Source: Crocinitomix sp. (lineage in GTDB: Bacteria; Bacteroidota; Bacteroidia; Flavobacteriales_D; Crocinitomicaceae). From it: a stretch of DNA of 64,000 bases. The position numbers and the translations under genes were made by a program. Positions 1-64,000 of this stretch are shown piece by piece. The DNA is taken from contig WTCE01000019.1 of the NCBI GenBank assembly GCA_013138735.1, positions 1 through 64,000 of the forward strand, given 5' to 3'. Within the stretch, counting starts at the first letter, position 1, and every line of letters begins with the position of its first letter. The notes beneath the pieces are model-generated. The model was not told the DNA's origin, did not search any database, and saw only the letters and a list, made by a program, of their open reading frames with translations.

Positions 1-182
1 GTATTCTAATAAAATTAAATGATAAATATATGCGGGTCAAGTTATTAACAAAATAATCGAGTTATGAGTCTCCCCCTAGAACCCCCTCCTTATAACATCA
101 ATAAATCATCTTAATTTTATGAATTGCTAATCTAATGGTTTGTCGAAATGTTCGCACCCTGCAAAAACACAAAGTGTAGCTC

Positions 183-2048
183 TTAGATTTTTGTGAATTT
201 CTGCTGCACGGTTAAGCCTTCTTCCGTGGTTAATTGAAGTATGTACATTCCTTGCGAAAGGGCTGAAACATCAATTCGCTGATTCGATAAGTTGGAAGTT
301 TGGACGCATTGTTTACCCAAAACATTATAAATGGCGTACGTGCTAAATTGTGGTCCTTGCACAACTAATTCTGACATTGTTGGATTGGGATAGACCTCAA
401 AATTAATTCCCTCTTCTGCAATCGACAGAATAGGATTATCTCCTGGTAACGTGATTGCACTTGGATAAGCAGTCGTATGATGTACTGTTATGTTCGCAAC
501 ATTACCCGTTCCTTCTACATACATTTCTCCGCCGTCTTGTAAATTGACATTAAAACGGGAAGCATGATTGCCACTTACATATATTTTAATTTCATGTCCT
601 GCTAGCCATGTGTAATTTGTAAATGGCAAATCAATATCCACTGCATACACTTCTCCTGGCACCATAAAGACCTCATCATCTACTGTATATTCATTATTTC
701 TAAAACGCATGCGTTTAATACCGTCTGTTATAAGCATGTTTCGTCCATCAGGATAAACATCTACCAAGCGAATTGCAATATCGGCGTCTGGTTGGTCGCA
801 TTCAATATAGAGGCGAATATTTACCCGACCTGTAATTGCTACCTGACCAGTTAAAACAGCTGTAGAAAATGTTGCAATGTCTGTTCTCGAATCTAAACTA
901 CTTTGATCATAAGGACCTTGCTCCAAATCTTCGCTGAGTGTTGCTCCACCAATTGTTGGACTTGGATTTGATGGATCGCTCACAAATGCACTGGAACCTA
1001 CGCCGTTTGAACCGCTTAATTTGCCTCCATTATCTAAATAAAGGAGATTAGTTTCCACGGCATGAATATCATCCTCATTAGACGTGTGCCATATATCATT
1101 ACCACCCAACTCGTAATAGGTTATATAATCCGTGTCTTCCCAACCGTTATCAGCATCTAATAAATAGTAATTTAAAAAATCCCATGCCATTGTATCACTC
1201 TTAAATTCGGCATCTGGATATAATAATTCGCCTTGAATAGCAGAACCTACATAAGCTGCCCCCGTTCCACCGTGCACCCATGGTCCAACTAATAACCATT
1301 GCTCGTCAGTTACTGCTGGATCAGCAACATTTCTCGAATCTTTATAAAAATCCATCATAGCGTTAATCGTATGATCGTACCACCCCCCAATTTGTAACGT
1401 TGGAATATGAATTTCACTTGGAAAATAAGAACCTTCTTCTGCTATTTGCCACAATAAATTATCATAAGGATTCGCTAGAACTAAAGGAGAAAGTCCATAG
1501 CCTAATGCATCTAATTGAAACAATCGCGCTTCTTCCAAAACTCCTCCATAAAAATAGGTTTCATAACTTTGTGCGCCTGTGTTAACCATTGGCACGGCGC
1601 AAGTATGATTCGGATGTTCTTCCCGCGCGGTGTGATACTGAACACTCCCCAAAGCAGAAGGTCCCCAAGTCCCTATTCGATCTCCATGCCAGTCTTGTTC
1701 AGAAATCCATTGACAAACATCATAACCGTCCTCGCCTCTTGCAAAGTCAGATAAATCCGCACCGGAAGAGCCATAAAACCCACGCCAATCTACAATCACC
1801 CAAATAAATGGTTGATCATCCAAATCTGTTCCAACCCCCATAGGCAAGCTAAATGAATAGAAATTTTTATTATAGGGTGTTTGAATTAAAACAACTTCTC
1901 CACTTGTAACGCCATCCGGAATAAAAACATCCGCCTGCAACAATTCCCCGTCCCGCATTGGAATCCATATATCATCATAAGTTGGGGTCATTTGCCCCCA
2001 TCCACATAATGTAAATAGTAAAAGGGTTAATACTGCTAATTGTTTCAT
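183..2048 (-). CDS. Secreted CocE/NonD-type (X-Pro dipeptidyl-peptidase S15-like) hydrolase with T9SS sorting domain
   Basis: An alpha/beta hydrolase of the CocE/NonD family, which cleaves acyl esters or N-terminal X-Pro dipeptides. The N-terminal part has the family's opening (IPMRDGELLQADVFIP), a conserved VDWRGFYGSSG stretch and a GTWGPSALG nucleophile elbow with the likely catalytic serine. A jelly-roll-like second domain follows, and the last 70 or so residues are a T9SS type A sorting domain (VYPNPTMSELVV ... GMYILQL). I start it at the methionine at 2048 because a clean signal peptide (MKQLAVLTLLLFTLCGWGQ) begins there; an in-frame start at 2093 would add 15 residues before the signal. 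It is probably secreted or attached to the cell surface. Substrate unknown. It stands alone, upstream of no obvious partner. Confidence 0.85.
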   Translation of the reverse strand: MKQLAVLTLLLFTLCGWGQMTPTYDDIWIPMRDGELLQADVFIPDGVTSGEVVLIQTPYNKNFYSFSLPMGVGTDLDDQPFIWVIVDWRGFYGSSGADLSDFARGEDGYDVCQWISEQDWHGDRIGTWGPSALGSVQYHTAREEHPNHTCAVPMVNTGAQSYETYFYGGVLEEARLFQLDALGYGLSPLVLANPYDNLLWQIAEEGSYFPSEIHIPTLQIGGWYDHTINAMMDFYKDSRNVADPAVTDEQWLLVGPWVHGGTGAAYVGSAIQGELLYPDAEFKSDTMAWDFLNYYLLDADNGWEDTDYITYYELGGNDIWHTSNEDDIHAVETNLLYLDNGGKLSGSNGVGSSAFVSDPSNPSPTIGGATLSEDLEQGPYDQSSLDSRTDIATFSTAVLTGQVAITGRVNIRLYIECDQPDADIAIRLVDVYPDGRNMLITDGIKRMRFRNNEYTVDDEVFMVPGEVYAVDIDLPFTNYTWLAGHEIKIYVSGNHASRFNVNLQDGGEMYVEGTGNVANITVHHTTAYPSAITLPGDNPILSIAEEGINFEVYPNPTMSELVVQGPQFSTYAIYNVLGKQCVQTSNLSNQRIDVSALSQGMYILQLTTEEGLTVQQKFTKI

Positions 2049-2222
2049 AATGCCTGCTTTGTTTCCAGAGGGAAAAATTTTTATTGCTTTCAAGATACGG
2101 ATAAAATTACAAAAATGGTGTGAAGTGCTAAGTGTGAAGTGTTAGTAGGTTTACTGCGTTGAATGTTGCCTTGGTATTCCAACATAAATACTAGCGACTA
2201 AGGACTAATAACTTGTGAGCGG

Positions 2223-2819
2223 CTAGCGAACTATTCTCCCTATTGTTTTAAAAATAAGTTTAATATCTAGCCAAAAACCACGATCTGCGATATAATTTAG
2301 GTTAAGCTTTAATTTAGCAGGCATTACTTCTTCGATATACGCTTTATCAGGATCAGCAGCAGCGCCCAGTATCTTTTGTTCGTCCAAATATTCTATAGAC
2401 GCATAATCTGTTAAGCCTGGCAAAACAGTTAGTACTTTTAATTGCTCTTGCGAATACAATTGCACATATTTTGGCACTTCAGGTCGTGGTCCAACTACGC
2501 TCATGTCACCTTTTAAGATATTGATTAATTGCGGCACTTCATCTATTTTAAATCTTCGAATAAATCTGCCCACACGTGTAACACGAGAATCGTTTCCAAT
2601 TGTAATTTGACCGGCTTGATCAGAATTTGGGCGCATGGATCTGAATTTAAACACTCCAAATTCTTTTTGATTTTTGCCTACTCGGATTTGCCGATAAAAT
2701 ATTCCCCCGGGACTATCCAATGCAATCCATAAGGAAATGATAATAATCAACGGTGAAAATAGCACCAATGCAAGCAATGAGGAACAAATGTCGAATATGC
2801 GTTTTGAAAATAGATACAT
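2223..2819 (-). CDS. Initiating sugar-1-phosphate transferase (PglC/WcaJ-type bacterial sugar transferase)
   Basis: A monotopic phosphoglycosyl transferase that moves a sugar phosphate from a UDP-sugar to undecaprenyl phosphate, the first step of lipid-linked glycan assembly. At 198 residues it is the short PglC-like form without the extra transmembrane domain of WcaJ/WbaP. Visible are one N-terminal membrane helix (about residues 12-34), the [17 protein letters not shown] and KFRSM segments, FKIDEVPQL, and VGPRPEVP. It lies 1 bp after the DegT aminotransferase, which suggests that the two are translated together and that the aminotransferase makes an amino sugar used here. Family assignment is firm; the exact sugar is inferred. 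Confidence 0.9.
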
Positions 2820-2820
2820 T

Positions 2821-4038
2821 TTAACCCATTACTTCTTTCACGGATGCAATTACTGCTGCGGTAATTGTTGCCAAATTAATATCTGTAAGATTGAAATAAA
2901 CAGGCAACGTAATTTCATTTTGATATTTATTAAAGGCCTCAGGATAATCATTCATTTCATATCCTATCGATTTGTATGCAGTTAATAATGGTAAGGGTTG
3001 AAAATGCACATTTACTGAAACTTCCTTCTCAAAAATTCGATTAATTATTTCGTCGCGCTGCTCTTCTGTTGCTCCATCAACTCTTAACATATATAAATGA
3101 TAAGAAGTCTCTTTTTCATCATTTAAAAACGTTGGCTGAATTGCCCAAGATTGATTTTCAAATGCTGCATTGTAAAAATCAAAGATCTCCTTTCGGCGTG
3201 TCAAGTTCGAATCATAGCGCTCTAATTCAACTAAGCCTATGGCAGCTTGAATATCCATCATATTGCATTTATAACCTGGTTCAACCACATCATAACGCCA
3301 ATTACCCCCACCTGCTTTTACTTTTGCCAGCGCATCTTTTGATTGCCCATGTAGGGACTTTATATTTAACGCTGAGTAAATCTCATCCACATCAATATTT
3401 TCCGGTAAATTAAGACATACCGCACCACCTTCGGCAGTTGTTAAATTCTTGACTGCGTGAAAAGAAAAGACCGCAACATCTGTTACGCTTCCATTCATTT
3501 TACCTTGATATTTAGCCCCAATACTATGTGCGGCATCTGCCATTACTAAAATACGTCCTAGTTGCTTTTGCGCTTCTGTTTGTGCTTGAAAACTCGCTTT
3601 AATTTCGGCGCTATTTACAAGTGCGTTTAATGCTTCATAATCACACGGGAAACCTGAGATATCTACAGGAATAATAGCTTTAGTTTTGGCCGTAATTGCA
3701 TTCTTAACATTCGCGACTGAAATATTAAAATCTTTCTCGTCAATATCTACCATTACAGGTGTTGCACCACAATGCATTACTACATTGGCCGTTGCACAAT
3801 AGGTATAAGCTGGAATAATAACTTCATCCCCTGCTTTGACACCAAACCAACGCAAAACCAATTCCATTCCGGCCGTGGCAGAATTTAAACAAATGACTTT
3901 ACGACAGCCGATATAACTTGCAAGCTGTTTTTCAAATTCCTTTGTGCGAGGCCCAGTAGTTATCCAACCAGAGAGTAATACTTTACCAACTTCTTCAACA
4001 ATTCGTTGATCCATGCGAGGCGGAGAGAAAGGAATCAT
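2821..4038 (-). CDS. DegT/DnrJ/EryC1/StrS-family PLP-dependent nucleotide-sugar aminotransferase
   Basis: A sugar aminotransferase that converts a keto group on a nucleotide-activated sugar to an amine with PLP and usually glutamate. Residues characteristic of the family are present: TAGMELVLRW near the N-terminus, a VMADAAHSIGAKY aspartate segment, and the PLP lysine at about K197 within SFHAVKNLTTAEGG. That last motif is typical of the PglE/ArnB/PseC-like branch acting at C4 of UDP-sugars. Length, 405 residues, is normal. It sits between the ligase-like membrane protein and the PglC-like transferase on the same strand. No 4,6-dehydratase lies next to it; the nearest dehydratase-like gene is RfbB about 28 kb away, so the substrate may be made elsewhere in the genome. 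Confidence 0.9.
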   Translation of the reverse strand: MIPFSPPRMDQRIVEEVGKVLLSGWITTGPRTKEFEKQLASYIGCRKVICLNSATAGMELVLRWFGVKAGDEVIIPAYTYCATANVVMHCGATPVMVDIDEKDFNISVANVKNAITAKTKAIIPVDISGFPCDYEALNALVNSAEIKASFQAQTEAQKQLGRILVMADAAHSIGAKYQGKMNGSVTDVAVFSFHAVKNLTTAEGGAVCLNLPENIDVDEIYSALNIKSLHGQSKDALAKVKAGGGNWRYDVVEPGYKCNMMDIQAAIGLVELERYDSNLTRRKEIFDFYNAAFENQSWAIQPTFLNDEKETSYHLYMLRVDGATEEQRDEIINRIFEKEVSVNVHFQPLPLLTAYKSIGYEMNDYPEAFNKYQNEITLPVYFNLTDINLATITAAVIASVKEVMG

Positions 4039-4099
4039 AGTCTATTAAATTTTATGCAAAGATACAAAATGTATTGGGAGTCAAATTCTAAATCGTATC

Positions 4100-5362
4100 C
4101 TAGGTTGACGCTTTATCTTCTTGCACGTCTTGATCATTATTAATAAACAAGATCAAGAAAAACATAAAGAATAAAATCCCCCATTGCCTTTCTAAAACAG
4201 ATTCAAATAAACAACCTGTAGCAAAGGCAGAAATTAGAATAATGAGAAAATAATCTTTCCTTTTAAATCCTAAAACAAGGTAATAACATAGCGATAGGAT
4301 AAGAAAAAGGGCAGGAACTATGCCGATTGATCCCGCGGTTTGCAAATATTGACAATGCGGGTTTAATTGCTTTTCTGCATAAACGTCCATTCCCCGTTGG
4401 CGATAATAATCCATTAATACGTCTTTCCCATCACCTGTGCCTACCCCAAAAGGGTGATCAGCGATCATTTGAAGACTGGTATTCCAAATTAAAATACGTG
4501 CATTAACACTACCCGCACTATTCCGATTGGCTTCAATATAGGCCTCTTTATCATTGAAATAATTACTCAATTCCGTTTTCACAGCTTTATAATCGGATTG
4601 CAATAAATCTAGATTTTGAATCGCCAAAACGCCAATAGTAGCAAGTGCTGCAACCCCAACAAAGAACCAAATCATTTTTTTTCGGAAATAAAACAGCGCA
4701 AAAAGCACGGTTGTTATCATTCCTGCAAAACTGATCCATGGACCTAAAGAATAAAATTTATACACGAAAAAGTAAAAGACTAGGGAGATAATAATAGCGG
4801 CAATTTTCTTGAGCACGCTTCCGTTTTTGCCAAAAGCATCTGCCAATACCAATGCAGAACCAACAACCAAATACATGGCGGCATATGTTGGGTGAATCCA
4901 CCGCGAAAGTGCATAAGACTCAAAGCAGGATCGATTGCGCACAACCTCAAAACATTCATAGGCATAATACCAATCCATTGCTAAATAGACCAGCGCACCA
5001 GCTATAAATGTCCAAATTACCCAAGATTTATTCAATGGCACTTCCCTTTTAAAGGTGCCGTAAAAAAGTGGAAAAAGTAGAAAGGTTAACCGCGTTTCAA
5101 TATCCTTGCCGCCATAGTCAAAATTTTCTGTAAACAGCAGGCCTATTAAATAGCAAACAAAGAGAATTGCAAAAGGATAATAAGCCTTTGCAGGTTTTTT
5201 AAACCCAATTCGAATGCCATGAATAATAGCGTTTAAACCCAAGCCGGCAACTATATAAGTGGCTATTTTTTGATCAACCAACAAGAAAAACGCGAACAGA
5301 AGCGTTAGAGTAAACTCAACAGTTTCAAAGAAGTTTCTTTTTTTGAATTCATTTAGCATCAC
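4100..5362 (-). CDS. O-antigen ligase/polymerase family membrane protein (WaaL/Wzy_C type)
   Basis: A polytopic inner-membrane protein of 420 residues with about ten to twelve hydrophobic segments. The large periplasmic loop ends in a short motif, GVGTGDGKDVL then NPHCQYLQTAGSIG, which is the Wzy_C/O-antigen ligase signature. These enzymes either transfer finished glycan from undecaprenyl diphosphate to lipid A core or join repeat units. A separate polymerase-like gene lies at 8527-9888, so this one is more likely the ligase; that is inference. It reads away from the Wzz-like gene, and the 290-bp divergent region between them holds a promoter inside an inverted-repeat-bounded segment (see 5384-5589). 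Confidence 0.85.
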   Translation of the reverse strand: MMLNEFKKRNFFETVEFTLTLLFAFFLLVDQKIATYIVAGLGLNAIIHGIRIGFKKPAKAYYPFAILFVCYLIGLLFTENFDYGGKDIETRLTFLLFPLFYGTFKREVPLNKSWVIWTFIAGALVYLAMDWYYAYECFEVVRNRSCFESYALSRWIHPTYAAMYLVVGSALVLADAFGKNGSVLKKIAAIIISLVFYFFVYKFYSLGPWISFAGMITTVLFALFYFRKKMIWFFVGVAALATIGVLAIQNLDLLQSDYKAVKTELSNYFNDKEAYIEANRNSAGSVNARILIWNTSLQMIADHPFGVGTGDGKDVLMDYYRQRGMDVYAEKQLNPHCQYLQTAGSIGIVPALFLILSLCYYLVLGFKRKDYFLIILISAFATGCLFESVLERQWGILFFMFFLILFINNDQDVQEDKAST

Positions 5363-5383
5363 GACAAATCTAGTGTTTTCTTT

Positions 5384-5589
5384 ATAGTGTCCGATTGGAA
5401 ATACATCAAAATTAATCCCGCACTAACGTTTGGTCTTCAAAAGCTTCGCTTTCTCTTCTTTCAAGTCTACTTTTATTTATTACTTTTCGTCTGATGCTAA
5501 TGCATCTCCTATAGAAATAAATAAAATTATTTCTATAAATTTATTGGTCCATCAAATGACGGATTCGTCTATTTCCAATCAGACACTAT
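5384..5589. repeat. Segment bounded by 19-bp inverted repeats, carrying an outward promoter
   Basis: The arms are ATAGTGTCCGATTGGAAAT at 5384-5402 and its reverse complement with one mismatch (18 of 19) at 5571-5589, 168 bp apart. They lie in the noncoding region between the divergent ligase-like and Wzz-like genes. Inside is a further perfect 10-bp hairpin (5511-5520 with 5527-5536) and a leftward Bacteroidota-type promoter. The layout resembles the invertible promoters that switch capsule loci in Bacteroides, but could also be a small nonautonomous element or a shared regulatory site. I found no target duplication. Confidence 0.6.
5407..5441 (-). promoter_or_regulatory. Bacteroidota-type promoter for the ligase-like gene
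   Basis: On the minus strand a TTTG -33 element (5441-5438) is followed after 23 nt by an exact TAnnTTTG -7 element, TAATTTTG (5414-5407). The start codon of the ligase-like gene is 45 nt further on. The promoter lies wholly inside the segment bounded by the 19-bp inverted repeats. Confidence 0.55.
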
Positions 5590-5624
5590 CATACTCGTTG
5601 CAGAACTTGGCATTAAAACTTTCT

Positions 5625-5632
5625 TATATTTG
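5625..5632 (+). promoter_or_regulatory. -7 promoter element for the Wzz-like gene
   Basis: TATATTTG matches the Bacteroidota TAnnTTTG consensus exactly and ends 20 nt before the ATG at 5653. No exact TTTG -33 element is at the usual distance, so the promoter is less certain than the box. It lies outside the inverted-repeat segment. Confidence 0.5.
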
Positions 5633-5652
5633 TAGAAACCAAGCCTTATTAA

Positions 5653-6366
5653 ATGGAACTTCTGAAAATTGTACTCATCACATTGAAAAAAAACTTGCTC
5701 ATGGCAATTATCCTTGTGGTGTTGGCTGTTGCTGCCGGTGTTGTTCATTTCTACACTCAGTCCATTTCATACGTTTCAAATTTTAAAACGAATAACGGTT
5801 TTGTGGATTATACTCTTTTTAAAAGTCTGACTGATTTTAAGCAAATAACGACGGAAGTTTATAATTTACCAGAAGTTGAACTTACTGAATCGGCCAATAC
5901 TTTGTCGAATTTTAGAGTTTCTTTTGTTGAGGAAACAACTACAAGTATTTCTTTTACCGTAGTTAGTAAAAATCAAAACCATGATCACAAGCTTGCTCAA
6001 GAAAGTATACTTAAGCTCATTAATAACAATCGGTTTTTAAATAATACGAATGCGCATGATCTTGAAATATTAGAAAAGAAGCTATTGTTTTTAGATAAAA
6101 AAATGAGCCAATTAGATTCCTTAACTATGAATCCCACAGAATTCACCAACATTAGTAGCGTTATGCGGGACTCCTATGAACTCTATATTGAAAAATTAGA
6201 ATTGGAGGAAAAAATAGAATCGACCGGAAAATTTGATATAATAAAACCAATAACGGACATCAAAATCAACAAAAGACCGATTATAATATTCGTGGTTTTA
6301 TATTTAATCTTAGCTGCCTTCTTATTTTTAATCTTCAGTAAAAAAGAAAAGTTTCCAGTAGACTAG
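5653..6366 (+). CDS. Wzz-like polysaccharide chain-length/co-polymerase protein
   Basis: A 237-residue protein with one membrane helix near the N-terminus (about residues 14-34), a periplasmic middle with a long helical stretch (LEKKLLFLDKKMSQLDSL), and a second membrane helix near the C-terminus (about 212-231) followed by a short charged tail. This two-helix topology is that of Wzz-type co-polymerases, which set glycan chain length with Wzy. It has no kinase domain. It is the only gene of its block on the plus strand. Its stop codon overlaps that of the convergent glycosyltransferase in a shared CTAG (6363-6366). The sequence is divergent, so the call rests on topology and neighbours. Confidence 0.65.
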   Translation: MELLKIVLITLKKNLLMAIILVVLAVAAGVVHFYTQSISYVSNFKTNNGFVDYTLFKSLTDFKQITTEVYNLPEVELTESANTLSNFRVSFVEETTTSISFTVVSKNQNHDHKLAQESILKLINNNRFLNNTNAHDLEILEKKLLFLDKKMSQLDSLTMNPTEFTNISSVMRDSYELYIEKLELEEKIESTGKFDIIKPITDIKINKRPIIIFVVLYLILAAFLFLIFSKKEKFPVD

Positions 6367-7463
6367 CCCCTTAGTATATTTTTATAGTGATCACACATTT
6401 GATCCACATTTTTTTCCCAATCGTACTTTTCAAACACAAAATCTCTACCTGCGATTCCAAAAGACTTTCGTTTCTCTTGATCTTCAATTAAGATTGCAAT
6501 TTTAGCAGCCATATCCACTGGGTTATTTGGCTCACAGAGTAATCCTGTTTTTTGATCTAATACTACTTCAGGTAAACCTCCCACACTTGTAGCAACTACT
6601 GGCTTTTGGCATGCAGAGGCTTCAACCGCAGACACTCCAAAACTTTCAGCTAGAGAAGCGACTACAACAATGTCCATTTCGTTAAATGCCGTTGGCACCA
6701 AATCATGATTTATAAATCCTTTAAATAGAACATTCTTACCGAGCCCTAAGTCATTAGCTTGCTTCCTAAGCGCATCCTCTTCCCTTCCTTCACCAACTAT
6801 GTGAAGCTCAAATTTCTGATTTGGAAAACGTTCAACAATTATTTTAAACGCATCAATTAAGTCATTAATCCCATAATTTTTCTCTAAGGTTTTAATGATT
6901 CCAATGACTATCTTATTAGAAGGTTTTTCACTATTCACCGATCCAGATTTGAAACGTGTTAGATCAACACCAAAAGGAACAACTTCTACTTTTTTAAGCG
7001 TATAAAGATTCGTCTCCTTTGCCATTATTTCGCTTGTCGAAAACAAATGCGTGGCCTTGGATAAATTACGTTTTAACAAAATCTTGCTTAAGATTGAAGC
7101 TTTAGGTGAATCAAAAATCTCGGTTCCCCAAACAGAAATCAAGAACGGTTTATGCCTTAAAAAAGATCCCAGCAAACCATAGCTAGTTGCATAATGTGCA
7201 TGTACAATATCTGGTTTAAATCCTTTATATAGCCGTTTCAATTGTTTAATATGTTTGAGATAGCTCAACTTAGAAAATCTTGAACGTTCTCTAAAACGTG
7301 TATGATCCGCAAAACTTATTTCAACATTATCGAACTGGTCATAGTAATTATCTGTTGGTTTAGACAAACCAAAGACTGACATCTCATATCCGCGAACGGA
7401 CAAACCGGAAACCCACTTTTTAGTGTGAATAGAATTAAGATCAGACAAGAGCAATAGCCGCAT
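6363..7463 (-). CDS. Glycosyltransferase family 4 (GT-B fold)
   Basis: A retaining GT-B glycosyltransferase of 366 residues, acting on the cytoplasmic face to add a sugar from a nucleotide donor to the growing lipid-linked glycan. The N-terminal half carries the acceptor domain with HAHYATSYGLLG, and the C-terminal half the Glycos_transf_1 signature: VPFGVDLTRFK, a GEGREEDALRK segment, and the E-x7-E donor motif ESFGVSAVEASACQKP followed by VATSVGGLPEVV. It is the last gene of the leftward cluster and is separated by 6 bp from the next glycosyltransferase. Donor and linkage cannot be read from the sequence. Confidence 0.9.
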   Translation of the reverse strand: MRLLLLSDLNSIHTKKWVSGLSVRGYEMSVFGLSKPTDNYYDQFDNVEISFADHTRFRERSRFSKLSYLKHIKQLKRLYKGFKPDIVHAHYATSYGLLGSFLRHKPFLISVWGTEIFDSPKASILSKILLKRNLSKATHLFSTSEIMAKETNLYTLKKVEVVPFGVDLTRFKSGSVNSEKPSNKIVIGIIKTLEKNYGINDLIDAFKIIVERFPNQKFELHIVGEGREEDALRKQANDLGLGKNVLFKGFINHDLVPTAFNEMDIVVVASLAESFGVSAVEASACQKPVVATSVGGLPEVVLDQKTGLLCEPNNPVDMAAKIAILIEDQEKRKSFGIAGRDFVFEKYDWEKNVDQMCDHYKNILRG

Positions 7464-7469
7464 TTAAAC

Positions 7470-8546
7470 TTAAATTGTTTTAAACAAATCTACTAATTTC
7501 TCAAGACCTGCTGCTCTAGAAAATGGATGGTTATCAATTAACTTCACTTCCCGACCTTGTAGTTTGACAATCGCCTCAAGAATTGCCTGTTCAGAATTGG
7601 TTGCCCATTCTGCATTAGGATAATTCGAAAGAATAGATTGGATTCCACCAGATCGAACTTCACCCTCTGTGATGACAAGTATTTTTTTATTTAGAGCGAT
7701 ATAATCATAAGTTTTTGTAGGAGTTTCAAAAGCTTTCCCACCCGTTAATACCGTACAAATTTCAGTTTGATTAATTTGATCTAATAACTCATTATATGGG
7801 ATAAATCCCTGCGACGAAATCCGTTCATTATTCATTTTATCAACTTGCTGATTCTCTTGTCCTACTTGCCTAAAAGAAAGTGATTCACTGTCAGCAATGA
7901 CTTGCAATAAAGCATCCATTTTAAAATCGGAATACAACTTGCCTCCATTGAGTATTTGCCCTGTCTTTATTGCCGAAGAATTTAGTTGTTCACTCTTTAA
8001 TATCTCGTCATCAAAGCCATTTGAAATAACATAAACCTTGTTAACATAGGGCATTTGCGCTTTGCAAATATCATTAACAGTTGTTACGGCATCCGCCATT
8101 TTATTGAATCGCTTTTCAAAATAGCTTTTCAATGTTTTTTTTAACCATTTATCTCCATGCCTTGGATTATAGCTAAAGGGATCGCGGTAATCTAGAATAA
8201 CTTTACATTTAAAGCGTTTTTTCAAAAATGCTCCGACACCAAAATGCATAAAAGGCCCGCCTGAAAAAACAACAATATCATAATCAAAATTGGCTTGCTT
8301 TGTAAAATACGCTCTTAAATCACTCTTCCAATTTAAGCCCTGATCCTTAATTAATTTACGCAATAAACCACTAGATTTCTCAGGAGGTAAAAACGTGATA
8401 TTCTTTGATTGATTTACTTGCTCAGTTGCAGTAAGCACATCACACGATATACCATGATGATGCAAGTTATTAGCCCAATACGTAGTACGTTTGGCGCCAA
8501 CCCCAGGATAAGGATCAAAAAAATAACTAATGAATAATACTTTCAC
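7470..8546 (-). CDS. Glycosyltransferase, GT-B fold (GT4-like, divergent)
   Basis: A 358-residue protein with the GT4-type N-terminal opening (FFDPYPGVGAKRTTYWANNL), the VILDYRDPFSYNP segment seen in glycosyltransferases of the WbuB/CapM kind, and VYVISNGFDDEI before the donor domain. The usual E-x7-E motif is weak: the corresponding place reads TGGKAFETPTKTYDYIALNKK, the degenerate form found in some GT4 enzymes. It overlaps the upstream polymerase gene by 20 bp and is 6 bp from the downstream glycosyltransferase, so it belongs to one operon with them. Probable role: addition of one residue of the polysaccharide repeat. Confidence 0.8.
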   Translation of the reverse strand: MKVLFISYFFDPYPGVGAKRTTYWANNLHHHGISCDVLTATEQVNQSKNITFLPPEKSSGLLRKLIKDQGLNWKSDLRAYFTKQANFDYDIVVFSGGPFMHFGVGAFLKKRFKCKVILDYRDPFSYNPRHGDKWLKKTLKSYFEKRFNKMADAVTTVNDICKAQMPYVNKVYVISNGFDDEILKSEQLNSSAIKTGQILNGGKLYSDFKMDALLQVIADSESLSFRQVGQENQQVDKMNNERISSQGFIPYNELLDQINQTEICTVLTGGKAFETPTKTYDYIALNKKILVITEGEVRSGGIQSILSNYPNAEWATNSEQAILEAIVKLQGREVKLIDNHPFSRAAGLEKLVDLFKTI

Positions 8547-9888
8547 GTTTTTCGTATAACATTTTTTTTAGTAAAAAATTGCTTGCTGCGAATAATATAA
8601 GCGGCCAAATTAATAATTTCAAAAATAAGAAATTCACAAAGCCTGAGCCAACCACCCATTTCACGGTTAAGGCCACATAAAACGCCAATAGCCATGGTTC
8701 TTTTGCGTTTTTCAGCAAAAACAAGTGAACCGATTGTACAACAAAACCCACTACCAGGGGAGCAATAATTAATCCTATATATCCGTAGTTCGCCCAAGCT
8801 TCTCCCATGTAAAATCCAGAATATAAATTCCCAGTTCCAGCATTAACTGTTTCTGGGTGGACGTACATTTTTAAAAGCCGTGCAGATTCTACCGCATTCA
8901 TACTAGTTTGATCGATTATAAAGCTAGGAACTCCAACGCCGTAGGTCTCTACTGTAATGACATCTGGAAAAAGTTCCAGGGAAAGTGGAAAGCCAAAATA
9001 ACCAATCAAAAACGTTCGTCCATAAAAACCTGAGTTAGTTCGAAACAATTGATCTGTGATGCTGTGATCCGTTGTAAAACTATACCCAACTAGAATAGCC
9101 ACAACCGGCAGCACAACAAATGTTACGAAGGTTTTCTTTGAGATTCCACCTGAAATAAAAACCTCTAGGATGGCAAAACCCAAAATATAAAATGCAACAG
9201 GCGCCTTTTGTACATCATGGCTTACCAAGATGAGCGCAATAAGTAGGTTAACGCTAAAAATTGCAACAAAAAACAAGCTTTTATACTTGCGCATTAAAAT
9301 GTATGAGTAATAAGACACCACCGGAATCATAATAAGACCCAATAGGTTTTTAATGTAAATGATACCTCCAAAATTACGACGTGCCGTAATCCGATCAATG
9401 TTTGCTTGATTGGAGTCACCCTCTACTAAAAGCGTGTACAAGGGAACATTCTTTGTGTTAATCAAAATATAACCCAACACCATAATGGCAAAAATTGTCA
9501 ACACTAACAGTACTTTTTTGTTTCTATCCAAAGAACCAGCAATCTCAATAGGCGCTTTTAAATAGGTGTCAAATAATTTACGCCCATTTACCTTGAAAAT
9601 TTTATTGAGCATTATCATACCTAAGGGCATAATTAAAATGGAGTACATAGTCCATGCCCAGGCCTCTAACTTAACGGCATCTGATACAACTGCAACATCT
9701 GGATGATAATCTAAGCGACCCATTGCTAAAAGCACTGAAGCTATTAAGCCAGAAGTAACAATTTGCACATAAAACACATAGGACACTGTGTTGAGTTTCA
9801 ATAGAGACATTGATCCACAGGCTATGCGAAACATGCTTATAGAAGCAAATGTGCATAAAATGGAGACTATAATAATCAATGCATTCAT
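8527..9888 (-). CDS. O-antigen/oligosaccharide repeat-unit polymerase (Wzy-like)
   Basis: A 453-residue integral membrane protein with about eleven to twelve predicted helices and a large extracytoplasmic loop around residues 270-350, the usual architecture of O-antigen polymerases of the WzyE/oligosaccharide-repeat type. Sequence motifs in this family are poor, so the call rests on topology, length and position between flippase and glycosyltransferases. It overlaps the flippase gene by 4 bp (ATGA-type) and the next glycosyltransferase by 20 bp, which points to translational coupling. Together with the Wzz-like protein and the ligase-like gene it completes a Wzx/Wzy-dependent pathway. Confidence 0.8.
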   Translation of the reverse strand: MNALIIIVSILCTFASISMFRIACGSMSLLKLNTVSYVFYVQIVTSGLIASVLLAMGRLDYHPDVAVVSDAVKLEAWAWTMYSILIMPLGMIMLNKIFKVNGRKLFDTYLKAPIEIAGSLDRNKKVLLVLTIFAIMVLGYILINTKNVPLYTLLVEGDSNQANIDRITARRNFGGIIYIKNLLGLIMIPVVSYYSYILMRKYKSLFFVAIFSVNLLIALILVSHDVQKAPVAFYILGFAILEVFISGGISKKTFVTFVVLPVVAILVGYSFTTDHSITDQLFRTNSGFYGRTFLIGYFGFPLSLELFPDVITVETYGVGVPSFIIDQTSMNAVESARLLKMYVHPETVNAGTGNLYSGFYMGEAWANYGYIGLIIAPLVVGFVVQSVHLFLLKNAKEPWLLAFYVALTVKWVVGSGFVNFLFLKLLIWPLILFAASNFLLKKMLYEKRESIIH

Positions 9889-11186
9889 TGGTCAGCTTTT
9901 TTTGCTGTGTTGATTAGGGCTAAAATAAAAAATGAATAACAGACGAAGCCACTTCCTGCTAATAACATAAAGGTTAATTCAAAATCCTTAAAATAATAAT
10001 AACCTAAGAGTAATGCGGTAATTTGGCTGAGTAAAAAGATTAAATTTTGTCTAAACTCAACACCAATTTTGCGCACAGCGGTAAATAGTGTGGATTGAGA
10101 AAAGTAAACAAAACGGACCAAGAAGAATGGAGCAAAATAACTGGCGAGTACTCCTGCACGTCCGTAATCATCCCCAAACACGAAGGCAAATAAAGGTTCT
10201 CCGAAAAAGAAAATCACCGTCATAGGTATGAGCATAAAAAGAAACAATCGAATACTTGATTTTTTAATATATCCGCTAATAGGTTTCCCCTCATTTAAAT
10301 CACTAGAAATCTTTTGATAAAACACTTGAGAAACCGAACGCCCAATCATTGTAATTGGTGCATTTAAAACCCGTGTTATGGCATCAAAAAGACCCGAGAC
10401 AAATGAGCCGTAAAAACCGAAGATCATAAAGGTTGGCAATTGTAAGGCTAACATATTTAACAATCCTGAAGGCAAACTCTTAGAAGGGAAGTCTGCATAT
10501 TTTTTCAAATTTTCTCGGGTATCTCCTACCTCGCCTTTTATCAACTTTAATTTGGAGGCAGACAGAAATACTATACTGGTTACAAATCCGATTATATAGC
10601 CAAAAAACAATCCGAAAAAACCAAAATTAGCGGCACCAAAAACACCATAAGCTGCATTTGTACTAACCGCTTGCGCAATTCTATTCTTCGACAATGTTTT
10701 ATAGGCTTTGTGGCGTGTAAACAAATAATTCAACGCATTATAGATTGTCAATAAGAAAACACCAATAGGTACAAAGTAAATAAGGTATTTAACGAGATTA
10801 ATATCTGTGACATCAGTCGGATCAATCAATTCATGAACTTGAATGAGTTCCAAAATTTGATCTGCCGTAAACAATAGCACTATTAATAGAATTACATTAA
10901 AGATGAGTGATAGAATAATTGACAAACGAAAGATCGCCCTTGCATTTTTATCCTCTTTCGGCAAGACAATTGCCATTTCATAACGTCCTGTTGCCAAAAC
11001 AGCCAAGATACCCACAGCGCTTGCATATAAGGACATGATTCCAAAATCAGAAACGGTAAAAATTCGACGCAGAACTAGCTGCATGGCGATTCCAATTATT
11101 TGGGCAATGACAGTTCCCTGAAGTAATATCAGAACATGCCGCAAAAGCTCACTTTTACCAAGTATGCGTTTAATCATTGGCAACAA
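9885..11186 (-). CDS. Wzx-type lipid-linked oligosaccharide flippase
   Basis: A polysaccharide-biosynthesis (RfbX/Wzx, MOP superfamily) exporter of 433 residues with about twelve membrane helices. It is expected to move undecaprenyl-diphosphate-linked repeat units across the inner membrane. Recognisable are the N-terminal LLQGTVIAQIIGIAMQLVLRRIFTV region split over the first helix, SDFGIMSLYASAVGIL, and the central FPSKSLPSGLLNMLALQLPTF typical of the family (shown here in fragments). The first Met at 11186 is followed by a second at 11177; the shorter start is also possible. It overlaps the polymerase gene downstream by 4 bp. Confidence 0.88.
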   Translation of the reverse strand: MLPMIKRILGKSELLRHVLILLQGTVIAQIIGIAMQLVLRRIFTVSDFGIMSLYASAVGILAVLATGRYEMAIVLPKEDKNARAIFRLSIILSLIFNVILLIVLLFTADQILELIQVHELIDPTDVTDINLVKYLIYFVPIGVFLLTIYNALNYLFTRHKAYKTLSKNRIAQAVSTNAAYGVFGAANFGFFGLFFGYIIGFVTSIVFLSASKLKLIKGEVGDTRENLKKYADFPSKSLPSGLLNMLALQLPTFMIFGFYGSFVSGLFDAITRVLNAPITMIGRSVSQVFYQKISSDLNEGKPISGYIKKSSIRLFLFMLIPMTVIFFFGEPLFAFVFGDDYGRAGVLASYFAPFFLVRFVYFSQSTLFTAVRKIGVEFRQNLIFLLSQITALLLGYYYFKDFELTFMLLAGSGFVCYSFFILALINTAKKADQ

Positions 11187-11276
11187 AGTTAACCGAAGAT
11201 TTTGAATTGATTCTATGCATGCGGATTAATAACCTGAACAAATTATTTAAAGATGAAAGGGCAAAAAGCAGTCGTT

Positions 11277-12287
11277 TTAACCACGTGTCGAATCCTTACT
11301 TCTGCTTGAAGGTTTCTTATTCAATAGCAAAAATTGAATGATACCTACCAAATAGCCGAAACCATAACTAAAATGTAAGACCGGGAAGATGCACGCTATT
11401 TTGAATCCTTCAAACAAAGATTTTGAAGCTTTTAAACCGCTTGCTAAAGCCAAAACAGTGTAAAGACCGACTCCCGCTAAAACAATCCACCAAAACAAGG
11501 GTAAAAAAAGTGAGATTAGAATACCGCCCATTAATCCTAAAACAAAAAACAAGGGCACCATTTGCCGAATGGTCGTGATGGTTTTATGTTTCTTATTGAC
11601 ATAAACTTTCCAATAACCGTATTGATAATATTGTTTGTATAATTTTGAAACTGAACCGCGCACATAATAGTTAGAGACAATGCTTGGGTCGAAAAAAATT
11701 TTATATCCTGCCTTGGTGACTTTATAATTATACTCATCATCTTGATTTCGAACCAAATCTTCATCAAAACCACCAATTTCATAATGGATTTTTTTCCAAT
11801 AAGCACCAAAAGCAACCGTATCTACAAACCCAGCTTCGCCTCCTACTCTAAAAGTAGCATTACCCACTCCAAAAGCAGATGACATTGCTTTTGATATCAA
11901 TTCACCCGCTTTATTTTCGTAAATATTCATGATTTGACCACCGGCGCAACCGATTGTTGAATCATTCAGCAGAACTGCTACGTTTTTACTTACAAAATCA
12001 ACATTTAAAAAGGCATGTCCCCCTAAAATAATAAAAATCTCGCCTTTGGAATTATCAACGCCTAAATTGAGGGCATGTGGCGTGAATCTGGCTTCATTAT
12101 CAATCAAGCGAACACGTTCGTCACTATATCCGCTCACAATTCCCCGTGTGCCGTCATCACTCATCCCATCAACAATGAGCACCTCAAAATCTCCCGCATA
12201 GTCTTGCGTTAAAATGGCATCAATGTTTTTAGCGATATAATTAGCCTCGTTACGACAAGGAATTATGATACTTACGGTAGGCTTCAA
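11277..12287 (-). CDS. Glycosyltransferase family 2 (ExoA-like), with C-terminal membrane helices
   Basis: A GT-A fold inverting glycosyltransferase of 336 residues. The N-terminus has SIIPCRNEANYIAKNIDAIL and VLIVDGMSDDGT, the nucleotide-binding opening of GT2. IILGGHAFLNVDF and GGFDEDLVRNQDDEYNYK carry acidic residues of the donor and catalytic sites, resembling succinoglycan transferase ExoA. Two or three hydrophobic segments in the last 90 residues anchor it to the inner membrane. It is 11 bp downstream of the deacetylase gene and 90 bp upstream of the flippase. Sugar specificity is unknown. Confidence 0.88.
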   Translation of the reverse strand: MKPTVSIIIPCRNEANYIAKNIDAILTQDYAGDFEVLIVDGMSDDGTRGIVSGYSDERVRLIDNEARFTPHALNLGVDNSKGEIFIILGGHAFLNVDFVSKNVAVLLNDSTIGCAGGQIMNIYENKAGELISKAMSSAFGVGNATFRVGGEAGFVDTVAFGAYWKKIHYEIGGFDEDLVRNQDDEYNYKVTKAGYKIFFDPSIVSNYYVRGSVSKLYKQYYQYGYWKVYVNKKHKTITTIRQMVPLFFVLGLMGGILISLFLPLFWWIVLAGVGLYTVLALASGLKASKSLFEGFKIACIFPVLHFSYGFGYLVGIIQFLLLNKKPSSRSKDSTRG

Positions 12288-12298
12288 AATGATTTATT

Positions 12299-12922
12299 TT
12301 AATTGATCCAACGAATCACTTCAAATGTTTCGGCGTATTTCGTATTAATTTGCACACCTCTAACGGTTGCTAATGATTCAATAAAATGTTCATTTGCGTA
12401 TGGGCGGTGGGCTTGCGATTCGTATTTCTTTAAAGCACTAATTTTGGCTTTCAAATTTTTCTCACTCAGTTTAAAAAAGCAAGACGTTTGAAAAGAAATA
12501 TTATTCCAAGGCATTTCATAAGAAAGAATGGTAACGAATTTAAACGCTCTTAAGCCTTCCTCTGCAACGGTTTTATGATCTTGGTGTAAATCTGTCAACG
12601 CTGGAATAAAAACGATATCTGGTTGGATATCCGTTCTTAATTTAATGATATCGTCTAAGATTGCTTGGCGGTGATAATTGAATGTACGTACCTCATAATC
12701 CAAGAGGATTAGATTTTCATCCTTTACACCTAATGCTTTCACGGCAGCTTTAACTTCCGTCACTAATATGTCTGATGGGAAATGTGATAACACAGATTGT
12801 TTGCATGGAGAAAAGGCTACGTAAAAAACCTCATTTCCTTCTTCAATAAGTTTGTTTATTGTACCTCCACATCCAAATTCACCATCATCCGTATGTGGGG
12901 CAAGTACCAAAATTTTCTTCAT
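12299..12922 (-). CDS. PIG-L/LmbE family deacetylase
   Basis: A zinc-dependent N-deacetylase of 207 residues. The metal site is visible as APHTDDGEFGCGGT near the N-terminus (His and Asp ligands) and LTDLHQDHKTV in the middle, the second His motif of the family. Members remove N-acetyl groups from GlcNAc-containing lipids, thiols or nucleotide/lipid-linked sugars. Being the first gene of the leftward polysaccharide operon, it most likely deacetylates a sugar of that glycan; this is inference. A plausible promoter lies 40 nt upstream of its start. Confidence 0.85.
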   Translation of the reverse strand: MKKILVLAPHTDDGEFGCGGTINKLIEEGNEVFYVAFSPCKQSVLSHFPSDILVTEVKAAVKALGVKDENLILLDYEVRTFNYHRQAILDDIIKLRTDIQPDIVFIPALTDLHQDHKTVAEEGLRAFKFVTILSYEMPWNNISFQTSCFFKLSEKNLKAKISALKKYESQAHRPYANEHFIESLATVRGVQINTKYAETFEVIRWIN

Positions 12923-12961
12923 CTGTGTTTTTTTCTATATCTGTAAATACGGGAAGTGACT

Positions 12962-12994
12962 CAAATATGTTCTACGAAATTAACCGATTTCAAA
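12962..12994 (-). promoter_or_regulatory. Likely promoter of the leftward polysaccharide operon
   Basis: On the minus strand TTTG (12994-12991) is followed after 21 nt by CATATTTG (12969-12962), a 7 of 8 match to the Bacteroidota -7 consensus TAnnTTTG. The start codon of the first gene, the deacetylase, is 40 nt downstream. Confidence 0.45.
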
Positions 12995-13075
12995 CAAAAA
13001 GCGATCTTTCTTAGTTAGAAAGGCTGCTTTTAACGTTTGAATGTGTGTTTTTTTTTAGTACTTAAAATTTGACCA

Positions 13076-13321
13076 CTGAATTTCGATCAACGAATTACGA
13101 AGTGAATTTTTAGTTCATTATTCAAAATCTTACTTACCCAAGTTCCGCTTTGCAGTTTCTATACTTTTTCGATAATAAGAACTGAAAAATCAATTAAACG
13201 ATCTTCTAAATCAAATTTTTTCATTTCGATTTACTTCTAAATTCAATATTACTGTATGTTGACAGTTTTAATTTCGAATGCTGAATGTCGATCAACGAAT
13301 TTCGAAGTGATTTTTTACTTC
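13076..13321. repeat. Pair of 41-bp direct repeats
   Basis: Copies at 13076-13116 and 13281-13321 agree at 37 of 41 positions; the shared core includes TCGATCAACGAATT and CGAAGTGA. They are 164 bp apart in noncoding DNA. A looser relative (AATGTCGAATCTCGAACAAA) occurs near 58565, before the Crp-family gene. Short intergenic sequences of this style are common in Bacteroidota genomes; function unknown. Confidence 0.65.
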
Positions 13322-13372
13322 TTTAATTCAACATTCCGCTTGTTCATCACACTAATAACTATTGCCTAATAA

Positions 13373-14914
13373 CTATTTAGCATAATGCACTGCTCTGCTT
13401 TCTCTAATCACAGTCACCTTAACCTGTCCAGGATAAGTCATTTCATTTTGAATTTTTTGAGAAATAATAAATGAAAGTTCATCTGCGCGTTGATCGTTTA
13501 CCTTTTCGGCTTCTACCATTACTCTAAGCTCACGTCCAGCTTGAATTGCGTATGACTTAATTACACCATCAAATCCAAGTGCTGTTGTTTCCAACTCTTT
13601 AATTCTTTTAATGTATGATTCTGCTATTTCTCTACGTGCACCTGGTCTTGCACCAGAAACGGCATCACAAACCTGTACAATTGGAGAAATTAACGTTGTC
13701 ATTTCAATTTCGTCGTGGTGAGCGCCAATTGCATTACATACATCTGGTTTCTCGCCATGCTTTTCAGCTAGCTTCATTCCCAAAATAGCATGCGGTAATT
13801 CCGGCTCATCTTCTGATACTTTTCCAATATCGTGTAATAAACCTGCACGTTTTGCAATTTTCACATTTAAGCCTAACTCAGCAGCCATGATAGCACAAAG
13901 GTTAGCTACTTCGCGCGAGTGCTGCAATAAGTTCTGTCCGTAAGACGAACGATACTTCATTCGCCCAACCATACGCATTAACTCGGGGTGCAATCCATGA
14001 ATTCCTAAATCAATACAAGTTCTTCTTCCCGTTTCAACAATCTCCTCGTTCAATGATTTTCTTGTTTTAGCTACCACCTCTTCAATACGTGCTGGGTGAA
14101 TTCTACCATCAGAAACCAATTGATGCAAGGCTAATCTTGCTACTTCTCTTCGTACAGAATCAAAACATGAAAGGATAATCGCCTCAGGCGTATCATCTAC
14201 AATAATTTCAACTCCAGTAGCGGCTTCAAGCGCTCTAATATTTCTTCCTTCACGACCAATAATTCGGCCTTTCATTTCATCACTTTCAATTCTGAAAATT
14301 GAAACTGAATTCTCAATTGCTTGTTCTGTAGCAACGCGCTGTATAGCTTGCACTACAATTTTCTTCGCTTCACCAGTCGCATTAATCTTAGCTTCATCAA
14401 CAATGTCTTTAATATATGACATTGCATCTGTTCTTGCTTCATCCTTTAAAGCATCCATCATTGTGGCTTTTGCTTCATCTGGCGAGTATCCCGAAATTTT
14501 AGATAATTCGTTCACTTGCTTTTGGTGTAGTTTAATGATCTCAGACTTTTTAGATTCAATCAACTCAACTTGCGTTTCCACATCCTTTTTCAAACCTTCT
14601 ACCTGCTTGTTTTTGCGGTTAATGTCTTCTAATTGATGATTTAATTTTTTGTCTTTCGCCTTCGTTTTATCCTCTAAACTTTGAACATTACGTTCTCTAT
14701 TTCTTACTGCTTTTTCGTGCTCATCTTTCAAGTGTAAAAAACGTTCTTTCGCTTGCAATATCTTATCCTTCTTGCGCGATTCTCCGTCAGCCTCAGCCTC
14801 TTTTATGATGTTTTCAGCTTTGCCTTTCAGAATGCTTTTTTGCAGTAAAAAAACAATTATTCCACCTGCAACCACTCCAATAACCGCACCTATTATGATA
14901 CTCGTAAGTTCCAT
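13373..14914 (-). CDS. rny: Ribonuclease Y
   Basis: The membrane-anchored endoribonuclease that starts mRNA decay. At 513 residues it has the full architecture: an N-terminal membrane helix (about 5-25), a long charged coiled coil (about 30-140), a KH domain around 206-270 with [15 protein letters not shown], and an HD domain from about 330 with H332 and the metal-binding HD at 361-362 in GLLHDIGKV. The C-terminus ends in [11 protein letters not shown], as in other RNase Y proteins. It lies 94 bp downstream of zapA on the same strand, an arrangement common in Bacteroidota. Confidence 0.97.
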
Positions 14915-15008
14915 ATTATATATATCTAATAATTAATAGTTCAATCTCCACTTCCTGGGTCATTTCACCCTGAAAAACGGCAGAAAAAGCATTGATTAAC
15001 TTGACGGT

Positions 15009-15293
15009 TTAAGCGTCAATTTTATCAATAATATTACGAAGATCTTCGTTAAAAGCTGTAGGATCGAAAGAAGGGGCCTGCTCTTCAGCAGCGGTATTTT
15101 GTTGTACGGCTATCTGTAAAGCCGTCATTGCCAGTAAATCTTGCATATCCTTTACTGCATAGCTTCCCTGAAGCTTTTGAATATTCGAATTAATTCGATC
15201 TGCAGCACTACGGATAGCACTTTCTTCTTCCTTCTTTATTGTTAAAGGATAAGTCCTTCCGGCGATTATTATCTTAAGAGCTATCTTATCCAT
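15009..15293 (-). CDS. zapA: Cell division protein ZapA
   Basis: A 94-residue Z-ring-associated protein that crosslinks FtsZ filaments. The N-terminal globular part (IALKIIIAGRTYPLTIKKEE) and the following EEESAIRSAADRINSNI stretch are the ZapA signature. The rest is a helix for dimerisation. It begins 6 bp after a small coiled-coil gene and is followed by rny. Confidence 0.88.
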   Translation of the reverse strand: MDKIALKIIIAGRTYPLTIKKEEESAIRSAADRINSNIQKLQGSYAVKDMQDLLAMTALQIAVQQNTAAEEQAPSFDPTAFNEDLRNIIDKIDA

Positions 15294-15299
15294 TATTGT

Positions 15300-15578
15300 C
15301 TACACTTTTAGCAAAGAAATACATCTGTCAATTTCTTTTACCATTTCTCCTATTTTGTTTTTGAGATCAGCCTGATTTTCCCCAGGTTGCTCATTTTTTA
15401 ACGTTTCATTCTGTTTGGTCAAGAGTTCCAACGCTTCATTTTTTTTTGTCAATTCATTTTTCAGAGCCTCAATTTCTTGATTTAGCTTTAGGGAATTAGC
15501 TTTTGACTCTCTCAAGTTTGAAAGCAATCCTGTAACCTTCCCATCTAATTCTTCAAGTAATTTTTTCGTCTCCGACAT
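15300..15578 (-). CDS. Small coiled-coil protein upstream of zapA (ZapB-like by position)
   Basis: A 92-residue protein that is almost entirely heptad-like helix (ELDGKVTGLLSNL, EALKNELTKKNEALELL). Such genes commonly precede zapA in Bacteroidota and may act as a ZapB-like partner, but similarity is structural only. I place the start at 15578 rather than 15608 because a strong promoter covers 15606-15636, so the longer form would begin inside the -7 element. It is 6 bp from zapA, so one transcript probably carries this gene, zapA and perhaps rny. Confidence 0.75.
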   Translation of the reverse strand: MSETKKLLEELDGKVTGLLSNLRESKANSLKLNQEIEALKNELTKKNEALELLTKQNETLKNEQPGENQADLKNKIGEMVKEIDRCISLLKV

Positions 15579-15605
15579 TGTTAAACCAACTTCAAAATAG
15601 TTGGA

Positions 15606-15636
15606 CAAAAGTACGATTCAGATTGCCAACTTCAAA
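15606..15636 (-). promoter_or_regulatory. Consensus Bacteroidota promoter for the coiled-coil/zapA genes
   Basis: Minus-strand TTTG (15636-15633), a 19-nt spacer, then TACTTTTG (15613-15606), an exact TAnnTTTG. It ends 27 nt before the chosen start codon. This is the cleanest promoter of the phylum-specific type in the window and fixes the start of the downstream gene. Confidence 0.8.
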
Positions 15637-15713
15637 GGATTTAGGAATGATTTATTAAAAACGTTTTTTTAATAATAAAAGATGATTCAGTAGAAAGTAA
15701 GCATAGATGGAAC

Positions 15714-15721
15714 TAATTTTG
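15714..15721 (+). promoter_or_regulatory. -7 promoter element for the M23 peptidase gene
   Basis: TAATTTTG is an exact TAnnTTTG match, 40 nt before the ATG at 15762. I see no exact -33 TTTG at the right distance. Confidence 0.5.
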
Positions 15722-15761
15722 CATTACCCATTACATACACGCTCAAAAAAAACAGAATTGC

Positions 15762-17513
15762 ATGAAATATTTATTCTTCATTTTAACCTTTACCGCACTA
15801 GTAGCTATTGGTCAAAATTACGAACCTAAAACGATTGACTTTGAGTCGATTGAGTTCGCTGCGCCTTTAAAAATCCCGTTAATATTAGCTGGTAATTTTG
15901 GTGAAATGCGTGGGAATCACTTTCACACAGGGCTGGACATTAAAACAAAAGGTGTTAGTGGTCAAAAAGTAATTGCAATTCAGGACGGTTATATTTCACG
16001 TGTGCGTGTTTCACCTTGGGGATATGGAAACGCAATATATATTGACCACCCAAGTGGAATCACGAGCTTATATGCCCACTTAAGCAATTACCCTCCCGCA
16101 ATTGACTCTTTCATTTATGCGCAACAGGCGTTAACTGAATCCTATGTTCTTGACGAAATTGTACTTCAGGATTCATTTTTTGTAAAAAAAGGTCAAATAA
16201 TCGCCTATTCAGGAAACTCAGGAAGTTCATTTGCACCACATCTTCATTTTGAAATAAGAGAAACAGCTACTGAGCACGCTTTGAATCCGCTTTTATTTAA
16301 AACTATGCGTACGAAAATAAAAGACACCACTCCTCCAAAGGTTTCTGGCATTAAATTGTATGCGATTACTGAAAAAGGATTTATGATTCCAGGTAAATCA
16401 AAATATTACACTTGTCGCTTAGTTGGCAAAAAATGGGTTATAAACGAGAACAAACCAATTGACATCAATCATTTGATTACAGAAAACTCAATGCTCGGCA
16501 TTGGATTTCACACAACGGATAAATTAGATGCTGCTGGAAACGTTTGTGGTGTTCATCACACTGTCTTATCACACAACGGTACGAAAAAACACGAACAGCA
16601 AATAGACTATATTAATTTTGATCACAATCGTTTTCTAAATTCGCATCAAGATTATTACGAGTTCAAGCAAAACAAGAAAAACATTCACAAAAACTTTACC
16701 ACAGTCATTAATCCTTTAACAATTTATCCTCAAAATGATGGGAAAATTAAATGGGAAGAATGTGCCGGAACTTATGAATTTGATGTGTATGATGCACATG
16801 GGAACGCACATACAATTAGTTTCACACTTGGCAGTGCAGTAAAAAAACCATCCGCAAATCCTTTTGACAAAACAGGCGCTTACTTTTTCCCGGATGTGGT
16901 AAACACCCACATTACCGAAGATTTTCAAGTTTTAATTGAGCCCGGCTGTTTTTATGAGCCTTTACAAAAAATAGTGAGCACTGACTCGAACAGTAAATAT
17001 TTGAGCCCTATTTATCAGTTTTCAGAATACACAATTCCAGTACAAAGCAAATATGACGTCCGCATACAAGTACCAGAACAGTACAAAGACTTACCAAGTT
17101 ATAAATTTGGAATTGGGCTAATTTCGGATCGTGGCTATTTAAGCTTTTTGGGTGGAAATTATGTGGACGGTTGGGTTGAAGCTCGCGCTCGAAACTTTGG
17201 CCAATTTGTTTTGGTCTTAGATACGGTTGCTCCGAAAATTACACCTTTAGACTTTAACGAGGGCAAAACCATTACGAAGTACAATACGTTGGAACTAGAA
17301 ATCCACGACAATCTCGCGGGCGTTATGGAATACAAGGCTTATTTAAATGACAAATGGGTACTGATGAAATATAACCGTAAAAAAAGACGCTACATTATAC
17401 CGCTTAATGCGCGTAGCCGACCAATATTACTAACGGGCAAAAATACCGTTCGTATTACTGCCAAAGATGGCAAAGGCAATTCTGAAGAGAAATCTTATAC
17501 GCTTATTTATTAG
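15762..17513 (+). CDS. Secreted M23-family (LytM-like) zinc metallopeptidase
   Basis: A peptidoglycan endopeptidase-like protein of 583 residues. After a signal peptide (about residues 1-17, ending AIGQ) comes the M23 domain: the first zinc-ligand motif GNHFHTGLDI (H55, D59), SLYAHLSNY (H106), and the last ligand motif APHLHFEI (H162). All catalytic positions appear intact, so it should be an active periplasmic or outer-surface hydrolase rather than an EnvC-like activator. The remaining 400 residues contain beta-rich, Ig-like segments with no family I recognise. Its TAG stop lies inside the first copy of a 23-bp tandem repeat. Confidence 0.9.
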   Translation: MKYLFFILTFTALVAIGQNYEPKTIDFESIEFAAPLKIPLILAGNFGEMRGNHFHTGLDIKTKGVSGQKVIAIQDGYISRVRVSPWGYGNAIYIDHPSGITSLYAHLSNYPPAIDSFIYAQQALTESYVLDEIVLQDSFFVKKGQIIAYSGNSGSSFAPHLHFEIRETATEHALNPLLFKTMRTKIKDTTPPKVSGIKLYAITEKGFMIPGKSKYYTCRLVGKKWVINENKPIDINHLITENSMLGIGFHTTDKLDAAGNVCGVHHTVLSHNGTKKHEQQIDYINFDHNRFLNSHQDYYEFKQNKKNIHKNFTTVINPLTIYPQNDGKIKWEECAGTYEFDVYDAHGNAHTISFTLGSAVKKPSANPFDKTGAYFFPDVVNTHITEDFQVLIEPGCFYEPLQKIVSTDSNSKYLSPIYQFSEYTIPVQSKYDVRIQVPEQYKDLPSYKFGIGLISDRGYLSFLGGNYVDGWVEARARNFGQFVLVLDTVAPKITPLDFNEGKTITKYNTLELEIHDNLAGVMEYKAYLNDKWVLMKYNRKKRRYIIPLNARSRPILLTGKNTVRITAKDGKGNSEEKSYTLIY

Positions 17514-17590
17514 TACTTAGATCGCTGCGCTGTTAGTACTTAGATCGCTGCGCTGTTAGTACTTGGATCGCTACGCTTTTAGTATTTGAT
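17510..17590 (+). repeat. 23-bp tandem repeat, about 3.5 copies, starting at the stop codon
   Basis: Units at 17510-17532, 17533-17555 and 17556-17578 share TTAGTACTTAGATCGCTGCG plus three bases. The first two are identical, the third has two or three changes, and a partial fourth runs to 17590. The first unit begins one base before the TAG stop codon of the M23 gene. The unit is not a multiple of three and is not palindromic. Confidence 0.85.
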
Positions 17591-17667
17591 TCCTAAGCAA
17601 GAACACTGAGGTTGCACGAAGTGCAAAAACTCGAAGGGTGGATGTTATCTTTAGACAGATAAACGCA

Positions 17668-17700
17668 AAAAAGCTCAGACGATAAATGTCTGAGCTTTTT
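17668..17700. terminator. Bidirectional rho-independent terminator
   Basis: A perfect 13-bp stem AAAAAGCTCAGAC / GTCTGAGCTTTTT (17668-17680 with 17688-17700) with a 7-nt loop, flanked by A and T runs. It lies between the convergent M23 peptidase and dodecin genes and can serve both. Confidence 0.92.
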
Positions 17701-17720
17701 TTTTTAGGTTCTTTACGTGA

Positions 17721-17924
17721 CTATTTGCCTACTTCAAAAGTTAATTTTAAAGCCATTCTATATTCGCTTACTTTTCCATCAACTACAACTGCACTTTGAT
17801 CTTGTACATATACTGAACGTATATTTTTGATTGATTTTGAAGCTTGTTTTACTGCTTTTGCTGTTGCGTCTTCCCAACTTTTTGAAGAGCTTGATAACAC
17901 TTCAATTACTTTCATTACTGCCAT
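17721..17924 (-). CDS. Dodecin-family flavin-binding protein
   Basis: A 67-residue protein with the dodecin fold signature: KVIEVLSSSSKSWEDA, then an amphipathic helix, NIRSVYVQDQSAVV, and DGKVSEYRMALKLTF at the end. Dodecins form hollow dodecamers that store riboflavin or FMN. Classical dodecins have a tryptophan just after the NLR segment that stacks on the flavin; here that place is a serine (IRSVYV), so flavin affinity could be low or the ligand different. Monocistronic, ending at the bidirectional terminator. Confidence 0.9.
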   Translation of the reverse strand: MAVMKVIEVLSSSSKSWEDATAKAVKQASKSIKNIRSVYVQDQSAVVVDGKVSEYRMALKLTFEVGK

Positions 17925-18007
17925 TTTTCTTAATTTTTAGTTAAATAGTTGTGAAAAGTTAACACTTTTAAAGCAAAGACAAATTTTAGCTTTAAATTTA
18001 TCTATCA

Positions 18008-19372
18008 ATGAGTAATAAAAATCTACGAACTGTCATAATCTTGGGAATAGCATCTATTCTCAGCATTCTTACGATTCAGTTTTTCTGGATTAAAAAGAAC
18101 ATAGAGTTTCAAGAAACGAATATTGCGATCCAAAACAAACAAGATAGCTTGAGTCAAATTCAATTCGGCGATCAAGTTAGCATTGCATTAAAAAAAGTAG
18201 CTGACGAGATTCAGCGCATCAACCAACAACCTGGTGACCTTTACGGAAACGTGAAGCAATTAACATCCAATTATTTCACAGTTGAATTACAGGATACTTT
18301 GCATCCGTTTTTATTAGAACTCTTATTAAAGCATGAGTTTTATGACCATAATATCACAGAAGATTTTCAATACGGAATCTACGATTGCTTTTCAGACAGT
18401 ATAATCTACGGTGACTATATTCGCTACGAAGGTGACTCGACCTTTACCAATGCGCATACTGAGAATGAATTAAATCAAAAATTGCAACTCAAACTCAATT
18501 CAGATCTTCATTATTTTTCTGTTGTTTTTCCAACAATTGAAAACATATCATTAGAGGAACTACCCAATGATGTTACACCTTGGTATTATATGTTTGCCAT
18601 TATTTTATTCGTTTTGGTCTTTTTTGGATTCTCCATTTCCGTGATCTTTAAGCAAAAAAAGCTCTCTGAAATTAAAAATGACTTTATTAACAATATGACC
18701 CATGAGCTTAAAACTCCAATAGCCACAATTGGTATTTCGAGTGAGACACTGATGAATTTAAACCCGGACAACGACAACGCTAAGGATAAACTATTGCGCT
18801 ATGCAAGCATCATCTACAAAGAAAATAAACGCTTAGAATCTCAAGTTGAGCGCGTTTTAAATGTTGCCAATCTCGATAAAAGTGAAATCAATTTAAATCC
18901 AACGGTCTTCGATATTCATGAAATAATTGAAGAAGCCAAGGAAAATTTTGAATTTAATCAATTGGAAGAAAATGGTGGTGAAATACAAATTGATCTCGCA
19001 GCAGAAGAAGCCATCTTAAATGCAGACATTGTGCATATCACAAACATTATTAACAACCTATTGGATAATGCCATTAAATACTGTGATAAAACACCAAACA
19101 TTTTGGTGTCAACTCACAATCATAAAGGTAAAATTGTTGTGAATTTTAAGGATAACGGAAAAGGTATTTCAAGAGAAAATTTAAAATATATCTTCGATAA
19201 ATTCTATAGAGTACCCACTGGGAATTTGCATGATGTAAAAGGTTTTGGATTAGGCCTGTTTTATGTCAAAACAATTATTGAAGAACTAAGTGGAACAATC
19301 CAAGTCAAAAGTGTTTTGGGTAAAGGGAGTGAGTTTATCATAAGCCTTCCTGTCAGCAAAAAGAGTAGTTAA
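18008..19372 (+). CDS. Sensor histidine kinase of a two-component system (RprX-like)
   Basis: A 454-residue inner-membrane kinase with helices at about 9-28 and 193-213 enclosing a roughly 160-residue periplasmic sensor. There is no HAMP domain visible. The H-box is NNMTHELKTPIATI with H232 as the phosphorylated residue; the ATPase domain shows NLLDNAIKYC (N box), FKDNGKGIS (G1) and GFGLGLFYVK (G2). It is followed after 19 bp by its response regulator. The layout resembles the RprX-RprY pair of Bacteroides, whose signal is tied to envelope conditions; orthology here is not proven. Confidence 0.93.
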   Translation: MSNKNLRTVIILGIASILSILTIQFFWIKKNIEFQETNIAIQNKQDSLSQIQFGDQVSIALKKVADEIQRINQQPGDLYGNVKQLTSNYFTVELQDTLHPFLLELLLKHEFYDHNITEDFQYGIYDCFSDSIIYGDYIRYEGDSTFTNAHTENELNQKLQLKLNSDLHYFSVVFPTIENISLEELPNDVTPWYYMFAIILFVLVFFGFSISVIFKQKKLSEIKNDFINNMTHELKTPIATIGISSETLMNLNPDNDNAKDKLLRYASIIYKENKRLESQVERVLNVANLDKSEINLNPTVFDIHEIIEEAKENFEFNQLEENGGEIQIDLAAEEAILNADIVHITNIINNLLDNAIKYCDKTPNILVSTHNHKGKIVVNFKDNGKGISRENLKYIFDKFYRVPTGNLHDVKGFGLGLFYVKTIIEELSGTIQVKSVLGKGSEFIISLPVSKKSS

Positions 19373-19391
19373 AAATTTTAGCATTATAGCA

Positions 19392-20090
19392 ATGGATAGA
19401 AAAATTAAAATATTATTGGTTGAGGATGATTTCAATTTGGGTTTTGTAGTGCAAGATCAATTAAAATCTGAAGGTTTTGATGTATGCTTGTGTACCGACG
19501 GGGTTGAAGGTTTACAACGGTACAATGCCGAACTATTTGACATGTGCATATTTGATGTAATGATGCCGAAAAAAGATGGCTTCACGTTAGCAAGAGACAT
19601 TCGTAAAATGGACGTTAAAATTCCCATTTTATTCCTTACAGCAAAAAATCAAACGGAAGATAAAGTGGCAGGTTTTAAAGCAGGTGGAGACGACTATTTA
19701 ACCAAACCTTTTAGTACAGAAGAATTTTTATTGCGTGTAAAAGCAATTCTCAAAAGGGTAGATCTAATTGACGCGAAGGAAATTCAAACGTCTTTTGATT
19801 TAGGAAATATTGTTTTTGACAGTGAAAACTTCAAATTAGTGTATGCAGACGCCACTGAAAAAAAACTAACAAAAAAAGAAGCGAAGATTTTACTCTTATT
19901 GGTTCAAAATCGGAATAAAGTTTTGACTAGAGATATTGTATTAAATGCCGTGTGGGGACAGGATGATTACTTTGTTGGGAGAAGTTTAGACGTTTTTATC
20001 ACCAAATTAAGGAAGTATTTAAAGCTAGACGACACTGTAAGTATTAGCAACATTCACGGTGTTGGATTTAAACTAGAAGTCAATGAGTAA
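19392..20090 (+). CDS. OmpR/PhoB-family response regulator (RprY-like)
   Basis: A 232-residue regulator with a receiver domain (acidic pocket VEDD at 10-13, phosphoacceptor D55 in IFDVMMP, conserved threonine in FLTAKN and lysine in LTKPF) and a C-terminal winged helix (ILLLLVQNRNKVLTRD ... GRSLDVFITKLRKYL). It is the cognate partner of the kinase just upstream. Its last 8 bp overlap the start of the CsaA-like gene, so the two are probably co-translated. Confidence 0.95.
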   Translation: MDRKIKILLVEDDFNLGFVVQDQLKSEGFDVCLCTDGVEGLQRYNAELFDMCIFDVMMPKKDGFTLARDIRKMDVKIPILFLTAKNQTEDKVAGFKAGGDDYLTKPFSTEEFLLRVKAILKRVDLIDAKEIQTSFDLGNIVFDSENFKLVYADATEKKLTKKEAKILLLLVQNRNKVLTRDIVLNAVWGQDDYFVGRSLDVFITKLRKYLKLDDTVSISNIHGVGFKLEVNE

Positions 20091-20421
20091 ACCTGAAATA
20101 TCTTGGGCAGATTTTGCAAAATTGGACATCCGAACCGGAACAATTGAAGCTGCCGCGATATTTGAAAAAGCCCGCGTTCCTGCTTATCAGCTTAAAGTGA
20201 ATTTTGGCGAATTAGGAATAAAAAAAACATCCGCCCAACTAACAAAACGCTATAAACCCACAGACTTAATTGGCAAACAAGTAATAGCCGTAGTGAATTT
20301 TCCGCCCAAACAAATTGCGAATTTCATGAGCGAGTGCTTAATTCTTGGGGCTGTGAATGGTGATGATGTTATCATTATTCAGCCCGATTCTAAAGTTATA
20401 GACGGCCTCGCAATCGGCTGA
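20083..20421 (+). CDS. csaA: CsaA-like tRNA-binding domain protein
   Basis: A 112-residue protein made of one EMAP-II/Arc1p-type OB-fold tRNA-binding domain: DFAKLDIRTGTIEAA, FEKARVPAYQLKVNFGELG, KKTSAQLTKRY, and GKQVIAVVNFPPKQIANF. The length and sequence match CsaA, described in Bacillus as a secretion-related chaperone that binds tRNA-like ligands. It follows the response regulator with an 8-bp overlap; a functional link between them is not evident. Confidence 0.88.
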   Translation: MSKPEISWADFAKLDIRTGTIEAAAIFEKARVPAYQLKVNFGELGIKKTSAQLTKRYKPTDLIGKQVIAVVNFPPKQIANFMSECLILGAVNGDDVIIIQPDSKVIDGLAIG

Positions 20422-20453
20422 TGAATGTCATAAATAGATTCAGCATAAATATG

Positions 20454-20461
20454 TATCTTTG
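20454..20461 (+). promoter_or_regulatory. -7 promoter element for the DUF4920 lipoprotein gene
   Basis: TATCTTTG matches TAnnTTTG and lies 16 nt before the ATG at 20478, downstream of the start that would add 19 residues. It supports the shorter start. No exact -33 element. Confidence 0.5.
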
Positions 20462-20477
20462 TCGCAAAATTGAACCT

Positions 20478-21071
20478 ATGAATAAGAAATTAATAATTGG
20501 ATTAGCTATCGCAAGTTTTGCAGGATTGTACTCGTGCGGTGGTACTGAAGTAATAGATGAACCTACAGATGCTGACTCTACAGCAGTTGTTGAAGCGATT
20601 GACACTACTGAGGCTGAACCAGAAATTCCTCTAGCTTTTGACGGTGTTGATAAAGGTGATTACACTTTATATGGACACAGTGAAATTGATGCTGACGGAA
20701 GTGAAACCACAGTTGAAGCAATGAATGCAGCAATGGCTGAAAACGGTGCCTTTGAAGGCAAAGTTGCAGTTACAATCAACGAAGTTTGCCAAATGGCTGG
20801 ATGTTGGATTACCTTTGAAAACGGTGATGAGGATCCAATTCGTGTTTTCTTCAGAGATCACTTCACAATTCCTACTGAAACAGCAGCTGGAACAGAAGCT
20901 ATTTTATACGGAGCAACTGAAATTGACACACAAACTGTTGAGTTTCAAAAGCACCTTTTAGATGACGCTGCTGCAACTGGAGATGAAGTTCCCCAAGAAG
21001 AATATGACGCAATTACAGAAGATTTAATTACAACATCTTTTGATTGCGAGTCTATTTTAGTGAAGAAATAA
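20478..21071 (+). CDS. DUF4920-domain lipoprotein
   Basis: A 197-residue lipoprotein: the signal MNKKLIIGLAIASFAGLYSC ends in an LYSC lipobox, followed by an acidic linker. The DUF4920 part shows VTINEVCQMAGCWITFENGD and VRVFFRDHFTIP-like segments, with the paired cysteines VCQMAGC typical of the family. These proteins are common in Bacteroidota and may bind metal; the function is unknown. The start is at 20478 because the lipoprotein signal begins there and a -7 box sits just upstream. A strong terminator follows. Confidence 0.85.
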   Translation: MNKKLIIGLAIASFAGLYSCGGTEVIDEPTDADSTAVVEAIDTTEAEPEIPLAFDGVDKGDYTLYGHSEIDADGSETTVEAMNAAMAENGAFEGKVAVTINEVCQMAGCWITFENGDEDPIRVFFRDHFTIPTETAAGTEAILYGATEIDTQTVEFQKHLLDDAAATGDEVPQEEYDAITEDLITTSFDCESILVKK

Positions 21072-21105
21072 ATTGAATTGCTGAGATATATCATTTGGGA
21101 TTAAT

Positions 21106-21140
21106 AAAAAAACCCTGACATTTATTGTCAGGGTTTTTTT
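21106..21140 (+). terminator. Rho-independent terminator
   Basis: A 15-bp stem AAAAAAACCCTGACA / TGTCAGGGTTTTTTT (21106-21120 with 21126-21140), loop TTTAT, 35 nt after the DUF4920 gene. Confidence 0.92.
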
Positions 21141-21203
21141 ATGGCAAAAATTTCACAATTTATTACCAGGAGATCCCTATTTTAATTAATAACCTATTTA
21201 ATT

Positions 21204-21713
21204 ATGCCACGCCCAAAGACAAAAGAAGAACTCTTAGCTCAGAGTAAAAAAAATTATCAGCGTTTACTCGATTTAATTGCGAGCTACTCGAAAGAAGCCC
21301 TTGACAAGGATTTTGTGAATTGTAATATGAATCGGAATGTGCGTGATTGCATTACGCATTTGCACGAGTGGCACCTGATGGTTTTGGACTGGTATAGGAT
21401 AGGAAATACGGGCGAAAAACCAAAAATCCCAGCAGAAGGTTATACATGGAAAACCTTGCCCGATTTGAATAAAAAAATTTGGGAACAATACCAAGAAACG
21501 GATCTTGAAACGGCCCTGAAATTATTTGAAACTTCTTATCAAAAAATCCGCTCATTAATTGAGAATCATTCAGACAATGATTTATTTGAAAAGAAAAAAT
21601 ATAACTGGACTGGTAGTACATCACTTGCTGCATACCTCATTTCATGTAGCGTTGCTCATCATGACTGGGCTTATAAACGCATAAAAAAATCTTTGAAGAA
21701 AGTGAAAGTCTAA
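21204..21713 (+). CDS. ClbS/DfsB family four-helix bundle protein
   Basis: A 169-residue protein of the DUF1706 family, which includes the colibactin self-resistance hydrolase ClbS and the DfsB protein. The start MPRPKTKEELLAQSKKNYQR and the segments NVRDCITHLHEWH, YTWKTLPDLNKKIWEQYQ and CSVAHHDWAYKRI are characteristic; conserved His residues in the helices could bind metal or act in catalysis. Its last 4 bp overlap the 3' end of the convergent waaA gene. In the absence of a colibactin-like cluster the substrate is unknown. Confidence 0.88.
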   Translation: MPRPKTKEELLAQSKKNYQRLLDLIASYSKEALDKDFVNCNMNRNVRDCITHLHEWHLMVLDWYRIGNTGEKPKIPAEGYTWKTLPDLNKKIWEQYQETDLETALKLFETSYQKIRSLIENHSDNDLFEKKKYNWTGSTSLAAYLISCSVAHHDWAYKRIKKSLKKVKV

Positions 21714-22906
21714 ATCGCGGTAAATATTTCCGCTGTTGCTCCTACTCTATCATTCATAAATGCCAGTACTTCGTCACGTATATCCAAAGCCTTCAATTTA
21801 TTGAATCGACTTTGAAACTCTTCAGCATCATTCACAGAAAAACCAATGCCATTTTCGATAAAATCATAAGCTTCTTGAAACTTAGCAAAAGAACTACCAA
21901 ATATCACGGGAACACCAAAACATGCTGGCTCTAAAATATTGTGCAATCCTTTACCAAAAGCACCACCTATATAAGCGATATCTGCATATTGGTATACATT
22001 CATCAACATCCCAATATTGTCGATTATTAAAACGTCAGCCATGCTGCCTTCCACTAATTTTGAATACCGAACACTTGGTTTAGTAAACTTCGCTTCTAAA
22101 GCTGTCACCCTTTTTGCATCAATTTCATGCGGAGCAACAATTACCTTCCAATCAAAATTAGTGTGATTCATGGTTGCCATTAGCACCGCTTCATCCTCTG
22201 CCCAAGACGAACCAATAACTAGTACTTTTTTGCCATTAATAAAATTCTCAATTTCTGGATAAGATTGAACTTTCTTCGCATTTCCCATGACCCGATCATA
22301 GCGTGTATCTCCTGAAACAGTTGAAGTAACCCCCGCGTTTTTCAAAATATCGGCCGATTTTTCATCCTGAACAAAAATATGATCGAAAGCTTTGAGTACT
22401 TTTAATAGATATCCTCCGTACCATTTAAAAAATACTTGATTTTTTCTAAATACCGCAGAGATTGAATAAACGGCCGCTCCTGCTTTTTTTGCTTCAAAAA
22501 TATACTGCGCCCAAAATTCATACTTCACAAAAAACACTTTTTCCGGCTGCACTTTTGCTATAAATCGAGCGACATTTGCTTGTGTTTCTTGCGGTAAATA
22601 AATGACTAAATCTGCCAGCTCATAATTCTTGCGAATTTCATAACCCGAAGGTGAAAAAAAAGTAATCACAACCTGACAGGCTTCTTCATTCTTCAATTTT
22701 TCAATCAAAGGGCGCCCTTGTTCGAACTCACCTAAACTTGCACAATGAAACCAATAAACCGGACGTTCGTCTAGTTTCCAATTATCCAAGACTCCCCACA
22801 CTTCTTGGCGGCCTTGCATCCATTTTTTCGCCTTAGGATTCCATAAGGATGCTATTCGAATCATGAACGAATAACTGCGGACTCCAATAGTGTATAATAG
22901 GCGCAT
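21710..22906 (-). CDS. waaA: 3-deoxy-D-manno-octulosonic acid (Kdo) transferase
   Basis: The GT30 enzyme that adds Kdo from CMP-Kdo to lipid A precursor at the inner membrane. The 398 residues include the family motifs VYWFHCASLGEFEQGRPL, VVITFFSPSGYE, VFVKYEFWAQY-like residues (VFFVKYEFW), GDTRYDRV, GSSWAEDE, and YIGGAFGKGLHNILEPA near the C-terminus. A slightly hydrophobic N-terminal anchor is present. The start overlaps the stop of the upstream outer-membrane protein gene by one base. Confidence 0.95.
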   Translation of the reverse strand: MRLLYTIGVRSYSFMIRIASLWNPKAKKWMQGRQEVWGVLDNWKLDERPVYWFHCASLGEFEQGRPLIEKLKNEEACQVVITFFSPSGYEIRKNYELADLVIYLPQETQANVARFIAKVQPEKVFFVKYEFWAQYIFEAKKAGAAVYSISAVFRKNQVFFKWYGGYLLKVLKAFDHIFVQDEKSADILKNAGVTSTVSGDTRYDRVMGNAKKVQSYPEIENFINGKKVLVIGSSWAEDEAVLMATMNHTNFDWKVIVAPHEIDAKRVTALEAKFTKPSVRYSKLVEGSMADVLIIDNIGMLMNVYQYADIAYIGGAFGKGLHNILEPACFGVPVIFGSSFAKFQEAYDFIENGIGFSVNDAEEFQSRFNKLKALDIRDEVLAFMNDRVGATAEIFTAI

Positions 22907-23652
22907 TAATAAGAATAATATTCACCGCGTGTTCTATGACTGATCGGTAAAATCCAACCCACTTTAAAACCGTACAATAAATCTAACTTTAAATCCGTCT
23001 CTGGTCCGCCTGTGTCAAAATTATAGGTGCGCACATTTTTTGTTAAGCCCTGCGAAAATTCAAAACCGCCATAAAACTTAATCAAGCGAAAATCGGACTG
23101 ATACAAATAACCAATAAACTGTTTACTTGAAACCCCCATGGTTAATTTATCATATCCCTGTCGGTAGGGCCCTTCTAATTGCGGAACCACATCAAACAAA
23201 CTTTCAATTCTAATTTTATGCACCAAATAACCCAAACCAAAATTCACCCACAAACCAGAATTAGGATTGTTTCCTAATTGATTGAAAACATAACCTACCG
23301 AGGCATAAGCACTAGCACCGCGCATTAAAAATAGCACATTCGCTTCTTGACCAGCCGAACTTGTTATTGTTCCAAAAGAATTGTACAAGTTCTCAAATAT
23401 TGTTTGGTCTTTTAATTTGCTTCCAAAAATGAATCCGCCACTCACGCCAACGGTTAAGTTGTTTTTAAATTTAGCATCAATATCAAGACCTAACTGATTG
23501 TTAAAGCCCCAGCGATCAGCCAAGTCACCCCCCGTAAAGTTTGCCTTATAGTTTAGGCCAACTAATATATTACTGACCGTCGAGTCTTTTAAGCTTTTCT
23601 GAGCGTAAGTTCCAAAAACTGATAAAAACAAAAAAAGAAAGAAAATTTTCAT
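22906..23652 (-). CDS. Putative outer-membrane beta-barrel protein
   Basis: A 248-residue protein with a signal peptide (IFFLFLFLSVFGTYAQ) and alternating amphipathic strands with glycine and aromatic residues, as expected for a small outer-membrane barrel. I recognise no specific family. It is directly coupled to waaA (one-base overlap), hinting at a link to outer-membrane assembly, but this is only context. Confidence 0.65.
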   Translation of the reverse strand: MKIFFLFLFLSVFGTYAQKSLKDSTVSNILVGLNYKANFTGGDLADRWGFNNQLGLDIDAKFKNNLTVGVSGGFIFGSKLKDQTIFENLYNSFGTITSSAGQEANVLFLMRGASAYASVGYVFNQLGNNPNSGLWVNFGLGYLVHKIRIESLFDVVPQLEGPYRQGYDKLTMGVSSKQFIGYLYQSDFRLIKFYGGFEFSQGLTKNVRTYNFDTGGPETDLKLDLLYGFKVGWILPISHRTRGEYYSY

Positions 23653-23846
23653 GTTGCGAATTTAAATAAAGCGAGTCAAAGAAACGCTTAAAAGAAATAA
23701 TTATTGGCTATATTCGCAAAGTTTATAGAATTGATTAATGAAATTTAACATATGAAACCGACCTGCTGAAAAAAGTAGTTGGGAAAATTGCTCCCCTCGT
23801 TTTCAATAAAAGGCCGTTTTATCTGTTAAGAAAAGTAAAATTTTAG

Positions 23847-24974
23847 ATGAAACAAATTCAGATGGTAGATTTGGTTACTCAGTATGAGAAAATCAAATCA
23901 GAAGTTAACGAAGCCACACAAAATGTTTTTCAAACCGCCCAATTTATTAATGGTCCTGAGGTTAAAACATTCCAAGCAGATTTAGAAAAATATTTAGGCG
24001 TAAAGCACGTCATTCCATGTGCAAATGGTACAGATGCATTGCAAATAGCTTTAATGGCTTTAGGTTTAAAGCCGGGCGACGAAGTTATTACCAGTGATTT
24101 TACCTTTGCTGCAACGGTTGAAGTAATTGGCTTATTACAATTAACACCAATCATTGTTGATGTTGATATGGATACTTTTAATATTTCATTAGCTGAAATT
24201 GAAAAAGCCATCACACCAAAAACAAAGGCTATTATCCCTGTGCACCTATTTGGTCACTCGTGCGATATGAAACCTTTATTGGATTTAGCCAAAAAGCATA
24301 ATATTTATCTTGTTGAAGATACTGCGCAAGCTATTGGAGCAAAATATACTTTCCCTGATGGAACGGTTAAAAGTGCTGGTACTATGGGAGAAATTGGAAC
24401 AACTTCTTTTTTCCCTTCTAAAAACTTAGGATGCTTTGGAGATGGTGGTGCCATTTTCACGAATGATGATGAATTGGCCGCTATTATGCGTTCCATTGTA
24501 AATCATGGAATGGGTGAACGTTATTATTATGACCGTTTAGGCGTGAATTCACGTTTAGATTCTGTTCAAGCCGCTGTGCTTAGAATCAAGTTAGGACATT
24601 TAGATACTTATATAGCGGCACGTCAAAACGCAGCTGCTTATTACTCTAATTTCTTTGCCGATTTTGACAACGTTGAAACACCTACAATTGCGGATTATTC
24701 GACACATGTATTTCACCAATACACGTTAAAAATTGAAGGTCTAGATCAATATGCACTGCAAGATTTCATGAAATCAAAAGGAATTCCTGCTATGATTTAT
24801 TACCCTATGCCTTTGCACACGCAAAAAGCTTATGGGGCTGAGAATTTCGAACACGAAGCTTTCCCGAATACCAATGCGCTTTGCAAATGTGTAATTTCTT
24901 TACCAATGCATACAGAGTTGGATGACGAGCAGTTGGCCTATATCTGCAGTGCTATGAAAGAATTCTTAACTTAA
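23847..24974 (+). CDS. DegT-family aminotransferase, WbpE/WlbC-like
   Basis: A PLP-dependent nucleotide-sugar aminotransferase of 375 residues. Key elements: PCANGTDALQIALMALGL, VEDTAQAIGAKY, and the PLP lysine at K192 within FFPSKNLGCFGDGGA. This last motif and the overall length fit the WbpE branch, which aminates C3 of UDP-3-keto-GlcNAcA. The other enzymes of that pathway (acetyltransferase at 27359, oxidoreductase at 27931, UDP-HexNAc dehydrogenase at 28982) follow on the same strand, which makes this role likely. It opens the second sugar locus. Confidence 0.88.
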   Translation: MKQIQMVDLVTQYEKIKSEVNEATQNVFQTAQFINGPEVKTFQADLEKYLGVKHVIPCANGTDALQIALMALGLKPGDEVITSDFTFAATVEVIGLLQLTPIIVDVDMDTFNISLAEIEKAITPKTKAIIPVHLFGHSCDMKPLLDLAKKHNIYLVEDTAQAIGAKYTFPDGTVKSAGTMGEIGTTSFFPSKNLGCFGDGGAIFTNDDELAAIMRSIVNHGMGERYYYDRLGVNSRLDSVQAAVLRIKLGHLDTYIAARQNAAAYYSNFFADFDNVETPTIADYSTHVFHQYTLKIEGLDQYALQDFMKSKGIPAMIYYPMPLHTQKAYGAENFEHEAFPNTNALCKCVISLPMHTELDDEQLAYICSAMKEFLT

Positions 24975-25037
24975 TTATTCCGTTCCTTTAAACATCAAAA
25001 AACTGGTGTTGATTGAAAATAAAATTGCTTAAATCAA

Positions 25038-26351
25038 ATGAAAAAAATTGCTGTAATCGGATCAGGATATGTGGGATTAGTAAGCGGAACCTGCTTTGCT
25101 GAAACTGGAAACGAGGTTATCTGTGTTGATATTGACACGGATAAAGTCATCAAAATGCAAAACGGTGAAGTTCCAATTTACGAACCACATTTAGATGTTA
25201 TTTTTGAAAGAAACATCCGTCAAAACCGTTTAACGTTTAGCACCGATTTAAAGGCGGCTGTTGATGCTTCGGAGATTATCTTTTTAGCCTTACCAACACC
25301 TCCGGGTGAAGATGGTTCGGCAGATTTAAGTTATATCCTTGGTGTGGCAGTTGAACTTGGTAAAATAATGACCGAGTATAAAGTCATTGTCGATAAATCT
25401 ACCGTTCCAGTTGGAACTGCGGAAAAAGTGCATGCGGCCATTGCCAAAAATGCAACAGTTGAATTTGATGTCGTTTCAAATCCTGAATTTTTAAGAGAAG
25501 GCTTTGCAGTGGATGATTTTTTAAAACCTGACCGTGTTGTTATTGGCACTCAATCTGAACGGGCAAAAACGGTAATGAAAGATTTGTATAAACCATTTGT
25601 TAGACAAGGTAATCCTATCCTGTTTATGGATGAGAAATCTGCAGAACTAACAAAGTATGCAGCAAATTCTTTTTTAGCAACCAAGATCACCTTCATGAAT
25701 GAAATTGCTAATTTTTGCGAATTAGTTGGGGCTGATGTGGATGCTGTTAGAATTGGAATTGGATCAGATACTAGAATTGGTAAACGCTTTTTATTTCCAG
25801 GAATTGGATATGGCGGAAGCTGCTTTCCAAAAGATGTACAAGCATTAGTTAAATCTGGAAACGAGGCCAATTATAAATTTCAAATAATTGATGCCGTATT
25901 AAAAGTAAACAATATACAAAAACTGCGTTTGGTTGAAAAACTCAAGAATCATTACGGTGATTTAAGTGGGAAAAGTTTTGCCCTTTGGGGATTAGCTTTT
26001 AAACCCGACACAGATGACATTAGAGAAGCACCAGCATTGTACATAATTGACGCTTTATTAGCTGCCGGCGCAAGCATTACAGCTTACGATCCAGAAGCAA
26101 TGGATAACGTTAAGTCAATATACGGTGACAAAATTGAATACGCAACAACAGAATATGGCGCTCTTGAAAATAAAGATGCATTGCTGATCGCTACCGAATG
26201 GGGAGCATTCAGAAATCCAAATTTTGATAAAATAAAAGCGGCGTTAGTTGCTCCAAAAATATTCGACGGTCGAAATCTTTTCGATTTAGAAGAAATGGAA
26301 AACAAAGGAATCTACTATGAAAGTATTGGTAGAGCAACAGTAATTGGCTAA
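25038..26351 (+). CDS. UDP-glucose 6-dehydrogenase family protein
   Basis: A 437-residue NAD-dependent dehydrogenase with the N-terminal Rossmann motif [15 protein letters not shown], the [11 protein letters not shown] segment, the catalytic cysteine in [10 protein letters not shown], and the C-terminal NAD-binding [15 protein letters not shown]. This is the Ugd/TuaD type, oxidising UDP-glucose to UDP-glucuronate. The next gene encodes a UDP-glucuronate decarboxylase-like enzyme, consistent with sequential action. It lies 63 bp after the aminotransferase. Confidence 0.92.
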
Positions 26352-26352
26352 A

Positions 26353-27348
26353 ATGAAGATACGAAAAAAAATATTAATCACAGGCGCAGCTGGCTTTTTA
26401 GGTTCGCATCTTTGTGATCGTTTTATTAAAGATGATTACCATGTAATTGCAATGGATAACCTCATCACTGGAAGACTAAAGAACATTGAACATCTTTTTC
26501 CATTGGAAAATTTCGAGTTCTACAACAGTAACGTGAGCAAGTTCATTCACATTCCTGGCGAGTTGGATTATATCTTACACTTTGCATCACCTGCAAGTCC
26601 AATAGATTATTTAAAAATTCCAATTCAAACCTTAAAAGTAGGTTCCTTAGGAGTGCACAACTGTTTAGGATTAGCTAAAGCTAAAAATGCACGATTGATG
26701 ATTGCGTCAACTTCTGAAGTTTATGGCGATCCGCAAGTGCATCCACAAACGGAAGAATATTGGGGACATGTAAACCCAATTGGACCAAGAGGTGTTTATG
26801 ATGAGGCGAAAAGATTTCAAGAGGCCATTACTATGGCTTATCATACCTTTCATCAAGTTGAGACACGCATTGTGCGGATATTTAACACATACGGACCACG
26901 CATGCGTTTAAATGATGGACGTGTATTACCTGCATTTATTGGACAAGCATTGCGCGGTGAAGATTTAACCGTTTTTGGGGATGGATCTCAAACCCGCTCG
27001 TTTTGTTATGTGGATGATTTGGTTGAAGGAATTGTACGTTTATTACATTCTGATTATGCTCAACCTGTAAACATTGGTAATCCAAACGAAATATCAATTA
27101 GTGAATTCGCCGAGGAAATTATACAACTCACAGGAACTACACAAAAGGTGATTTATAAAAATTTACCTTTGGATGATCCTAAGCAAAGGCAACCGGATAT
27201 CACAAAAGCGAGGAAACTTTTAAATTGGGAACCAAAGGTTGGAAGAGCAGAAGGTTTAAAACGTACCTATGAATATTTCCAAAGTTTGACTGATGCTGAA
27301 CTGAACGAAAAGGATCATTACAACTTTGACAAGTTTATTATAAAATAA
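26353..27348 (+). CDS. UDP-xylose synthase-like NAD-dependent decarboxylase (SDR family)
   Basis: An extended short-chain dehydrogenase converting UDP-glucuronate to UDP-xylose or a 4-keto intermediate. Visible: [42 protein letters not shown], the YxxxK pair in [21 protein letters not shown] and [16 protein letters not shown]. These are characteristic of UXS. I use the ATG at 26353, 1 bp after the previous stop; a TTG at 26344 would add three residues with an 8-bp overlap. Substrate is supplied by the gene before it. Confidence 0.9.
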
Positions 27349-27358
27349 AAACTAAACT

Positions 27359-27934
27359 ATGCCTAAGTACTTCGCACACGAAACTGCCGTAATAGATGAA
27401 GGATGCACTATTGGTGATAATACCAAAATTTGGCATTTCTCTCATATTATGCCAGATTGTATTATTGGCGAGGGCTGTAACATAGGCCAAAACGTTGTAG
27501 TATCGCCAAAAGTAATACTTGGAAACAACGTTAAAATTCAGAATAATGTCTCCATATATACAGGTGTAATTTGCGAAGATGATGTCTTTTTAGGACCGTC
27601 AATGGTGTTCACAAATGTGATGAATCCAAGAAGTTCTGTCAATAGACGTAACCAATATCTCGAAACTCTCGTTAAAAAAGGAGCCTCGATTGGGGCAAAT
27701 GCCACTATAGTTTGTGGTAATCCGATAGGAGAGTATGCTTTTATTGGTGCAGGAGCGGTTATTACTAAAGAAGTTTTGCCGTATGCATTACTTGTTGGAA
27801 ACCCTGCAAAGCAGATTGGGTGGATGAGTACACACGGTCACCGATTAGAATTTAATGCCGAAGGAATAGCTATTTGTTCTGAAAGCAAGGAAGAATATAA
27901 GTTAGACAATAATAAAGTAACAAGAATAAAATGA
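27359..27934 (+). CDS. Left-handed beta-helix N-acetyltransferase, WbpD/WlbB-like
   Basis: A hexapeptide-repeat acyltransferase of 191 residues. The repeats run through most of the protein (CTIGDNTKIWHFSHI, CNIGQNVVVSPKVILGNN), then GPSMVFTNVMNPRS, GASIGANATIVCG, GEYAFIGAGAVITKEV and VGNPAKQIGWMSTHG. The last segments are nearly diagnostic of WbpD/WlbB, which acetylates the C3 amine of UDP-GlcNAc3NA. The gene overlaps the next by 4 bp. With its neighbours it would make UDP-2,3-diacetamido-2,3-dideoxy-glucuronate. Confidence 0.92.
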   Translation: MPKYFAHETAVIDEGCTIGDNTKIWHFSHIMPDCIIGEGCNIGQNVVVSPKVILGNNVKIQNNVSIYTGVICEDDVFLGPSMVFTNVMNPRSSVNRRNQYLETLVKKGASIGANATIVCGNPIGEYAFIGAGAVITKEVLPYALLVGNPAKQIGWMSTHGHRLEFNAEGIAICSESKEEYKLDNNKVTRIK

Positions 27935-28971
27935 TCAAAGAAGATCAAAAAGTAAGATTTGCAGTTGTAGGCTGCGGACACATAGGAAAACGCCACGCAA
28001 CAATGGTTCAGCGGAATGATGAAGCCGAGCTTATTGCTATGGTAGATGTCAGACCTAAGTCTGAATGCGGAATGGAAAACTTTGAAGGCGTTCCGTTTTT
28101 TAATTCTATAGAAGAATTATTAGCAAGCGACTTAGAATATGATGTCGTAAATATTTGCACGCCAAATGGACTACATTCTGACCAGGCTAAAATGGCCATT
28201 GAAAATGGGAACCACGTAGTTTGTGAAAAACCAATGGGCTTGTCTAAAGACGGTTGCGAAAGTGTGATTTACCATGCCTTGCAACATTCACAGCAAGTGT
28301 TTGGTGTAATGCAAAACCGCTATTCTCCCCCATCCGTTTGGATAAAGGATGTGATCGAAAGAAAACTTTTGGGAGAAATTTTTATGGTACAATTAAACTG
28401 TTATTGGAACCGTGATGATCGCTATTATAAAAAAGGCGGTTGGAAAGGAACCAAAGAACTTGACGGCGGTACTTTATTTACGCAATTCTCTCACTTTATC
28501 GATATCATGTATTGGCTTTTTGGAGACATTGACAACATCCAAGGAAAATTTGCAGATTTCACCCACGAACATTCAACCGATTTTGAAGATTCAGGCTTTG
28601 TAAGCTTTGATTTTATTAAAGGAGGAATGGGTTCATTGAATTACTCTACCGCAATTTGGGACACTAACCTTGAAAGCTCCATGACAATTATTGGAAGCAA
28701 AGGAAGTGTGAAAATTGGTGGACAATACATGAATGTGATTGAGAAATGTCATATAGAAAATTATGAAATGCCAGAATTACCCCCTTCCAACCCAGCCAAC
28801 GATTATGGCACTTACAAGGGATCTGCAGCAAATCATCATTATATAATAGAGAACGTAGTAGACGCGCTTAAAAGAAGAAAAAAACCAACAACTAATGCCT
28901 TAGAAGGGTTGAAAGTAGTTGAAATAATTGAGCGAATTTATTCCGTTAGAAACAAACAAGAAATTAAATAA
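27931..28971 (+). CDS. Gfo/Idh/MocA oxidoreductase, WbpB/WlbA-like
   Basis: A 346-residue NAD(P)-dependent sugar oxidoreductase: FAVVGCGHIGKRHA at the N-terminus, VNICTPNGLHSDQA, the EKPMG motif at about residue 98 with the catalytic lysine, and a C-terminal beta-sheet domain with GGTLFTQFSHFIDIM. By context it should oxidise C3 of UDP-GlcNAcA to give the substrate of the WbpE-like aminotransferase. Sequence is not close enough for me to separate WbpB from other Gfo/Idh enzymes; the surrounding genes decide. Confidence 0.87.
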   Translation: MIKEDQKVRFAVVGCGHIGKRHATMVQRNDEAELIAMVDVRPKSECGMENFEGVPFFNSIEELLASDLEYDVVNICTPNGLHSDQAKMAIENGNHVVCEKPMGLSKDGCESVIYHALQHSQQVFGVMQNRYSPPSVWIKDVIERKLLGEIFMVQLNCYWNRDDRYYKKGGWKGTKELDGGTLFTQFSHFIDIMYWLFGDIDNIQGKFADFTHEHSTDFEDSGFVSFDFIKGGMGSLNYSTAIWDTNLESSMTIIGSKGSVKIGGQYMNVIEKCHIENYEMPELPPSNPANDYGTYKGSAANHHYIIENVVDALKRRKKPTTNALEGLKVVEIIERIYSVRNKQEIK

Positions 28972-28981
28972 AACGTAAAAA

Positions 28982-30286
28982 ATGAGTAGTAATATTTACG
29001 AAAAATTAATTAACAAAGAAACGAAACTTGCCGTTATTGGTTTGGGTTATGTAGGTTTACCTATTGCGCTTGAATTTGCACGAAAAATTGATGTTATTGG
29101 GTTTGACATCAACGAGAAACGTGTTGAAATGATGAAAAACAAAGTTGATCCAAGTGACGAATTAGAAGCATCTGATTTTGAAAGATGCAGCATTGATTTT
29201 ACAGCTAAAATTGAAGATTTAAAAGAAGCCACGTTCTTTATCGTAGCCGTACCTACGCCAATTGACTCTGGTAGAATGCCAGACTTATCTCCATTACTTG
29301 GAGCGAGTAAAACGGTTGGTACTGCGCTAAAAAAAGGAGATTATGTGGTTTACGAATCAACAGTATATCCTGGATGTACAGAAGAAGATTGTATTCCAGT
29401 TTTAGAAGCAGTTTCTGGATTAAAATTCATGGATGATTTTAAAGTAGGTTATTCACCTGAGCGAATTAATCCAGGTGATAAAGTACATACACTTTCATCT
29501 ATCATTAAAGTGTCTTCGGGCTGTGATCCTGAATCTGCAGAACATATTGCTAAAACGTACGAATTAGTTGTTGAAGCTGGTGTGCACCGCGCTGCATCTA
29601 TTAAAGTGGCTGAGGCTGCAAAAATTATAGAAAACACACAACGTGATGTAAATATTGCCTTGATCAACGAACTTTCAATCATCTTTAACAGATTAGGAAT
29701 TAATACCTATGACGTTTTAGAAGCCGCGGGAACTAAATGGAATTTCTTGAACTTCAAACCCGGTTTGGTTGGTGGACATTGTATTGGCGTAGACCCTTAT
29801 TATTTGACGCATAAAGCAAAACAATTAGGATATCACGCAAAAATCATTAACTCTGGTCGTTATGTCAACGATTCTATGGGATTCTATGTAGGTAAACAAA
29901 CGGTTAAAAAAATGATCGGGCATGGTAAAAACCCAATGGAATCTAAAGTTTTAATTATGGGTGCCACGTTTAAAGAAGACGTGAGCGATATCCGTAATTC
30001 AAAAATTGAAGATGTAATTAAAGAATTACAATCATTTGCCTGTAAGGTTGATGTAATCGATCCGCATGCAGATTCTGATGAATTACGTAATGAGTACGGA
30101 TTTGGTTTAAAAGCTGACCCTACAAATGATTATGACGCTATTATAGTTGCAGTAAACCATAAAGAATACTGCAATTTTACCGAAGAAGATTTTAAAGGAA
30201 TGCTCAAAGATGATCAAGGAATTATAGTTGACTTGAAAGGAATTTATAGAGATAAGATTAAGACAATTGATTATTGGAGTCTTTAA
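28982..30286 (+). CDS. UDP-N-acetylhexosamine 6-dehydrogenase (WbpA/WbpO/TviB-like)
   Basis: A 434-residue nucleotide-sugar dehydrogenase distinct from the Ugd at 25038. Motifs: GLGYVGLPIALEFARK, VVYESTVYPGCTEEDC, YSPERINPGDKVHT, KWNFLNFKPGLVGGHCIGVDPYYLT in pieces with the catalytic cysteine in GGHCIGVD, and GATFKEDVSDIRNSK. This pattern belongs to the branch acting on UDP-GlcNAc/GalNAc. It supplies UDP-GlcNAcA to the WbpB/E/D-like enzymes upstream. It ends the continuous enzyme run; a 187-bp gap and a nuclease-like gene follow. Confidence 0.92.
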   Translation: MSSNIYEKLINKETKLAVIGLGYVGLPIALEFARKIDVIGFDINEKRVEMMKNKVDPSDELEASDFERCSIDFTAKIEDLKEATFFIVAVPTPIDSGRMPDLSPLLGASKTVGTALKKGDYVVYESTVYPGCTEEDCIPVLEAVSGLKFMDDFKVGYSPERINPGDKVHTLSSIIKVSSGCDPESAEHIAKTYELVVEAGVHRAASIKVAEAAKIIENTQRDVNIALINELSIIFNRLGINTYDVLEAAGTKWNFLNFKPGLVGGHCIGVDPYYLTHKAKQLGYHAKIINSGRYVNDSMGFYVGKQTVKKMIGHGKNPMESKVLIMGATFKEDVSDIRNSKIEDVIKELQSFACKVDVIDPHADSDELRNEYGFGLKADPTNDYDAIIVAVNHKEYCNFTEEDFKGMLKDDQGIIVDLKGIYRDKIKTIDYWSL

Positions 30287-30473
30287 AGGGGTAAAGATAA
30301 AAAATGTATATTTAATCGAAGCCAAGATAATTCAAGGTTTAAATTCTGAGCAAGTAATGTATTGGTTGACGAGAAATAACTAGACGTAAAAAATATTTTA
30401 TGATTTTGATGTGATTATAATGCTTGAACTTTATGAATAAAATGTATATTTATTAAACACAACCTTTCAATTT

Positions 30474-32267
30474 ATGAAATTTACATTTACTCCTGAGCAC
30501 ATAGTCCTTAATGATCTTTTAGGCCGCGATATAAGATATATCATCCCAAATTATCAAAGGCCCTATTCATGGGACTGCACAGGCAAGAGCGAACGAAATA
30601 ATCAAGTAAACATAATGTGGGACGATTTATTCACATTCTTTAATGGTGAGGAAAAAGGTGAATACTTTTTTGGTTCAATGGTGCTAATTGATAAAGCTGA
30701 AAGAGAGTTTGAAGTTATTGATGGCCAACAGAGGCTTACAACCTTAATACTGCTATTTGTAGGTGTTAAATGTTTCCTAAACGGCCTAGGTAAAGAAAAT
30801 TATCCCAAAGAAAAAAAAGAGGAAGTAAAACTCTTTATTGGAAAAGCTGCTGAAGCAGTTGATGATATCATCTATAATAAGTCTACTTTAGGTTTAGATA
30901 TAGAAAAAAAAGTCCGAATCGAAAAAAGTGCTGAATTTAATTACGATCAAATTCTTGAAGCAGCATTGAAATGCAAAGAAGGTTTTGTAGATGAAAAGTT
31001 AACTAACGAGCAAAGAAGAATTGCGAAACGTTATTTTGTTAACCGAAATTATTTTACTGACAAATTAAAAGAAGAGTTTTTAGTCTCTGATATTTTTGAT
31101 GAATCATGTGCTAAAAGATTAGATGCTTTTACCAAATTTTTACAAAATAGATTGTCAATAGTAAGGATCAAAACGCCAAATTTCGAATGTGCTTATCAAA
31201 TCTTTGAAATTTTAAACAACAGAGGGCTTCCACTCTCAAATAAAGATTTATTCAGAAATTTCATAATTAAAGAATTTACTGAACTAAAAAACAATGATGA
31301 AGACACATTTGCTGATTTAAAACCAGTCGACAAATGGAATAATTTAGACACTAATTACACACTTACCTCTGACTTTATAGGAAGATGGGTAGAAAGTCGT
31401 AAAGGAGCACAACAAAAATATTCAGCTTTTAATGACCTTAAACAACATTATGAAACGTATCATGACGAAATAAGAATTAAAAAAATTGAAAAATTTTACG
31501 CTGACATTGAAGTAGATTTAAAGAGCTATTCGCTGATCGTTAGTGATGGCTTTACCAACTCAAAGATTGGGAATAAAATTAAGTTCCTTAATATTACCGG
31601 AAACTTAAGGTATACTCAAAATCTTCTTATTGCACTTTTTCGAAATTTGAATTACGCAGGAGGTGACGATACTAATGTTCTTGATTTTGTTACAACGTAT
31701 GAAAAATACGTCTTAAACATTTTATTGTCCCCATCTAAACGTTTTTCAAACTCCCCTATATATGATGCGATACAAGCGTTGAACAGAGGTAATTATGATG
31801 CAGCAAAAATTTACTTTGAATTAACCTCTGAAAGCGTTGCCAATTTAAAAGACTATATTTCGGGTCAACATAAGGATAATTATATTGCAAAATTACTTAT
31901 TTCGAAATACATTTGGTATCAGGAAACTGAATCGGATGATGTGGTGGATCAAACACTCAATTTTGATTCAGCAACATTGGAACATATTATACCCCAAACA
32001 CCTGATACAAACACCAATTGGACTAAAAATTTTAATCGCCCTTTCTTGAGTGAAATGACTTACAAGCTTGGAAACATGACCCTACTCACTAAACGTATGA
32101 ATTCTGCAGCTCGAAATTTTGATTTCTCAATCAAAAAACAGAAATACCAACGTACTTTACTTCCTCTCACGCAAGAGTTAGTAAATACAGACTCTATTGA
32201 TTCGTCTTTTTTCGAATCTCGACAAGAAAGAATTGTTGACGGTATAATTAAGGATTTGTGTCTGTAA
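30474..32267 (+). CDS. DUF262-DUF1524 protein (GmrSD-like type IV restriction nuclease)
   Basis: A 597-residue protein. The N-terminal DUF262 domain has IPNYQRPYSWD and the nucleotide-binding EVIDGQQRLTTL (DGQQR at 83-87), the ParB/GmrS-type motif. Around residue 236-260 is FEILNNRGLPLSNKDLFRN, a second conserved DUF262 stretch. The C-terminus is DUF1524, an HNH-type nuclease, with LEHIIPQ (H504) and YKLGNMTLLTKRMNSAARN. Single-chain DUF262-DUF1524 proteins of this kind resemble GmrSD, which cuts glucosylated hydroxymethylcytosine phage DNA. Both active motifs are intact. It is embedded among sugar genes and its last 10 bp overlap the GTG start of rfbB, so it may be a defence gene inserted into the operon. 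Confidence 0.88.
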   Translation: MKFTFTPEHIVLNDLLGRDIRYIIPNYQRPYSWDCTGKSERNNQVNIMWDDLFTFFNGEEKGEYFFGSMVLIDKAEREFEVIDGQQRLTTLILLFVGVKCFLNGLGKENYPKEKKEEVKLFIGKAAEAVDDIIYNKSTLGLDIEKKVRIEKSAEFNYDQILEAALKCKEGFVDEKLTNEQRRIAKRYFVNRNYFTDKLKEEFLVSDIFDESCAKRLDAFTKFLQNRLSIVRIKTPNFECAYQIFEILNNRGLPLSNKDLFRNFIIKEFTELKNNDEDTFADLKPVDKWNNLDTNYTLTSDFIGRWVESRKGAQQKYSAFNDLKQHYETYHDEIRIKKIEKFYADIEVDLKSYSLIVSDGFTNSKIGNKIKFLNITGNLRYTQNLLIALFRNLNYAGGDDTNVLDFVTTYEKYVLNILLSPSKRFSNSPIYDAIQALNRGNYDAAKIYFELTSESVANLKDYISGQHKDNYIAKLLISKYIWYQETESDDVVDQTLNFDSATLEHIIPQTPDTNTNWTKNFNRPFLSEMTYKLGNMTLLTKRMNSAARNFDFSIKKQKYQRTLLPLTQELVNTDSIDSSFFESRQERIVDGIIKDLCL

Positions 32268-33316
32268 AAAAAAACATTCTCATAACAGGTGGAGCCGGAT
32301 TTATTGGTTCACATGTCGTAAGACTGTTCGTAAACGCATATCCAAATTACCACATTATAAATTTGGATAGTTTAACCTACGCAGGGAATCTTGAGAATAT
32401 AAAAGACATTGAAAACGCTGAAAATTATTCGTTCGTAAAATGCGACATACGAGATTCAGCTGCGCTTGAAGCCATTTTTCTAAAAGAAGGAATAACGGAC
32501 ATTATTCATTTGGCGGCAGAGTCGCATGTGGATCGGTCTATCACAGGTCCAATGGATTTTATTACCACTAACATTGTTGGCACGGCTAATTTACTAGACT
32601 TAGCTCGAGCACATTGGAAAAAAGAAAACGATCACGTATTTTATCATATTTCAACAGATGAAGTTTACGGTTCTTTAGGTGCAGAAGGGTTTTTTACTGA
32701 AACAACCGCTTACGATCCAAAGAGTCCCTACTCCGCGTCAAAGGCGAGTTCTGATCATTTGGTCAATGCTTACGCACATACTTACGGAATTCCAGTAAAA
32801 ATGTCCAACTGTTCGAACAATTATGGTTCGCATCAATTTCCTGAAAAGTTAATCCCCTTAATGATTAATAATATTCGTAATATGAAACCTTTGCCAATTT
32901 ATGGAACAGGTGAAAACGTGCGAGACTGGCTCTGGGTAGAAGATCACGCAAAAGCTATTGACATTATTTTTCATAAAGGTGAGGTTGGTGAAACCTATAA
33001 TATTGGTGGATGGAATGAGTGGACAAATATTGATTTAGTCCGTCGTTTGTGCCAAATTATGGATGAGAAATTGAAGCGTAAAAAAGGCACTTCTGAACAA
33101 CTCATTACGTTTGTAACGGATAGAGCTGGACATGATGCGCGCTATGCAATTGATGCGTCTAAAATTAAATCGGATTTAGGATGGGAACCTTCTCTTCAAT
33201 TTGAAGAAGGTTTAGAAAAAACGGTTGATTGGTATTTAGACAATGAGTCGTGGATAGACGCGATTACTTCAGGATCGTATACGGATTATTATCTGCAGCA
33301 CTATTCTGAGGAATAG
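32258..33316 (+). CDS. rfbB: dTDP-glucose 4,6-dehydratase
   Basis: A 352-residue extended SDR enzyme that makes dTDP-4-keto-6-deoxyglucose. Motifs: GGAGFIGSHVVRLF, HLAAESHVDRSI, STDEVYGSLG with the catalytic Asp-Glu, YSASKASSDHLV with the Tyr-x3-Lys, and NCSNNYG-QFPEKLIPL. The start is the GTG at 32258, 10 bp inside the DUF262 gene; no ATG is available before the GGAGFIG motif. No rfbA, rfbC or rfbD is in the window, so these must lie elsewhere. The 3' end overlaps the convergent gene by 53 bp. Confidence 0.94.
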   Translation: MSVKKNILITGGAGFIGSHVVRLFVNAYPNYHIINLDSLTYAGNLENIKDIENAENYSFVKCDIRDSAALEAIFLKEGITDIIHLAAESHVDRSITGPMDFITTNIVGTANLLDLARAHWKKENDHVFYHISTDEVYGSLGAEGFFTETTAYDPKSPYSASKASSDHLVNAYAHTYGIPVKMSNCSNNYGSHQFPEKLIPLMINNIRNMKPLPIYGTGENVRDWLWVEDHAKAIDIIFHKGEVGETYNIGGWNEWTNIDLVRRLCQIMDEKLKRKKGTSEQLITFVTDRAGHDARYAIDASKIKSDLGWEPSLQFEEGLEKTVDWYLDNESWIDAITSGSYTDYYLQHYSEE

Positions 33317-34058
33317 GTCTTTGCTTTTTAACTTTTTGCGTTTGCTTACCTCCCAAAATTATCATCACTAATGCCTTTGGAGTTCTTCGTTTCCTAACTG
33401 AACGTGCATCTAATCGCATTGCCAATCCAATATGAGTAAAGTTTTTAGATTGCAAATCTTGCCCTCCCATTGCCCTTTTTAATTTTTTTAGAAAACTTTG
33501 CGCAAAGGCCTGCTCATCTAATTTAGCCACTGGGATTGGTTCAACATAGTTTTCGTTGTCAGGGTTTCTTGTAGTTGGTGTGTTCCCTTTATACAGTTGC
33601 AATTCACTGTCAAAGTTTCTGCGATCGAAATAAAAATATTCTCTTGAACCTAAATCTATCAATGAAACACTAAAAGTAAAGACCCGAAAAACCTTATTAA
33701 CACCTTGCATTCTGCGAATACCAATTTCCGTGTAGCGGTATATCCTATCTCGAAATTTATTACTACCACAATATTTTTTGGTAAATGTTTCCATCCCGGC
33801 CAAACACATACGATTGTAGGCAGAGTCTTGAATGAATAAGCTTCTATTTCTAACACTGCGCACTTTATTCAATTCGTCCAAAATAGCGCCTTCATAATTC
33901 TGATCATCAAAATTCAAGACATCCAATTTCGCTCCACTTGCACCCCATTCTTCGGCAAACTTGACCGTAGAAGTATCAATGGCTTCATAAAAACGTTTGT
34001 TCTGGTCGAAACTAATCAACGGAATTAATAATAGCGATATGAATAGGATTCGGATCAC
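33264..34058 (-). CDS. Secreted protein of unknown function (possible CAP-like domain)
   Basis: A 264-residue protein with an N-terminal hydrophobic signal (ILFISLLLIPLISF). The middle (LDELNKVRSVRNRSLFIQD, then AYNRMCLAGMETF) and the end (THIGLAMRLDARSV ... LVMIILGG) are faintly like the first helix and last strand of CAP/SCP domains, but I cannot confirm this. The C-terminus is basic. It follows the LRR gene with a 4-bp ATGA overlap, so the two are co-translated. It ends 53 bp inside the convergent rfbB gene, on the opposite strand. Confidence 0.7.
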   Translation of the reverse strand: MIRILFISLLLIPLISFDQNKRFYEAIDTSTVKFAEEWGASGAKLDVLNFDDQNYEGAILDELNKVRSVRNRSLFIQDSAYNRMCLAGMETFTKKYCGSNKFRDRIYRYTEIGIRRMQGVNKVFRVFTFSVSLIDLGSREYFYFDRRNFDSELQLYKGNTPTTRNPDNENYVEPIPVAKLDEQAFAQSFLKKLKRAMGGQDLQSKNFTHIGLAMRLDARSVRKRRTPKALVMIILGGKQTQKVKKQRPIPQNSAADNNPYTILK

Positions 34059-36664
34059 TGTCGCAAATCATTGATAAAGTCGGCGCGAGTTGTACTTTCA
34101 AGGTCTGTCATTTGCAATTGAAGCGTCTCTCTTCGATTGATAAACTTATTCTTCCATGTATGATACACGCCAACAATTGCTCCTGCAAAGAATATAACTA
34201 TTGCATTTCTCCCACCTTGATTGAAAAAAACGTCCTTGCGATCTCCGTAACTTACAACACTATTAAAATCATAATCAATCACCATTATTCGTTCAATATT
34301 TTCTTTAATTTCCTCACCATTATCTGCAACAAAATCTCTCGGCATCATTGCGGGTCGTGGAATTGAGAATACATGGTCTAAATTAGTCTGTCCTAATGCG
34401 AATAATGCAAAATTCCGGATAAAATTACTCTTTTGTCTGTCCACCTGTTGGACACTAAAGGACTGACGCCCGCTCATTTCTAGTTGACGTGCCGTCTCCA
34501 TGTCTCGCGCTCTATTTTTAATGTTATCCTCTTGTTTTCTTAAAACTACATTCAATTCGCGATTCAATTTATTAAATTCTTTAGCCCGTTTTCTTTCAAT
34601 GCGATTATACTTCGTAAAGTATTTCGCCCATGTTTTCATGCGTGACTTGGGGTTCGTATAATTCGATTGCAAAACAACAGGAATAGATACCAATGAATCT
34701 TTGTAGAAAAAATTCAGCTTGATTCTATCATTTTCCTCATCAACTTTAAGTGAAAGATCTTGGATGTAATTAATACCCCATTTGTAATTATTGGGTTTAT
34801 AATAAAATCGCCCTTTATAACGCATACGTCCGTAAGACTTATTAGATTCTCTGCGTACCGTCTTCATCCATTTCTTATAATAATCCATGCTATCTACATC
34901 TCCGTCATATAAAAAAGTTGTACTTGAAATATATGATGCCAAAAGGTCGTTTCGTTTTACGTCAATACTACCTCCTGTATAAACAACGTTTTTGGATTTG
35001 GCCTCTGTAATTAGTTCATCAAACTTAAATTGAAATGTTCTCTGTCTACTATTATTCTTAATAGTTGATGGCACATATCGATTGCGCATTACAATAATGT
35101 CATTTCTTTTAAATTCTAAAAACCGAGCATTAGCAGCAGAATCAATCTGAGACATATCCATTTTGAATGGCTCCTCAATCTCATCTTTTCCGATATAATT
35201 CCATTCCCCATTCTCACCCAAATTATAAACATTCATTTCAGAATCAGCATTTAAGCTTATCATTTCCACAGGTACGTTAGCCGTTGGACTGAGAAAAAGT
35301 TCATTTCCCTCAGTATCATTCGCATTAATTTCAAACATTCCTGCAGATGTAAACGGTTTTGTTACACCATCCTCTTCAAACGTCATTGTAATTCCTGACA
35401 ATAATATTTCTTCAGGTGTAAAAAACTCGCGATATGCCAATTCAACGTCTCCCGTAAATGGCTGACCATCTTCAGTAATAAATGCATTTGCTGGAAAATC
35501 AAAAGTCGTTTTACCCATTTGCACTTGGGCCGCTTCACTCCCATTTATGAGCTTTTTAACGGGTTTTTGGATAAATTTCTCAATTGGCGGTGCTATTCCA
35601 AGATTTTTAACTACTGGTTCTTCTAAAAACAAGGTAATATCTGGTCGCGCTTCTTGCAATTGTTGCACAGATTCATTTTCAATCTTATTATTGCGTGCAT
35701 CAACCCACACTAACTTTTTCATTGCAGCTAAAGCACCAATTTTTGAAATGTTATTATTGCGAATATCAATACTGTCAACGTTTACATTTAAAAACGGTAT
35801 TAACTCGTTTGGTTTAGCATATTGTACAGATAAAAACTCGGGTGAAACATAATCATTTATAACCTCAACGATTTTCTCTGGATTTTTAAAAGTACAATTT
35901 ACAAAGCTTAAGCTTTTAATTTGAGTCGATCCTTCTCTACGGGGGAAATTGATAATCTTAGAGTTTCTAATCTCTAATTTTTCAATATTAAAATCAGTAA
36001 ATTCTTTTGGAAAAAAGGTCACATTACTAATCACTAATTTATCCATTCTTTTAAATACGCTTAGCGAAAACAATAATTCGCTTGTCTTTAATTTTGAATT
36101 TCCTGAAACATCCAACGTTTTCAAACTCCACCATTGATGCACTTGCCAACTGATATCCTCAATTCTATTATTAGACATATTTAAATGTTCTAACTTGGAT
36201 AATTGAACTACTGAATAAGGTAAATTATTTAGAAAATTCCCAGCAATATTCAATGTTTTTAACTTTTTTTGCCTCCCTATTTCATAAGGTAAACTGCCCA
36301 TTTCACAGTTTTCTATATTGAGTTCTTCCAATTGAAATAATGCAATTGCTAACATCTCCTCCATGTCATTATAACTCAACCCTTGATTTCCAGATAAATC
36401 AAGCTTTACAAGCTTATTAAACTCGCCCAATGCGATAGGGATTTTAAAAATACCATTGTCCGATATATTTAAGTATTCCAAATTTTCGCAATCTAAAATT
36501 TCAGTTGGAAAGCTGCTCAAACCTTGATTTGAAAAGTCAATTTCAGTAATATCACTTTCATTTCCTTTAATTTGGGATAGCTCTGTAATTTTTAGAGCAA
36601 ACGAACTTGTAACGCTTATTAAAAGCGTTGTCAATAATAAATAGACTCTCATCATGTTAGGCAT
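34055..36664 (-). CDS. Secreted leucine-rich-repeat protein with a shared ~110-residue beta domain
   Basis: An 869-residue exported protein. After a signal peptide (about 1-23) come LRR units with the Lxx-LxLxxN pattern (LEYLNISDNGIFKIP, LKTLNIAGNFLNNLP, LEHLNMSNNRIED) to about residue 350. A domain follows at roughly 375-495: TTFDFPANAFITEDGQPF, LLSGITMTFEEDG, TSAGMFEINANDTEGNEL and VYNLGENGEWNYIG. The same pattern recurs in the lipoprotein at 48350. The last 300 residues include a basic coiled stretch and one hydrophobic segment (about 825-842). LRRs suggest protein binding. It begins a two-gene operon with the 264-residue protein. Confidence 0.82.
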   Translation of the reverse strand: MPNMMRVYLLLTTLLISVTSSFALKITELSQIKGNESDITEIDFSNQGLSSFPTEILDCENLEYLNISDNGIFKIPIALGEFNKLVKLDLSGNQGLSYNDMEEMLAIALFQLEELNIENCEMGSLPYEIGRQKKLKTLNIAGNFLNNLPYSVVQLSKLEHLNMSNNRIEDISWQVHQWWSLKTLDVSGNSKLKTSELLFSLSVFKRMDKLVISNVTFFPKEFTDFNIEKLEIRNSKIINFPRREGSTQIKSLSFVNCTFKNPEKIVEVINDYVSPEFLSVQYAKPNELIPFLNVNVDSIDIRNNNISKIGALAAMKKLVWVDARNNKIENESVQQLQEARPDITLFLEEPVVKNLGIAPPIEKFIQKPVKKLINGSEAAQVQMGKTTFDFPANAFITEDGQPFTGDVELAYREFFTPEEILLSGITMTFEEDGVTKPFTSAGMFEINANDTEGNELFLSPTANVPVEMISLNADSEMNVYNLGENGEWNYIGKDEIEEPFKMDMSQIDSAANARFLEFKRNDIIVMRNRYVPSTIKNNSRQRTFQFKFDELITEAKSKNVVYTGGSIDVKRNDLLASYISSTTFLYDGDVDSMDYYKKWMKTVRRESNKSYGRMRYKGRFYYKPNNYKWGINYIQDLSLKVDEENDRIKLNFFYKDSLVSIPVVLQSNYTNPKSRMKTWAKYFTKYNRIERKRAKEFNKLNRELNVVLRKQEDNIKNRARDMETARQLEMSGRQSFSVQQVDRQKSNFIRNFALFALGQTNLDHVFSIPRPAMMPRDFVADNGEEIKENIERIMVIDYDFNSVVSYGDRKDVFFNQGGRNAIVIFFAGAIVGVYHTWKNKFINRRETLQLQMTDLESTTRADFINDLRQ

Positions 36665-36912
36665 TTTTTGGTTTCAGTTTAACAGCAACAATCATACCAA
36701 CGAGATTCAATTCTAATTGTATAATGCAAAAACAATTCAAACTCAGGGCACTCCTATACATTAATGTTTAGTTCTTTAAAAGGTAACTATGCGGTAGTAA
36801 AACGATTTAGTAATCCGATAGTTACTCTGGTTTGTGGAAAGGGTGTTGCTATTAACGTTTTTTAATTTGGATTCGTATAAATCTTGGTAATTAAAACTAA
36901 ATGCACAAAAAA

Positions 36913-36937
36913 AGTCCTGATCTAATGGATCAGGACT
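36913..36937 (-). terminator. Rho-independent terminator for the small secreted protein gene
   Basis: Stem AGTCCTGATC / GATCAGGACT (36913-36922 with 36928-36937), loop of 5. On the minus strand the stem is followed by seven T residues, placing it 26 nt after the stop of the gene at 36963-37346. Confidence 0.88.
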
Positions 36938-36962
36938 CAAACTAAATTGACTTTTTTTCGAT

Positions 36963-37346
36963 TTAAGTTTCAGAGATATTGATTCCCCAAGAAGTAGGAT
37001 GTGCATGAAACCATGTCATACTGAATGGATTTATATCCGGCGATCCAGGAGGACATGCTGTCCAAGTTGCATTATGCTGCCAACTTTCTGAAGTGTAATC
37101 AGGTATACAACTCCCAAGGTCCTCAAAAACGCGAACCTTAAACGGAGTATCTGAAATTGCCTGACTATATGTTGCGCCAGGCGCAATGCAAACAGTGAAC
37201 CACGAATCAGCTACGCAATCTGTTCCATCATTTAAACCAACTTTTACTACAACGGTTACGCTTGTACCATTGTAAATTTGAATGCCATCAGCCAAACTGC
37301 TAAACGTAAAGCCTAAGGCAAATAGTAATGTAAATAGTAATCTCAT
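36963..37346 (-). CDS. Small secreted protein of unknown function
   Basis: A 127-residue protein with a clear signal peptide (MRLLFTLLFALGFTFSSLA). The mature part is a short beta-rich domain (IQIYNGTSVTVVVKVGL) with four cysteines, which could pair in the periplasm, and an aromatic C-terminus (MTWFHAHPTSWG). I recognise no family. Monocistronic, with its own terminator. Confidence 0.75.
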   Translation of the reverse strand: MRLLFTLLFALGFTFSSLADGIQIYNGTSVTVVVKVGLNDGTDCVADSWFTVCIAPGATYSQAISDTPFKVRVFEDLGSCIPDYTSESWQHNATWTACPPGSPDINPFSMTWFHAHPTSWGINISET

Positions 37347-37454
37347 ATTTTTGGGATTTTTAGGTTAATAATCTGTAAGTTACAAAAAAAACATCACTGT
37401 CCAAATAAATTTTTTTAATTAGAATATTTAAAACCTAAACCTTTTAATATCATA

Positions 37455-37473
37455 CAGTTAACACTCAGTTAAC
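37455..37473. promoter_or_regulatory. Two CAGTTAAC copies one helical turn apart
   Basis: CAGTTAAC occurs at 37455-37462 and 37466-37473, 11 bp apart, in the 292-bp divergent region between the small secreted protein and the T9SS protein. Spacing on one face of the helix suggests a regulator site, but no regulator is indicated. Otherwise I see nothing in this gap beyond a TAAATTTA sequence near the rightward gene, a 7 of 8 match to the -7 box. Confidence 0.3.
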
Positions 37474-37638
37474 GACAGGTTTCAAAACACCTAATTAATT
37501 GTAATTGAAAAACCAATTTTAACAGCGAACCTCCGAAAATAGTTCGTTAGTAAAACAAATTAGACTGTTGGTAAATTTATGGTAGTTTATGTGGGCAGAA
37601 CTCCCTTTATTCGCGTCATATTTACTAAACATCTACTT

Positions 37639-38742
37639 ATGATTAAAAATTACTTTTTCACAGCAGTCATTGCACTGCTATTCTCTACCATCAGTTTTTC
37701 GCAAGAAATTGCGGACTATAATGTACTTCTTATTCAAGGCAATACAACCACGCATGAAGATGTTATGGACGGAGTAGGACCCTTAGGACATATCCTTACC
37801 CCTGTGCCATATGCAGATGTAATAGATGGATTCGATTTCTCTCCATATGACGTTGCTATTTTTATGTGGGACACACCTATGACCTTTACAGGATTACCTG
37901 ATTTAATAGCAGAAAATGAAGCTTGTAATATTGGTGTAATCTCAATGAGCCACACTGCTGGCATGGCTTCTTTAGGGCTTGGAACTGGAGACAATTGGAC
38001 AGATGAAACTTTTGGAATCATAAATAATACACATTGGATTACGGAACCATGGGCAGTTGGTGCATTACCTTTAGAATTCACTTATAAAGTAAAATTAACA
38101 AATATTCCTGACGGAGTAACAGCTTTAGGCGTTACTGGTTCTGACACTGCATTAGTTGTTCATGACACGTACAAAAGAGCATCTTGCCTTTATTACGGAC
38201 ATACATCAGGAATGCCTTGGAATGCAGATGCAGCCAGTTTGATTGATAGAATCATTTGTTGGGCAGCATCAAGTTGTTGTGAACTAACAACAGATTTAAG
38301 TGTTACTGATTATACTATTACCGCGTTACAAGATGATGCAACGTATCAGTGGATTGATTGTGCTGATGATTCAGAAATTGATGGCGCAACAAGTCAAACA
38401 TTTGAACCTGCAGAAAATGGAGATTACGCTTGTATTGTAACAATCACCGAAGATTGCACAGACACAACTGATTGCGCATCAATAGTCGCTCTTGGAATTA
38501 ATGATCGAAAAGAGGTATTGTACATGAATATCTTTCCAAATCCTTCAAAAGGTCAATTCACAATTCAGTCGAACCAAGCAGAGCAAGCAACAATCGTTGT
38601 TTTTGATAATAGTGGACGCATTGTAATGGAAACTGAAATGATGAATGAGATATTGATCGATCTAAACCTAGAAGCTGGTGTTTATTTTATTCAATATACA
38701 TCCGCAAATAATTCAGCTATTTCTCGATTCATAATCGAATAA
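37639..38742 (+). CDS. T9SS-exported protein with a flavodoxin-like (ThuA/GATase-like) N-terminal domain
   Basis: A 367-residue secreted protein. The signal peptide MIKNYFFTAVIALLFSTISF sets the start at 37639; the upstream in-frame start at 37579 would add 20 non-signal residues. Residues 25-215 look like an alternating beta/alpha domain (YNVLLIQGNTTTHED, DVAIFMWDTPMTF, NIGVISMSHTAG, ASCLYYGHTSGMPW) reminiscent of trehalose-utilisation ThuA or amidotransferase folds, but without a confident match. An Ig-like segment with paired cysteines follows, and the C-terminus is a T9SS sorting domain (IFPNPSKGQFTI ... GVYFIQYTS). A terminator lies just downstream. Confidence 0.8.
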   Translation: MIKNYFFTAVIALLFSTISFSQEIADYNVLLIQGNTTTHEDVMDGVGPLGHILTPVPYADVIDGFDFSPYDVAIFMWDTPMTFTGLPDLIAENEACNIGVISMSHTAGMASLGLGTGDNWTDETFGIINNTHWITEPWAVGALPLEFTYKVKLTNIPDGVTALGVTGSDTALVVHDTYKRASCLYYGHTSGMPWNADAASLIDRIICWAASSCCELTTDLSVTDYTITALQDDATYQWIDCADDSEIDGATSQTFEPAENGDYACIVTITEDCTDTTDCASIVALGINDRKEVLYMNIFPNPSKGQFTIQSNQAEQATIVVFDNSGRIVMETEMMNEILIDLNLEAGVYFIQYTSANNSAISRFIIE

Positions 38743-38780
38743 ATATTGGTTGAACAGAAATAGCTCCCACTATCACGATT

Positions 38781-38815
38781 AAGGTCAATCCGTCTAAGCC
38801 GGATTGGCCTTTTCT
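38781..38815 (+). terminator. Rho-independent terminator
   Basis: A 12-bp stem AAGGTCAATCCG / CGGATTGGCCTT (38781-38792 with 38800-38811, one G-U pair), 7-nt loop, then a short T run, 38 nt after the T9SS gene. Confidence 0.82.
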
Positions 38816-38924
38816 ATTTTCAGTCATTAAAACTTTAATTAAGCGACATCCGCAAATCATAATTTACCCTTCAATTCGAATTCCAAAGAATTTAGAATGT
38901 GTATTTTTATACCAAATCCACAAG

Positions 38925-39920
38925 ATGAAAGGAACCATACTCTTTTTAACTACAGTCATTTCATGCATCACTTCTTTTTCTCAGGCACCTGAAGATAATC
39001 TTGTATTTCATCTCCCTGTTATTGGAGATGCTACAGATGAAAGTGATTCCGATTTAGATTGCTTTGTGACTGGTGCCACCTTAACTGAAGATAGATTGGG
39101 AAACCCTGCAAGCGCTTATTCTTTCAATGGTACTGACAATTATATTAGTACAGATGAAACAGATCTCCTGGACCTAAAATTCCCATTTACACTTTCAATT
39201 TGGTTCAAAGTAAATGAATTTCCAGAGGTAGTTGCCACCCTATTTAAAACAGATGCTCAAGTGGACCTTTATACTGGCTTTTGGCTAAGTCTCACTCCCG
39301 CTGGTGAATTAGCTGCCGGATATGGTGATGCAACAGGCATTGGGGTTCCCCACCGGGTAAGTAAACGAACAAATGCTATTGTAGTAGCTGATACGTGGCA
39401 CCAATTCATAGCCGTTTTTAATGATGAAAGTGATATTGATATGTATTTAGACTGTGAACCTGTAGCAGGTGAATATACTGGCGGAGGATCTGGAATTGTA
39501 TATAATGGAGGAGCAACGACAATAGGTCAATGGGATTTTCGGAAATTCAATGGTAAGCTTGATAATATTAGAGTTTATGATGACGCATTAACACTTACCG
39601 AACTAGGTGACGTTTGTGAAGAACGACCTTTATTGGATATCCCTGAAATCAAGCCTGAATTAACGCCAATTTCGATTTATCCAAACCCTTCAAATGAGTC
39701 TATTTTAATTACACTAGATAATAGTTTGGGCAGTGTTAATGAAGGCTGGGCTAATATTTATGACGCAACTGGAAGATTATGTGAGACTTTAGCATTCAAT
39801 ACGTCAAATTTTGAAATCGATCTTGTTCAAGCAGGATTAGAAAGTGGCATTTACACAATAACTCTTATTGATAAGAATGCTAACCTCATCAGTCGCTCAC
39901 GATTTGTTTTTACGGATTAG
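38925..39920 (+). CDS. T9SS-exported LamG/concanavalin-like lectin-domain protein
   Basis: A 331-residue secreted protein. After a signal peptide (about 1-19, ending SFSQ) comes a LamG-type jelly roll at about 20-235: FNGTDNYISTDE, FTLSIWFKVNEFPEV, WHQFIAVFNDES, and FNGKLDNIRVYDDALTLTEL, all typical of LamG_3 domains. The last 75 residues are a T9SS sorting domain (IYPNPSNESILI ... SGIYTITLI). Likely a glycan-binding surface or released protein. It follows the preceding T9SS gene and terminator and appears monocistronic. Confidence 0.88.
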   Translation: MKGTILFLTTVISCITSFSQAPEDNLVFHLPVIGDATDESDSDLDCFVTGATLTEDRLGNPASAYSFNGTDNYISTDETDLLDLKFPFTLSIWFKVNEFPEVVATLFKTDAQVDLYTGFWLSLTPAGELAAGYGDATGIGVPHRVSKRTNAIVVADTWHQFIAVFNDESDIDMYLDCEPVAGEYTGGGSGIVYNGGATTIGQWDFRKFNGKLDNIRVYDDALTLTELGDVCEERPLLDIPEIKPELTPISIYPNPSNESILITLDNSLGSVNEGWANIYDATGRLCETLAFNTSNFEIDLVQAGLESGIYTITLIDKNANLISRSRFVFTD

Positions 39921-39975
39921 TAGTAAGAATTAAATACATCCTATGAATACAACCAATTAACAGCTATTATTTTTT

Positions 39976-39983
39976 TAGCTTTG
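39976..39983 (+). promoter_or_regulatory. -7 promoter element for the ABC-F gene
   Basis: TAGCTTTG is an exact TAnnTTTG match ending 18 nt before the ATG at 40002. Confidence 0.55.
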
Positions 39984-40001
39984 CATCCTTAAATAATTCG
40001 T

Positions 40002-41630
40002 ATGATTTCGGTAGATAGTTTAGCAGTTGAATTCAGTGGTTCAACCTTATTCAGTAATGTTTCATTTTCAATTAACGAGAATGATAAAATAGCCCTAATG
40101 GGTAAAAATGGTGCTGGAAAATCCACCATGATGAAAATTATTGCTGGAGTTAGTAAGCCCAATTGCGGACATGTGCGAACACCTGAAGATGCTGTCATTG
40201 CTTACCTTCCGCAGCACCTATTAACCGAAGATAACAGCACGGTATTCGAAGAAACCGCCAAAGCATTTGGTCATATTACTGAAATGCAGACAGAGATGGA
40301 TGCGCTCAATAAACAATTAGAAACACGGACTGATTATGAATCTGCCGAGTACATGAACATCATTGAGAAGGTAACTGAAATTGGTGAAAAGTTTTACGCC
40401 ATTGAAGAAGTGAATTATGATGCGGAGGTTGAAAAAGCATTGATGGGCTTAGGGTTTAAACGTGAAAACTTTACCCAACTCACCAGCGAATTTAGCGGTG
40501 GGTGGCGCATGCGAATTGAATTGGCCAAAATTTTATTGCAAAAGCCAGATTTGATTTTATTAGATGAGCCTACCAATCACTTAGACATTGAATCGGTAAT
40601 TTGGTTAGAGGATTTTTTGATGAATAAAGCAAAAGCCGTGATCGTGATTTCGCATGATGTGGCCTTTATTGACGCCATAACAAATCGAACAATAGAGGTG
40701 ACAATGGGCAAAATTTACGATTATAAAGCCAATTATAGTCATTACCTTCAATTACGACAGGACCGCCGTGCATCTCAAATAAAAGCCTATCAAGAACAGC
40801 AAAAAATGATTGCCGATAATATGGCCTTTATTGAGCGATTTAAAGGGACCTATTCTAAAACCAACCAGGTGAATTCCCGTGAGCGGATGCTCGAAAAACT
40901 ACCCATTATTGAGATTGATGATGTCGACAATAGTTCCTTAAAGCTCCGTTTCCCTCCTGCTCCACGTTCAGGTGATTATCCGGTTACCGCATTAGACATG
41001 TCAAAATCTTATGATGACCATGTGGTGTTTAAGGATGCAAGTCTTTCCATTTCTCGCGGAGAAAGAGTATCCTTTGTTGGACGTAATGGCGAAGGAAAAT
41101 CTACTATGATTAAAGCCATAATGGGCGAAATAGATTTTGAAGGAACCTGCGAATTGGGACATAATGCCAAGGTGGGTTATTTTGCCCAAAACCAAGCCGC
41201 ATTAATGGATCCTGACTTAACGGTTTTTCAAACAGTAGATATTGTAGCTAAAGGTGAAATTAGAACACAGATTAAAAACATTTTAGGTCGCTTCATGTTC
41301 AGTGGAGATGGCATTGATAAAAAGGTAGGCGTTTTATCTGGTGGAGAAAGAACGAGATTGGCAATGGTGAAATTATTATTAGAGCCTGTCAACCTATTAA
41401 TTCTGGATGAGCCTACCAATCACTTAGATATTAAATCGAAGGCCGTATTAAAAGAGGCATTGATGGAATTTGAAGGCACCTTGATTTTAGTTTCGCATGA
41501 CCGTGATTTTTTAAGAGGCTTATCTCAAAAGGTATTTGAATTCAAAGACAAACGTGTTATCGAACATTTTGAAAGTATTGATGCGTTTTTAGAGCGGAAC
41601 AAAATGGAAAGCTTGAAAGCGTTGGGGTAA
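40002..41630 (+). CDS. ABC-F family ATPase
   Basis: A soluble tandem-ATPase protein of 542 residues that acts on ribosomes rather than in transport. Both nucleotide-binding domains are complete: Walker A GKNGAGKST and GRNGEGKST, signature TSEFSGGWRMRIELAK and LSGGERTRLAMVK, Walker B LILLDEPTNHLD and LILDEPTNHLD. The linker between them (KAYQEQQKMIADNMAFIERF) is the ABC-F P-site tRNA interaction motif. Members include EttA, Uup and YbiT and antibiotic-protection proteins; I cannot assign a subfamily. It is monocistronic with its own -7 box. Confidence 0.95.
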   Translation: MISVDSLAVEFSGSTLFSNVSFSINENDKIALMGKNGAGKSTMMKIIAGVSKPNCGHVRTPEDAVIAYLPQHLLTEDNSTVFEETAKAFGHITEMQTEMDALNKQLETRTDYESAEYMNIIEKVTEIGEKFYAIEEVNYDAEVEKALMGLGFKRENFTQLTSEFSGGWRMRIELAKILLQKPDLILLDEPTNHLDIESVIWLEDFLMNKAKAVIVISHDVAFIDAITNRTIEVTMGKIYDYKANYSHYLQLRQDRRASQIKAYQEQQKMIADNMAFIERFKGTYSKTNQVNSRERMLEKLPIIEIDDVDNSSLKLRFPPAPRSGDYPVTALDMSKSYDDHVVFKDASLSISRGERVSFVGRNGEGKSTMIKAIMGEIDFEGTCELGHNAKVGYFAQNQAALMDPDLTVFQTVDIVAKGEIRTQIKNILGRFMFSGDGIDKKVGVLSGGERTRLAMVKLLLEPVNLLILDEPTNHLDIKSKAVLKEALMEFEGTLILVSHDRDFLRGLSQKVFEFKDKRVIEHFESIDAFLERNKMESLKALG

Positions 41631-41795
41631 ATTTCAAGGAATCTGCATTGTGATTTTCAAGAATGATACGAGAATGGCACCTTAAACTTATAATTGACTT
41701 AAGTCAGACTAATTCCTCTAAGGTGATTCCCGTAATTTTGCCGCGTACAAGCTGCAAAGTGTTAAAAACTAGCGACTTTTTCGTATTTTTAAAAT

Positions 41796-42608
41796 ATGAA
41801 AAATATAATATGCACCCTACTGCTTATTTATTGTGGTTCAAGTTTCGCACAATTAGAAGAATTTGATTCAGTCAAATCTGACACTACTTTTAATGACAGA
41901 GACCTACCCATAAAGATCCTTCATTCTAACAGTTCGGGAGTTGAGGAAGGAGCCTGGGAATTCCAGTACTATGAGAACGATTCTTTAAAAGCAATACTTT
42001 CATCAAGTGAAAAAGGGTATGTTTATTTTGCATTTAATGAACACGGGGATATCATTAACGAACAAACTGAACATTATTCAAGAGTACCGGCAAATGACTA
42101 TTATCACTACGAATATTCTGAATTAGGGAATATTGTAAAAAAGTATTTTTTAGATACTGCCATGAACGTCAAATTTATTGAGGAGTTCGATTATAATGCA
42201 GCTGAAACACATTATAAACAGAGGAGAATGTACGACAGTTCGGAAAAGTTAAGACGGACCACGAATTATTTTTATACTGCTGATGGAAGTCCGCAATATT
42301 TAGAAACTTTTAATGACAATAATCAACTCACAGACCGAACGTTACAATCTAATTATACGAAGGATGGATTTACCCATAATTTGAGTTATGTATATAACAA
42401 TGACAATCAGTTGAAAGAAATCTATTTCCGCTTTAACGACAAGGATGGTGAAACACAAAAATCTGGTTTTTACAAATTTCAATATGAAAAAGGTGAATTG
42501 AAAACGTTTATAGAAGGTTATAACGAGCCACAAAAAGTGAAAAAGAATCTAGAGAATAAGTGGGTCAAAGAATATTACTACGTTATCGGGCGTAATAAAA
42601 ATGGATAA
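41796..42608 (+). CDS. Secreted YD/RHS-like repeat protein, paralogue A
   Basis: A 270-residue exported protein with a signal peptide (NIICTLLLIYCGSSFAQ). The mature part is made of short strands with Tyr/Asp and Asn-Gly turns (HYEYSELGNIVKKYF, NYFYTADGSPQYLETFNDN), loosely like YD or RHS-type repeats. It ends in WVKEYYYVIGRNKNG. A second gene of exactly the same length at 44746 matches it end to end, with identical motifs FTxxNGELKTF and ENxWxKEYY. No function known. Confidence 0.78.
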   Translation: MKNIICTLLLIYCGSSFAQLEEFDSVKSDTTFNDRDLPIKILHSNSSGVEEGAWEFQYYENDSLKAILSSSEKGYVYFAFNEHGDIINEQTEHYSRVPANDYYHYEYSELGNIVKKYFLDTAMNVKFIEEFDYNAAETHYKQRRMYDSSEKLRRTTNYFYTADGSPQYLETFNDNNQLTDRTLQSNYTKDGFTHNLSYVYNNDNQLKEIYFRFNDKDGETQKSGFYKFQYEKGELKTFIEGYNEPQKVKKNLENKWVKEYYYVIGRNKNG

Positions 42609-42791
42609 ATCACATTCAAAAACTATGCAGGTGAGCCTCCGGGAGAATGCCATTTTTTTTCAATACAATATCCAAACCGATAATTCGTTAATCGAATGAC
42701 AATAGACTGGTATAATACAGATATTATTGCATTTGACATTGGGTAATTATATATTTACATTTAGCCTAATTAACCGATTCACTATTAAGTT

Positions 42792-44642
42792 ATGCTGTTT
42801 AAATCGAATCAATTTCTGCTCACAATCCTCGCCGTGTTTTTATCATTTCAAGTATTTGCGGTAAAATCATTGACACCAAAAACAAACGTTACACATTATA
42901 ACCATTTATTTGAAGTCAATCAGCAATGGGAAAAATATGCGGACTTTGCACCAATCGAAAGTATAACATTCGATTCAGATGAGGATAGAATTCAAAGCCA
43001 TATAAATCTCGTAATTAATTATTTAGTGGAGCATACTTCTTCAGATCTCACCGCAAGTCAGAAAGATAATCGCATACATTTATTACAAGAATTGGCGGAA
43101 TATGCAGATGCAAAAACATTTCCCAAAAACACAGTTTATCAGCATAGACAGCCCTGCTTTGTGGACGAAAATGAAACGCATTGCGCCGTGGGTTATCTAA
43201 TGGCTGTTTCTGGTCATAATACTTTAGTTGCAACTATTCGCTCAGAATATAATTATGCGTATTTGAAAGATATCAAAACGGATGGAGTAAGCAAATGGGC
43301 GGACGAATTTGGATTTACGTTAGCCGAATTAATGTGGATTCAACCTACCTATTATCCTACTAACCATTATGACCCCTTAGGCGAAGGAACAAATGGAATT
43401 GTAAGAATTATGGAGCGTGCTTATGGAGCAGATTTCGTATTTGCGGGTGACTTTACGGAATTAGATGGATTACCATGTCTAAATATTGGTGTCTATGAAG
43501 ATGAAACCCTAACCTGTCTTGGTGGTGGAATTGCTGGCACTGTTAATGCAGTTTATAGCAAGCTGGGTGATTATTATGTTTTTGGTGCTTTAATTAATGA
43601 CGGTGTAACTTATCCAATGGCCACTTTTATTGATGAAACTTGGACTTACACGAGTATTCCAACACGAGAAGGAGCAATTTCCACTGCCGGTTTCCATGGT
43701 CCATATGGTTATCAAATTGAGTTAGCCCTTAGCCATCCAGCTATTGCAGGTCAAGAAATATGGTTTTTGAATGATGCAGGAGAGTGGATCAAGAAAGCAG
43801 CAATTGACGGGACGATATATGATATTGCTTCATCTGGATATGGTCATGTTTACGTAGGAAACTTTTCAAGTTCAATAACCGTAACCGAGGATGGCGGGTA
43901 CGATTTAAATCTCGCGAAAAATATTTTGATTCGTAAAAGACATTATGAAGAATGGTCTGTTATAAATCAACCTGTTTCAGACACCATTAAATGCGTCAAA
44001 GAAGTTGGTTCTACATTATATTTTGGAGGTTCCGCAAGTACAGATACTGAAAGCGATATTTGCTTAAGTCGTTATAATTTAGGTACAATTTCACCACTAC
44101 AATTGTTTTCACATTTTGCATCCCCTAGTTATGTTTCCATAAATGACATAGCCTATACGTATGATTCTAAAATAATTTTAGCTGGAGATTTTGTGACTGA
44201 CGGAGAATTTGGCACCTATGGTAGATATTTAGCTTATTACCATCTAATTTACGATCATTTAGAAGCAATTGCACGACTAAATAAAAGCACTGCATGTGTG
44301 TATTGGAACTCATCAGGACTTTTTATTGGAGGAGAATTCACAGCCAATCAAACTGGGGAAACATTGAATCATTTGGCAATACAAAGAGAAATCGTTGGTG
44401 ATCCTGAAAGCATAAATGAAGTACAATTAGAAGTTTTCCCTAACCCATTTGTGAACTCGGTTCAAGTAAAAGGCATTTCTGGTATCAAAACTTATACATT
44501 GATGAATCAATTAGGGCAAATAGTGAAACAAGGCGAAGTGGAAAATCAAAGCATCCAAGAATTGGCTGATTTACCAAAAGGTCATTACATTCTAATTTTG
44601 AAGACTGAAACCAAAGAGTGGCAAGTTAAACTCATTAAATAG
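42792..44642 (+). CDS. T9SS-exported protein with N-terminal Cys/His domain and beta-propeller-like repeats
   Basis: A 616-residue secreted protein. After the signal peptide (about 1-24) is a helical domain at about 65-190 with the conserved pattern HRQPCFVDENETHCAVGYLM, SGH, and WADEFGFTLAEL then IQPTY (C122, H130, C131, H142). I have seen this pattern in other Bacteroidota surface proteins but know no function; the Cys/His set could bind metal. Residues 200-540 look like repeated beta blades (YDPLGEGTNGIVRIMERA, FAGDFTELDG, VYVGNFSSS, FGGSAST, IGGEFTAN). The C-terminus is a T9SS sorting domain (VFPNPFVNSVQV ... KGHYILIL). It sits between the two 270-residue paralogues. Confidence 0.85.
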   Translation: MLFKSNQFLLTILAVFLSFQVFAVKSLTPKTNVTHYNHLFEVNQQWEKYADFAPIESITFDSDEDRIQSHINLVINYLVEHTSSDLTASQKDNRIHLLQELAEYADAKTFPKNTVYQHRQPCFVDENETHCAVGYLMAVSGHNTLVATIRSEYNYAYLKDIKTDGVSKWADEFGFTLAELMWIQPTYYPTNHYDPLGEGTNGIVRIMERAYGADFVFAGDFTELDGLPCLNIGVYEDETLTCLGGGIAGTVNAVYSKLGDYYVFGALINDGVTYPMATFIDETWTYTSIPTREGAISTAGFHGPYGYQIELALSHPAIAGQEIWFLNDAGEWIKKAAIDGTIYDIASSGYGHVYVGNFSSSITVTEDGGYDLNLAKNILIRKRHYEEWSVINQPVSDTIKCVKEVGSTLYFGGSASTDTESDICLSRYNLGTISPLQLFSHFASPSYVSINDIAYTYDSKIILAGDFVTDGEFGTYGRYLAYYHLIYDHLEAIARLNKSTACVYWNSSGLFIGGEFTANQTGETLNHLAIQREIVGDPESINEVQLEVFPNPFVNSVQVKGISGIKTYTLMNQLGQIVKQGEVENQSIQELADLPKGHYILILKTETKEWQVKLIK

Positions 44643-44745
44643 ACTTCAAATTCCTAACTTATGGCCTTATATGGTAATCACCGTATTTTTAGCTAATCTT
44701 CTAATTCTAGGCATAGTTTTTGGATCTTTTTTCTAAATTTAAAGT

Positions 44746-45558
44746 ATGAAAAATCTAATTTTCACCCTACTGATTATTTGTAGTGGCGCATCTTTTGCAC
44801 AATTGGAAGATTATGTAAAGGATTATGCCGACACTACGTATAACGATAAAAATTTAATTACGTCTATTACATTTAAGGACTCCCCTAGTTCTGAAGGTGG
44901 TGTCGCTACATTTCTTTATTATGCCAGCGATACCGTTAAATATATTGGATATAAGGACCATGAAGGTTATGCCCATCACGAGTATAATAAATACGGTCAT
45001 ATAACAGGTGTAACGGTGAATCACTATAAATCGATAAAAGCGCACTACTATTATAATTATGCATATGGCGATAATGGGATTATTAATTCCGTTTACACCT
45101 ATGATTCTACCAAAACATTAGCCAAAATAAATATGTATAAATACAATGAGAAGGGAGATCTTTCTGAAGAAACAGTGCATAAGGCTAACAAAGATTTATT
45201 ATCCACCACTTCTTATGAATATAATACTGAAGGAAGTCTTATCAGCACCGAAACTTTTCTAAATTCCGGATTGCTCAGATTGCGCACAGCTGCCGCCTCA
45301 ATTACCAATGATGGTTTAGCATTGCGGTTTTCTTATACATATGATGCTAATGGCCAATTGGAAAAAATCAATTATGCCTTTTATAAAGCGAATGGAGATT
45401 ACGACAACGCCAGCTATGTGCTATTCACACATGAAAACGGCGAACTAAAAACATTTAAAGTCTCAGGTGGTGACTATGAGAAAGTGAAGAAGAAACAGCT
45501 AGAAAACAGGTGGATTAAAGAGTATTACGACGCTTTGGAACGCAATAAAAAGGGATAG
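44746..45558 (+). CDS. Secreted YD/RHS-like repeat protein, paralogue B
   Basis: A 270-residue exported protein, same length as the gene at 41796. The signal peptide (NLIFTLLIICSGASFAQLED) and the end (ENRWIKEYYDALERNKKG) line up with it. Its middle has a clearer periodic pattern (YAYGDNGIINSVYTYDS, YKYNEKGDLSEET, YEYNTEGSLISTE, YTYDANGQLEKINY) of about 20-25 residues, typical of YD-like repeats. The two copies have diverged widely, so the duplication is old. Confidence 0.8.
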   Translation: MKNLIFTLLIICSGASFAQLEDYVKDYADTTYNDKNLITSITFKDSPSSEGGVATFLYYASDTVKYIGYKDHEGYAHHEYNKYGHITGVTVNHYKSIKAHYYYNYAYGDNGIINSVYTYDSTKTLAKINMYKYNEKGDLSEETVHKANKDLLSTTSYEYNTEGSLISTETFLNSGLLRLRTAAASITNDGLALRFSYTYDANGQLEKINYAFYKANGDYDNASYVLFTHENGELKTFKVSGGDYEKVKKKQLENRWIKEYYDALERNKKG

Positions 45559-45775
45559 TTTTTCTTTTATCCTTCAAACTTGCCTATCAATACAGCGATT
45601 GGTCTCCTATTATAAGTCCAAAACTGTAAACTACTCAATCTAGCGTGTTAAATACCTGATACTGTAGCATAATATTTAAAGATTGGGAATTCGATCCTGC
45701 TTTCGAAATTGATTCAAAGCACCCTATATACACGAATTTCGTTACTTATTTCACACCTGTTTCCATGGCATAAAC

Positions 45776-46909
45776 TTAATCACCCATCCCCTCTCGTGCC
45801 TCTAAAGCATAAACTAAGAAACTAGCCAACCAATGACTTCCCATATAATCACTCTCTGCGACTTGATTCATTGAAGCGCGCATATGAATATCGCCAATGT
45901 TCGCTAATGAAGTCTTATATTCTGGAACGGCCGCAGCTAAGCGATACAAACACCATGCTCTTGAAAAATTTAATCCGTCTAAATGAACGAGTTTCCCATC
46001 TGTTCTATCAGCTACTCGGCCAGGTTTCAAACTAAAGCCTGCTTCAAATAATTGGGGTAAAAAACCTTTGATCCAAATTTCAAATTCAGCTTTATCCAAT
46101 ACTTTTGACATGAGTTCCGCTTCTTGCAAACAAGGCGAAATAAAATCAAAACCACTTGGTTCCCAGCTCAGTGGGCAAGATGCATCTTTTAAGTAAAAAT
46201 CCTTAGAACGCTGTACAATCAATTCTTCAAAAGCTACGTTTTTAACTGATCGCGCATAATCTATTGCCAATGATAAACCAAAGGCAGTATTGGTATGCTC
46301 CCCTACTCGAATTGGATAAACCAATTTGGGCAAAAACGTCATGTAGGAGGTTGCAATATGATCTGTTAAAGGTTTTAAATTGGCACTCCAATTATGTGTT
46401 GAATCTTCCTTTAAGTTTGTTAATTCGGCCTGCAATTTTAAGATCCAAGCCCAGCCATAAGTTCGTTCAAATGATTTATTTAATTTCGGCTGGAAATAGG
46501 CTAATTCCTTTTTTACTTTTTTTACCGTAAACTGTTTATCGAATAATGCGATTGCTTTAGCACTCAAAGCTGTATTGGGAAATTTGGAAATGGCTTTTAC
46601 CAATAACCAATGTCCGTGAACAGAAGAATGCCAATCAAAACAGCCATAAAATATCGGATGTAAATCACTTGGCGATCGCAAATCTTCGTCGCTGGAGATC
46701 ACTTGACCTAATTTATAGGGGTATTCTGTTTCTATACAATGGAGCGGCAATGCTGCAAATTTCTCCATGGATTGATAATCTAATTTTAAATCGTCTGAAT
46801 CGCTCGACTGATCTTGAGCAAAGGTAAAGCCTGCAAATATGAGCAGGACACTTAATAATATTTTTCTCACGTATTTTCTATTTGTGAATAAAGATAAGTC
46901 AAATTTCAT
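45776..46909 (-). CDS. DUF2891 family secreted protein
   Basis: A 377-residue protein of the DUF2891 family: HPIFYGCFDWHSSVHGHW, FERTYGWAWILKLQAEL, RVGEHTNTAFGLSLA, EPSGFDFISPCLQEAELM, and HLDGLNFSRAWCLYRLA are the conserved blocks. The fold is expected to be an alpha/alpha barrel similar to glycoside hydrolases, and the His/Trp/Asp-rich blocks suggest an enzyme active site, but no reaction is known. A hydrophobic N-terminal segment ending in GFTFAQ acts as signal peptide. Confidence 0.88.
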   Translation of the reverse strand: MKFDLSLFTNRKYVRKILLSVLLIFAGFTFAQDQSSDSDDLKLDYQSMEKFAALPLHCIETEYPYKLGQVISSDEDLRSPSDLHPIFYGCFDWHSSVHGHWLLVKAISKFPNTALSAKAIALFDKQFTVKKVKKELAYFQPKLNKSFERTYGWAWILKLQAELTNLKEDSTHNWSANLKPLTDHIATSYMTFLPKLVYPIRVGEHTNTAFGLSLAIDYARSVKNVAFEELIVQRSKDFYLKDASCPLSWEPSGFDFISPCLQEAELMSKVLDKAEFEIWIKGFLPQLFEAGFSLKPGRVADRTDGKLVHLDGLNFSRAWCLYRLAAAVPEYKTSLANIGDIHMRASMNQVAESDYMGSHWLASFLVYALEAREGMGD

Positions 46910-46966
46910 TCCTTTTTTTAAGAATCGAAGTCCATCAATGAAAATTCACGCAACACGGGTAGAAAA

Positions 46967-48106
46967 TCATTCATCATTAGGATAATGTGTAGGTGTAAAT
47001 TTGGGTATGCTATCTGTTGGATCAATGATTAAATAAATGATTCGATTTTTAGTGAGTCTGCTCGGTGTTTTATCTTCTAATTTCCAACCTGCCATTGTTT
47101 TAAATACGCGAATTATTTCTGTCTTTAATTTTAAAGAAATATCCGAAACGACTTCGACATTTCTAGTTCGCCCATCTTCATTCACTTCAAATGTGAGATA
47201 AACATAAATTGGGGTGGACGCCGAAGAGGGAAATAGTGAATAATTAAATTCCGATTCAAAGTATCTGCGAAAAGCTGGATAACCCAATAGATACGGATCG
47301 TATGACTTTCTTACAAGAGTGCTAAAATCAGGTTTCAATTGTGGAGGATAGACATGAAAACCAAAACTATAATAACTCTTTACGAGTTGCCCATTGATTC
47401 GTGCTGGATAAAAATCTGGCAATTTCTTAGTTGCTTCTATAGCCAAAGAATCGAGCAAAGGACTATGCTTACTACTCCCGACTTTTAAAGGATTGAATCT
47501 TCCTTTTTCATTTATAATACCACGAACACTATAATAATGACTGCTCGTGTCAGAAAAAAAGACTTCCGGATACTTGAAATTTTCAGAAATCAAGGTCGAA
47601 TACAGCGACAAATAATCATTTTCAACAGCTCTAATTTGTGGGTTTTTATAAATGTGAGAGGTATCCAATTTTTCATTTTCAAAAACAAGTTTATCACGAC
47701 CAGCGTAATTTCGGTAAGGAGAATAGATTTCCTTTTTAAACGGAATAGTTAATCGAACATTAACCATTTTACCCGCTATTTCGCCAGGTTTCCAATTTGG
47801 CATAAGTCGTAAGACTCTCTTTACTTCTCGAAAAACCGATTCATCACCGTGATTTAGTAAACATTCTATGCTTTCAATATGTCCATCTTTCATGACATTA
47901 AATGAGACATATATCTCAATCTGATTTTCACCCCAATCCATGATAGGGGAAAACTGAAAATTGTCGTCGATAAATTGAAAAAAAGCAGTGTCCCCGCCTG
48001 GAAATTCTGGAGCCACTTCTGGAAAATCATGTATTTCATCAGCCCGTATATATTGCCCACTAGCAGTAATGCTGACGAAGAAAGTCAAGAACAATATCCA
48101 CTTCAT
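46967..48106 (-). CDS. Secreted protein with three TonB C-terminal-like domains
   Basis: A 379-residue exported protein. The first domain (about 30-130) is a good TonB-C type: EVAPEFPGGDTAFFQFIDD, VSFNVMKDGHIESIECL, and MPNWKPGEIAGKMVNVRLTI-like residues. Two further diverged copies follow at about 160-255 (LISENFKYPEVFF, VRGIINEKGRF, LPDFYPARINGQLV) and 280-370 (FRRYFESEFNYSL, LTFEVNEDGRTRNVEVV). There is a signal peptide but no inner-membrane anchor or proline-rich spacer, so it cannot be a classical TonB. The role is unknown. Confidence 0.78.
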   Translation of the reverse strand: MKWILFLTFFVSITASGQYIRADEIHDFPEVAPEFPGGDTAFFQFIDDNFQFSPIMDWGENQIEIYVSFNVMKDGHIESIECLLNHGDESVFREVKRVLRLMPNWKPGEIAGKMVNVRLTIPFKKEIYSPYRNYAGRDKLVFENEKLDTSHIYKNPQIRAVENDYLSLYSTLISENFKYPEVFFSDTSSHYYSVRGIINEKGRFNPLKVGSSKHSPLLDSLAIEATKKLPDFYPARINGQLVKSYYSFGFHVYPPQLKPDFSTLVRKSYDPYLLGYPAFRRYFESEFNYSLFPSSASTPIYVYLTFEVNEDGRTRNVEVVSDISLKLKTEIIRVFKTMAGWKLEDKTPSRLTKNRIIYLIIDPTDSIPKFTPTHYPNDE

Positions 48107-48349
48107 ACCCTTAATTTAAGTGGAATTCAATTCCTTGTTAAGCAAAAATCAATGTTTAACAGTTCTTTAACTTGCAATTGCTCGGTAAAACTCATAGCGC
48201 AAAAGCACCATTTAGCAAGTTAACGAATTGATAAATAGATAAAAAATGACTTAAAAACGTTACTTTTTGAAAGTTGTTACATTATCTATTAAAGACACAG
48301 TAACAATTACGTATTTACAAACGTCTTAAAAGAACTAAAACCTATTAAC

Positions 48350-49648
48350 ATGCTAAAATACATACCTTTATTACTCGTTCCGATAATTTTTGCTTGTGAC
48401 GGCGAAAGCGCTGCAGAAGTTTCAAATGAAACAACAGAAACATCTTGCATTCAACCACCTTTAGAAGGAGATTTTGTAAATGATGTGACTTTCAAGATTG
48501 ATCCCCTAGTGGAGAATAATTTGGAAACCATGAATGGGAGTAATTTTACAATTCCTGCAAACGCATTAGTGGATGCAGCTGGTGAACCCGTGACGGAAGA
48601 AGTAGAGATCACATTTAATCAATATCACTCAATTCCAGATATCATTACCTCAGGCATTCCCATGTCTTATGACACCTTGGGCGAATCTTATACATTTGAA
48701 TCTGCAGGGATGTTTAGTTTAGATGGTACTTGTAATGATGCGCCAGTTTTTGTAAAAGACGGAGCAGCAATCGCAATGAACTTAGCATCTGATTTAGGAG
48801 AAGACGAGCCATTCAATTTTTATGAATTGGATGAAAATCAAGGAGATTGGACCTATGAACATTCTGATTCTCCAATAGCGAATAATCCACGATTTGAGCG
48901 TGAAAAATATATTCCGCTTAAACCTGAACCGGTTTCGGAGGATGCTTTTGTTTTAGATATCGATTTTGATCTTTCTAACTATGATGAACTGAAAGTGTTT
49001 TCAGGCATTGTTTGGGAATACACCGGCACAGATGATAGTTTAGATCCGCGAAAAAATGCAATTGTCAGTAAAAATAGGTGGACGGACTTTGATTTGGAAC
49101 CAACCAATGAAAGAGCGTATGAGTATTATATGACCATGAAAAATAAAACCAGATCATTCACTACAAAATGCACGGCAGCGTTAGACGGAGAAGATTTAGA
49201 TCTTGCCATGGCTGAATTTGAAATCAAAAAAACAGAGGTGGCCAAGAATATGGAAAAAATACAAAAACCTTTCATTCGGTCTGTGAAAATTAGTGGATTT
49301 GGAACCTATAATTATGACTATATCCACAGAGTTGCGGAACCAGCGGAATTGATGGCTGATTTTGATTTTGGAAGTAGCAATGGCGACAAAGATGGCGCAT
49401 TAGTAGTTCTTGTTTATCCAGATGACAACTATGTTGTGAACTATCCAAAAAGCCAATGGGGTTCTTTTGGAATAGATACAGAAGCACATTCAAAATTAAT
49501 TGCAATTCTACCTGGGAATCAAATAGCGGTTTGTAAAGAGGATCTTTCTGATTGTTTTGGAAAAGAAAAACACACCTTTAAAATGCAGGTGTTGGATGAA
49601 AAAATTGAAGATAAAAACGCATTAATTGATGTATTAGCAACGCTTTAA
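48350..49648 (+). CDS. Lipoprotein with the beta domain shared with the LRR protein
   Basis: A 432-residue lipoprotein: the N-terminus MLKYIPLLLVPIIFAC ends in a lipobox. The segment at about 60-170 has the same pattern as in the LRR protein at 34055: NFTIPANALVDAAGEPVTEE, TSGIPMSYDT, ESAGMFSLDGTC, and FNFYELDENQGDWTYEH. The rest is unassigned, with a charged helix near residues 270-300. It is followed after 9 bp by the WG-repeat gene, so the two form an operon. I do not recognise a function; a ZU5-like fold is conceivable for the shared domain. Confidence 0.78.
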   Translation: MLKYIPLLLVPIIFACDGESAAEVSNETTETSCIQPPLEGDFVNDVTFKIDPLVENNLETMNGSNFTIPANALVDAAGEPVTEEVEITFNQYHSIPDIITSGIPMSYDTLGESYTFESAGMFSLDGTCNDAPVFVKDGAAIAMNLASDLGEDEPFNFYELDENQGDWTYEHSDSPIANNPRFEREKYIPLKPEPVSEDAFVLDIDFDLSNYDELKVFSGIVWEYTGTDDSLDPRKNAIVSKNRWTDFDLEPTNERAYEYYMTMKNKTRSFTTKCTAALDGEDLDLAMAEFEIKKTEVAKNMEKIQKPFIRSVKISGFGTYNYDYIHRVAEPAELMADFDFGSSNGDKDGALVVLVYPDDNYVVNYPKSQWGSFGIDTEAHSKLIAILPGNQIAVCKEDLSDCFGKEKHTFKMQVLDEKIEDKNALIDVLATL

Positions 49649-49657
49649 AGCGGTTGA

Positions 49658-52600
49658 ATGCGCCTCCTTTTAATCATAGCTCTTGTTCTTGTATCCATTG
49701 GTAACTCCTTTGGGCAGAATGATCTTTTCCCTGTTGCAAAAAACGGGAAATGGGGTCTCGTTGAAAATACAGGAAAGTTTATTCTAAAATATCAATATGA
49801 TTATATCGAGTATCACCAAGCGTCCAATCAATTTGTTTATGAATTCAAAGGTAAAAGAGGATTAATTGGCGGAAATGGTCAGGTTAATTCTAAACCCATT
49901 TATGATGACATTCAATTGCTTGACAGCAGCTGGTCTACCTATAAAAAAAATGATAAATGGAATTTGGCGTTTCAAAGCAAGGTGCTCTTCGAATTTGAAT
50001 ATGATTCGATTGTTCCGGTTACTCCCGAAATCTTCATGTTATACAAGGATCAATTAGGCACATTCTACCATTGCGGATCAAAAACAAAATCTGTAAATGA
50101 ACACACTCTTGGTAGTTTTTTCAAAGACGGAATCATTGTAGGTCATTTTACTGATAACAAATACGCCCTATATTCTACAAATGATTTAAGTTTACTTTCG
50201 GCTAATGTTGACACTTTTTATACTAAGGTTTTTAATTATGCAGTAGCTGTAATTGACGGTCAATTGCAACTAATCAACATGCAGCAACAAAAGTTGGTTG
50301 GTGAACCAATGACAGACATTGATTATCAATTTGGTAATTTATTTATGTGTCATATAGGTTATGAACCGCGTTTGTTTAACGGCAAAAAGGACGAGTACTA
50401 CCAGGTTCCTGAACTCGATTTCATTCTAGATTATAATTACCCTACGTTAACTTATGTCAAAGCAGGAAAACAAGGCTTGTGGGATTTAGAACGCAGCCGA
50501 AACATTCTATTGCCGAAATATGAAGTTGCCGAAATCTTTGATCGTGAAATAATGGCAGGTGACTTTGGACGTTTTGGAATTTTCGATTTATCAGGCAACG
50601 CTATATTACCCATGGAATTCCAATCAATTGATGTGCATGACAATGTTTACGTCGTTCAGCAATCAGGTCAATATGGAGTCTACTCTAAGCGAGGTAAAGA
50701 AATAGTACCCGTTGTTTATGACAAAATCAAAGTCTTTGATAACAATATCAAATGCTATTCAAAAAAGGCCATTACAATAATCAAATTAGGGACAGATGGT
50801 AGTGTAAAGAGCAAAAAAACCTATACTGATTATATGAGTATTAGTATTGAAAAAGAACGGGTGCCACGCCGAAGATCTACCAACCTAAATTTTGGTGGAA
50901 ATGCACGCGATCAACCCAAATTTGATAACACTGCCTATGGCTGGTATCGACCTATATTAAAACGCAAAAAAAATGATTCCTTGATTGAAACTAGAGGCCG
51001 TTGGGGTTTAAAAGATACTGCCGATTCGGTTGTGATTCGACCTCAGTTTATGGAAATTATTATTGACAACAAACAGAATCTGACCAAAGCTTACCTCAGC
51101 AAAAGATCAACCATCAATCAATCGGCCGAATCACAATTAATCAAGAAAGGCTGGGCAATAAAATTGTCTAACTCGAGTCATGGCATTTTTCATCCCACAT
51201 TCAATTTGGTTGATAATGAAACGCGAAAATTTTTAACAAAACGAACGTTTCTATCTGTTAATTTGGATGATTTTGAAGTGGGCTATTATGCACGCTCCTT
51301 TTATAATGGACTCTTTTTGCTTGATCCACTTGGTGATGCGCATTGGGAAAACTTAAAATTCTATGGCGATTATAGCGATAGTATTCTCCGGATTTGTACT
51401 GAAGGCGAGACCGTTTTATCTCCTTCTAAAACCAAATTTACAGCCACTACTACACGTAATTTTTTGCACACGGCTGGTGCGGTAAAGTTTAAACTCAGTA
51501 AGCTTGAAAAATACATTGAATTTGAAGAAGCCACCTGGTTCTATCTTGATAAAAACGGGAATCAACTCAACGAAAAACCATTTCAATTTGCCGAAGAATT
51601 CAAGCATGGCTTAGCTATTGTTGCGATCAATGATAAGTGGGGTGTTGTTGATACTGCCATGAATATAATTGTGCCCATTGAACATGAAAAAGTGAAACGT
51701 GTGTTTATTGATGGTGCTTCGTATTTTGAAGTCAGCAAACGGGTAAAAGAAAATTATTTATATCAAAAATCAACCGGGAAACTTTCACCCACAGAAATTG
51801 GAACCTTAAAACATTACCATAAAGGAACTTGGTTTGCACAAAAAAAAGGTTCCTCAGCCTGGGCATTAATAGACACGAACTTACAGAACATTACGCCTTA
51901 TGAATTTGACTATGTCTATCCTTTTAAGGATGGTTATGCGACGATTATCATAAGAGGTAAAAAAAGCATCATTGATCCAAATGGCAATTCAGTTTTACCT
52001 TTTTATAAATCAAAACGAATCGAGCCTCTCGGTTATTATCGGTACGCCATTGTTACTTCAAAAGGTATGACAGTGGTTGACCTTGGTGCTGACACCTTAC
52101 TTAAAGCCATAAATTGCAAGCGTGTAATTGAATCAACAGCAGATTATTTGGTATATGAAGAACGTGGAAGACGTATCAATTTTTTAAATTTTAAAAATGA
52201 TTTTCATACGCCGAAGAATAGTACCATCCTCTCCTACTCCTTAAAGGACGAAATATTTTTAGTTCAAAAAAACGGTAAAAAGCGACTGTTTTCTATTGCT
52301 ACGGGAGAATACATCAGCAAACCATTGGAAGGAATTACGGAAGTTGGCGAAGATGCCATGATATATAGAGGCAAAAATGGTTTACTCGGCTTTCAAAGTT
52401 TCCAAGGGGATACACTTTGTCAACCGCAGTTTAAAAAATTGGCTCCACTTAAAAACGGCTGGGCTTTTTCAAAAACAAAACGCAAAAAAGGAATTGTAAA
52501 TGCAAATGGTAATTATCTTTTTGATGATCCTGTATATCGTGTGGGTGAATTGGATGAAAATTCTACTTTCATAATGCACACTGGAATTGGTGTGATTAAT

Positions 52601-53050
52601 CCAGCAGGCAAAGTAATTATTCCACCAGAATACCAAAAAATAGAATTGTACAATACATCATTTTACAAAGCCATTAAGAATAATCGAACCTGTGATGTAT
52701 ATACAAGAGCGGGTAAAAAACTGAACGATAAATCATATCAGGACATTAAAACTATTAGTACTAGCGCCCTAATTGTAAAGCATAAAGGATTTGATTATCT
52801 CTACAACGGTGTCTTGAATAAATCACTGTCATTCCAAAACATTCGACCCGTTTCAAGCGACCTTTATTTGCTGGATGAAAATAGCCATGTGGGCATGTAT
52901 AATGCTACAGGTGAGATCATAGTTCCTCTGCGTTATCATAAAATTGAAGTGGTTCGCGACCATTTGCAAGTGAGCTTTTTTAATTCCTTTGGCTATTTTG
53001 ACTATGACGGGAAGGATTTAGCGGATCCTCATTTTAAATCGGAGATTTAA
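49658..53050 (+). CDS. Large secreted WG-repeat protein
   Basis: A 1130-residue exported protein starting with a signal peptide (LLLIIALVLVSIGNSFGQ). It is built from WG-type repeats of about 50 residues along its whole length, for example KNGKWGLVENTGKFIL, KGKRGLIGGNGQV, KQGLWDLERSRNIL, RGRWGLKDTADSVVI, NDKWGVVDTAMNIIV and KNGLLGFQSFQGD. WG repeats are usually found in surface-exposed or envelope proteins and may mediate binding. It lies 9 bp downstream of the lipoprotein gene. Confidence 0.9.
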   Translation: MRLLLIIALVLVSIGNSFGQNDLFPVAKNGKWGLVENTGKFILKYQYDYIEYHQASNQFVYEFKGKRGLIGGNGQVNSKPIYDDIQLLDSSWSTYKKNDKWNLAFQSKVLFEFEYDSIVPVTPEIFMLYKDQLGTFYHCGSKTKSVNEHTLGSFFKDGIIVGHFTDNKYALYSTNDLSLLSANVDTFYTKVFNYAVAVIDGQLQLINMQQQKLVGEPMTDIDYQFGNLFMCHIGYEPRLFNGKKDEYYQVPELDFILDYNYPTLTYVKAGKQGLWDLERSRNILLPKYEVAEIFDREIMAGDFGRFGIFDLSGNAILPMEFQSIDVHDNVYVVQQSGQYGVYSKRGKEIVPVVYDKIKVFDNNIKCYSKKAITIIKLGTDGSVKSKKTYTDYMSISIEKERVPRRRSTNLNFGGNARDQPKFDNTAYGWYRPILKRKKNDSLIETRGRWGLKDTADSVVIRPQFMEIIIDNKQNLTKAYLSKRSTINQSAESQLIKKGWAIKLSNSSHGIFHPTFNLVDNETRKFLTKRTFLSVNLDDFEVGYYARSFYNGLFLLDPLGDAHWENLKFYGDYSDSILRICTEGETVLSPSKTKFTATTTRNFLHTAGAVKFKLSKLEKYIEFEEATWFYLDKNGNQLNEKPFQFAEEFKHGLAIVAINDKWGVVDTAMNIIVPIEHEKVKRVFIDGASYFEVSKRVKENYLYQKSTGKLSPTEIGTLKHYHKGTWFAQKKGSSAWALIDTNLQNITPYEFDYVYPFKDGYATIIIRGKKSIIDPNGNSVLPFYKSKRIEPLGYYRYAIVTSKGMTVVDLGADTLLKAINCKRVIESTADYLVYEERGRRINFLNFKNDFHTPKNSTILSYSLKDEIFLVQKNGKKRLFSIATGEYISKPLEGITEVGEDAMIYRGKNGLLGFQSFQGDTLCQPQFKKLAPLKNGWAFSKTKRKKGIVNANGNYLFDDPVYRVGELDENSTFIMHTGIGVINPAGKVIIPPEYQKIELYNTSFYKAIKNNRTCDVYTRAGKKLNDKSYQDIKTISTSALIVKHKGFDYLYNGVLNKSLSFQNIRPVSSDLYLLDENSHVGMYNATGEIIVPLRYHKIEVVRDHLQVSFFNSFGYFDYDGKDLADPHFKSEI

Positions 53051-53061
53051 ATGAGGAATGT

Positions 53062-53121
53062 GCAATGATCAATTTTCAATGCGCTGCTCTGAGTTTATCG
53101 AAGGGCTCAATACGGTTTGAC
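53062..53121. repeat. Dispersed intergenic repeat, copy 1
   Basis: Two modules: GCAATGATCAATTTTCAATG plus CG (53062-53083), and a 41-bp module 53081-53121 with core TGAGTTTATCGAAGGG then CGGTTTGAC. Both recur at 57162-57233 in the opposite order. The core resembles the CTTCGATAAACTCAG-type intergenic repeat I know from many bacterial genomes. The gap 53051-53289 otherwise shows nothing. Confidence 0.7.
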
Positions 53122-53289
53122 ATTATGAATCAATGTGCAATTTGCAATGATTAGTGTTCTATTGAATTACACTAATTAAAACTAAACTTTTTCACCAATC
53201 ACTTTCGGCGCGTCTAATTATCGTTTCGTTTGCATTTAATAAAAATGCATTAAATAAATCTAAATAATTCAGTTGAACAGCGTTCGATT

Positions 53290-53940
53290 TCACCATATAC
53301 CGCTCGTTATCATAAAAAGAATCAAAATAAAGGAAATAATGTACCGCAATTGAATCGTCTTAGGAATTATGGTTTTTTGGGGATCAATTTCGACCCATAA
53401 TCCATTGGTATCTTTTGCGATTGGCTCGTTATAAATAGGATCTACGAATTGATCACTATAATGATAATTACGAAGTCTCCCAAAACTTTTTTGAACCAAC
53501 TCTTCATAGGTGAAATCCAATTCAAAAACCTCAAAAGGATTTACGGTTGCCGGAGCCAGCCCCGTTCCACAACCCCAGCTTTCGTATATACCGATAACCG
53601 TATCGGGCAGAACTAATTGAACCCAACCTGCATGCATAAAAAATATAGTGTCATTCAATTCGTATTGAATATCACTATTTCGGCTGGCTGTAAAATATTT
53701 AGGCATTATGGAATTATTCTCAAATTGGAAATGATAGTTTCCGTTTGTTAAAGGTGTGATTTCGTAAACAACATTGGGGTCTTGCTCTTTCACTTCAACA
53801 AAATTCCTATTATCATAATCGATAGCAGACGCAAGAAAAAAACCTCTTGTTACTTTAATATCAGCCATAATTAGCCCAAAGAATACCAATCCAATTGACA
53901 AACTAATGATAAGAAACCTACGAATTCGCTTCCAAAGCAT
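53290..53940 (-). CDS. Putative membrane protein of unknown function
   Basis: A 216-residue protein with a hydrophobic segment at about 8-28 and another at the very C-terminus (about 195-215), enclosing a roughly 165-residue extracytoplasmic domain with beta character (ENSIMPKYFTASRNSDIQYEL, WVQLVLPDTVIGIYESWGC in part). No family recognised. Monocistronic, 88 bp from the left end of the mobile element. Confidence 0.7.
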   Translation of the reverse strand: MLWKRIRRFLIISLSIGLVFFGLIMADIKVTRGFFLASAIDYDNRNFVEVKEQDPNVVYEITPLTNGNYHFQFENNSIMPKYFTASRNSDIQYELNDTIFFMHAGWVQLVLPDTVIGIYESWGCGTGLAPATVNPFEVFELDFTYEELVQKSFGRLRNYHYSDQFVDPIYNEPIAKDTNGLWVEIDPQKTIIPKTIQLRYIISFILILFMITSGIW

Positions 53941-54020
53941 GCTTCAATTTAGCCAAGAAAAACCCACCTGAAAGTATTAAGTGACAAGTTGATACGTTAA
54001 TTTATTCAACAGTACCTGAA

Positions 54021-54028
54021 TTAAATTA
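54021..54028 (+). other. Target site duplication, left
   Basis: TTAAATTA, immediately outside the left terminal inverted repeat. The same 8 bases occur at 57150-57157 immediately outside the right one. Eight-base duplications are typical of the IS1595 family. Confidence 0.9.
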
Positions 54029-54056
54029 GGTAACTATATATAACTTTACACTAAAT
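54029..54056 (+). repeat. Left terminal inverted repeat
   Basis: 28 bp beginning GGTAACTATATATAACTTTA. It differs from the reverse complement of the right end at two positions only. Its inner part also pairs with a nearby inverted copy: TTACACTAAA at 54046-54055 and TTTAGTGTAA at 54065-54074. Confidence 0.9.
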
Positions 54057-54083
54057 AAATTAGGTTTAGTGTAATTAACTTCT

Positions 54084-54091
54084 TATATTTG
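54084..54091 (+). promoter_or_regulatory. -7 promoter element for the transposase gene
   Basis: TATATTTG matches TAnnTTTG and lies 21 nt before the ATG at 54113, just inside the left end and after the palindrome 54046-54074. It argues against the alternative TTG start at 54089. Confidence 0.6.
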
Positions 54092-54112
54092 ATTTATCAA
54101 AACGACAAAGCA

Positions 54113-55030
54113 ATGATAAATCAAGACTTCAAATCAATGTTCGACTTACTAAAAGCTTTTCCAAGCGATCAGGCTTGCATTGACCATTTAACTGAATTAC
54201 GTTGGGGTGGTTACGTAGTTTCCCCATTTGATGCTGAATCTAAAGTCTATGTATGTAAAGGTAACAAATACAAGTGTAAAAACACAGGTAAATATTTCAA
54301 CGTTAAAACGGCTACCTTATTCGATAATACTAAGATTGAATTGCAAAAATGGTTCTTAGCCATTTGGATTGTAACTGCTCACAAAAAAGGAATAAGTTCT
54401 TTACAATTATCTCGTGACATTGATGTTACACAAAAAACAGCATGGTTCATGCTTCAAAGAATCCGTAATTGCTTTGGTTTTGATAATGACAGCGAATTAG
54501 ACAATGAAGTTGAAGTAGATGAAACTTATGTTGGTGGTAAGAACAAGAACCGCCACGCCAATAAGAAAGTACCAAATTCACAAGGTAGAAGCACAAAAGA
54601 CAAGCAAGCGGTTATCGGAATGATTGAAAGATCGGGAAAATTGGTTGCTCGTAAAATCAAAAACGCTAGTGCAGAAACTTTGACGGCTGAAATAATTAAG
54701 TAAGTAAAAGAAACTGCAAACCTTTATACTGATGAATGGTTTGGATATAATACTGTAAAACGTATTTACACACATGAGTTTGTAAAGCATAATGCAGGTG
54801 AGTACGTTAATGGTAGAATCCACACAAACACAATCGAGGGCTTTTGGTCAATCTTAAAGCGTGGCATCATTGGAATATATCATTTCACATCTAAAAAGCA
54901 CTTACAGCTTTATATTGATGAATTTGTTTACCGTTACAACACGCGCGAATCAAATGAATCTTTCAGATTTAATCTACTATTAAAGAATACAGAATTTCGA
55001 TTAACCTATAAAGAATTGATAAATGAGTAA
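54113..55030 (+). pseudogene. IS1595/ISXO2-like transposase, interrupted by an in-frame TAA
   Basis: The frame reads 196 residues to a TAA at 54701-54703, then continues without shift for 108 more codons to the stop at 55028-55030, giving the family's normal length of about 305. Features: an N-terminal zinc-ribbon-like part (C22, C48, C55), the catalytic domain with EVDETYVGG (D136) before the stop, and LYTDEWFGY (D207) and TIEGFWSILKRGIIGIYH after it. Since the second acidic residue and the rest of the catalytic core fall beyond the stop, the truncated protein should be inactive. One base change (for example AAA or CAA to TAA) explains it; sequencing error or suppression are alternatives. 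Confidence 0.9.
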
Positions 55031-55748
55031 AAAATCAAAATTTAACCAAAACTTAATGAAAGCAATAAGAGTAACAGAAAAAAGACCAAAAATGACCGTT
55101 AATAAATTAGGTGAATTTTTGATAGCAAACCCAAAAAGACAGCGACGAATTTTGGAATTATTAAAGTATCCAAAAGAAAGCACTTATAGCGCTACTGCCC
55201 ATTCAGAGGCTCGGGAAGCAATTAAAAAGTATTTTATAAATGAATTTGATGATGACATTATTTTAGATTGTATTGAATTTCTTAAACAAAAAACAGGAGG
55301 ATCAGAGCATTCAATTAAGATGGATCAATCCTCTATTGATTTACTAGAGGTGGTTCTAGAATCGGATAGTGTTGAGTTTGAGTCTTACAATTACGAGAAA
55401 TACGAAGGTGACAATCCTAAACTTGACATAGCTGGTGTGACAGTTAGTGTTTACCCTGATCTAATTGCTAAATCTTCCAGTAGAGGTAAGGAGTATATTG
55501 GGGCATTGAAAATTCACTTGGGAAAAACAGCTAAGTTAGGATTGGAAGGGGGCAAGTATGCAGCTGCAATTTTGAATCATTTTGTATCCCACCATGTTGA
55601 ATCAGAACGAATAGCGCGCCCTGACCATAGCGTTTCTTACGACGTCTATCCTGATAGTTTCATAGAATGCCCTACCAGCGTTAAGCGTAGATGGGACGAT
55701 ATTGAAGCTGGGTGTCAAAACATTGTTGCTATATGGGACTCTATATAA
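55023..55748 (+). CDS. Transposon passenger protein of unknown function
   Basis: A 241-residue soluble protein beginning with an ATG 8 bp before the transposase stop codon, so probably translated with it. The N-terminal 100 residues are helical and basic at the start (KSKFNQNLMKAIRVTEK, NPKRQRRILELLKYP). The C-terminal half has VTVSVYPDLIAKSSSRGKEY then IGALKIHLGKTAKLG, GGKYAAAILNHFV, and KRRWDDIEAGCQNIVAIW. D146 and K163 in the PDL...ALK arrangement are faintly like a PD-(D/E)xK nuclease core, but the expected second acidic residue is an alanine, so this is only a guess. Related uncharacterised proteins seem to exist. The last 147 bp overlap the HNH gene on the other strand. Confidence 0.78.
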   Translation: MSKKSKFNQNLMKAIRVTEKRPKMTVNKLGEFLIANPKRQRRILELLKYPKESTYSATAHSEAREAIKKYFINEFDDDIILDCIEFLKQKTGGSEHSIKMDQSSIDLLEVVLESDSVEFESYNYEKYEGDNPKLDIAGVTVSVYPDLIAKSSSRGKEYIGALKIHLGKTAKLGLEGGKYAAAILNHFVSHHVESERIARPDHSVSYDVYPDSFIECPTSVKRRWDDIEAGCQNIVAIWDSI

Positions 55749-56066
55749 TTCCCGTGTCTTAACTTTATGACAATCATTGCAAAGTGTCTGTAAATTTTCT
55801 AAAGTACATCCACCACCACCTTGCGAGACAGGAACAATGTGGTCTGCTTGCCAATCTTCATCATACACCCCACAATGACTACAATAACCTTGATCCGTTT
55901 GGAATAGATTTTCTCGAATTACACCATTGTCACCTTTTATAATGTAAAAGTGATTAAGGGAGGTATGCATACATTCTTTACTGAACCATTTTCGTTTTCG
56001 TCCTGTTAAATTCCTTCCGCATCCACAAGCACATAAGCCTTTAATTGAAGGGAACAAATGGAACAT
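55602..56066 (-). CDS. HNH endonuclease (transposon passenger)
   Basis: A 154-residue HNH nuclease from the chosen start. It has an N-terminal zinc-like cluster (CACGCG, then CMH) and the HNH core: CSHCG, WQADHIVPVSQGGGG with the catalytic histidine, TLENLQTLCNDCHKVKT with the asparagine, second cysteine pair and final histidine. All catalytic and zinc positions are present. I start at the ATG at 56066, which has AAAGGA about 7 nt upstream; a GTG at 56105 would add 13 residues but begins just 4 nt after a TAAATTTG promoter box (56117-56110). The 3' end overlaps the 241-residue gene by 147 bp tail to tail. Confidence 0.85.
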   Translation of the reverse strand: MFHLFPSIKGLCACGCGRNLTGRKRKWFSKECMHTSLNHFYIIKGDNGVIRENLFQTDQGYCSHCGVYDEDWQADHIVPVSQGGGGCTLENLQTLCNDCHKVKTRELYRVPYSNNVLTPSFNIVPSTLNAGRAFYETIRIDVVRNAMVRARYSF

Positions 56067-56109
56067 TGCCAATCCTTTTTGATATCTAAGATTATTATTG
56101 ATCACCGTT

Positions 56110-56117
56110 CAAATTTA
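56110..56117 (-). promoter_or_regulatory. -7 promoter element for the HNH gene
   Basis: Minus-strand TAAATTTG, an exact TAnnTTTG match, 43 nt before the ATG at 56066. It supports the shorter start for the HNH gene and suggests a transcript separate from the XRE gene. Confidence 0.5.
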
Positions 56118-56216
56118 GTAAAAAATACTTATTACACATAATCATTCTTGAATGATACGAACAATAAACTGTTAGTTTTAGTGCTTTTGTACTAGGAAGA
56201 AAATATAAAAAGTCAG

Positions 56217-56426
56217 TTAGAGCAGGTCTTTAAGATCAATCTCAAGTCCTTCACAAATTTCAAGCAGAAAATAATAACTTGGATTCACTTTACCGTTTTC
56301 GAGTTTATTAATTGACGGATGGTCTTTACCGATCTTATGAGCCAATTCGGTTTGGGTCAAATCTTTTAATAGTCTAATTTCTTTGACTGCATCACCTAAT
56401 TTTATTAACTCTACTTTCTTGTTCAT
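56217..56426 (-). CDS. XRE-family helix-turn-helix regulator (transposon passenger)
   Basis: A 69-residue single-domain HTH_3 protein: IRLLKDLTQTELAHKIGKDHPSINKLENGKVNPSYYFLLEICEGL in pieces, with TQTELAHKIG and SINKLENGK as the two recognition helices. I start at MNKKVELIK (56426), since the in-frame start at 56468 would place coding sequence over a palindromic operator at 56433-56479. It is divergent from the 63-residue gene and probably represses both its own and that promoter. Confidence 0.82.
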   Translation of the reverse strand: MNKKVELIKLGDAVKEIRLLKDLTQTELAHKIGKDHPSINKLENGKVNPSYYFLLEICEGLEIDLKDLL

Positions 56427-56432
56427 GAAACC

Positions 56433-56479
56433 AATGTATCGTATCAAATACAAATAGTCTGTATCCAATACGATACATT
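56433..56479. promoter_or_regulatory. Palindromic operator of the XRE regulator
   Basis: A perfect 12-bp inverted repeat, AATGTATCGTAT (56433-56444) and ATACGATACATT (56468-56479), 23 nt apart. Within it are two GTAT-N3-ATAC half-sites, GTATCAAATAC (56441-56451) and GTATCCAATAC (56461-56471), exactly 20 bp or two helical turns apart. It begins 6 bp upstream of the regulator start and precedes the divergent small gene. Confidence 0.8.
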
Positions 56480-56522
56480 AGGATAATTTTCATTAGTTTA
56501 GTCGTAATCAATTAACCCAATT

Positions 56523-56714
56523 ATGAGCGAAAAGACTAACAAACAGAAGCAAGTCGAGTATATCAGTAATTTAATGAAAGAGAACCACGAATTTAGACAG
56601 GTTTGCTTTGAAGTTTTGAATTGCTTGGAAAATCTCGACGCTCCGCTAAAAATCGTACATTGTAAAAGCGAATTGAATAGGGTTTTATTTAGTCCAAATG
56701 ATTTTTTGCACTAA
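56523..56714 (+). CDS. Small transposon passenger protein
   Basis: A 63-residue protein, mostly helical and charged (KTNKQKQVEYISNLMKEN), with two cysteines and a hydrophobic helix centre. No family recognised. It is divergent from the XRE gene; the palindromic operator overlaps the place where its -33 element would lie, with TAATTTTC (56484-56491) as a 7 of 8 match to the -7 box. The regulated position makes it a real-gene candidate despite its size. Confidence 0.6.
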   Translation: MSEKTNKQKQVEYISNLMKENHEFRQVCFEVLNCLENLDAPLKIVHCKSELNRVLFSPNDFLH

Positions 56715-56744
56715 TTGGTGTAAAGCTTTAAATATTTAATAACT

Positions 56745-57113
56745 ATGCGAAATTTATTATTAACAATCTCTTTATTGAGCATGAATTTTTCTTATGGACA
56801 AGATCATGTTAAGACAATTGTAGTTGGATCTAATGATTCATCCGCTACACAAACAATTAAGATGAATTCAGATGAATATTTGGTGATTACAAAAATGGAT
56901 AGTAGTACCAATGTTTCATTCCGTCAAATAGAACCATTAGAAGATAATATTTTGGTTTTATTAGGTGGATTTGGTGACAACCAAGTGAGCATGAACGCTA
57001 ACAATAATATCGCTATGTTAGTTAACTTACCGATTTTTTTAACTAGCAGAAGATATATTCTTTTAATTGATACACCAATTGGAAAGTTTGTAGAGATAGA
57101 TATTCTTAAATAA
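56745..57113 (+). CDS. Small secreted protein (transposon passenger)
   Basis: A 122-residue protein with a signal peptide (NLLLTISLLSMNFSYGQ). The mature part is beta-rich (TIVVGSNDSSATQTIKMNSD, EYLVITKMDSS, RYILLIDTPIGKFVEIDIL) with no cysteines. No family recognised. It follows the 63-residue gene by 30 bp, and its stop codon is only 8 bp from the right inverted repeat, so it is fully inside the element. Confidence 0.68.
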   Translation: MRNLLLTISLLSMNFSYGQDHVKTIVVGSNDSSATQTIKMNSDEYLVITKMDSSTNVSFRQIEPLEDNILVLLGGFGDNQVSMNANNNIAMLVNLPIFLTSRRYILLIDTPIGKFVEIDILK

Positions 57114-57121
57114 GAATTTAA

Positions 57122-57149
57122 ATTTAGTGTAAAATTGTATATAGTTACC
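57122..57149 (-). repeat. Right terminal inverted repeat
   Basis: 28 bp ending GTTACC on the plus strand; its reverse complement begins GGTAACTATATACAATTTTA and matches the left end at 26 of 28 positions. Confidence 0.9.
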
Positions 57150-57157
57150 TTAAATTA
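57150..57157 (+). other. Target site duplication, right
   Basis: TTAAATTA, identical to the 8 bases at 54021-54028 on the other side of the element. Confidence 0.9.
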
Positions 57158-57161
57158 AAAT

Positions 57162-57233
57162 GCATTGCCCTGAGTTTATCGAAGGGTTCAATAACGGTTT
57201 GACCTTCTAAAGCAATGATCAATTATCAATGCG
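57162..57233. repeat. Dispersed intergenic repeat, copy 2
   Basis: A 42-bp module (57162-57203) with TGAGTTTATCGAAGGG and CGGTTTGAC, then GCAATGATCAATTATCAATG plus CG (57212-57233). These are the two modules of 53062-53121 in reversed order. It starts 5 bp beyond the right target duplication. Confidence 0.7.
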
Positions 57234-57342
57234 GTGATGGGGTTTGGCCTATATTCAACCCGATCACCTATTTTTTCTTTTGCCAATTGCCTGCTGCCTA
57301 TTCTCTAAAACGATCCAACTCAGTTGGAGAGTGATCCAAGGA

Positions 57343-57888
57343 CTATAAAACCGCCTTCTTCGCTTGCGCCAAATGACGCTGATTATGATAAATAACAATG
57401 CGCAAGGTATCGCCCAATCTTAATTTAAGAACACTGCTGATACTGATAGAAGTTTTGTTCTTTTTAAGGCTAATGGTTAATGAGCGATCTAAAATTTCGA
57501 GCATTTCTTTTTGCTGCGCGATAAAAGTATCAATTACGCCAATGGTTAAATCACTGCCATTTGGATTCATATTCTTGACCGTTTTCATTTTGTTTAATTT
57601 CTCCTTGGCTTGAAGACTTTTGGCAAAATAATTTCCAATCAAACCACTTTTAAATTCAGTTGTTGCCGGAACTTGGGCAGCCGTTAGAAACTGCTTTTTT
57701 ATTTCCTTCAAATAGAAATCTCCGTAACGATTCAAATGTTCTATACACTCTAGTGCACTCCAACTTTCGCTTGAACTTTTTTGATTTAGTATTTCGATTG
57801 GGAGGTTCTTTAATTCCTCTGCGGCCATCACATTTGCAATGGTGCGCTCTGCTAAATCATCAATTAATTCTTGGTTGGTCAATTTCAT
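57343..57888 (-). CDS. DinB-like four-helix bundle protein
   Basis: A 181-residue DinB/YfiT-superfamily protein. The metal-site histidines are in ALECIEHLNRYG (first helix pair) and IYHNQRHLAQA near the C-terminus. SSESWSALECIEHL is the typical motif of the DinB_2 subgroup in Bacteroidota. Members include metal-dependent thiol transferases; the reaction here is unknown. The gene lies 57 bp downstream of the Crp-family regulator on the same strand. Confidence 0.86.
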   Translation of the reverse strand: MKLTNQELIDDLAERTIANVMAAEELKNLPIEILNQKSSSESWSALECIEHLNRYGDFYLKEIKKQFLTAAQVPATTEFKSGLIGNYFAKSLQAKEKLNKMKTVKNMNPNGSDLTIGVIDTFIAQQKEMLEILDRSLTISLKKNKTSISISSVLKLRLGDTLRIVIYHNQRHLAQAKKAVL

Positions 57889-57945
57889 TTAAACGTTATT
57901 TGATACAAATGTCGGGGTTCAAATTGAATTAAACATTGATTTGAA

Positions 57946-58482
57946 TCAAGACTTTTTGATTCTTGAAAAAGTTTCTGGTGTCATTCGTAAATATGCAGCA
58001 ATATACTTGTTAGGGATTTCTTGAAATAATTGCGGGCTGCGTTTCAATACACGGCGGTATCTTTCTTGTGGAGAAAAGGTCAACAAATCAATTTCACGTT
58101 CCATTTGTTGGAATACTATTTCACCTAAAATCCCTTGCCATAAACGCTGATTTTCTATGGTAGAATTGACCAAGTTCATGAAAGCATCCTTTGATACGAC
58201 TTTTAGCTCAGCCTTTTTTAATGCTTGAATATTATAAACGGAAGGCTCTTCTTTAATAAAAGAATCTAAAGCTCCAAAGAAGGAGTTTTGATAGCCAAAT
58301 CGGATGGTATGCTCCTCTGCTTCATCTAAGTAAAAAATGCGCAAACTGCCACTTTCTACAAAGTATAAATTGGTATTAATTGTACCGCTATGATTTAAAA
58401 ATTCATTCCTCTCCAGAACAAGATCCTCTTGCCAAAGCGCATTTGCCTCTAATTGGATTAATAATTCCTGTAATGGATTCAT
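57946..58482 (-). CDS. Crp/Fnr-family transcriptional regulator
   Basis: A 178-residue regulator with a cyclic-nucleotide-binding-type beta roll (NTNLYFVESGSLRIFYLDE, RFGYQNSFFGALDSF) and a short C-terminal helix-turn-helix (IPNKYIAAYLRMTPETFSRI). This compact form is common in Bacteroidota. Effector residues for cAMP are not evident, so it may sense another signal. It probably controls the DinB-like gene that follows. Confidence 0.88.
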   Translation of the reverse strand: MNPLQELLIQLEANALWQEDLVLERNEFLNHSGTINTNLYFVESGSLRIFYLDEAEEHTIRFGYQNSFFGALDSFIKEEPSVYNIQALKKAELKVVSKDAFMNLVNSTIENQRLWQGILGEIVFQQMEREIDLLTFSPQERYRRVLKRSPQLFQEIPNKYIAAYLRMTPETFSRIKKS

Positions 58483-58490
58483 AGGTAGTA

Positions 58491-58498
58491 CAAATATA
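58491..58498 (-). promoter_or_regulatory. -7 promoter element for the Crp-family gene
   Basis: Minus-strand TATATTTG, an exact TAnnTTTG, 8 nt before the ATG. The transcript would have almost no leader, or translation starts at a later codon. Confidence 0.4.
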
Positions 58499-58637
58499 AA
58501 GTATTATGCTTGTCCATTATTCTCCATTAAATTATTTTATCTGGAAAAGTTCTTCCGCTGAAAAAATGTCGAATCTCGAACAAAGAATGTTGAATTAAGA
58601 ATTAGAAAAGACTGCCGTATTCCTTAATCAAAACTTA

Positions 58638-59993
58638 CTAATAAGCATAATCCCCAGCTGTAGAAACACGCGAAACCACATGCGCGTCAAGTGTGCTAAT
58701 GGCAGAAGTAAAATCAGAAATTGAATTCAAAAAAGAATAATCCGAAGTTTCTGCTTCAACAGATGCTTGGATAATTGTTTGCCAAGCGGCATAATCTGCT
58801 TGTACTTTTGACGTTTCAAAAGCGCCTTCAATAAAATCAATAATATGCGTTTTAAAGGTAGTCTCATATTCAGCCGTGCCATGAACATAGCCAATTAGTG
58901 GCCATTCAGCATCTGAAATATCACTAAATTCAAAGGCCAATGCACCGCCCATTTTCCCTTCTTCAAATGCCTCGTTATTATCCCACGGAATCCACTTAAT
59001 TAAATCATCAGCCGGGTCATGATAGAGGTAATAATTATGCGTCATTCGACCATAAGTATCCCAATTTTGAATGGTTGTGTTAACCGCCAACCATTTTAAA
59101 TAGCCATCTACATCAAAAACTGATTCCAAGGACGTTTTCCACGCTTCTTCATCTGACGTGCGCAATGAACTGTGCAAGGCATCATGCATGGCTTGAATAT
59201 CTGCACCGCCAGTACCGCCATTGTTCTTATTGGCAAAATCTGTTAATGAAAATCCACTTTCAGCAAAGCTTGCTCCATCATTTTCGGGTTTATAACAATT
59301 GCCCGTGGTGCTAGCAAATTGTTTATTTAAAACAGTTTCAAAAACAACTTCTAATCCTGTATACAAACCAAAATATACGGGACCGTCGCCATAATCAATA
59401 TACATTTCGTAAAAAGCCGAATAGGGCGCCGGGACACCAAACTCACGAAATAAATCACAACCATATTTCTCTCTTAAAAAAGAGTTGTCATTATAATTAC
59501 TACTCATAGACAAAGCTGGGAATCCATAAAAAGTTTGTCCTGTAATTTCTGGATAATCATCCTCAAACTGATCAAACTCTAAACGAAACGGCAATTTATT
59601 GACCCCGGAACTATAAGCACTTAAACTTGAGTTCCCTTTATAACGAATGCCAACATAATACCAATTTGATCCATTAAACTCAATATTACAGGGAATATAA
59701 ACAGGTGTTTCTTCTGAAAAACTTCCGCCACCTGGGCCGCCACCTGATGAACCACCGTATAAATCGTCTAAATCTGATTGCATAATGGCCCAATCATCTG
59801 CAGTAATTGTAATATCAAAACGGTTTACTTTGTCTTGCGGAAAAACAACGTCATAATTGGGTGAAGCCAAAGATGAATGTGTCGTTGTAGACCAATCGTC
59901 TAACCCTTCTCCAGCGGCAATAAATGTTTCTTTATAACAAGAACTAGCAATCAATGCGAGAAGTGCGATATAGCTTATTTTTATCTTAGTCAT
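58638..59993 (-). CDS. CotH kinase-family lipoprotein
   Basis: A 451-residue protein: lipoprotein signal ending IASSC, then a CotH domain. Motifs: DWAIMQSDL, RYKGNSSLSAYSSG, LPFRLEFDQ, SNYNDNSFLREKYGCDLFRE, VYFGLYTGLEVV, and WIPWDNNEAFEEGK with the catalytic-type Asp. CotH proteins are atypical protein kinases, first known from Bacillus spore coats. A glycine/serine run (SSGGGPGGGSFSE) near residue 85 is a likely flexible loop. It is translationally coupled to the DUF2490 gene (8-bp overlap) and lies at the end of the sigma-factor operon. Confidence 0.9.
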   Translation of the reverse strand: MTKIKISYIALLALIASSCYKETFIAAGEGLDDWSTTTHSSLASPNYDVVFPQDKVNRFDITITADDWAIMQSDLDDLYGGSSGGGPGGGSFSEETPVYIPCNIEFNGSNWYYVGIRYKGNSSLSAYSSGVNKLPFRLEFDQFEDDYPEITGQTFYGFPALSMSSNYNDNSFLREKYGCDLFREFGVPAPYSAFYEMYIDYGDGPVYFGLYTGLEVVFETVLNKQFASTTGNCYKPENDGASFAESGFSLTDFANKNNGGTGGADIQAMHDALHSSLRTSDEEAWKTSLESVFDVDGYLKWLAVNTTIQNWDTYGRMTHNYYLYHDPADDLIKWIPWDNNEAFEEGKMGGALAFEFSDISDAEWPLIGYVHGTAEYETTFKTHIIDFIEGAFETSKVQADYAAWQTIIQASVEAETSDYSFLNSISDFTSAISTLDAHVVSRVSTAGDYAY

Positions 59994-60696
59994 TGTTCTT
60001 GTTTTTAAGTGTGAATGTATATCCTAATCCAATGATATATGTTGTTTTTGGATAGTTGGTACCCAAGGATTTTTCTATGCGATAAAAAGCATCTATTTCG
60101 CCAAATTTCTTTAAAGAATAGGAAGTACCTAAGGTGAATCTTACTTTATCGAAACCACCTGTATATTTAGTCATGTCTCGAAAGATTTCTGCAGACAAAA
60201 CAGGATCAAGCTTCCACTTATTGATATTAAATTCAGCGCCTGCTTTAAAACGGAAGTAATTTTTAAAATAATCCCCTTCCGCCGTGCTCAAACCAATTTC
60301 ATTTCTGTTTTGATAACGCACCCGATATTTAAATGAAAAGGATTTGACTTTATGTTTAAAAATAGCATCTAAATTGAATCGGAAATCATTGTCAAATACA
60401 TCATTTCCTCCTCGATCGGAAACATAACGTAATCCCAATCCAAAATTTAAATAGGGAGTAGGTTTAAGCTTAAAACTAAGATCTGTCAAAACCTGATCGA
60501 CTGTTGAAGCGTTTTGATTCAAACGGATGCCTTGTTCTAATCCAAAGCTGAATTTTTTATTGACTTTGTATTTTAGACCAATGGTATTCCAACTTTCTAA
60601 ATCTTGGCTGACGTAGGTAAAACCATCTTGACTAAAGCTGGATGGGATAATAAAAATGATGGCGCATAATAAGAACGCCTTTTGAATTAGTTGCAT
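59986..60696 (-). CDS. DUF2490 outer-membrane beta-barrel protein
   Basis: A 236-residue exported protein with a signal peptide (AFLLCAIIFIIPSSFS) and repeated amphipathic strands (FSFGLEQGIRLN, LNFGLGLRYVSDRG, FSFKYRVRYQNR, TTYIIGLGYTFTL). The DUF2490 pattern and terminal phenylalanine-rich strand suggest an outer-membrane barrel. In Bacteroidota, DUF2490 and CotH genes often sit together, which matches this pair. Confidence 0.85.
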   Translation of the reverse strand: MQLIQKAFLLCAIIFIIPSSFSQDGFTYVSQDLESWNTIGLKYKVNKKFSFGLEQGIRLNQNASTVDQVLTDLSFKLKPTPYLNFGLGLRYVSDRGGNDVFDNDFRFNLDAIFKHKVKSFSFKYRVRYQNRNEIGLSTAEGDYFKNYFRFKAGAEFNINKWKLDPVLSAEIFRDMTKYTGGFDKVRFTLGTSYSLKKFGEIDAFYRIEKSLGTNYPKTTYIIGLGYTFTLKNKNND

Positions 60697-60759
60697 AAAA
60701 AATGAGTTTGTACCGTTTTAGACTTTCTTGATATAAAAAGGTTTAATGTAGTTTACTAT

Positions 60760-61611
60760 TTATATCGTTCCAATAACATGAAGTTGTTCTAAAGTAGGAG
60801 AAACACTGCCTCCTTTGGGCTCCCGAGTTATTGCAAAAGCATCACCCAAACCAGTAGTTTTCATTTCTAAAAGGCCAACAGTATCTACAAAAATTTGACT
60901 ATCAAAAACACCCAAATCAATTGGAACGCCGTCAACTAAGACCCAAAGCTGATAAGATTCTTCGGCAGTGTTTTCGGGTAAATATTGTGCATCCAATAGG
61001 ACTATTTCAGATCCTTGATTCCAATATACAGCTGCAAAATTATCTGCATTATCTGCTGTACCACTCAAAGCCACTTTTTGGGTGTTTTGGTCACCCATAA
61101 ATTCAATTTGGCTAGACAGGAATGTCAATTCCTTTGATACATCAAGTTTAGAGTCGTTGAGCAAATTATAATCAACTACCATTTGGTCGTAAACTTGATC
61201 CGCATTTTCAATTTCATCTTGCGCAATGGCCAAATCTTCCTTGGTATTATAGGCATAAAAACCAACCGCTAATAAGAGTATGATACTTGCCGCCGCCATT
61301 AATTTATAAATGCCACCACTTTTTGAAGCTGTATTTTTTTGTATAGGAATGACTTTACTTTCTTTTTGCTCTTTACCATCCTGTGACTCACTCTTAATTT
61401 GCACTAAAACTTTTTCCTTTAAATCTTCAGGAGGCGAAACAGCTGCTTTCAACGCTAAATTCTCAATACTTTCTTGAAAAGTTGTCAAAGCAACCTTTAT
61501 CTCAGGATAAATATGAGACATGCATTCAACTTCTTGACGCTCTTGATCAGAGGCTGATCCAAGCACATAGTTTTCTAAAATTCCAGACGTTATGTATACA
61601 TTTATATCCAT
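60760..61611 (-). CDS. Anti-sigma factor (RskA/anti-sigma-K type)
   Basis: A 283-residue single-pass membrane protein. The cytoplasmic N-terminal domain (ILENYVLGSASDQERQEVE) binds the sigma factor, a helix at about 103-121 spans the membrane, and the periplasmic RskA domain shows ESYQLWVLVDGVPIDLGVF and FAITREPKGGSVSPT. It overlaps the sigma factor gene by 10 bp, as usual for such pairs. Release of the sigma factor probably needs proteolysis; no protease gene is present here. Confidence 0.92.
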   Translation of the reverse strand: MDINVYITSGILENYVLGSASDQERQEVECMSHIYPEIKVALTTFQESIENLALKAAVSPPEDLKEKVLVQIKSESQDGKEQKESKVIPIQKNTASKSGGIYKLMAAASIILLLAVGFYAYNTKEDLAIAQDEIENADQVYDQMVVDYNLLNDSKLDVSKELTFLSSQIEFMGDQNTQKVALSGTADNADNFAAVYWNQGSEIVLLDAQYLPENTAEESYQLWVLVDGVPIDLGVFDSQIFVDTVGLLEMKTTGLGDAFAITREPKGGSVSPTLEQLHVIGTI

Positions 61612-62222
61612 GCTAGCATAATGCTAAATAATTCTTTTAGTCCTTTTAACGCACTTCTAGATCTTGTTTTTACAGTTCCAAGCGGTAATTCCAATGCGTC
61701 TGCGGTTTCTTGTTGTGTATATCCTTTGAAGTAAATATATTCTAATATAATTTGTTCTTTCTCTGGTAAAACCTTTACTAAATCTTTAATCCCAATGTGA
61801 TCAATTTTTTGGTCGTTTTCCTGACCCCCCTTTTTATGTACGCGGTTTTCATTGCTTTGGATTGGAACCAGTGTCGCTTTTGATAATTTACGATATTTAT
61901 CAATTGCTGTATTTCGGTTAACATTCAAAATCCAAGTAAAAAACGAACCCTTTTTAACATCAAATGAATGAATTTTTTTCCAGATTTTAACGAAGGCATC
62001 TTGAACTGAATCCTCTGCAACTTTTTCGTCTCGCAATATTTTCAGACTAACGCCATACATTGCTGGTGCATAGGCATCATACAAAACTTCAAAAGCAGCA
62101 TGATCGCCACTTTGAACTTTTAAAATTGTTGCCTTGAGCTGTTGTTGCGTTAACAATTTGGTTGGTGTTGGTTTATTGATTTGACATTTATCAAAACCCA
62201 AGATATTAAGAAAGTATGGCAA
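61602..62222 (-). CDS. ECF sigma factor (SigK-like)
   Basis: A 206-residue ECF sigma factor: region 2 YGVSLKILRDEKVAEDSVQD and FVKIWKKIHSFD, with TWILNVNRNTAIDKYRK, and region 4 LPEKEQIILEYIYFKGYTQQETADALELPLGTVKTR (in parts). The first 25 residues before LLTQQQLKA are unlike other ECF factors; translation could start later at an unidentified non-ATG codon. It heads the operon sigma - anti-sigma - DUF2490 - CotH and likely controls it. Confidence 0.92.
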   Translation of the reverse strand: MPYFLNILGFDKCQINKPTPTKLLTQQQLKATILKVQSGDHAAFEVLYDAYAPAMYGVSLKILRDEKVAEDSVQDAFVKIWKKIHSFDVKKGSFFTWILNVNRNTAIDKYRKLSKATLVPIQSNENRVHKKGGQENDQKIDHIGIKDLVKVLPEKEQIILEYIYFKGYTQQETADALELPLGTVKTRSRSALKGLKELFSIMLAWI

Positions 62223-62281
62223 ATGACTTAATTATATGAAAAAACATTCATATCCATAAAAGGCTTTAACTGTGGCCAATT

Positions 62282-62812
62282 TTAATCTACATCCAATATT
62301 GCGTACTCAAAATTATCGCTCCATCCTGCTGCCAAGGGTAAAAGTTGTCTTCGCCTAGCTTCCCGTTGCATGCCTGATTTTTCCAATACTCGAATTGAGG
62401 CAACATTTCCAACTGCGCATCCTGCTTCAACTCTATGAACCTCTAGTGTATCAAAACAAAAGCGGATTAGTTCTTTAGAGGTCTCTGTTGCATATCCTTT
62501 GCCCCAAGTTTGTGGTAGTATTTTATACCATATTTCTGCCGATTTATATTTTGGTTTACCTGGAAATACGCCAGCCATTCCAATAAATGATTGGGTGGTT
62601 TTGTCTTGAATAATAAAGGTATACTTTTCGCGCGCAATATTTGCATCAAATAAAGGAAGCATAATTGTCTCTGTTTCTTTCAAGTCTTTCGGAATTCCAA
62701 GTGTATTATATTGATCGACCTCTGGAAATGAATGGAGATGGTGAATATGAGCCAAATCGTTGCTATTTGCAAGACGTAAAGTCAACCTCTCGGTTTCTAG
62801 TTTAAGTAGCAT
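62282..62812 (-). CDS. GNAT family N-acetyltransferase (RimJ/RimL-like)
   Basis: A 176-residue acetyltransferase using acetyl-CoA: LETERLTLRLANSNDLAHI at the start, AEIWYKILPQTWGKGYATE with the pyrophosphate-binding region (Q/R-x-x-G-x-G/A equivalent WGKGYA), and VHRVEAGCAVGNVASIRVLEKSGM. This RimJ/RimL-type pattern covers protein N-terminal and small-molecule acetylation; the substrate is unknown. Confidence 0.9.
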   Translation of the reverse strand: MLLKLETERLTLRLANSNDLAHIHHLHSFPEVDQYNTLGIPKDLKETETIMLPLFDANIAREKYTFIIQDKTTQSFIGMAGVFPGKPKYKSAEIWYKILPQTWGKGYATETSKELIRFCFDTLEVHRVEAGCAVGNVASIRVLEKSGMQREARRRQLLPLAAGWSDNFEYAILDVD

Positions 62813-62823
62813 GGCTAAAATAT

Positions 62824-63147
62824 TTATTTAATTTTTTGGATAGCTATGATGTCAATACTGGAAAGATAGATAATTTTCTTCTCTTGGTTATGTAGTGTAA
62901 ATTCGAGTTTATAAATGTGCGCGGCATGCATGGCTTGATCCTGACTATTTCTAATCCACCACCAAAACAACTGTTTAATACTGCGTTCACGTTGATTCGT
63001 TTTCGTGAGGGCTATGGATATAATTTCTGTGAGCGAGAATTGATGTAGAAGTTCATGTGATTTATCTTAGGCATAACAAAATACTTCCTCCTTATCTAGG
63101 TCAACCCCAAGTGACTTTAATTTTAATATTTCATTTTCAGACAGCAC
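62824..63147 (-). pseudogene. Small broken gene with one in-frame stop
   Basis: The minus-strand frame from a GTG at 63147 reads VLSENEILKLKSLGVDLDKE and six more residues, meets TAA at 63067-63069, then continues in the same frame for 80 codons (including SLTEIISIALTKTNQRER and YLSSIDIIAIQKIK) to the stop at 62824-62826. The total of 107 residues looks like a real small protein, judging by its codon use and amphipathic character. A TAG codon lies one codon upstream of the GTG. No family recognised. It may be a decaying gene, or two separate parts. Confidence 0.5.
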
Positions 63148-63346
63148 GTTCTAAAGGTAGTCAAAAACAAAAAATTTAATTTTTATTTCAATAAATTTTA
63201 TTTATTTAAAATTTATAACTATATTTATCCTAACCAAAACGAAATAAGAATATTATTAAACCCCATAGTTATACACTTATTTTTTAGCACGAAAGACCCT
63301 ACTCAGTTTTGGGTTAATATCCCTCTTGAATTTGTAGGTGAGGGAA

Positions 63347-63390
63347 GGAAGACGAGTGCGAGGACCGGGAATCTTCGCGCTTGTCTTTCC
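63347..63390 (+). ncRNA. Strong hairpin, probable RNA structure in the leader of the next gene
   Basis: An 18-pair stem, 63347-63364 with 63372-63390, loop CCGGGAA, one bulged base. Several pairs are G-U in the plus-strand RNA (57-79, 54-82, 62-74, counting from 63300), which would be A-C mismatches in the minus strand, so the plus strand is the likely transcript. It is GC-richer than its surroundings. No U tract follows, so it is not a simple terminator. The ATG of the next gene is 18 nt after it. Confidence 0.55.
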
Positions 63391-63407
63391 GCTAAAAACA
63401 AACTCGG

Positions 63408-64000
63408 ATGCAGAAAAATAAATATCTCACACTGTTACCCGACATTCTTATTTACAAAGGGTTTTCAAGGTGTGCGATTTTTGATCTAAAACAAAGTAAC
63501 CATTGGTTCTTGCCAAATGAATGGGGCGAAATCCTCATGAATCCCAATGGTTTTTTAGCGGAGAACTTATCCGTAAAGCTACCAACATCAAGTAAGGAAG
63601 ATATTCAGAACAACCTTATCTTTTTGAAGAGAAATGGGATAATCGATTTTGCTCAACATTCGAGCCTAAAGGATGTACCCACCGAAGCACATATTTTAAA
63701 TTATTTTACAGAAACATGCTCTATCGGCATTGAAAAATCATTTAATAGTCAATTCATTCCTATACTTAGCGCGCTCCGCATTAAAAAGTTGGAGCTCCAC
63801 TTTTTGCGCAATTCAAATATTCTAAACTGCATTTTAGTAGCGAATCAACTTAATTTTGAATCACTCGAAATTTTTCTCGATTATAAGTATACCAAGCGAC
63901 TTAACTTGAAGGAATTAAGTTGTAAAGTGCCAAAACTTACTCATATTCGAATCATCAACACGCCATTTACATATACCGAAATTTACAAGCAGCTTGAAAT
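63408..64000 (+). CDS. Partial: SPASM-type peptide maturase-like protein (grasp-with-spasm), N-terminal part
   Basis: An open frame of 197 codons from an ATG at 63408 that runs off the window without a stop. It begins MQKNKYLTLLPDILIYKGFS, then CAIFDLKQSNHWFLPNEWGEIL, a block NNLIFLKRNGIIDFA, and later FIPILSALRIKKLELHFLRN and ELSCKVPKLTHIRIINTPFTY. This order (short PqqD-like N-terminus with VKG.RSIICDLQ-like text, FIPN, then helical region and KHIELRFF-like strand) is what I recall from GwsS, the SPASM peptide maturase of grasp-with-spasm RiPP systems. The radical SAM cysteines, if present, would lie beyond the window or be absent in this family branch. Partner ATP-grasp and precursor genes are not visible. 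Confidence 0.6.
   Translation, partial: MQKNKYLTLLPDILIYKGFSRCAIFDLKQSNHWFLPNEWGEILMNPNGFLAENLSVKLPTSSKEDIQNNLIFLKRNGIIDFAQHSSLKDVPTEAHILNYFTETCSIGIEKSFNSQFIPILSALRIKKLELHFLRNSNILNCILVANQLNFESLEIFLDYKYTKRLNLKELSCKVPKLTHIRIINTPFTYTEIYKQLE

Follow-up and report, generated by a model that had tools for sequence, protein, structure and literature searches.

An IS1595-family passenger transposon in Crocinitomix sp. related to elements whose variable partner proteins carry a conserved tail

The window, a 64,000-nt stretch of a Crocinitomix sp. contig, harbours an IS1595-family element of 3,121 bp (~3.1 kb) comprising a transposase and five further genes. We consider this element to be probably a transporter IS (tIS) of a lineage in which a partner gene follows the transposase and the body of the partner protein is often exchanged with its tail being kept, the window copy representing a compressed variant of this arrangement. 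Established across the lineage are the layout, the tail, its conservation at the protein level, its absence from the family members examined away from the transposase and the swapping of bodies on the transposase tree. Passenger transposons of the IS1595 family were already known; described here is a clade with a tail-tagged, swappable partner.

Both flanks of the element carry the 8-bp target-site duplication (TSD) TTAAATTA (54021-54028 and 57150-57157, unstranded), enclosing a left terminal inverted repeat (TIR), GGTAACTATATATAACTTTACACTAAAT (54029-54056, plus strand), and its right counterpart (57122-57149, minus strand). The repeats and the perfect duplication described in an earlier note, made from the sequence alone, were thus found again, with 26 of 28 positions matching and a repeat search extending the arms to 29 nt at 93%; relatives have the same type of end. 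The 8-bp TSD and a TIR consensus common to the relatives are IS1595-family features, and since similar ends and TSDs recur in related elements, those of the window element are not due to chance. As in a tIS, five passenger genes (55023-57113) lie between transposase and right end within a single TIR pair, and the reading as an IS1595-family element with passengers is supported by the ends, the IS1595 domains and related passenger-carrying elements. A DNA search with the whole element found a single copy in its own genome. In an empty-site comparison, the right-flank genes were kept in G060 and G097, and the left-flank gene was not in the compared stretch.

The transposase is split by an in-frame TAA (54701-54703) that cuts the DDE domain in two. 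Its first piece (54113-54703, plus strand; 196 aa) ends at this stop and the frame after it (54704-55030, plus strand) contains the second half of the domain, each piece separately matching the IS1595 model and passing the curated cut-offs for DDE_Tnp_IS1595/transpos_IS1595 (NF033547 1.3e-31 and PF12762 4.3e-14 for the first, PF12762 2.8e-23 and NF033547 8e-23 for the second). A similarity match across the transposase likewise contained one TAA within the aligned region. The first piece also matched the Zn ribbon PF12760 (E 0.0013; 19.1 bits against a cut-off of 25.4), an N-terminal zinc finger being described as a trait of the family except for the IS1016 group (PMC8101967). Whereas 62 of 68 relatives bounded by conserved ends have a transposase ORF of at least 280 aa, the intact single gene of active IS1595 copies is absent here, which concerns activity and not descent. 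Owing to the in-frame TAA, the window copy is probably immobile by itself; it would probably be a fixed cargo island, moving only with transposase supplied in trans. The ISXO2-like transposase gene of the earlier note hence keeps its IS1595 DDE domains and loses its intactness, the stop having been missed, and the transposon is complete as DNA (ends and TSD) but not as to its transposase.

The 68 bounded relatives stem from the 80 best-matching transposase loci; the TIR matrix left 12 unbounded, seven of which still have a tail of at least 15 bits. A perfect 8-bp TSD flanks 51 of the 68 (2,014-5,778 bp in length), and 16 have at least two TSD mismatches, so that some element ends may be misplaced. 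All 68 hold further ORFs and range from 1,519 to 5,778 bp. What recurs among them is the layout, a transposase followed by a partner gene, and not the cargo content: of the 64 relatives with an ORF in the partner slot, 28 show an overlap of exactly 8 nt between the transposase and the next plus-strand ORF, and a further 19 show one of 1-23 nt. The cargo differs widely, with 154 further ORFs of at least 65 aa (window included) falling into 113 clusters. It includes restriction-modification genes (L079, L070 and BLAST relatives of L070), a type I specificity gene (L062), a DUF6036 nucleotidyltransferase (L066), SocA/Panacea (L078) and a weak IrrE-like match (L117). By eye, many of the relatives' cargo ORFs seem to encode lipoproteins or membrane proteins.

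The partner protein in 57 of the 68 relatives bears a tail of ~16 residues (consensus LSDFNKKLKKALNYNP), amphipathic, with the core F-N/D-x-x-L-x-x-A/G-L followed by Y-N-P. Scored with a matrix built from the same elements, tails of at least 9 bits were present in these 57 and the window, and in none of the reversed sequences (231,039 bases). With the window included, the count is 58/69 by score and 59/69 after addition by hand of L117, whose tail reaches 6.2 bits and which is the one weak case among the 11 relatives lacking a tail of at least 9 bits, and of L083, whose ORF falls under the 45-aa limit; at 41 aa, the L083 slot protein is hardly more than tail. In all tail proteins except the window's, the tail starts 16-43 residues from the C-terminus, and in one protein only does it end exactly there. 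Identity by codon position across 56 tails (excluding those of the window, L117 and L083) was 0.61/0.72/0.40, indicating selection as protein; conservation at the DNA level is ruled out by the free third positions. In the predicted structure of a P63C partner, the tail forms a helix (residues 306-315) of modest confidence after a disordered linker.

Partner bodies vary and include P63C, RhuM, KilA-N and others. At a blastp threshold of 1e-4, the tail-bearing ones separate into nine clusters without links between them; four consist of a single protein, and that of L083 is too short to compare. Pfam confirmed 4 of 31 members of the P63C class (L043, L044, L047, L055; no P63C match in the three short members L054, L061 and L079), 4 of 15 of the RhuM class (L042, L056, L077, L120), 4 of 5 of one KilA-N class (L071, L080, L100, L119) and 1 of 2 of the other (L049; L052 without match), the remaining members of these classes being assigned through blastp links only. 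Away from this transposase, proteins of the same families, from phages, plasmids and chromosomes (P63C, PF10546; RhuM, PF13310; KilA-N, PF04383), share the domains of the partner bodies but differ in lacking the tail: it was present in 0/9 P63C, 0/30 RhuM (29 with whole C-termini, as one ORF runs off its contig) and 0/6 KilA-N proteins, that is, in 0/45 overall. A P63C family search in 247 genomes returned one match, with neither tail nor transposase.

Mapped onto the transposase tree (79 of 81 rows; L099 and L112 dropped), all body labels together required 27 changes, compared with 34.1 on average after shuffling (0/200 as low). P63C was clustered (17 changes vs 22.7; 3/500), and this, together with the overall count, indicates that body exchange is not random. 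RhuM, with 15 rows, changed 15 times (shuffled mean 13.8), and the untailed group 4 times (shuffled mean 9.5; 0/500 as low). Where transposases ~90% identical are followed by different bodies, the tails look alike; among different-body pairs, excluding the window and transposase pairs more than 93% identical, the tail follows the transposase weakly (Spearman 0.15; 26/500 shuffles as high). The tail may dock the partner onto the transposase or transpososome, and would in that case act as a docking helix through which a body of variable kind, DNA-binding or effector, is held to either of them.

In the window, the slot is occupied by p241, a 241-aa protein (55023-55748, plus strand) whose gene shares its first 8 nt with the end of the transposase frame (ATGAGTAA, 55023-55030), in keeping with the partner-ORF layout of the clade. 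Its residues 4-19, KSKFNQNLMKAIRVTE (55032-55079, plus strand), score 9.6 bits against the tail matrix, and the beginning of p241, MSKKSKFNQNLMKAIRV, resembles a degenerate form of the tail, with a rare protein joined to it in frame. The predicted structure of p241 (pLDDT 38) is too poor to read, and sequence searches for PDB relatives gave none that convince (best E 0.057 for p241, 0.9 for a P63C partner). The other four cargo ORFs of the earlier note are present as well. An HNH endonuclease gene (55602-56066, minus strand; PF01844 3.4e-11) encodes 154 aa from ATG, or 167 aa from a GTG at 56105, and overlaps the p241 gene antiparallel by 147 bp, its last part being antisense. The XRE-family regulator (69 aa; 56217-56426, minus strand) has a confirmed HTH_3 domain (8.2e-14), its similarity to antitoxin-like HTH proteins lying under the NCBIfam cut-offs. 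Between it and the divergent small genes, a putative palindromic operator (56433-56479, unstranded) is real as a palindrome, with arms 56433-56452 and 56460-56479 that are 85% complementary and a fold z of -4.6. The small genes encode a 63-aa protein (56523-56714, plus strand) and a 122-aa protein (56745-57113, plus strand), neither with a family; the start of the latter looks, by eye, like a signal peptide, in agreement with the earlier note, which called one of the two small proteins secreted. The palindrome by the start of the regulator gene is the probable binding site of the XRE repressor, which would control both itself and the divergent 63-aa/122-aa pair.

Could the window element be an ordinary IS1595 passenger element, with p241, HNH, XRE and the small genes as chance cargo and FNQNLMKAI at the p241 start a coincidence? 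The tail-like segment lacks the aromatic residue and Asn-Pro, and its 9.6 bits lie well under the 13-49 bits of the C-terminal slot-ORF tails (of at least 9 bits); higher scores (12.8 and 14.0) came from two unrelated stretches in a set of 1,121 flank frames, a third, in L082, being a true tail. No other element seen carries the tail at the N-terminus of a longer protein, and the varied cargo of the relatives, with no common order, would fit chance as well. Against this, the segment stands in frame at the first residues of the slot, within an N-terminal extension missing from three genome relatives of p241, and its score was equalled by only 2/20000 shuffles of the first 40 residues (11/20000 for the whole protein). 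We regard chance cargo as unlikely, and the clade-wide tail holds whatever the window shows. Quite improbable, in our view, is that the tail serves as a degron or other protein-fate signal, or has been retained to couple the translation of transposase and partner. Its position near the C-terminus in all but the window's protein and the frequent overlap of partner start and transposase stop would suit these roles, but it is conserved as protein with third positions free, is in most cases separated from the coupled start by hundreds of codons, extends to the very last residue in only one protein and is N-terminal in the window.

The earlier note had proposed a self-contained defence or addiction module, in which the nuclease or p241 would be the effector and XRE the antitoxin or regulator, carried for transposon retention. 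TIR and ThiF/DUF6527 proteins are of defence type, and three genome relatives of p241 adjoin genes for TIR_2, ThiF+DUF6527 and PDC-S26 (a PADLOC candidate), making three of the four relatives with a readable neighbourhood; restriction-modification and the other defence-like genes listed above for the clade point the same way, as does BstA, a defence protein known from prophages whose domains include a KilA-N-like one (PMC8585504). This defence flavour is weak, however: the fourth relative, a Planctomyces plasmid copy, has hypothetical genes and a DUF4417 gene as neighbours, PADLOC matched neither DUF6527 nor ThiF and the TIR gene weakly, its models did not fit p241 or the 63-aa and 122-aa proteins, and its matches to HNH and HTH were generic, with no specific family. 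Many relatives' cargo ORFs being lipoprotein- or membrane-like by eye also speaks against such a module. In blastp (E 1e-3) against the ORFs of the 68 other bounded elements, the 241-aa, HNH, 63-aa and 122-aa proteins had no match and XRE a single generic one (35%, in L043); the 63-aa and 122-aa proteins likewise had no relative in the plasmid collection. The cargo-order check suggested earlier thus found no shared order beside the transposases of the 68 bounded relatives, and as the five-gene order was found nowhere searched, a conserved module is not supported; for the 63-aa and 122-aa proteins, the search covered bounded elements and plasmids. All in all, the defence module appears rather unlikely. 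A weak relative of the Planctomyces p241 piece occurs on a Rhizobium plasmid.

The docking reading can be extended, tentatively and at somewhat less than an even chance, to a scheme in which a constant tail fits P63C, RhuM, KilA-N or other DNA-binding or effector proteins interchangeably to a single transposase and functions in control, targeting or defence would be exchanged like cassettes; in the window, the tail would have shifted to the N-terminal end of a protein of defence type. In the probable reading given at the outset, the window slot holds a degenerate tail beginning right where p241 is initiated, joined in frame to a rare protein whose family lies mostly beside defence-type genes. 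Tn7-like transposons combine a core transposase with interchangeable target selectors; they resemble this clade in pairing a core transposase with exchangeable partner proteins and differ from it in that the domain matches of the window element include no TnsB- or TnsC-like gene. The known IS1595-family tIS, tISCpe8 (a lincomycin-resistance element by the title of the paper cited) and MTnSag1/tISSag10, are described as mobilizable elements and share with the window an IS1595 transposase, IS-type ends and passengers, a likeness by description; the passages of that source concerning them mention no tail-tagged swappable partner (PMC5704250). BstA, again by description, resembles the KilA-N partners in that its KilA-N(-like) domain is encoded by a mobile element, but is reported to act in abortive infection as a prophage system that includes a DNA element for self-immunity (PMC8585504).

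If correct, the scheme would explain the phage-type P63C, RhuM and KilA-N proteins behind ISXO2-type transposases, offer these proteins of unknown function a testable partner, add a transposon with a modular partner protein and make the tail a means of detecting such elements together with the cargo that they disseminate. Among viral contigs, a third tail pattern had no match, and a second had one, a 42-aa frame in a stretch without transposase, read as chance. The single match of the first tail DNA pattern was the end of a KilA-N protein (PF04383 6.9e-23) sitting directly behind an IS1595 transposase.

The sequence bore out the boundaries that the earlier note had assigned to the IS1595-family transposon (54021–57157, target-site duplications included), with TTAAATTA on both flanks of a 3,121-bp element whose 28-bp inverted repeats match at 26 positions. 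Its description as a complete transposon with a transposase gene was right for the ends, the duplication and the IS1595 transposase, but had missed a stop in the transposase frame: TAA at 54701–54703 splits the DDE domain in two, and IS1595 domain searches match each half separately. The window copy is therefore probably fixed. The whole element is single-copy in its own genome, where the IS1595 domain matches five further places, all with lower scores. Inside the element, the transposase is accompanied by the gene for a 241-aa protein (p241; 55023–55748, plus strand), an HNH gene on the opposite strand, an XRE gene and a divergent pair encoding 63 and 122 aa. The palindrome just before the XRE start, noted before as an operator, was recovered (arms 85% complementary, z −4.6), and its predicted role is most likely that of a site from which the XRE protein represses. 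The HNH and p241 genes overlap tail-to-tail by 147 bp (55602–55748), an arrangement resembling a fusion of two cassettes in which the HNH gene lost its own end. To the left of the element, a 1,130-aa protein (49658–53050) begins with a signal-like stretch and contains repeats resembling 'KWGLV' (WG repeats, by eye).

Scanning genome contigs with the first piece of the window transposase returned at least 579 relatives among at least 592 stretches, of which the best 80 loci were kept. A terminal-repeat matrix built from 48 ends bounded 68 of these 80. The 8-bp duplication was perfect in 51 of the bounded relatives and had one mismatch in one more; element length ranged from 2,014 to 5,778 bp in those 51 and from 1,519 to 5,778 bp in all 68, with no bare ~1-kb IS among them. 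A transposase ORF of at least 280 aa was present in 62, and every one of the 68 carried at least one ORF of at least 45 aa beyond the transposase, in agreement with the earlier remark that IS1595 relatives with passengers exist. Such elements (tIS) are already described (PMC5704250), and family traits are used here as given in PMC8101967. Record titles name 48 Bacteroidota, 13 Bacillota and few others, labels that may be wrong because many records are MAGs.

The gene right behind the transposase (the partner slot) starts within it by an 8-nt overlap in 28 of the 64 relatives with a slot ORF, and other short overlaps occur in 19; the window slot has the same 8-nt overlap, ATGAGTAA. Slot proteins belong to different families, including P63C, RhuM and KilA-N (by Pfam, for the members tried), and most share one motif near the C-terminus, with the consensus L-S-D-F-N-K-K-L-K-K-A-L-N-Y-N-P (the tail). 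A tail matrix, made of 35 different 16-mers from 39 of the 64 partners, reached at least 9 bits in 57 of the 68 relatives plus the window, a scoring that is partly circular because the 16-mers come from these same partners. Reversed sequences (231,039 bases) gave no score of 9 bits or more, and two forward matches (11.2 and 9.6 bits) fall in other frames. Once the tail had been removed, the bodies of 59 proteins that carry it (including L083 and L117, which were added manually) fell into nine clusters mutually unlinked by blastp: 31 P63C-like, 15 RhuM-like, 5 and 2 KilA-N-like, 2 beside IrrE-like proteins, and four singles. Among 22 aligned P63C-class partners, eight columns are nearly invariant, and five of these belong to the tail. 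In an AlphaFold model of one P63C partner (pLDDT 76), the tail forms a short helix behind a disordered linker. The slot protein of L083 is a 41-aa peptide, scarcely more than a tail, and a small separate gene further down carries the tail in L075 and L088. In L088 and L117, an IrrE-like slot protein (weak Pfam match in L117) lacks the tail, which sits on the next small gene, a layout that points to the tag as a property of the operon and not of one gene. The L075 slot holds a 265-aa proteasome-like protein (by eye; no Pfam match), followed by a 66-aa tail-bearing protein.

Away from the transposase, none of 30 RhuM proteins had the tail (best score 1.6; one runs off its contig); these were the best-scoring 30 from matches in 70 of 247 genomes, with no such transposase within the stretches examined. 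Likewise, the tail was found in none of nine P63C proteins (eight from 61 phage and plasmid records, for which transposase absence was judged from annotation, plus L152) and none of six KilA-N proteins drawn from 16 phage records. The P63C protein of satellite phage Javan441 is 69% identical to the L043 partner, yet has a different end. Among nominally 2.9 million viral contigs, the exact tail pattern had a single match, at the end of a KilA-N protein whose gene lies directly behind an IS1595 transposase 33% identical to that of the window in the first piece; of two other tail patterns, one gave a single chance frame and the other no match. In a further set of 29 IS1595-transposase loci, L014 and L015 reach 13 bits and L020 12.1, and several other loci encode small slot proteins with a looser F-D-x-x-L/F motif at the end, as judged by eye. 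In L022, L026, L028 and L032, from the same set, the ORFs behind the transposase look by eye like DNA methyltransferases, and some of them end in an HNH-like segment. Alignment columns of many P63C partners also show a Q-L-x-L-x-F-like stretch ahead of the tail; the Javan441 P63C (L153) ends in QLSLFEEFE, which resembles a sliding-clamp binding motif.

Bodies and tails behaved differently on a transposase tree (79 of 81 rows; a quick method with many weak forks). RhuM, in 15 rows, required 15 changes, no better than shuffled labels, and tail presence four. P63C required 17 changes (mean for shuffled labels, 22.7) and all body labels together 27 (mean, 34.1); with both below their shuffled means, body swapping is not free of history. 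Transposases ~90% identical are followed by different bodies in L114 (P63C) and L119 (KilA-N), L117 (IrrE partner) and L120 (RhuM), and L067 (P63C) and L078 (RhuM), and in these pairs the tails resemble each other. Across different-body pairs, tail and transposase similarity correlated weakly (0.15; 26 of 500 shuffles as high). Identity at tail codon positions 1, 2 and 3 was 0.61, 0.72 and 0.40; thus, the conservation is of protein.

These patterns suggest that the tail docks the partner onto the transposase, while the body would supply DNA binding or another activity and may be exchanged under selection for novelty. A tagged, swappable partner of IS1595 elements was not found in the open-access literature searched. 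In the window element, the partner would be p241. Its start is the slot's usual place, and residues 4–19, KSKFNQNLMKAIRVTE, score 9.6 bits on the tail matrix, retaining S, F, N, L and A, with Leu replaced by Ile and the Y-N-P part missing. Shuffling 20,000 times, either within the first 40 residues or across the entire protein, reached this score in 2 and 11 cases, respectively. The genome relatives of p241 lack this extension and begin near the N-K-L-G/S block that comes next, or near the block corresponding to it. We consider it fairly likely that the p241 start is a tail fused ahead of a rare protein.

At least one more ORF of at least 60 aa, beyond transposase and tail gene, was present in 60 of 69 elements (window included). 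The earlier proposal of a self-contained defence or addiction-type module was not supported as a conserved unit: p241, HNH and the 63- and 122-aa proteins had no blastp match in the ORFs of the 68 other bounded elements. In all of a set of ten Streptococcus elements of the clade (L054, L057–L062, L065, L066, L068), a short tailed partner is followed by a 95-aa gene and a gene resembling a nucleotidyltransferase (assigned to DUF6036 by Pfam in L066). BLAST relates an ORF in eight of them to the L070 protein of N6-methylase/HSDR type, and three of these eight also carry relatives of a type I specificity gene. In L050, the IS1595 transposase and its RhuM-class partner are separated by an IS4-like transposase gene (by eye), so that one transposon sits inside another.

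p241 itself has no family in Pfam, NCBIfam, PADLOC or PHROG, and no relative among the viral contigs or phages searched or in a broad scan of genome contigs. Counting its own genome each time, it was matched in 2 of 200 genomes of the family, 2 of 299 of the order and, by profile, 3 of 296 of the phylum. Identity was 23–27% for three genome relatives and 32% for a partial Planctomyces plasmid copy, whose neighbours are hypothetical genes and a DUF4417 gene. The genome relatives adjoin a TIR_2 protein (L163), a DUF6527 and ThiF pair (L162), presumably members of defence-type operons, and the PADLOC candidate PDC-S26 protein (L009), the only neighbour with a strong PADLOC score. Of these few neighbourhoods (n = 4), three point one way, to defence-type surroundings.
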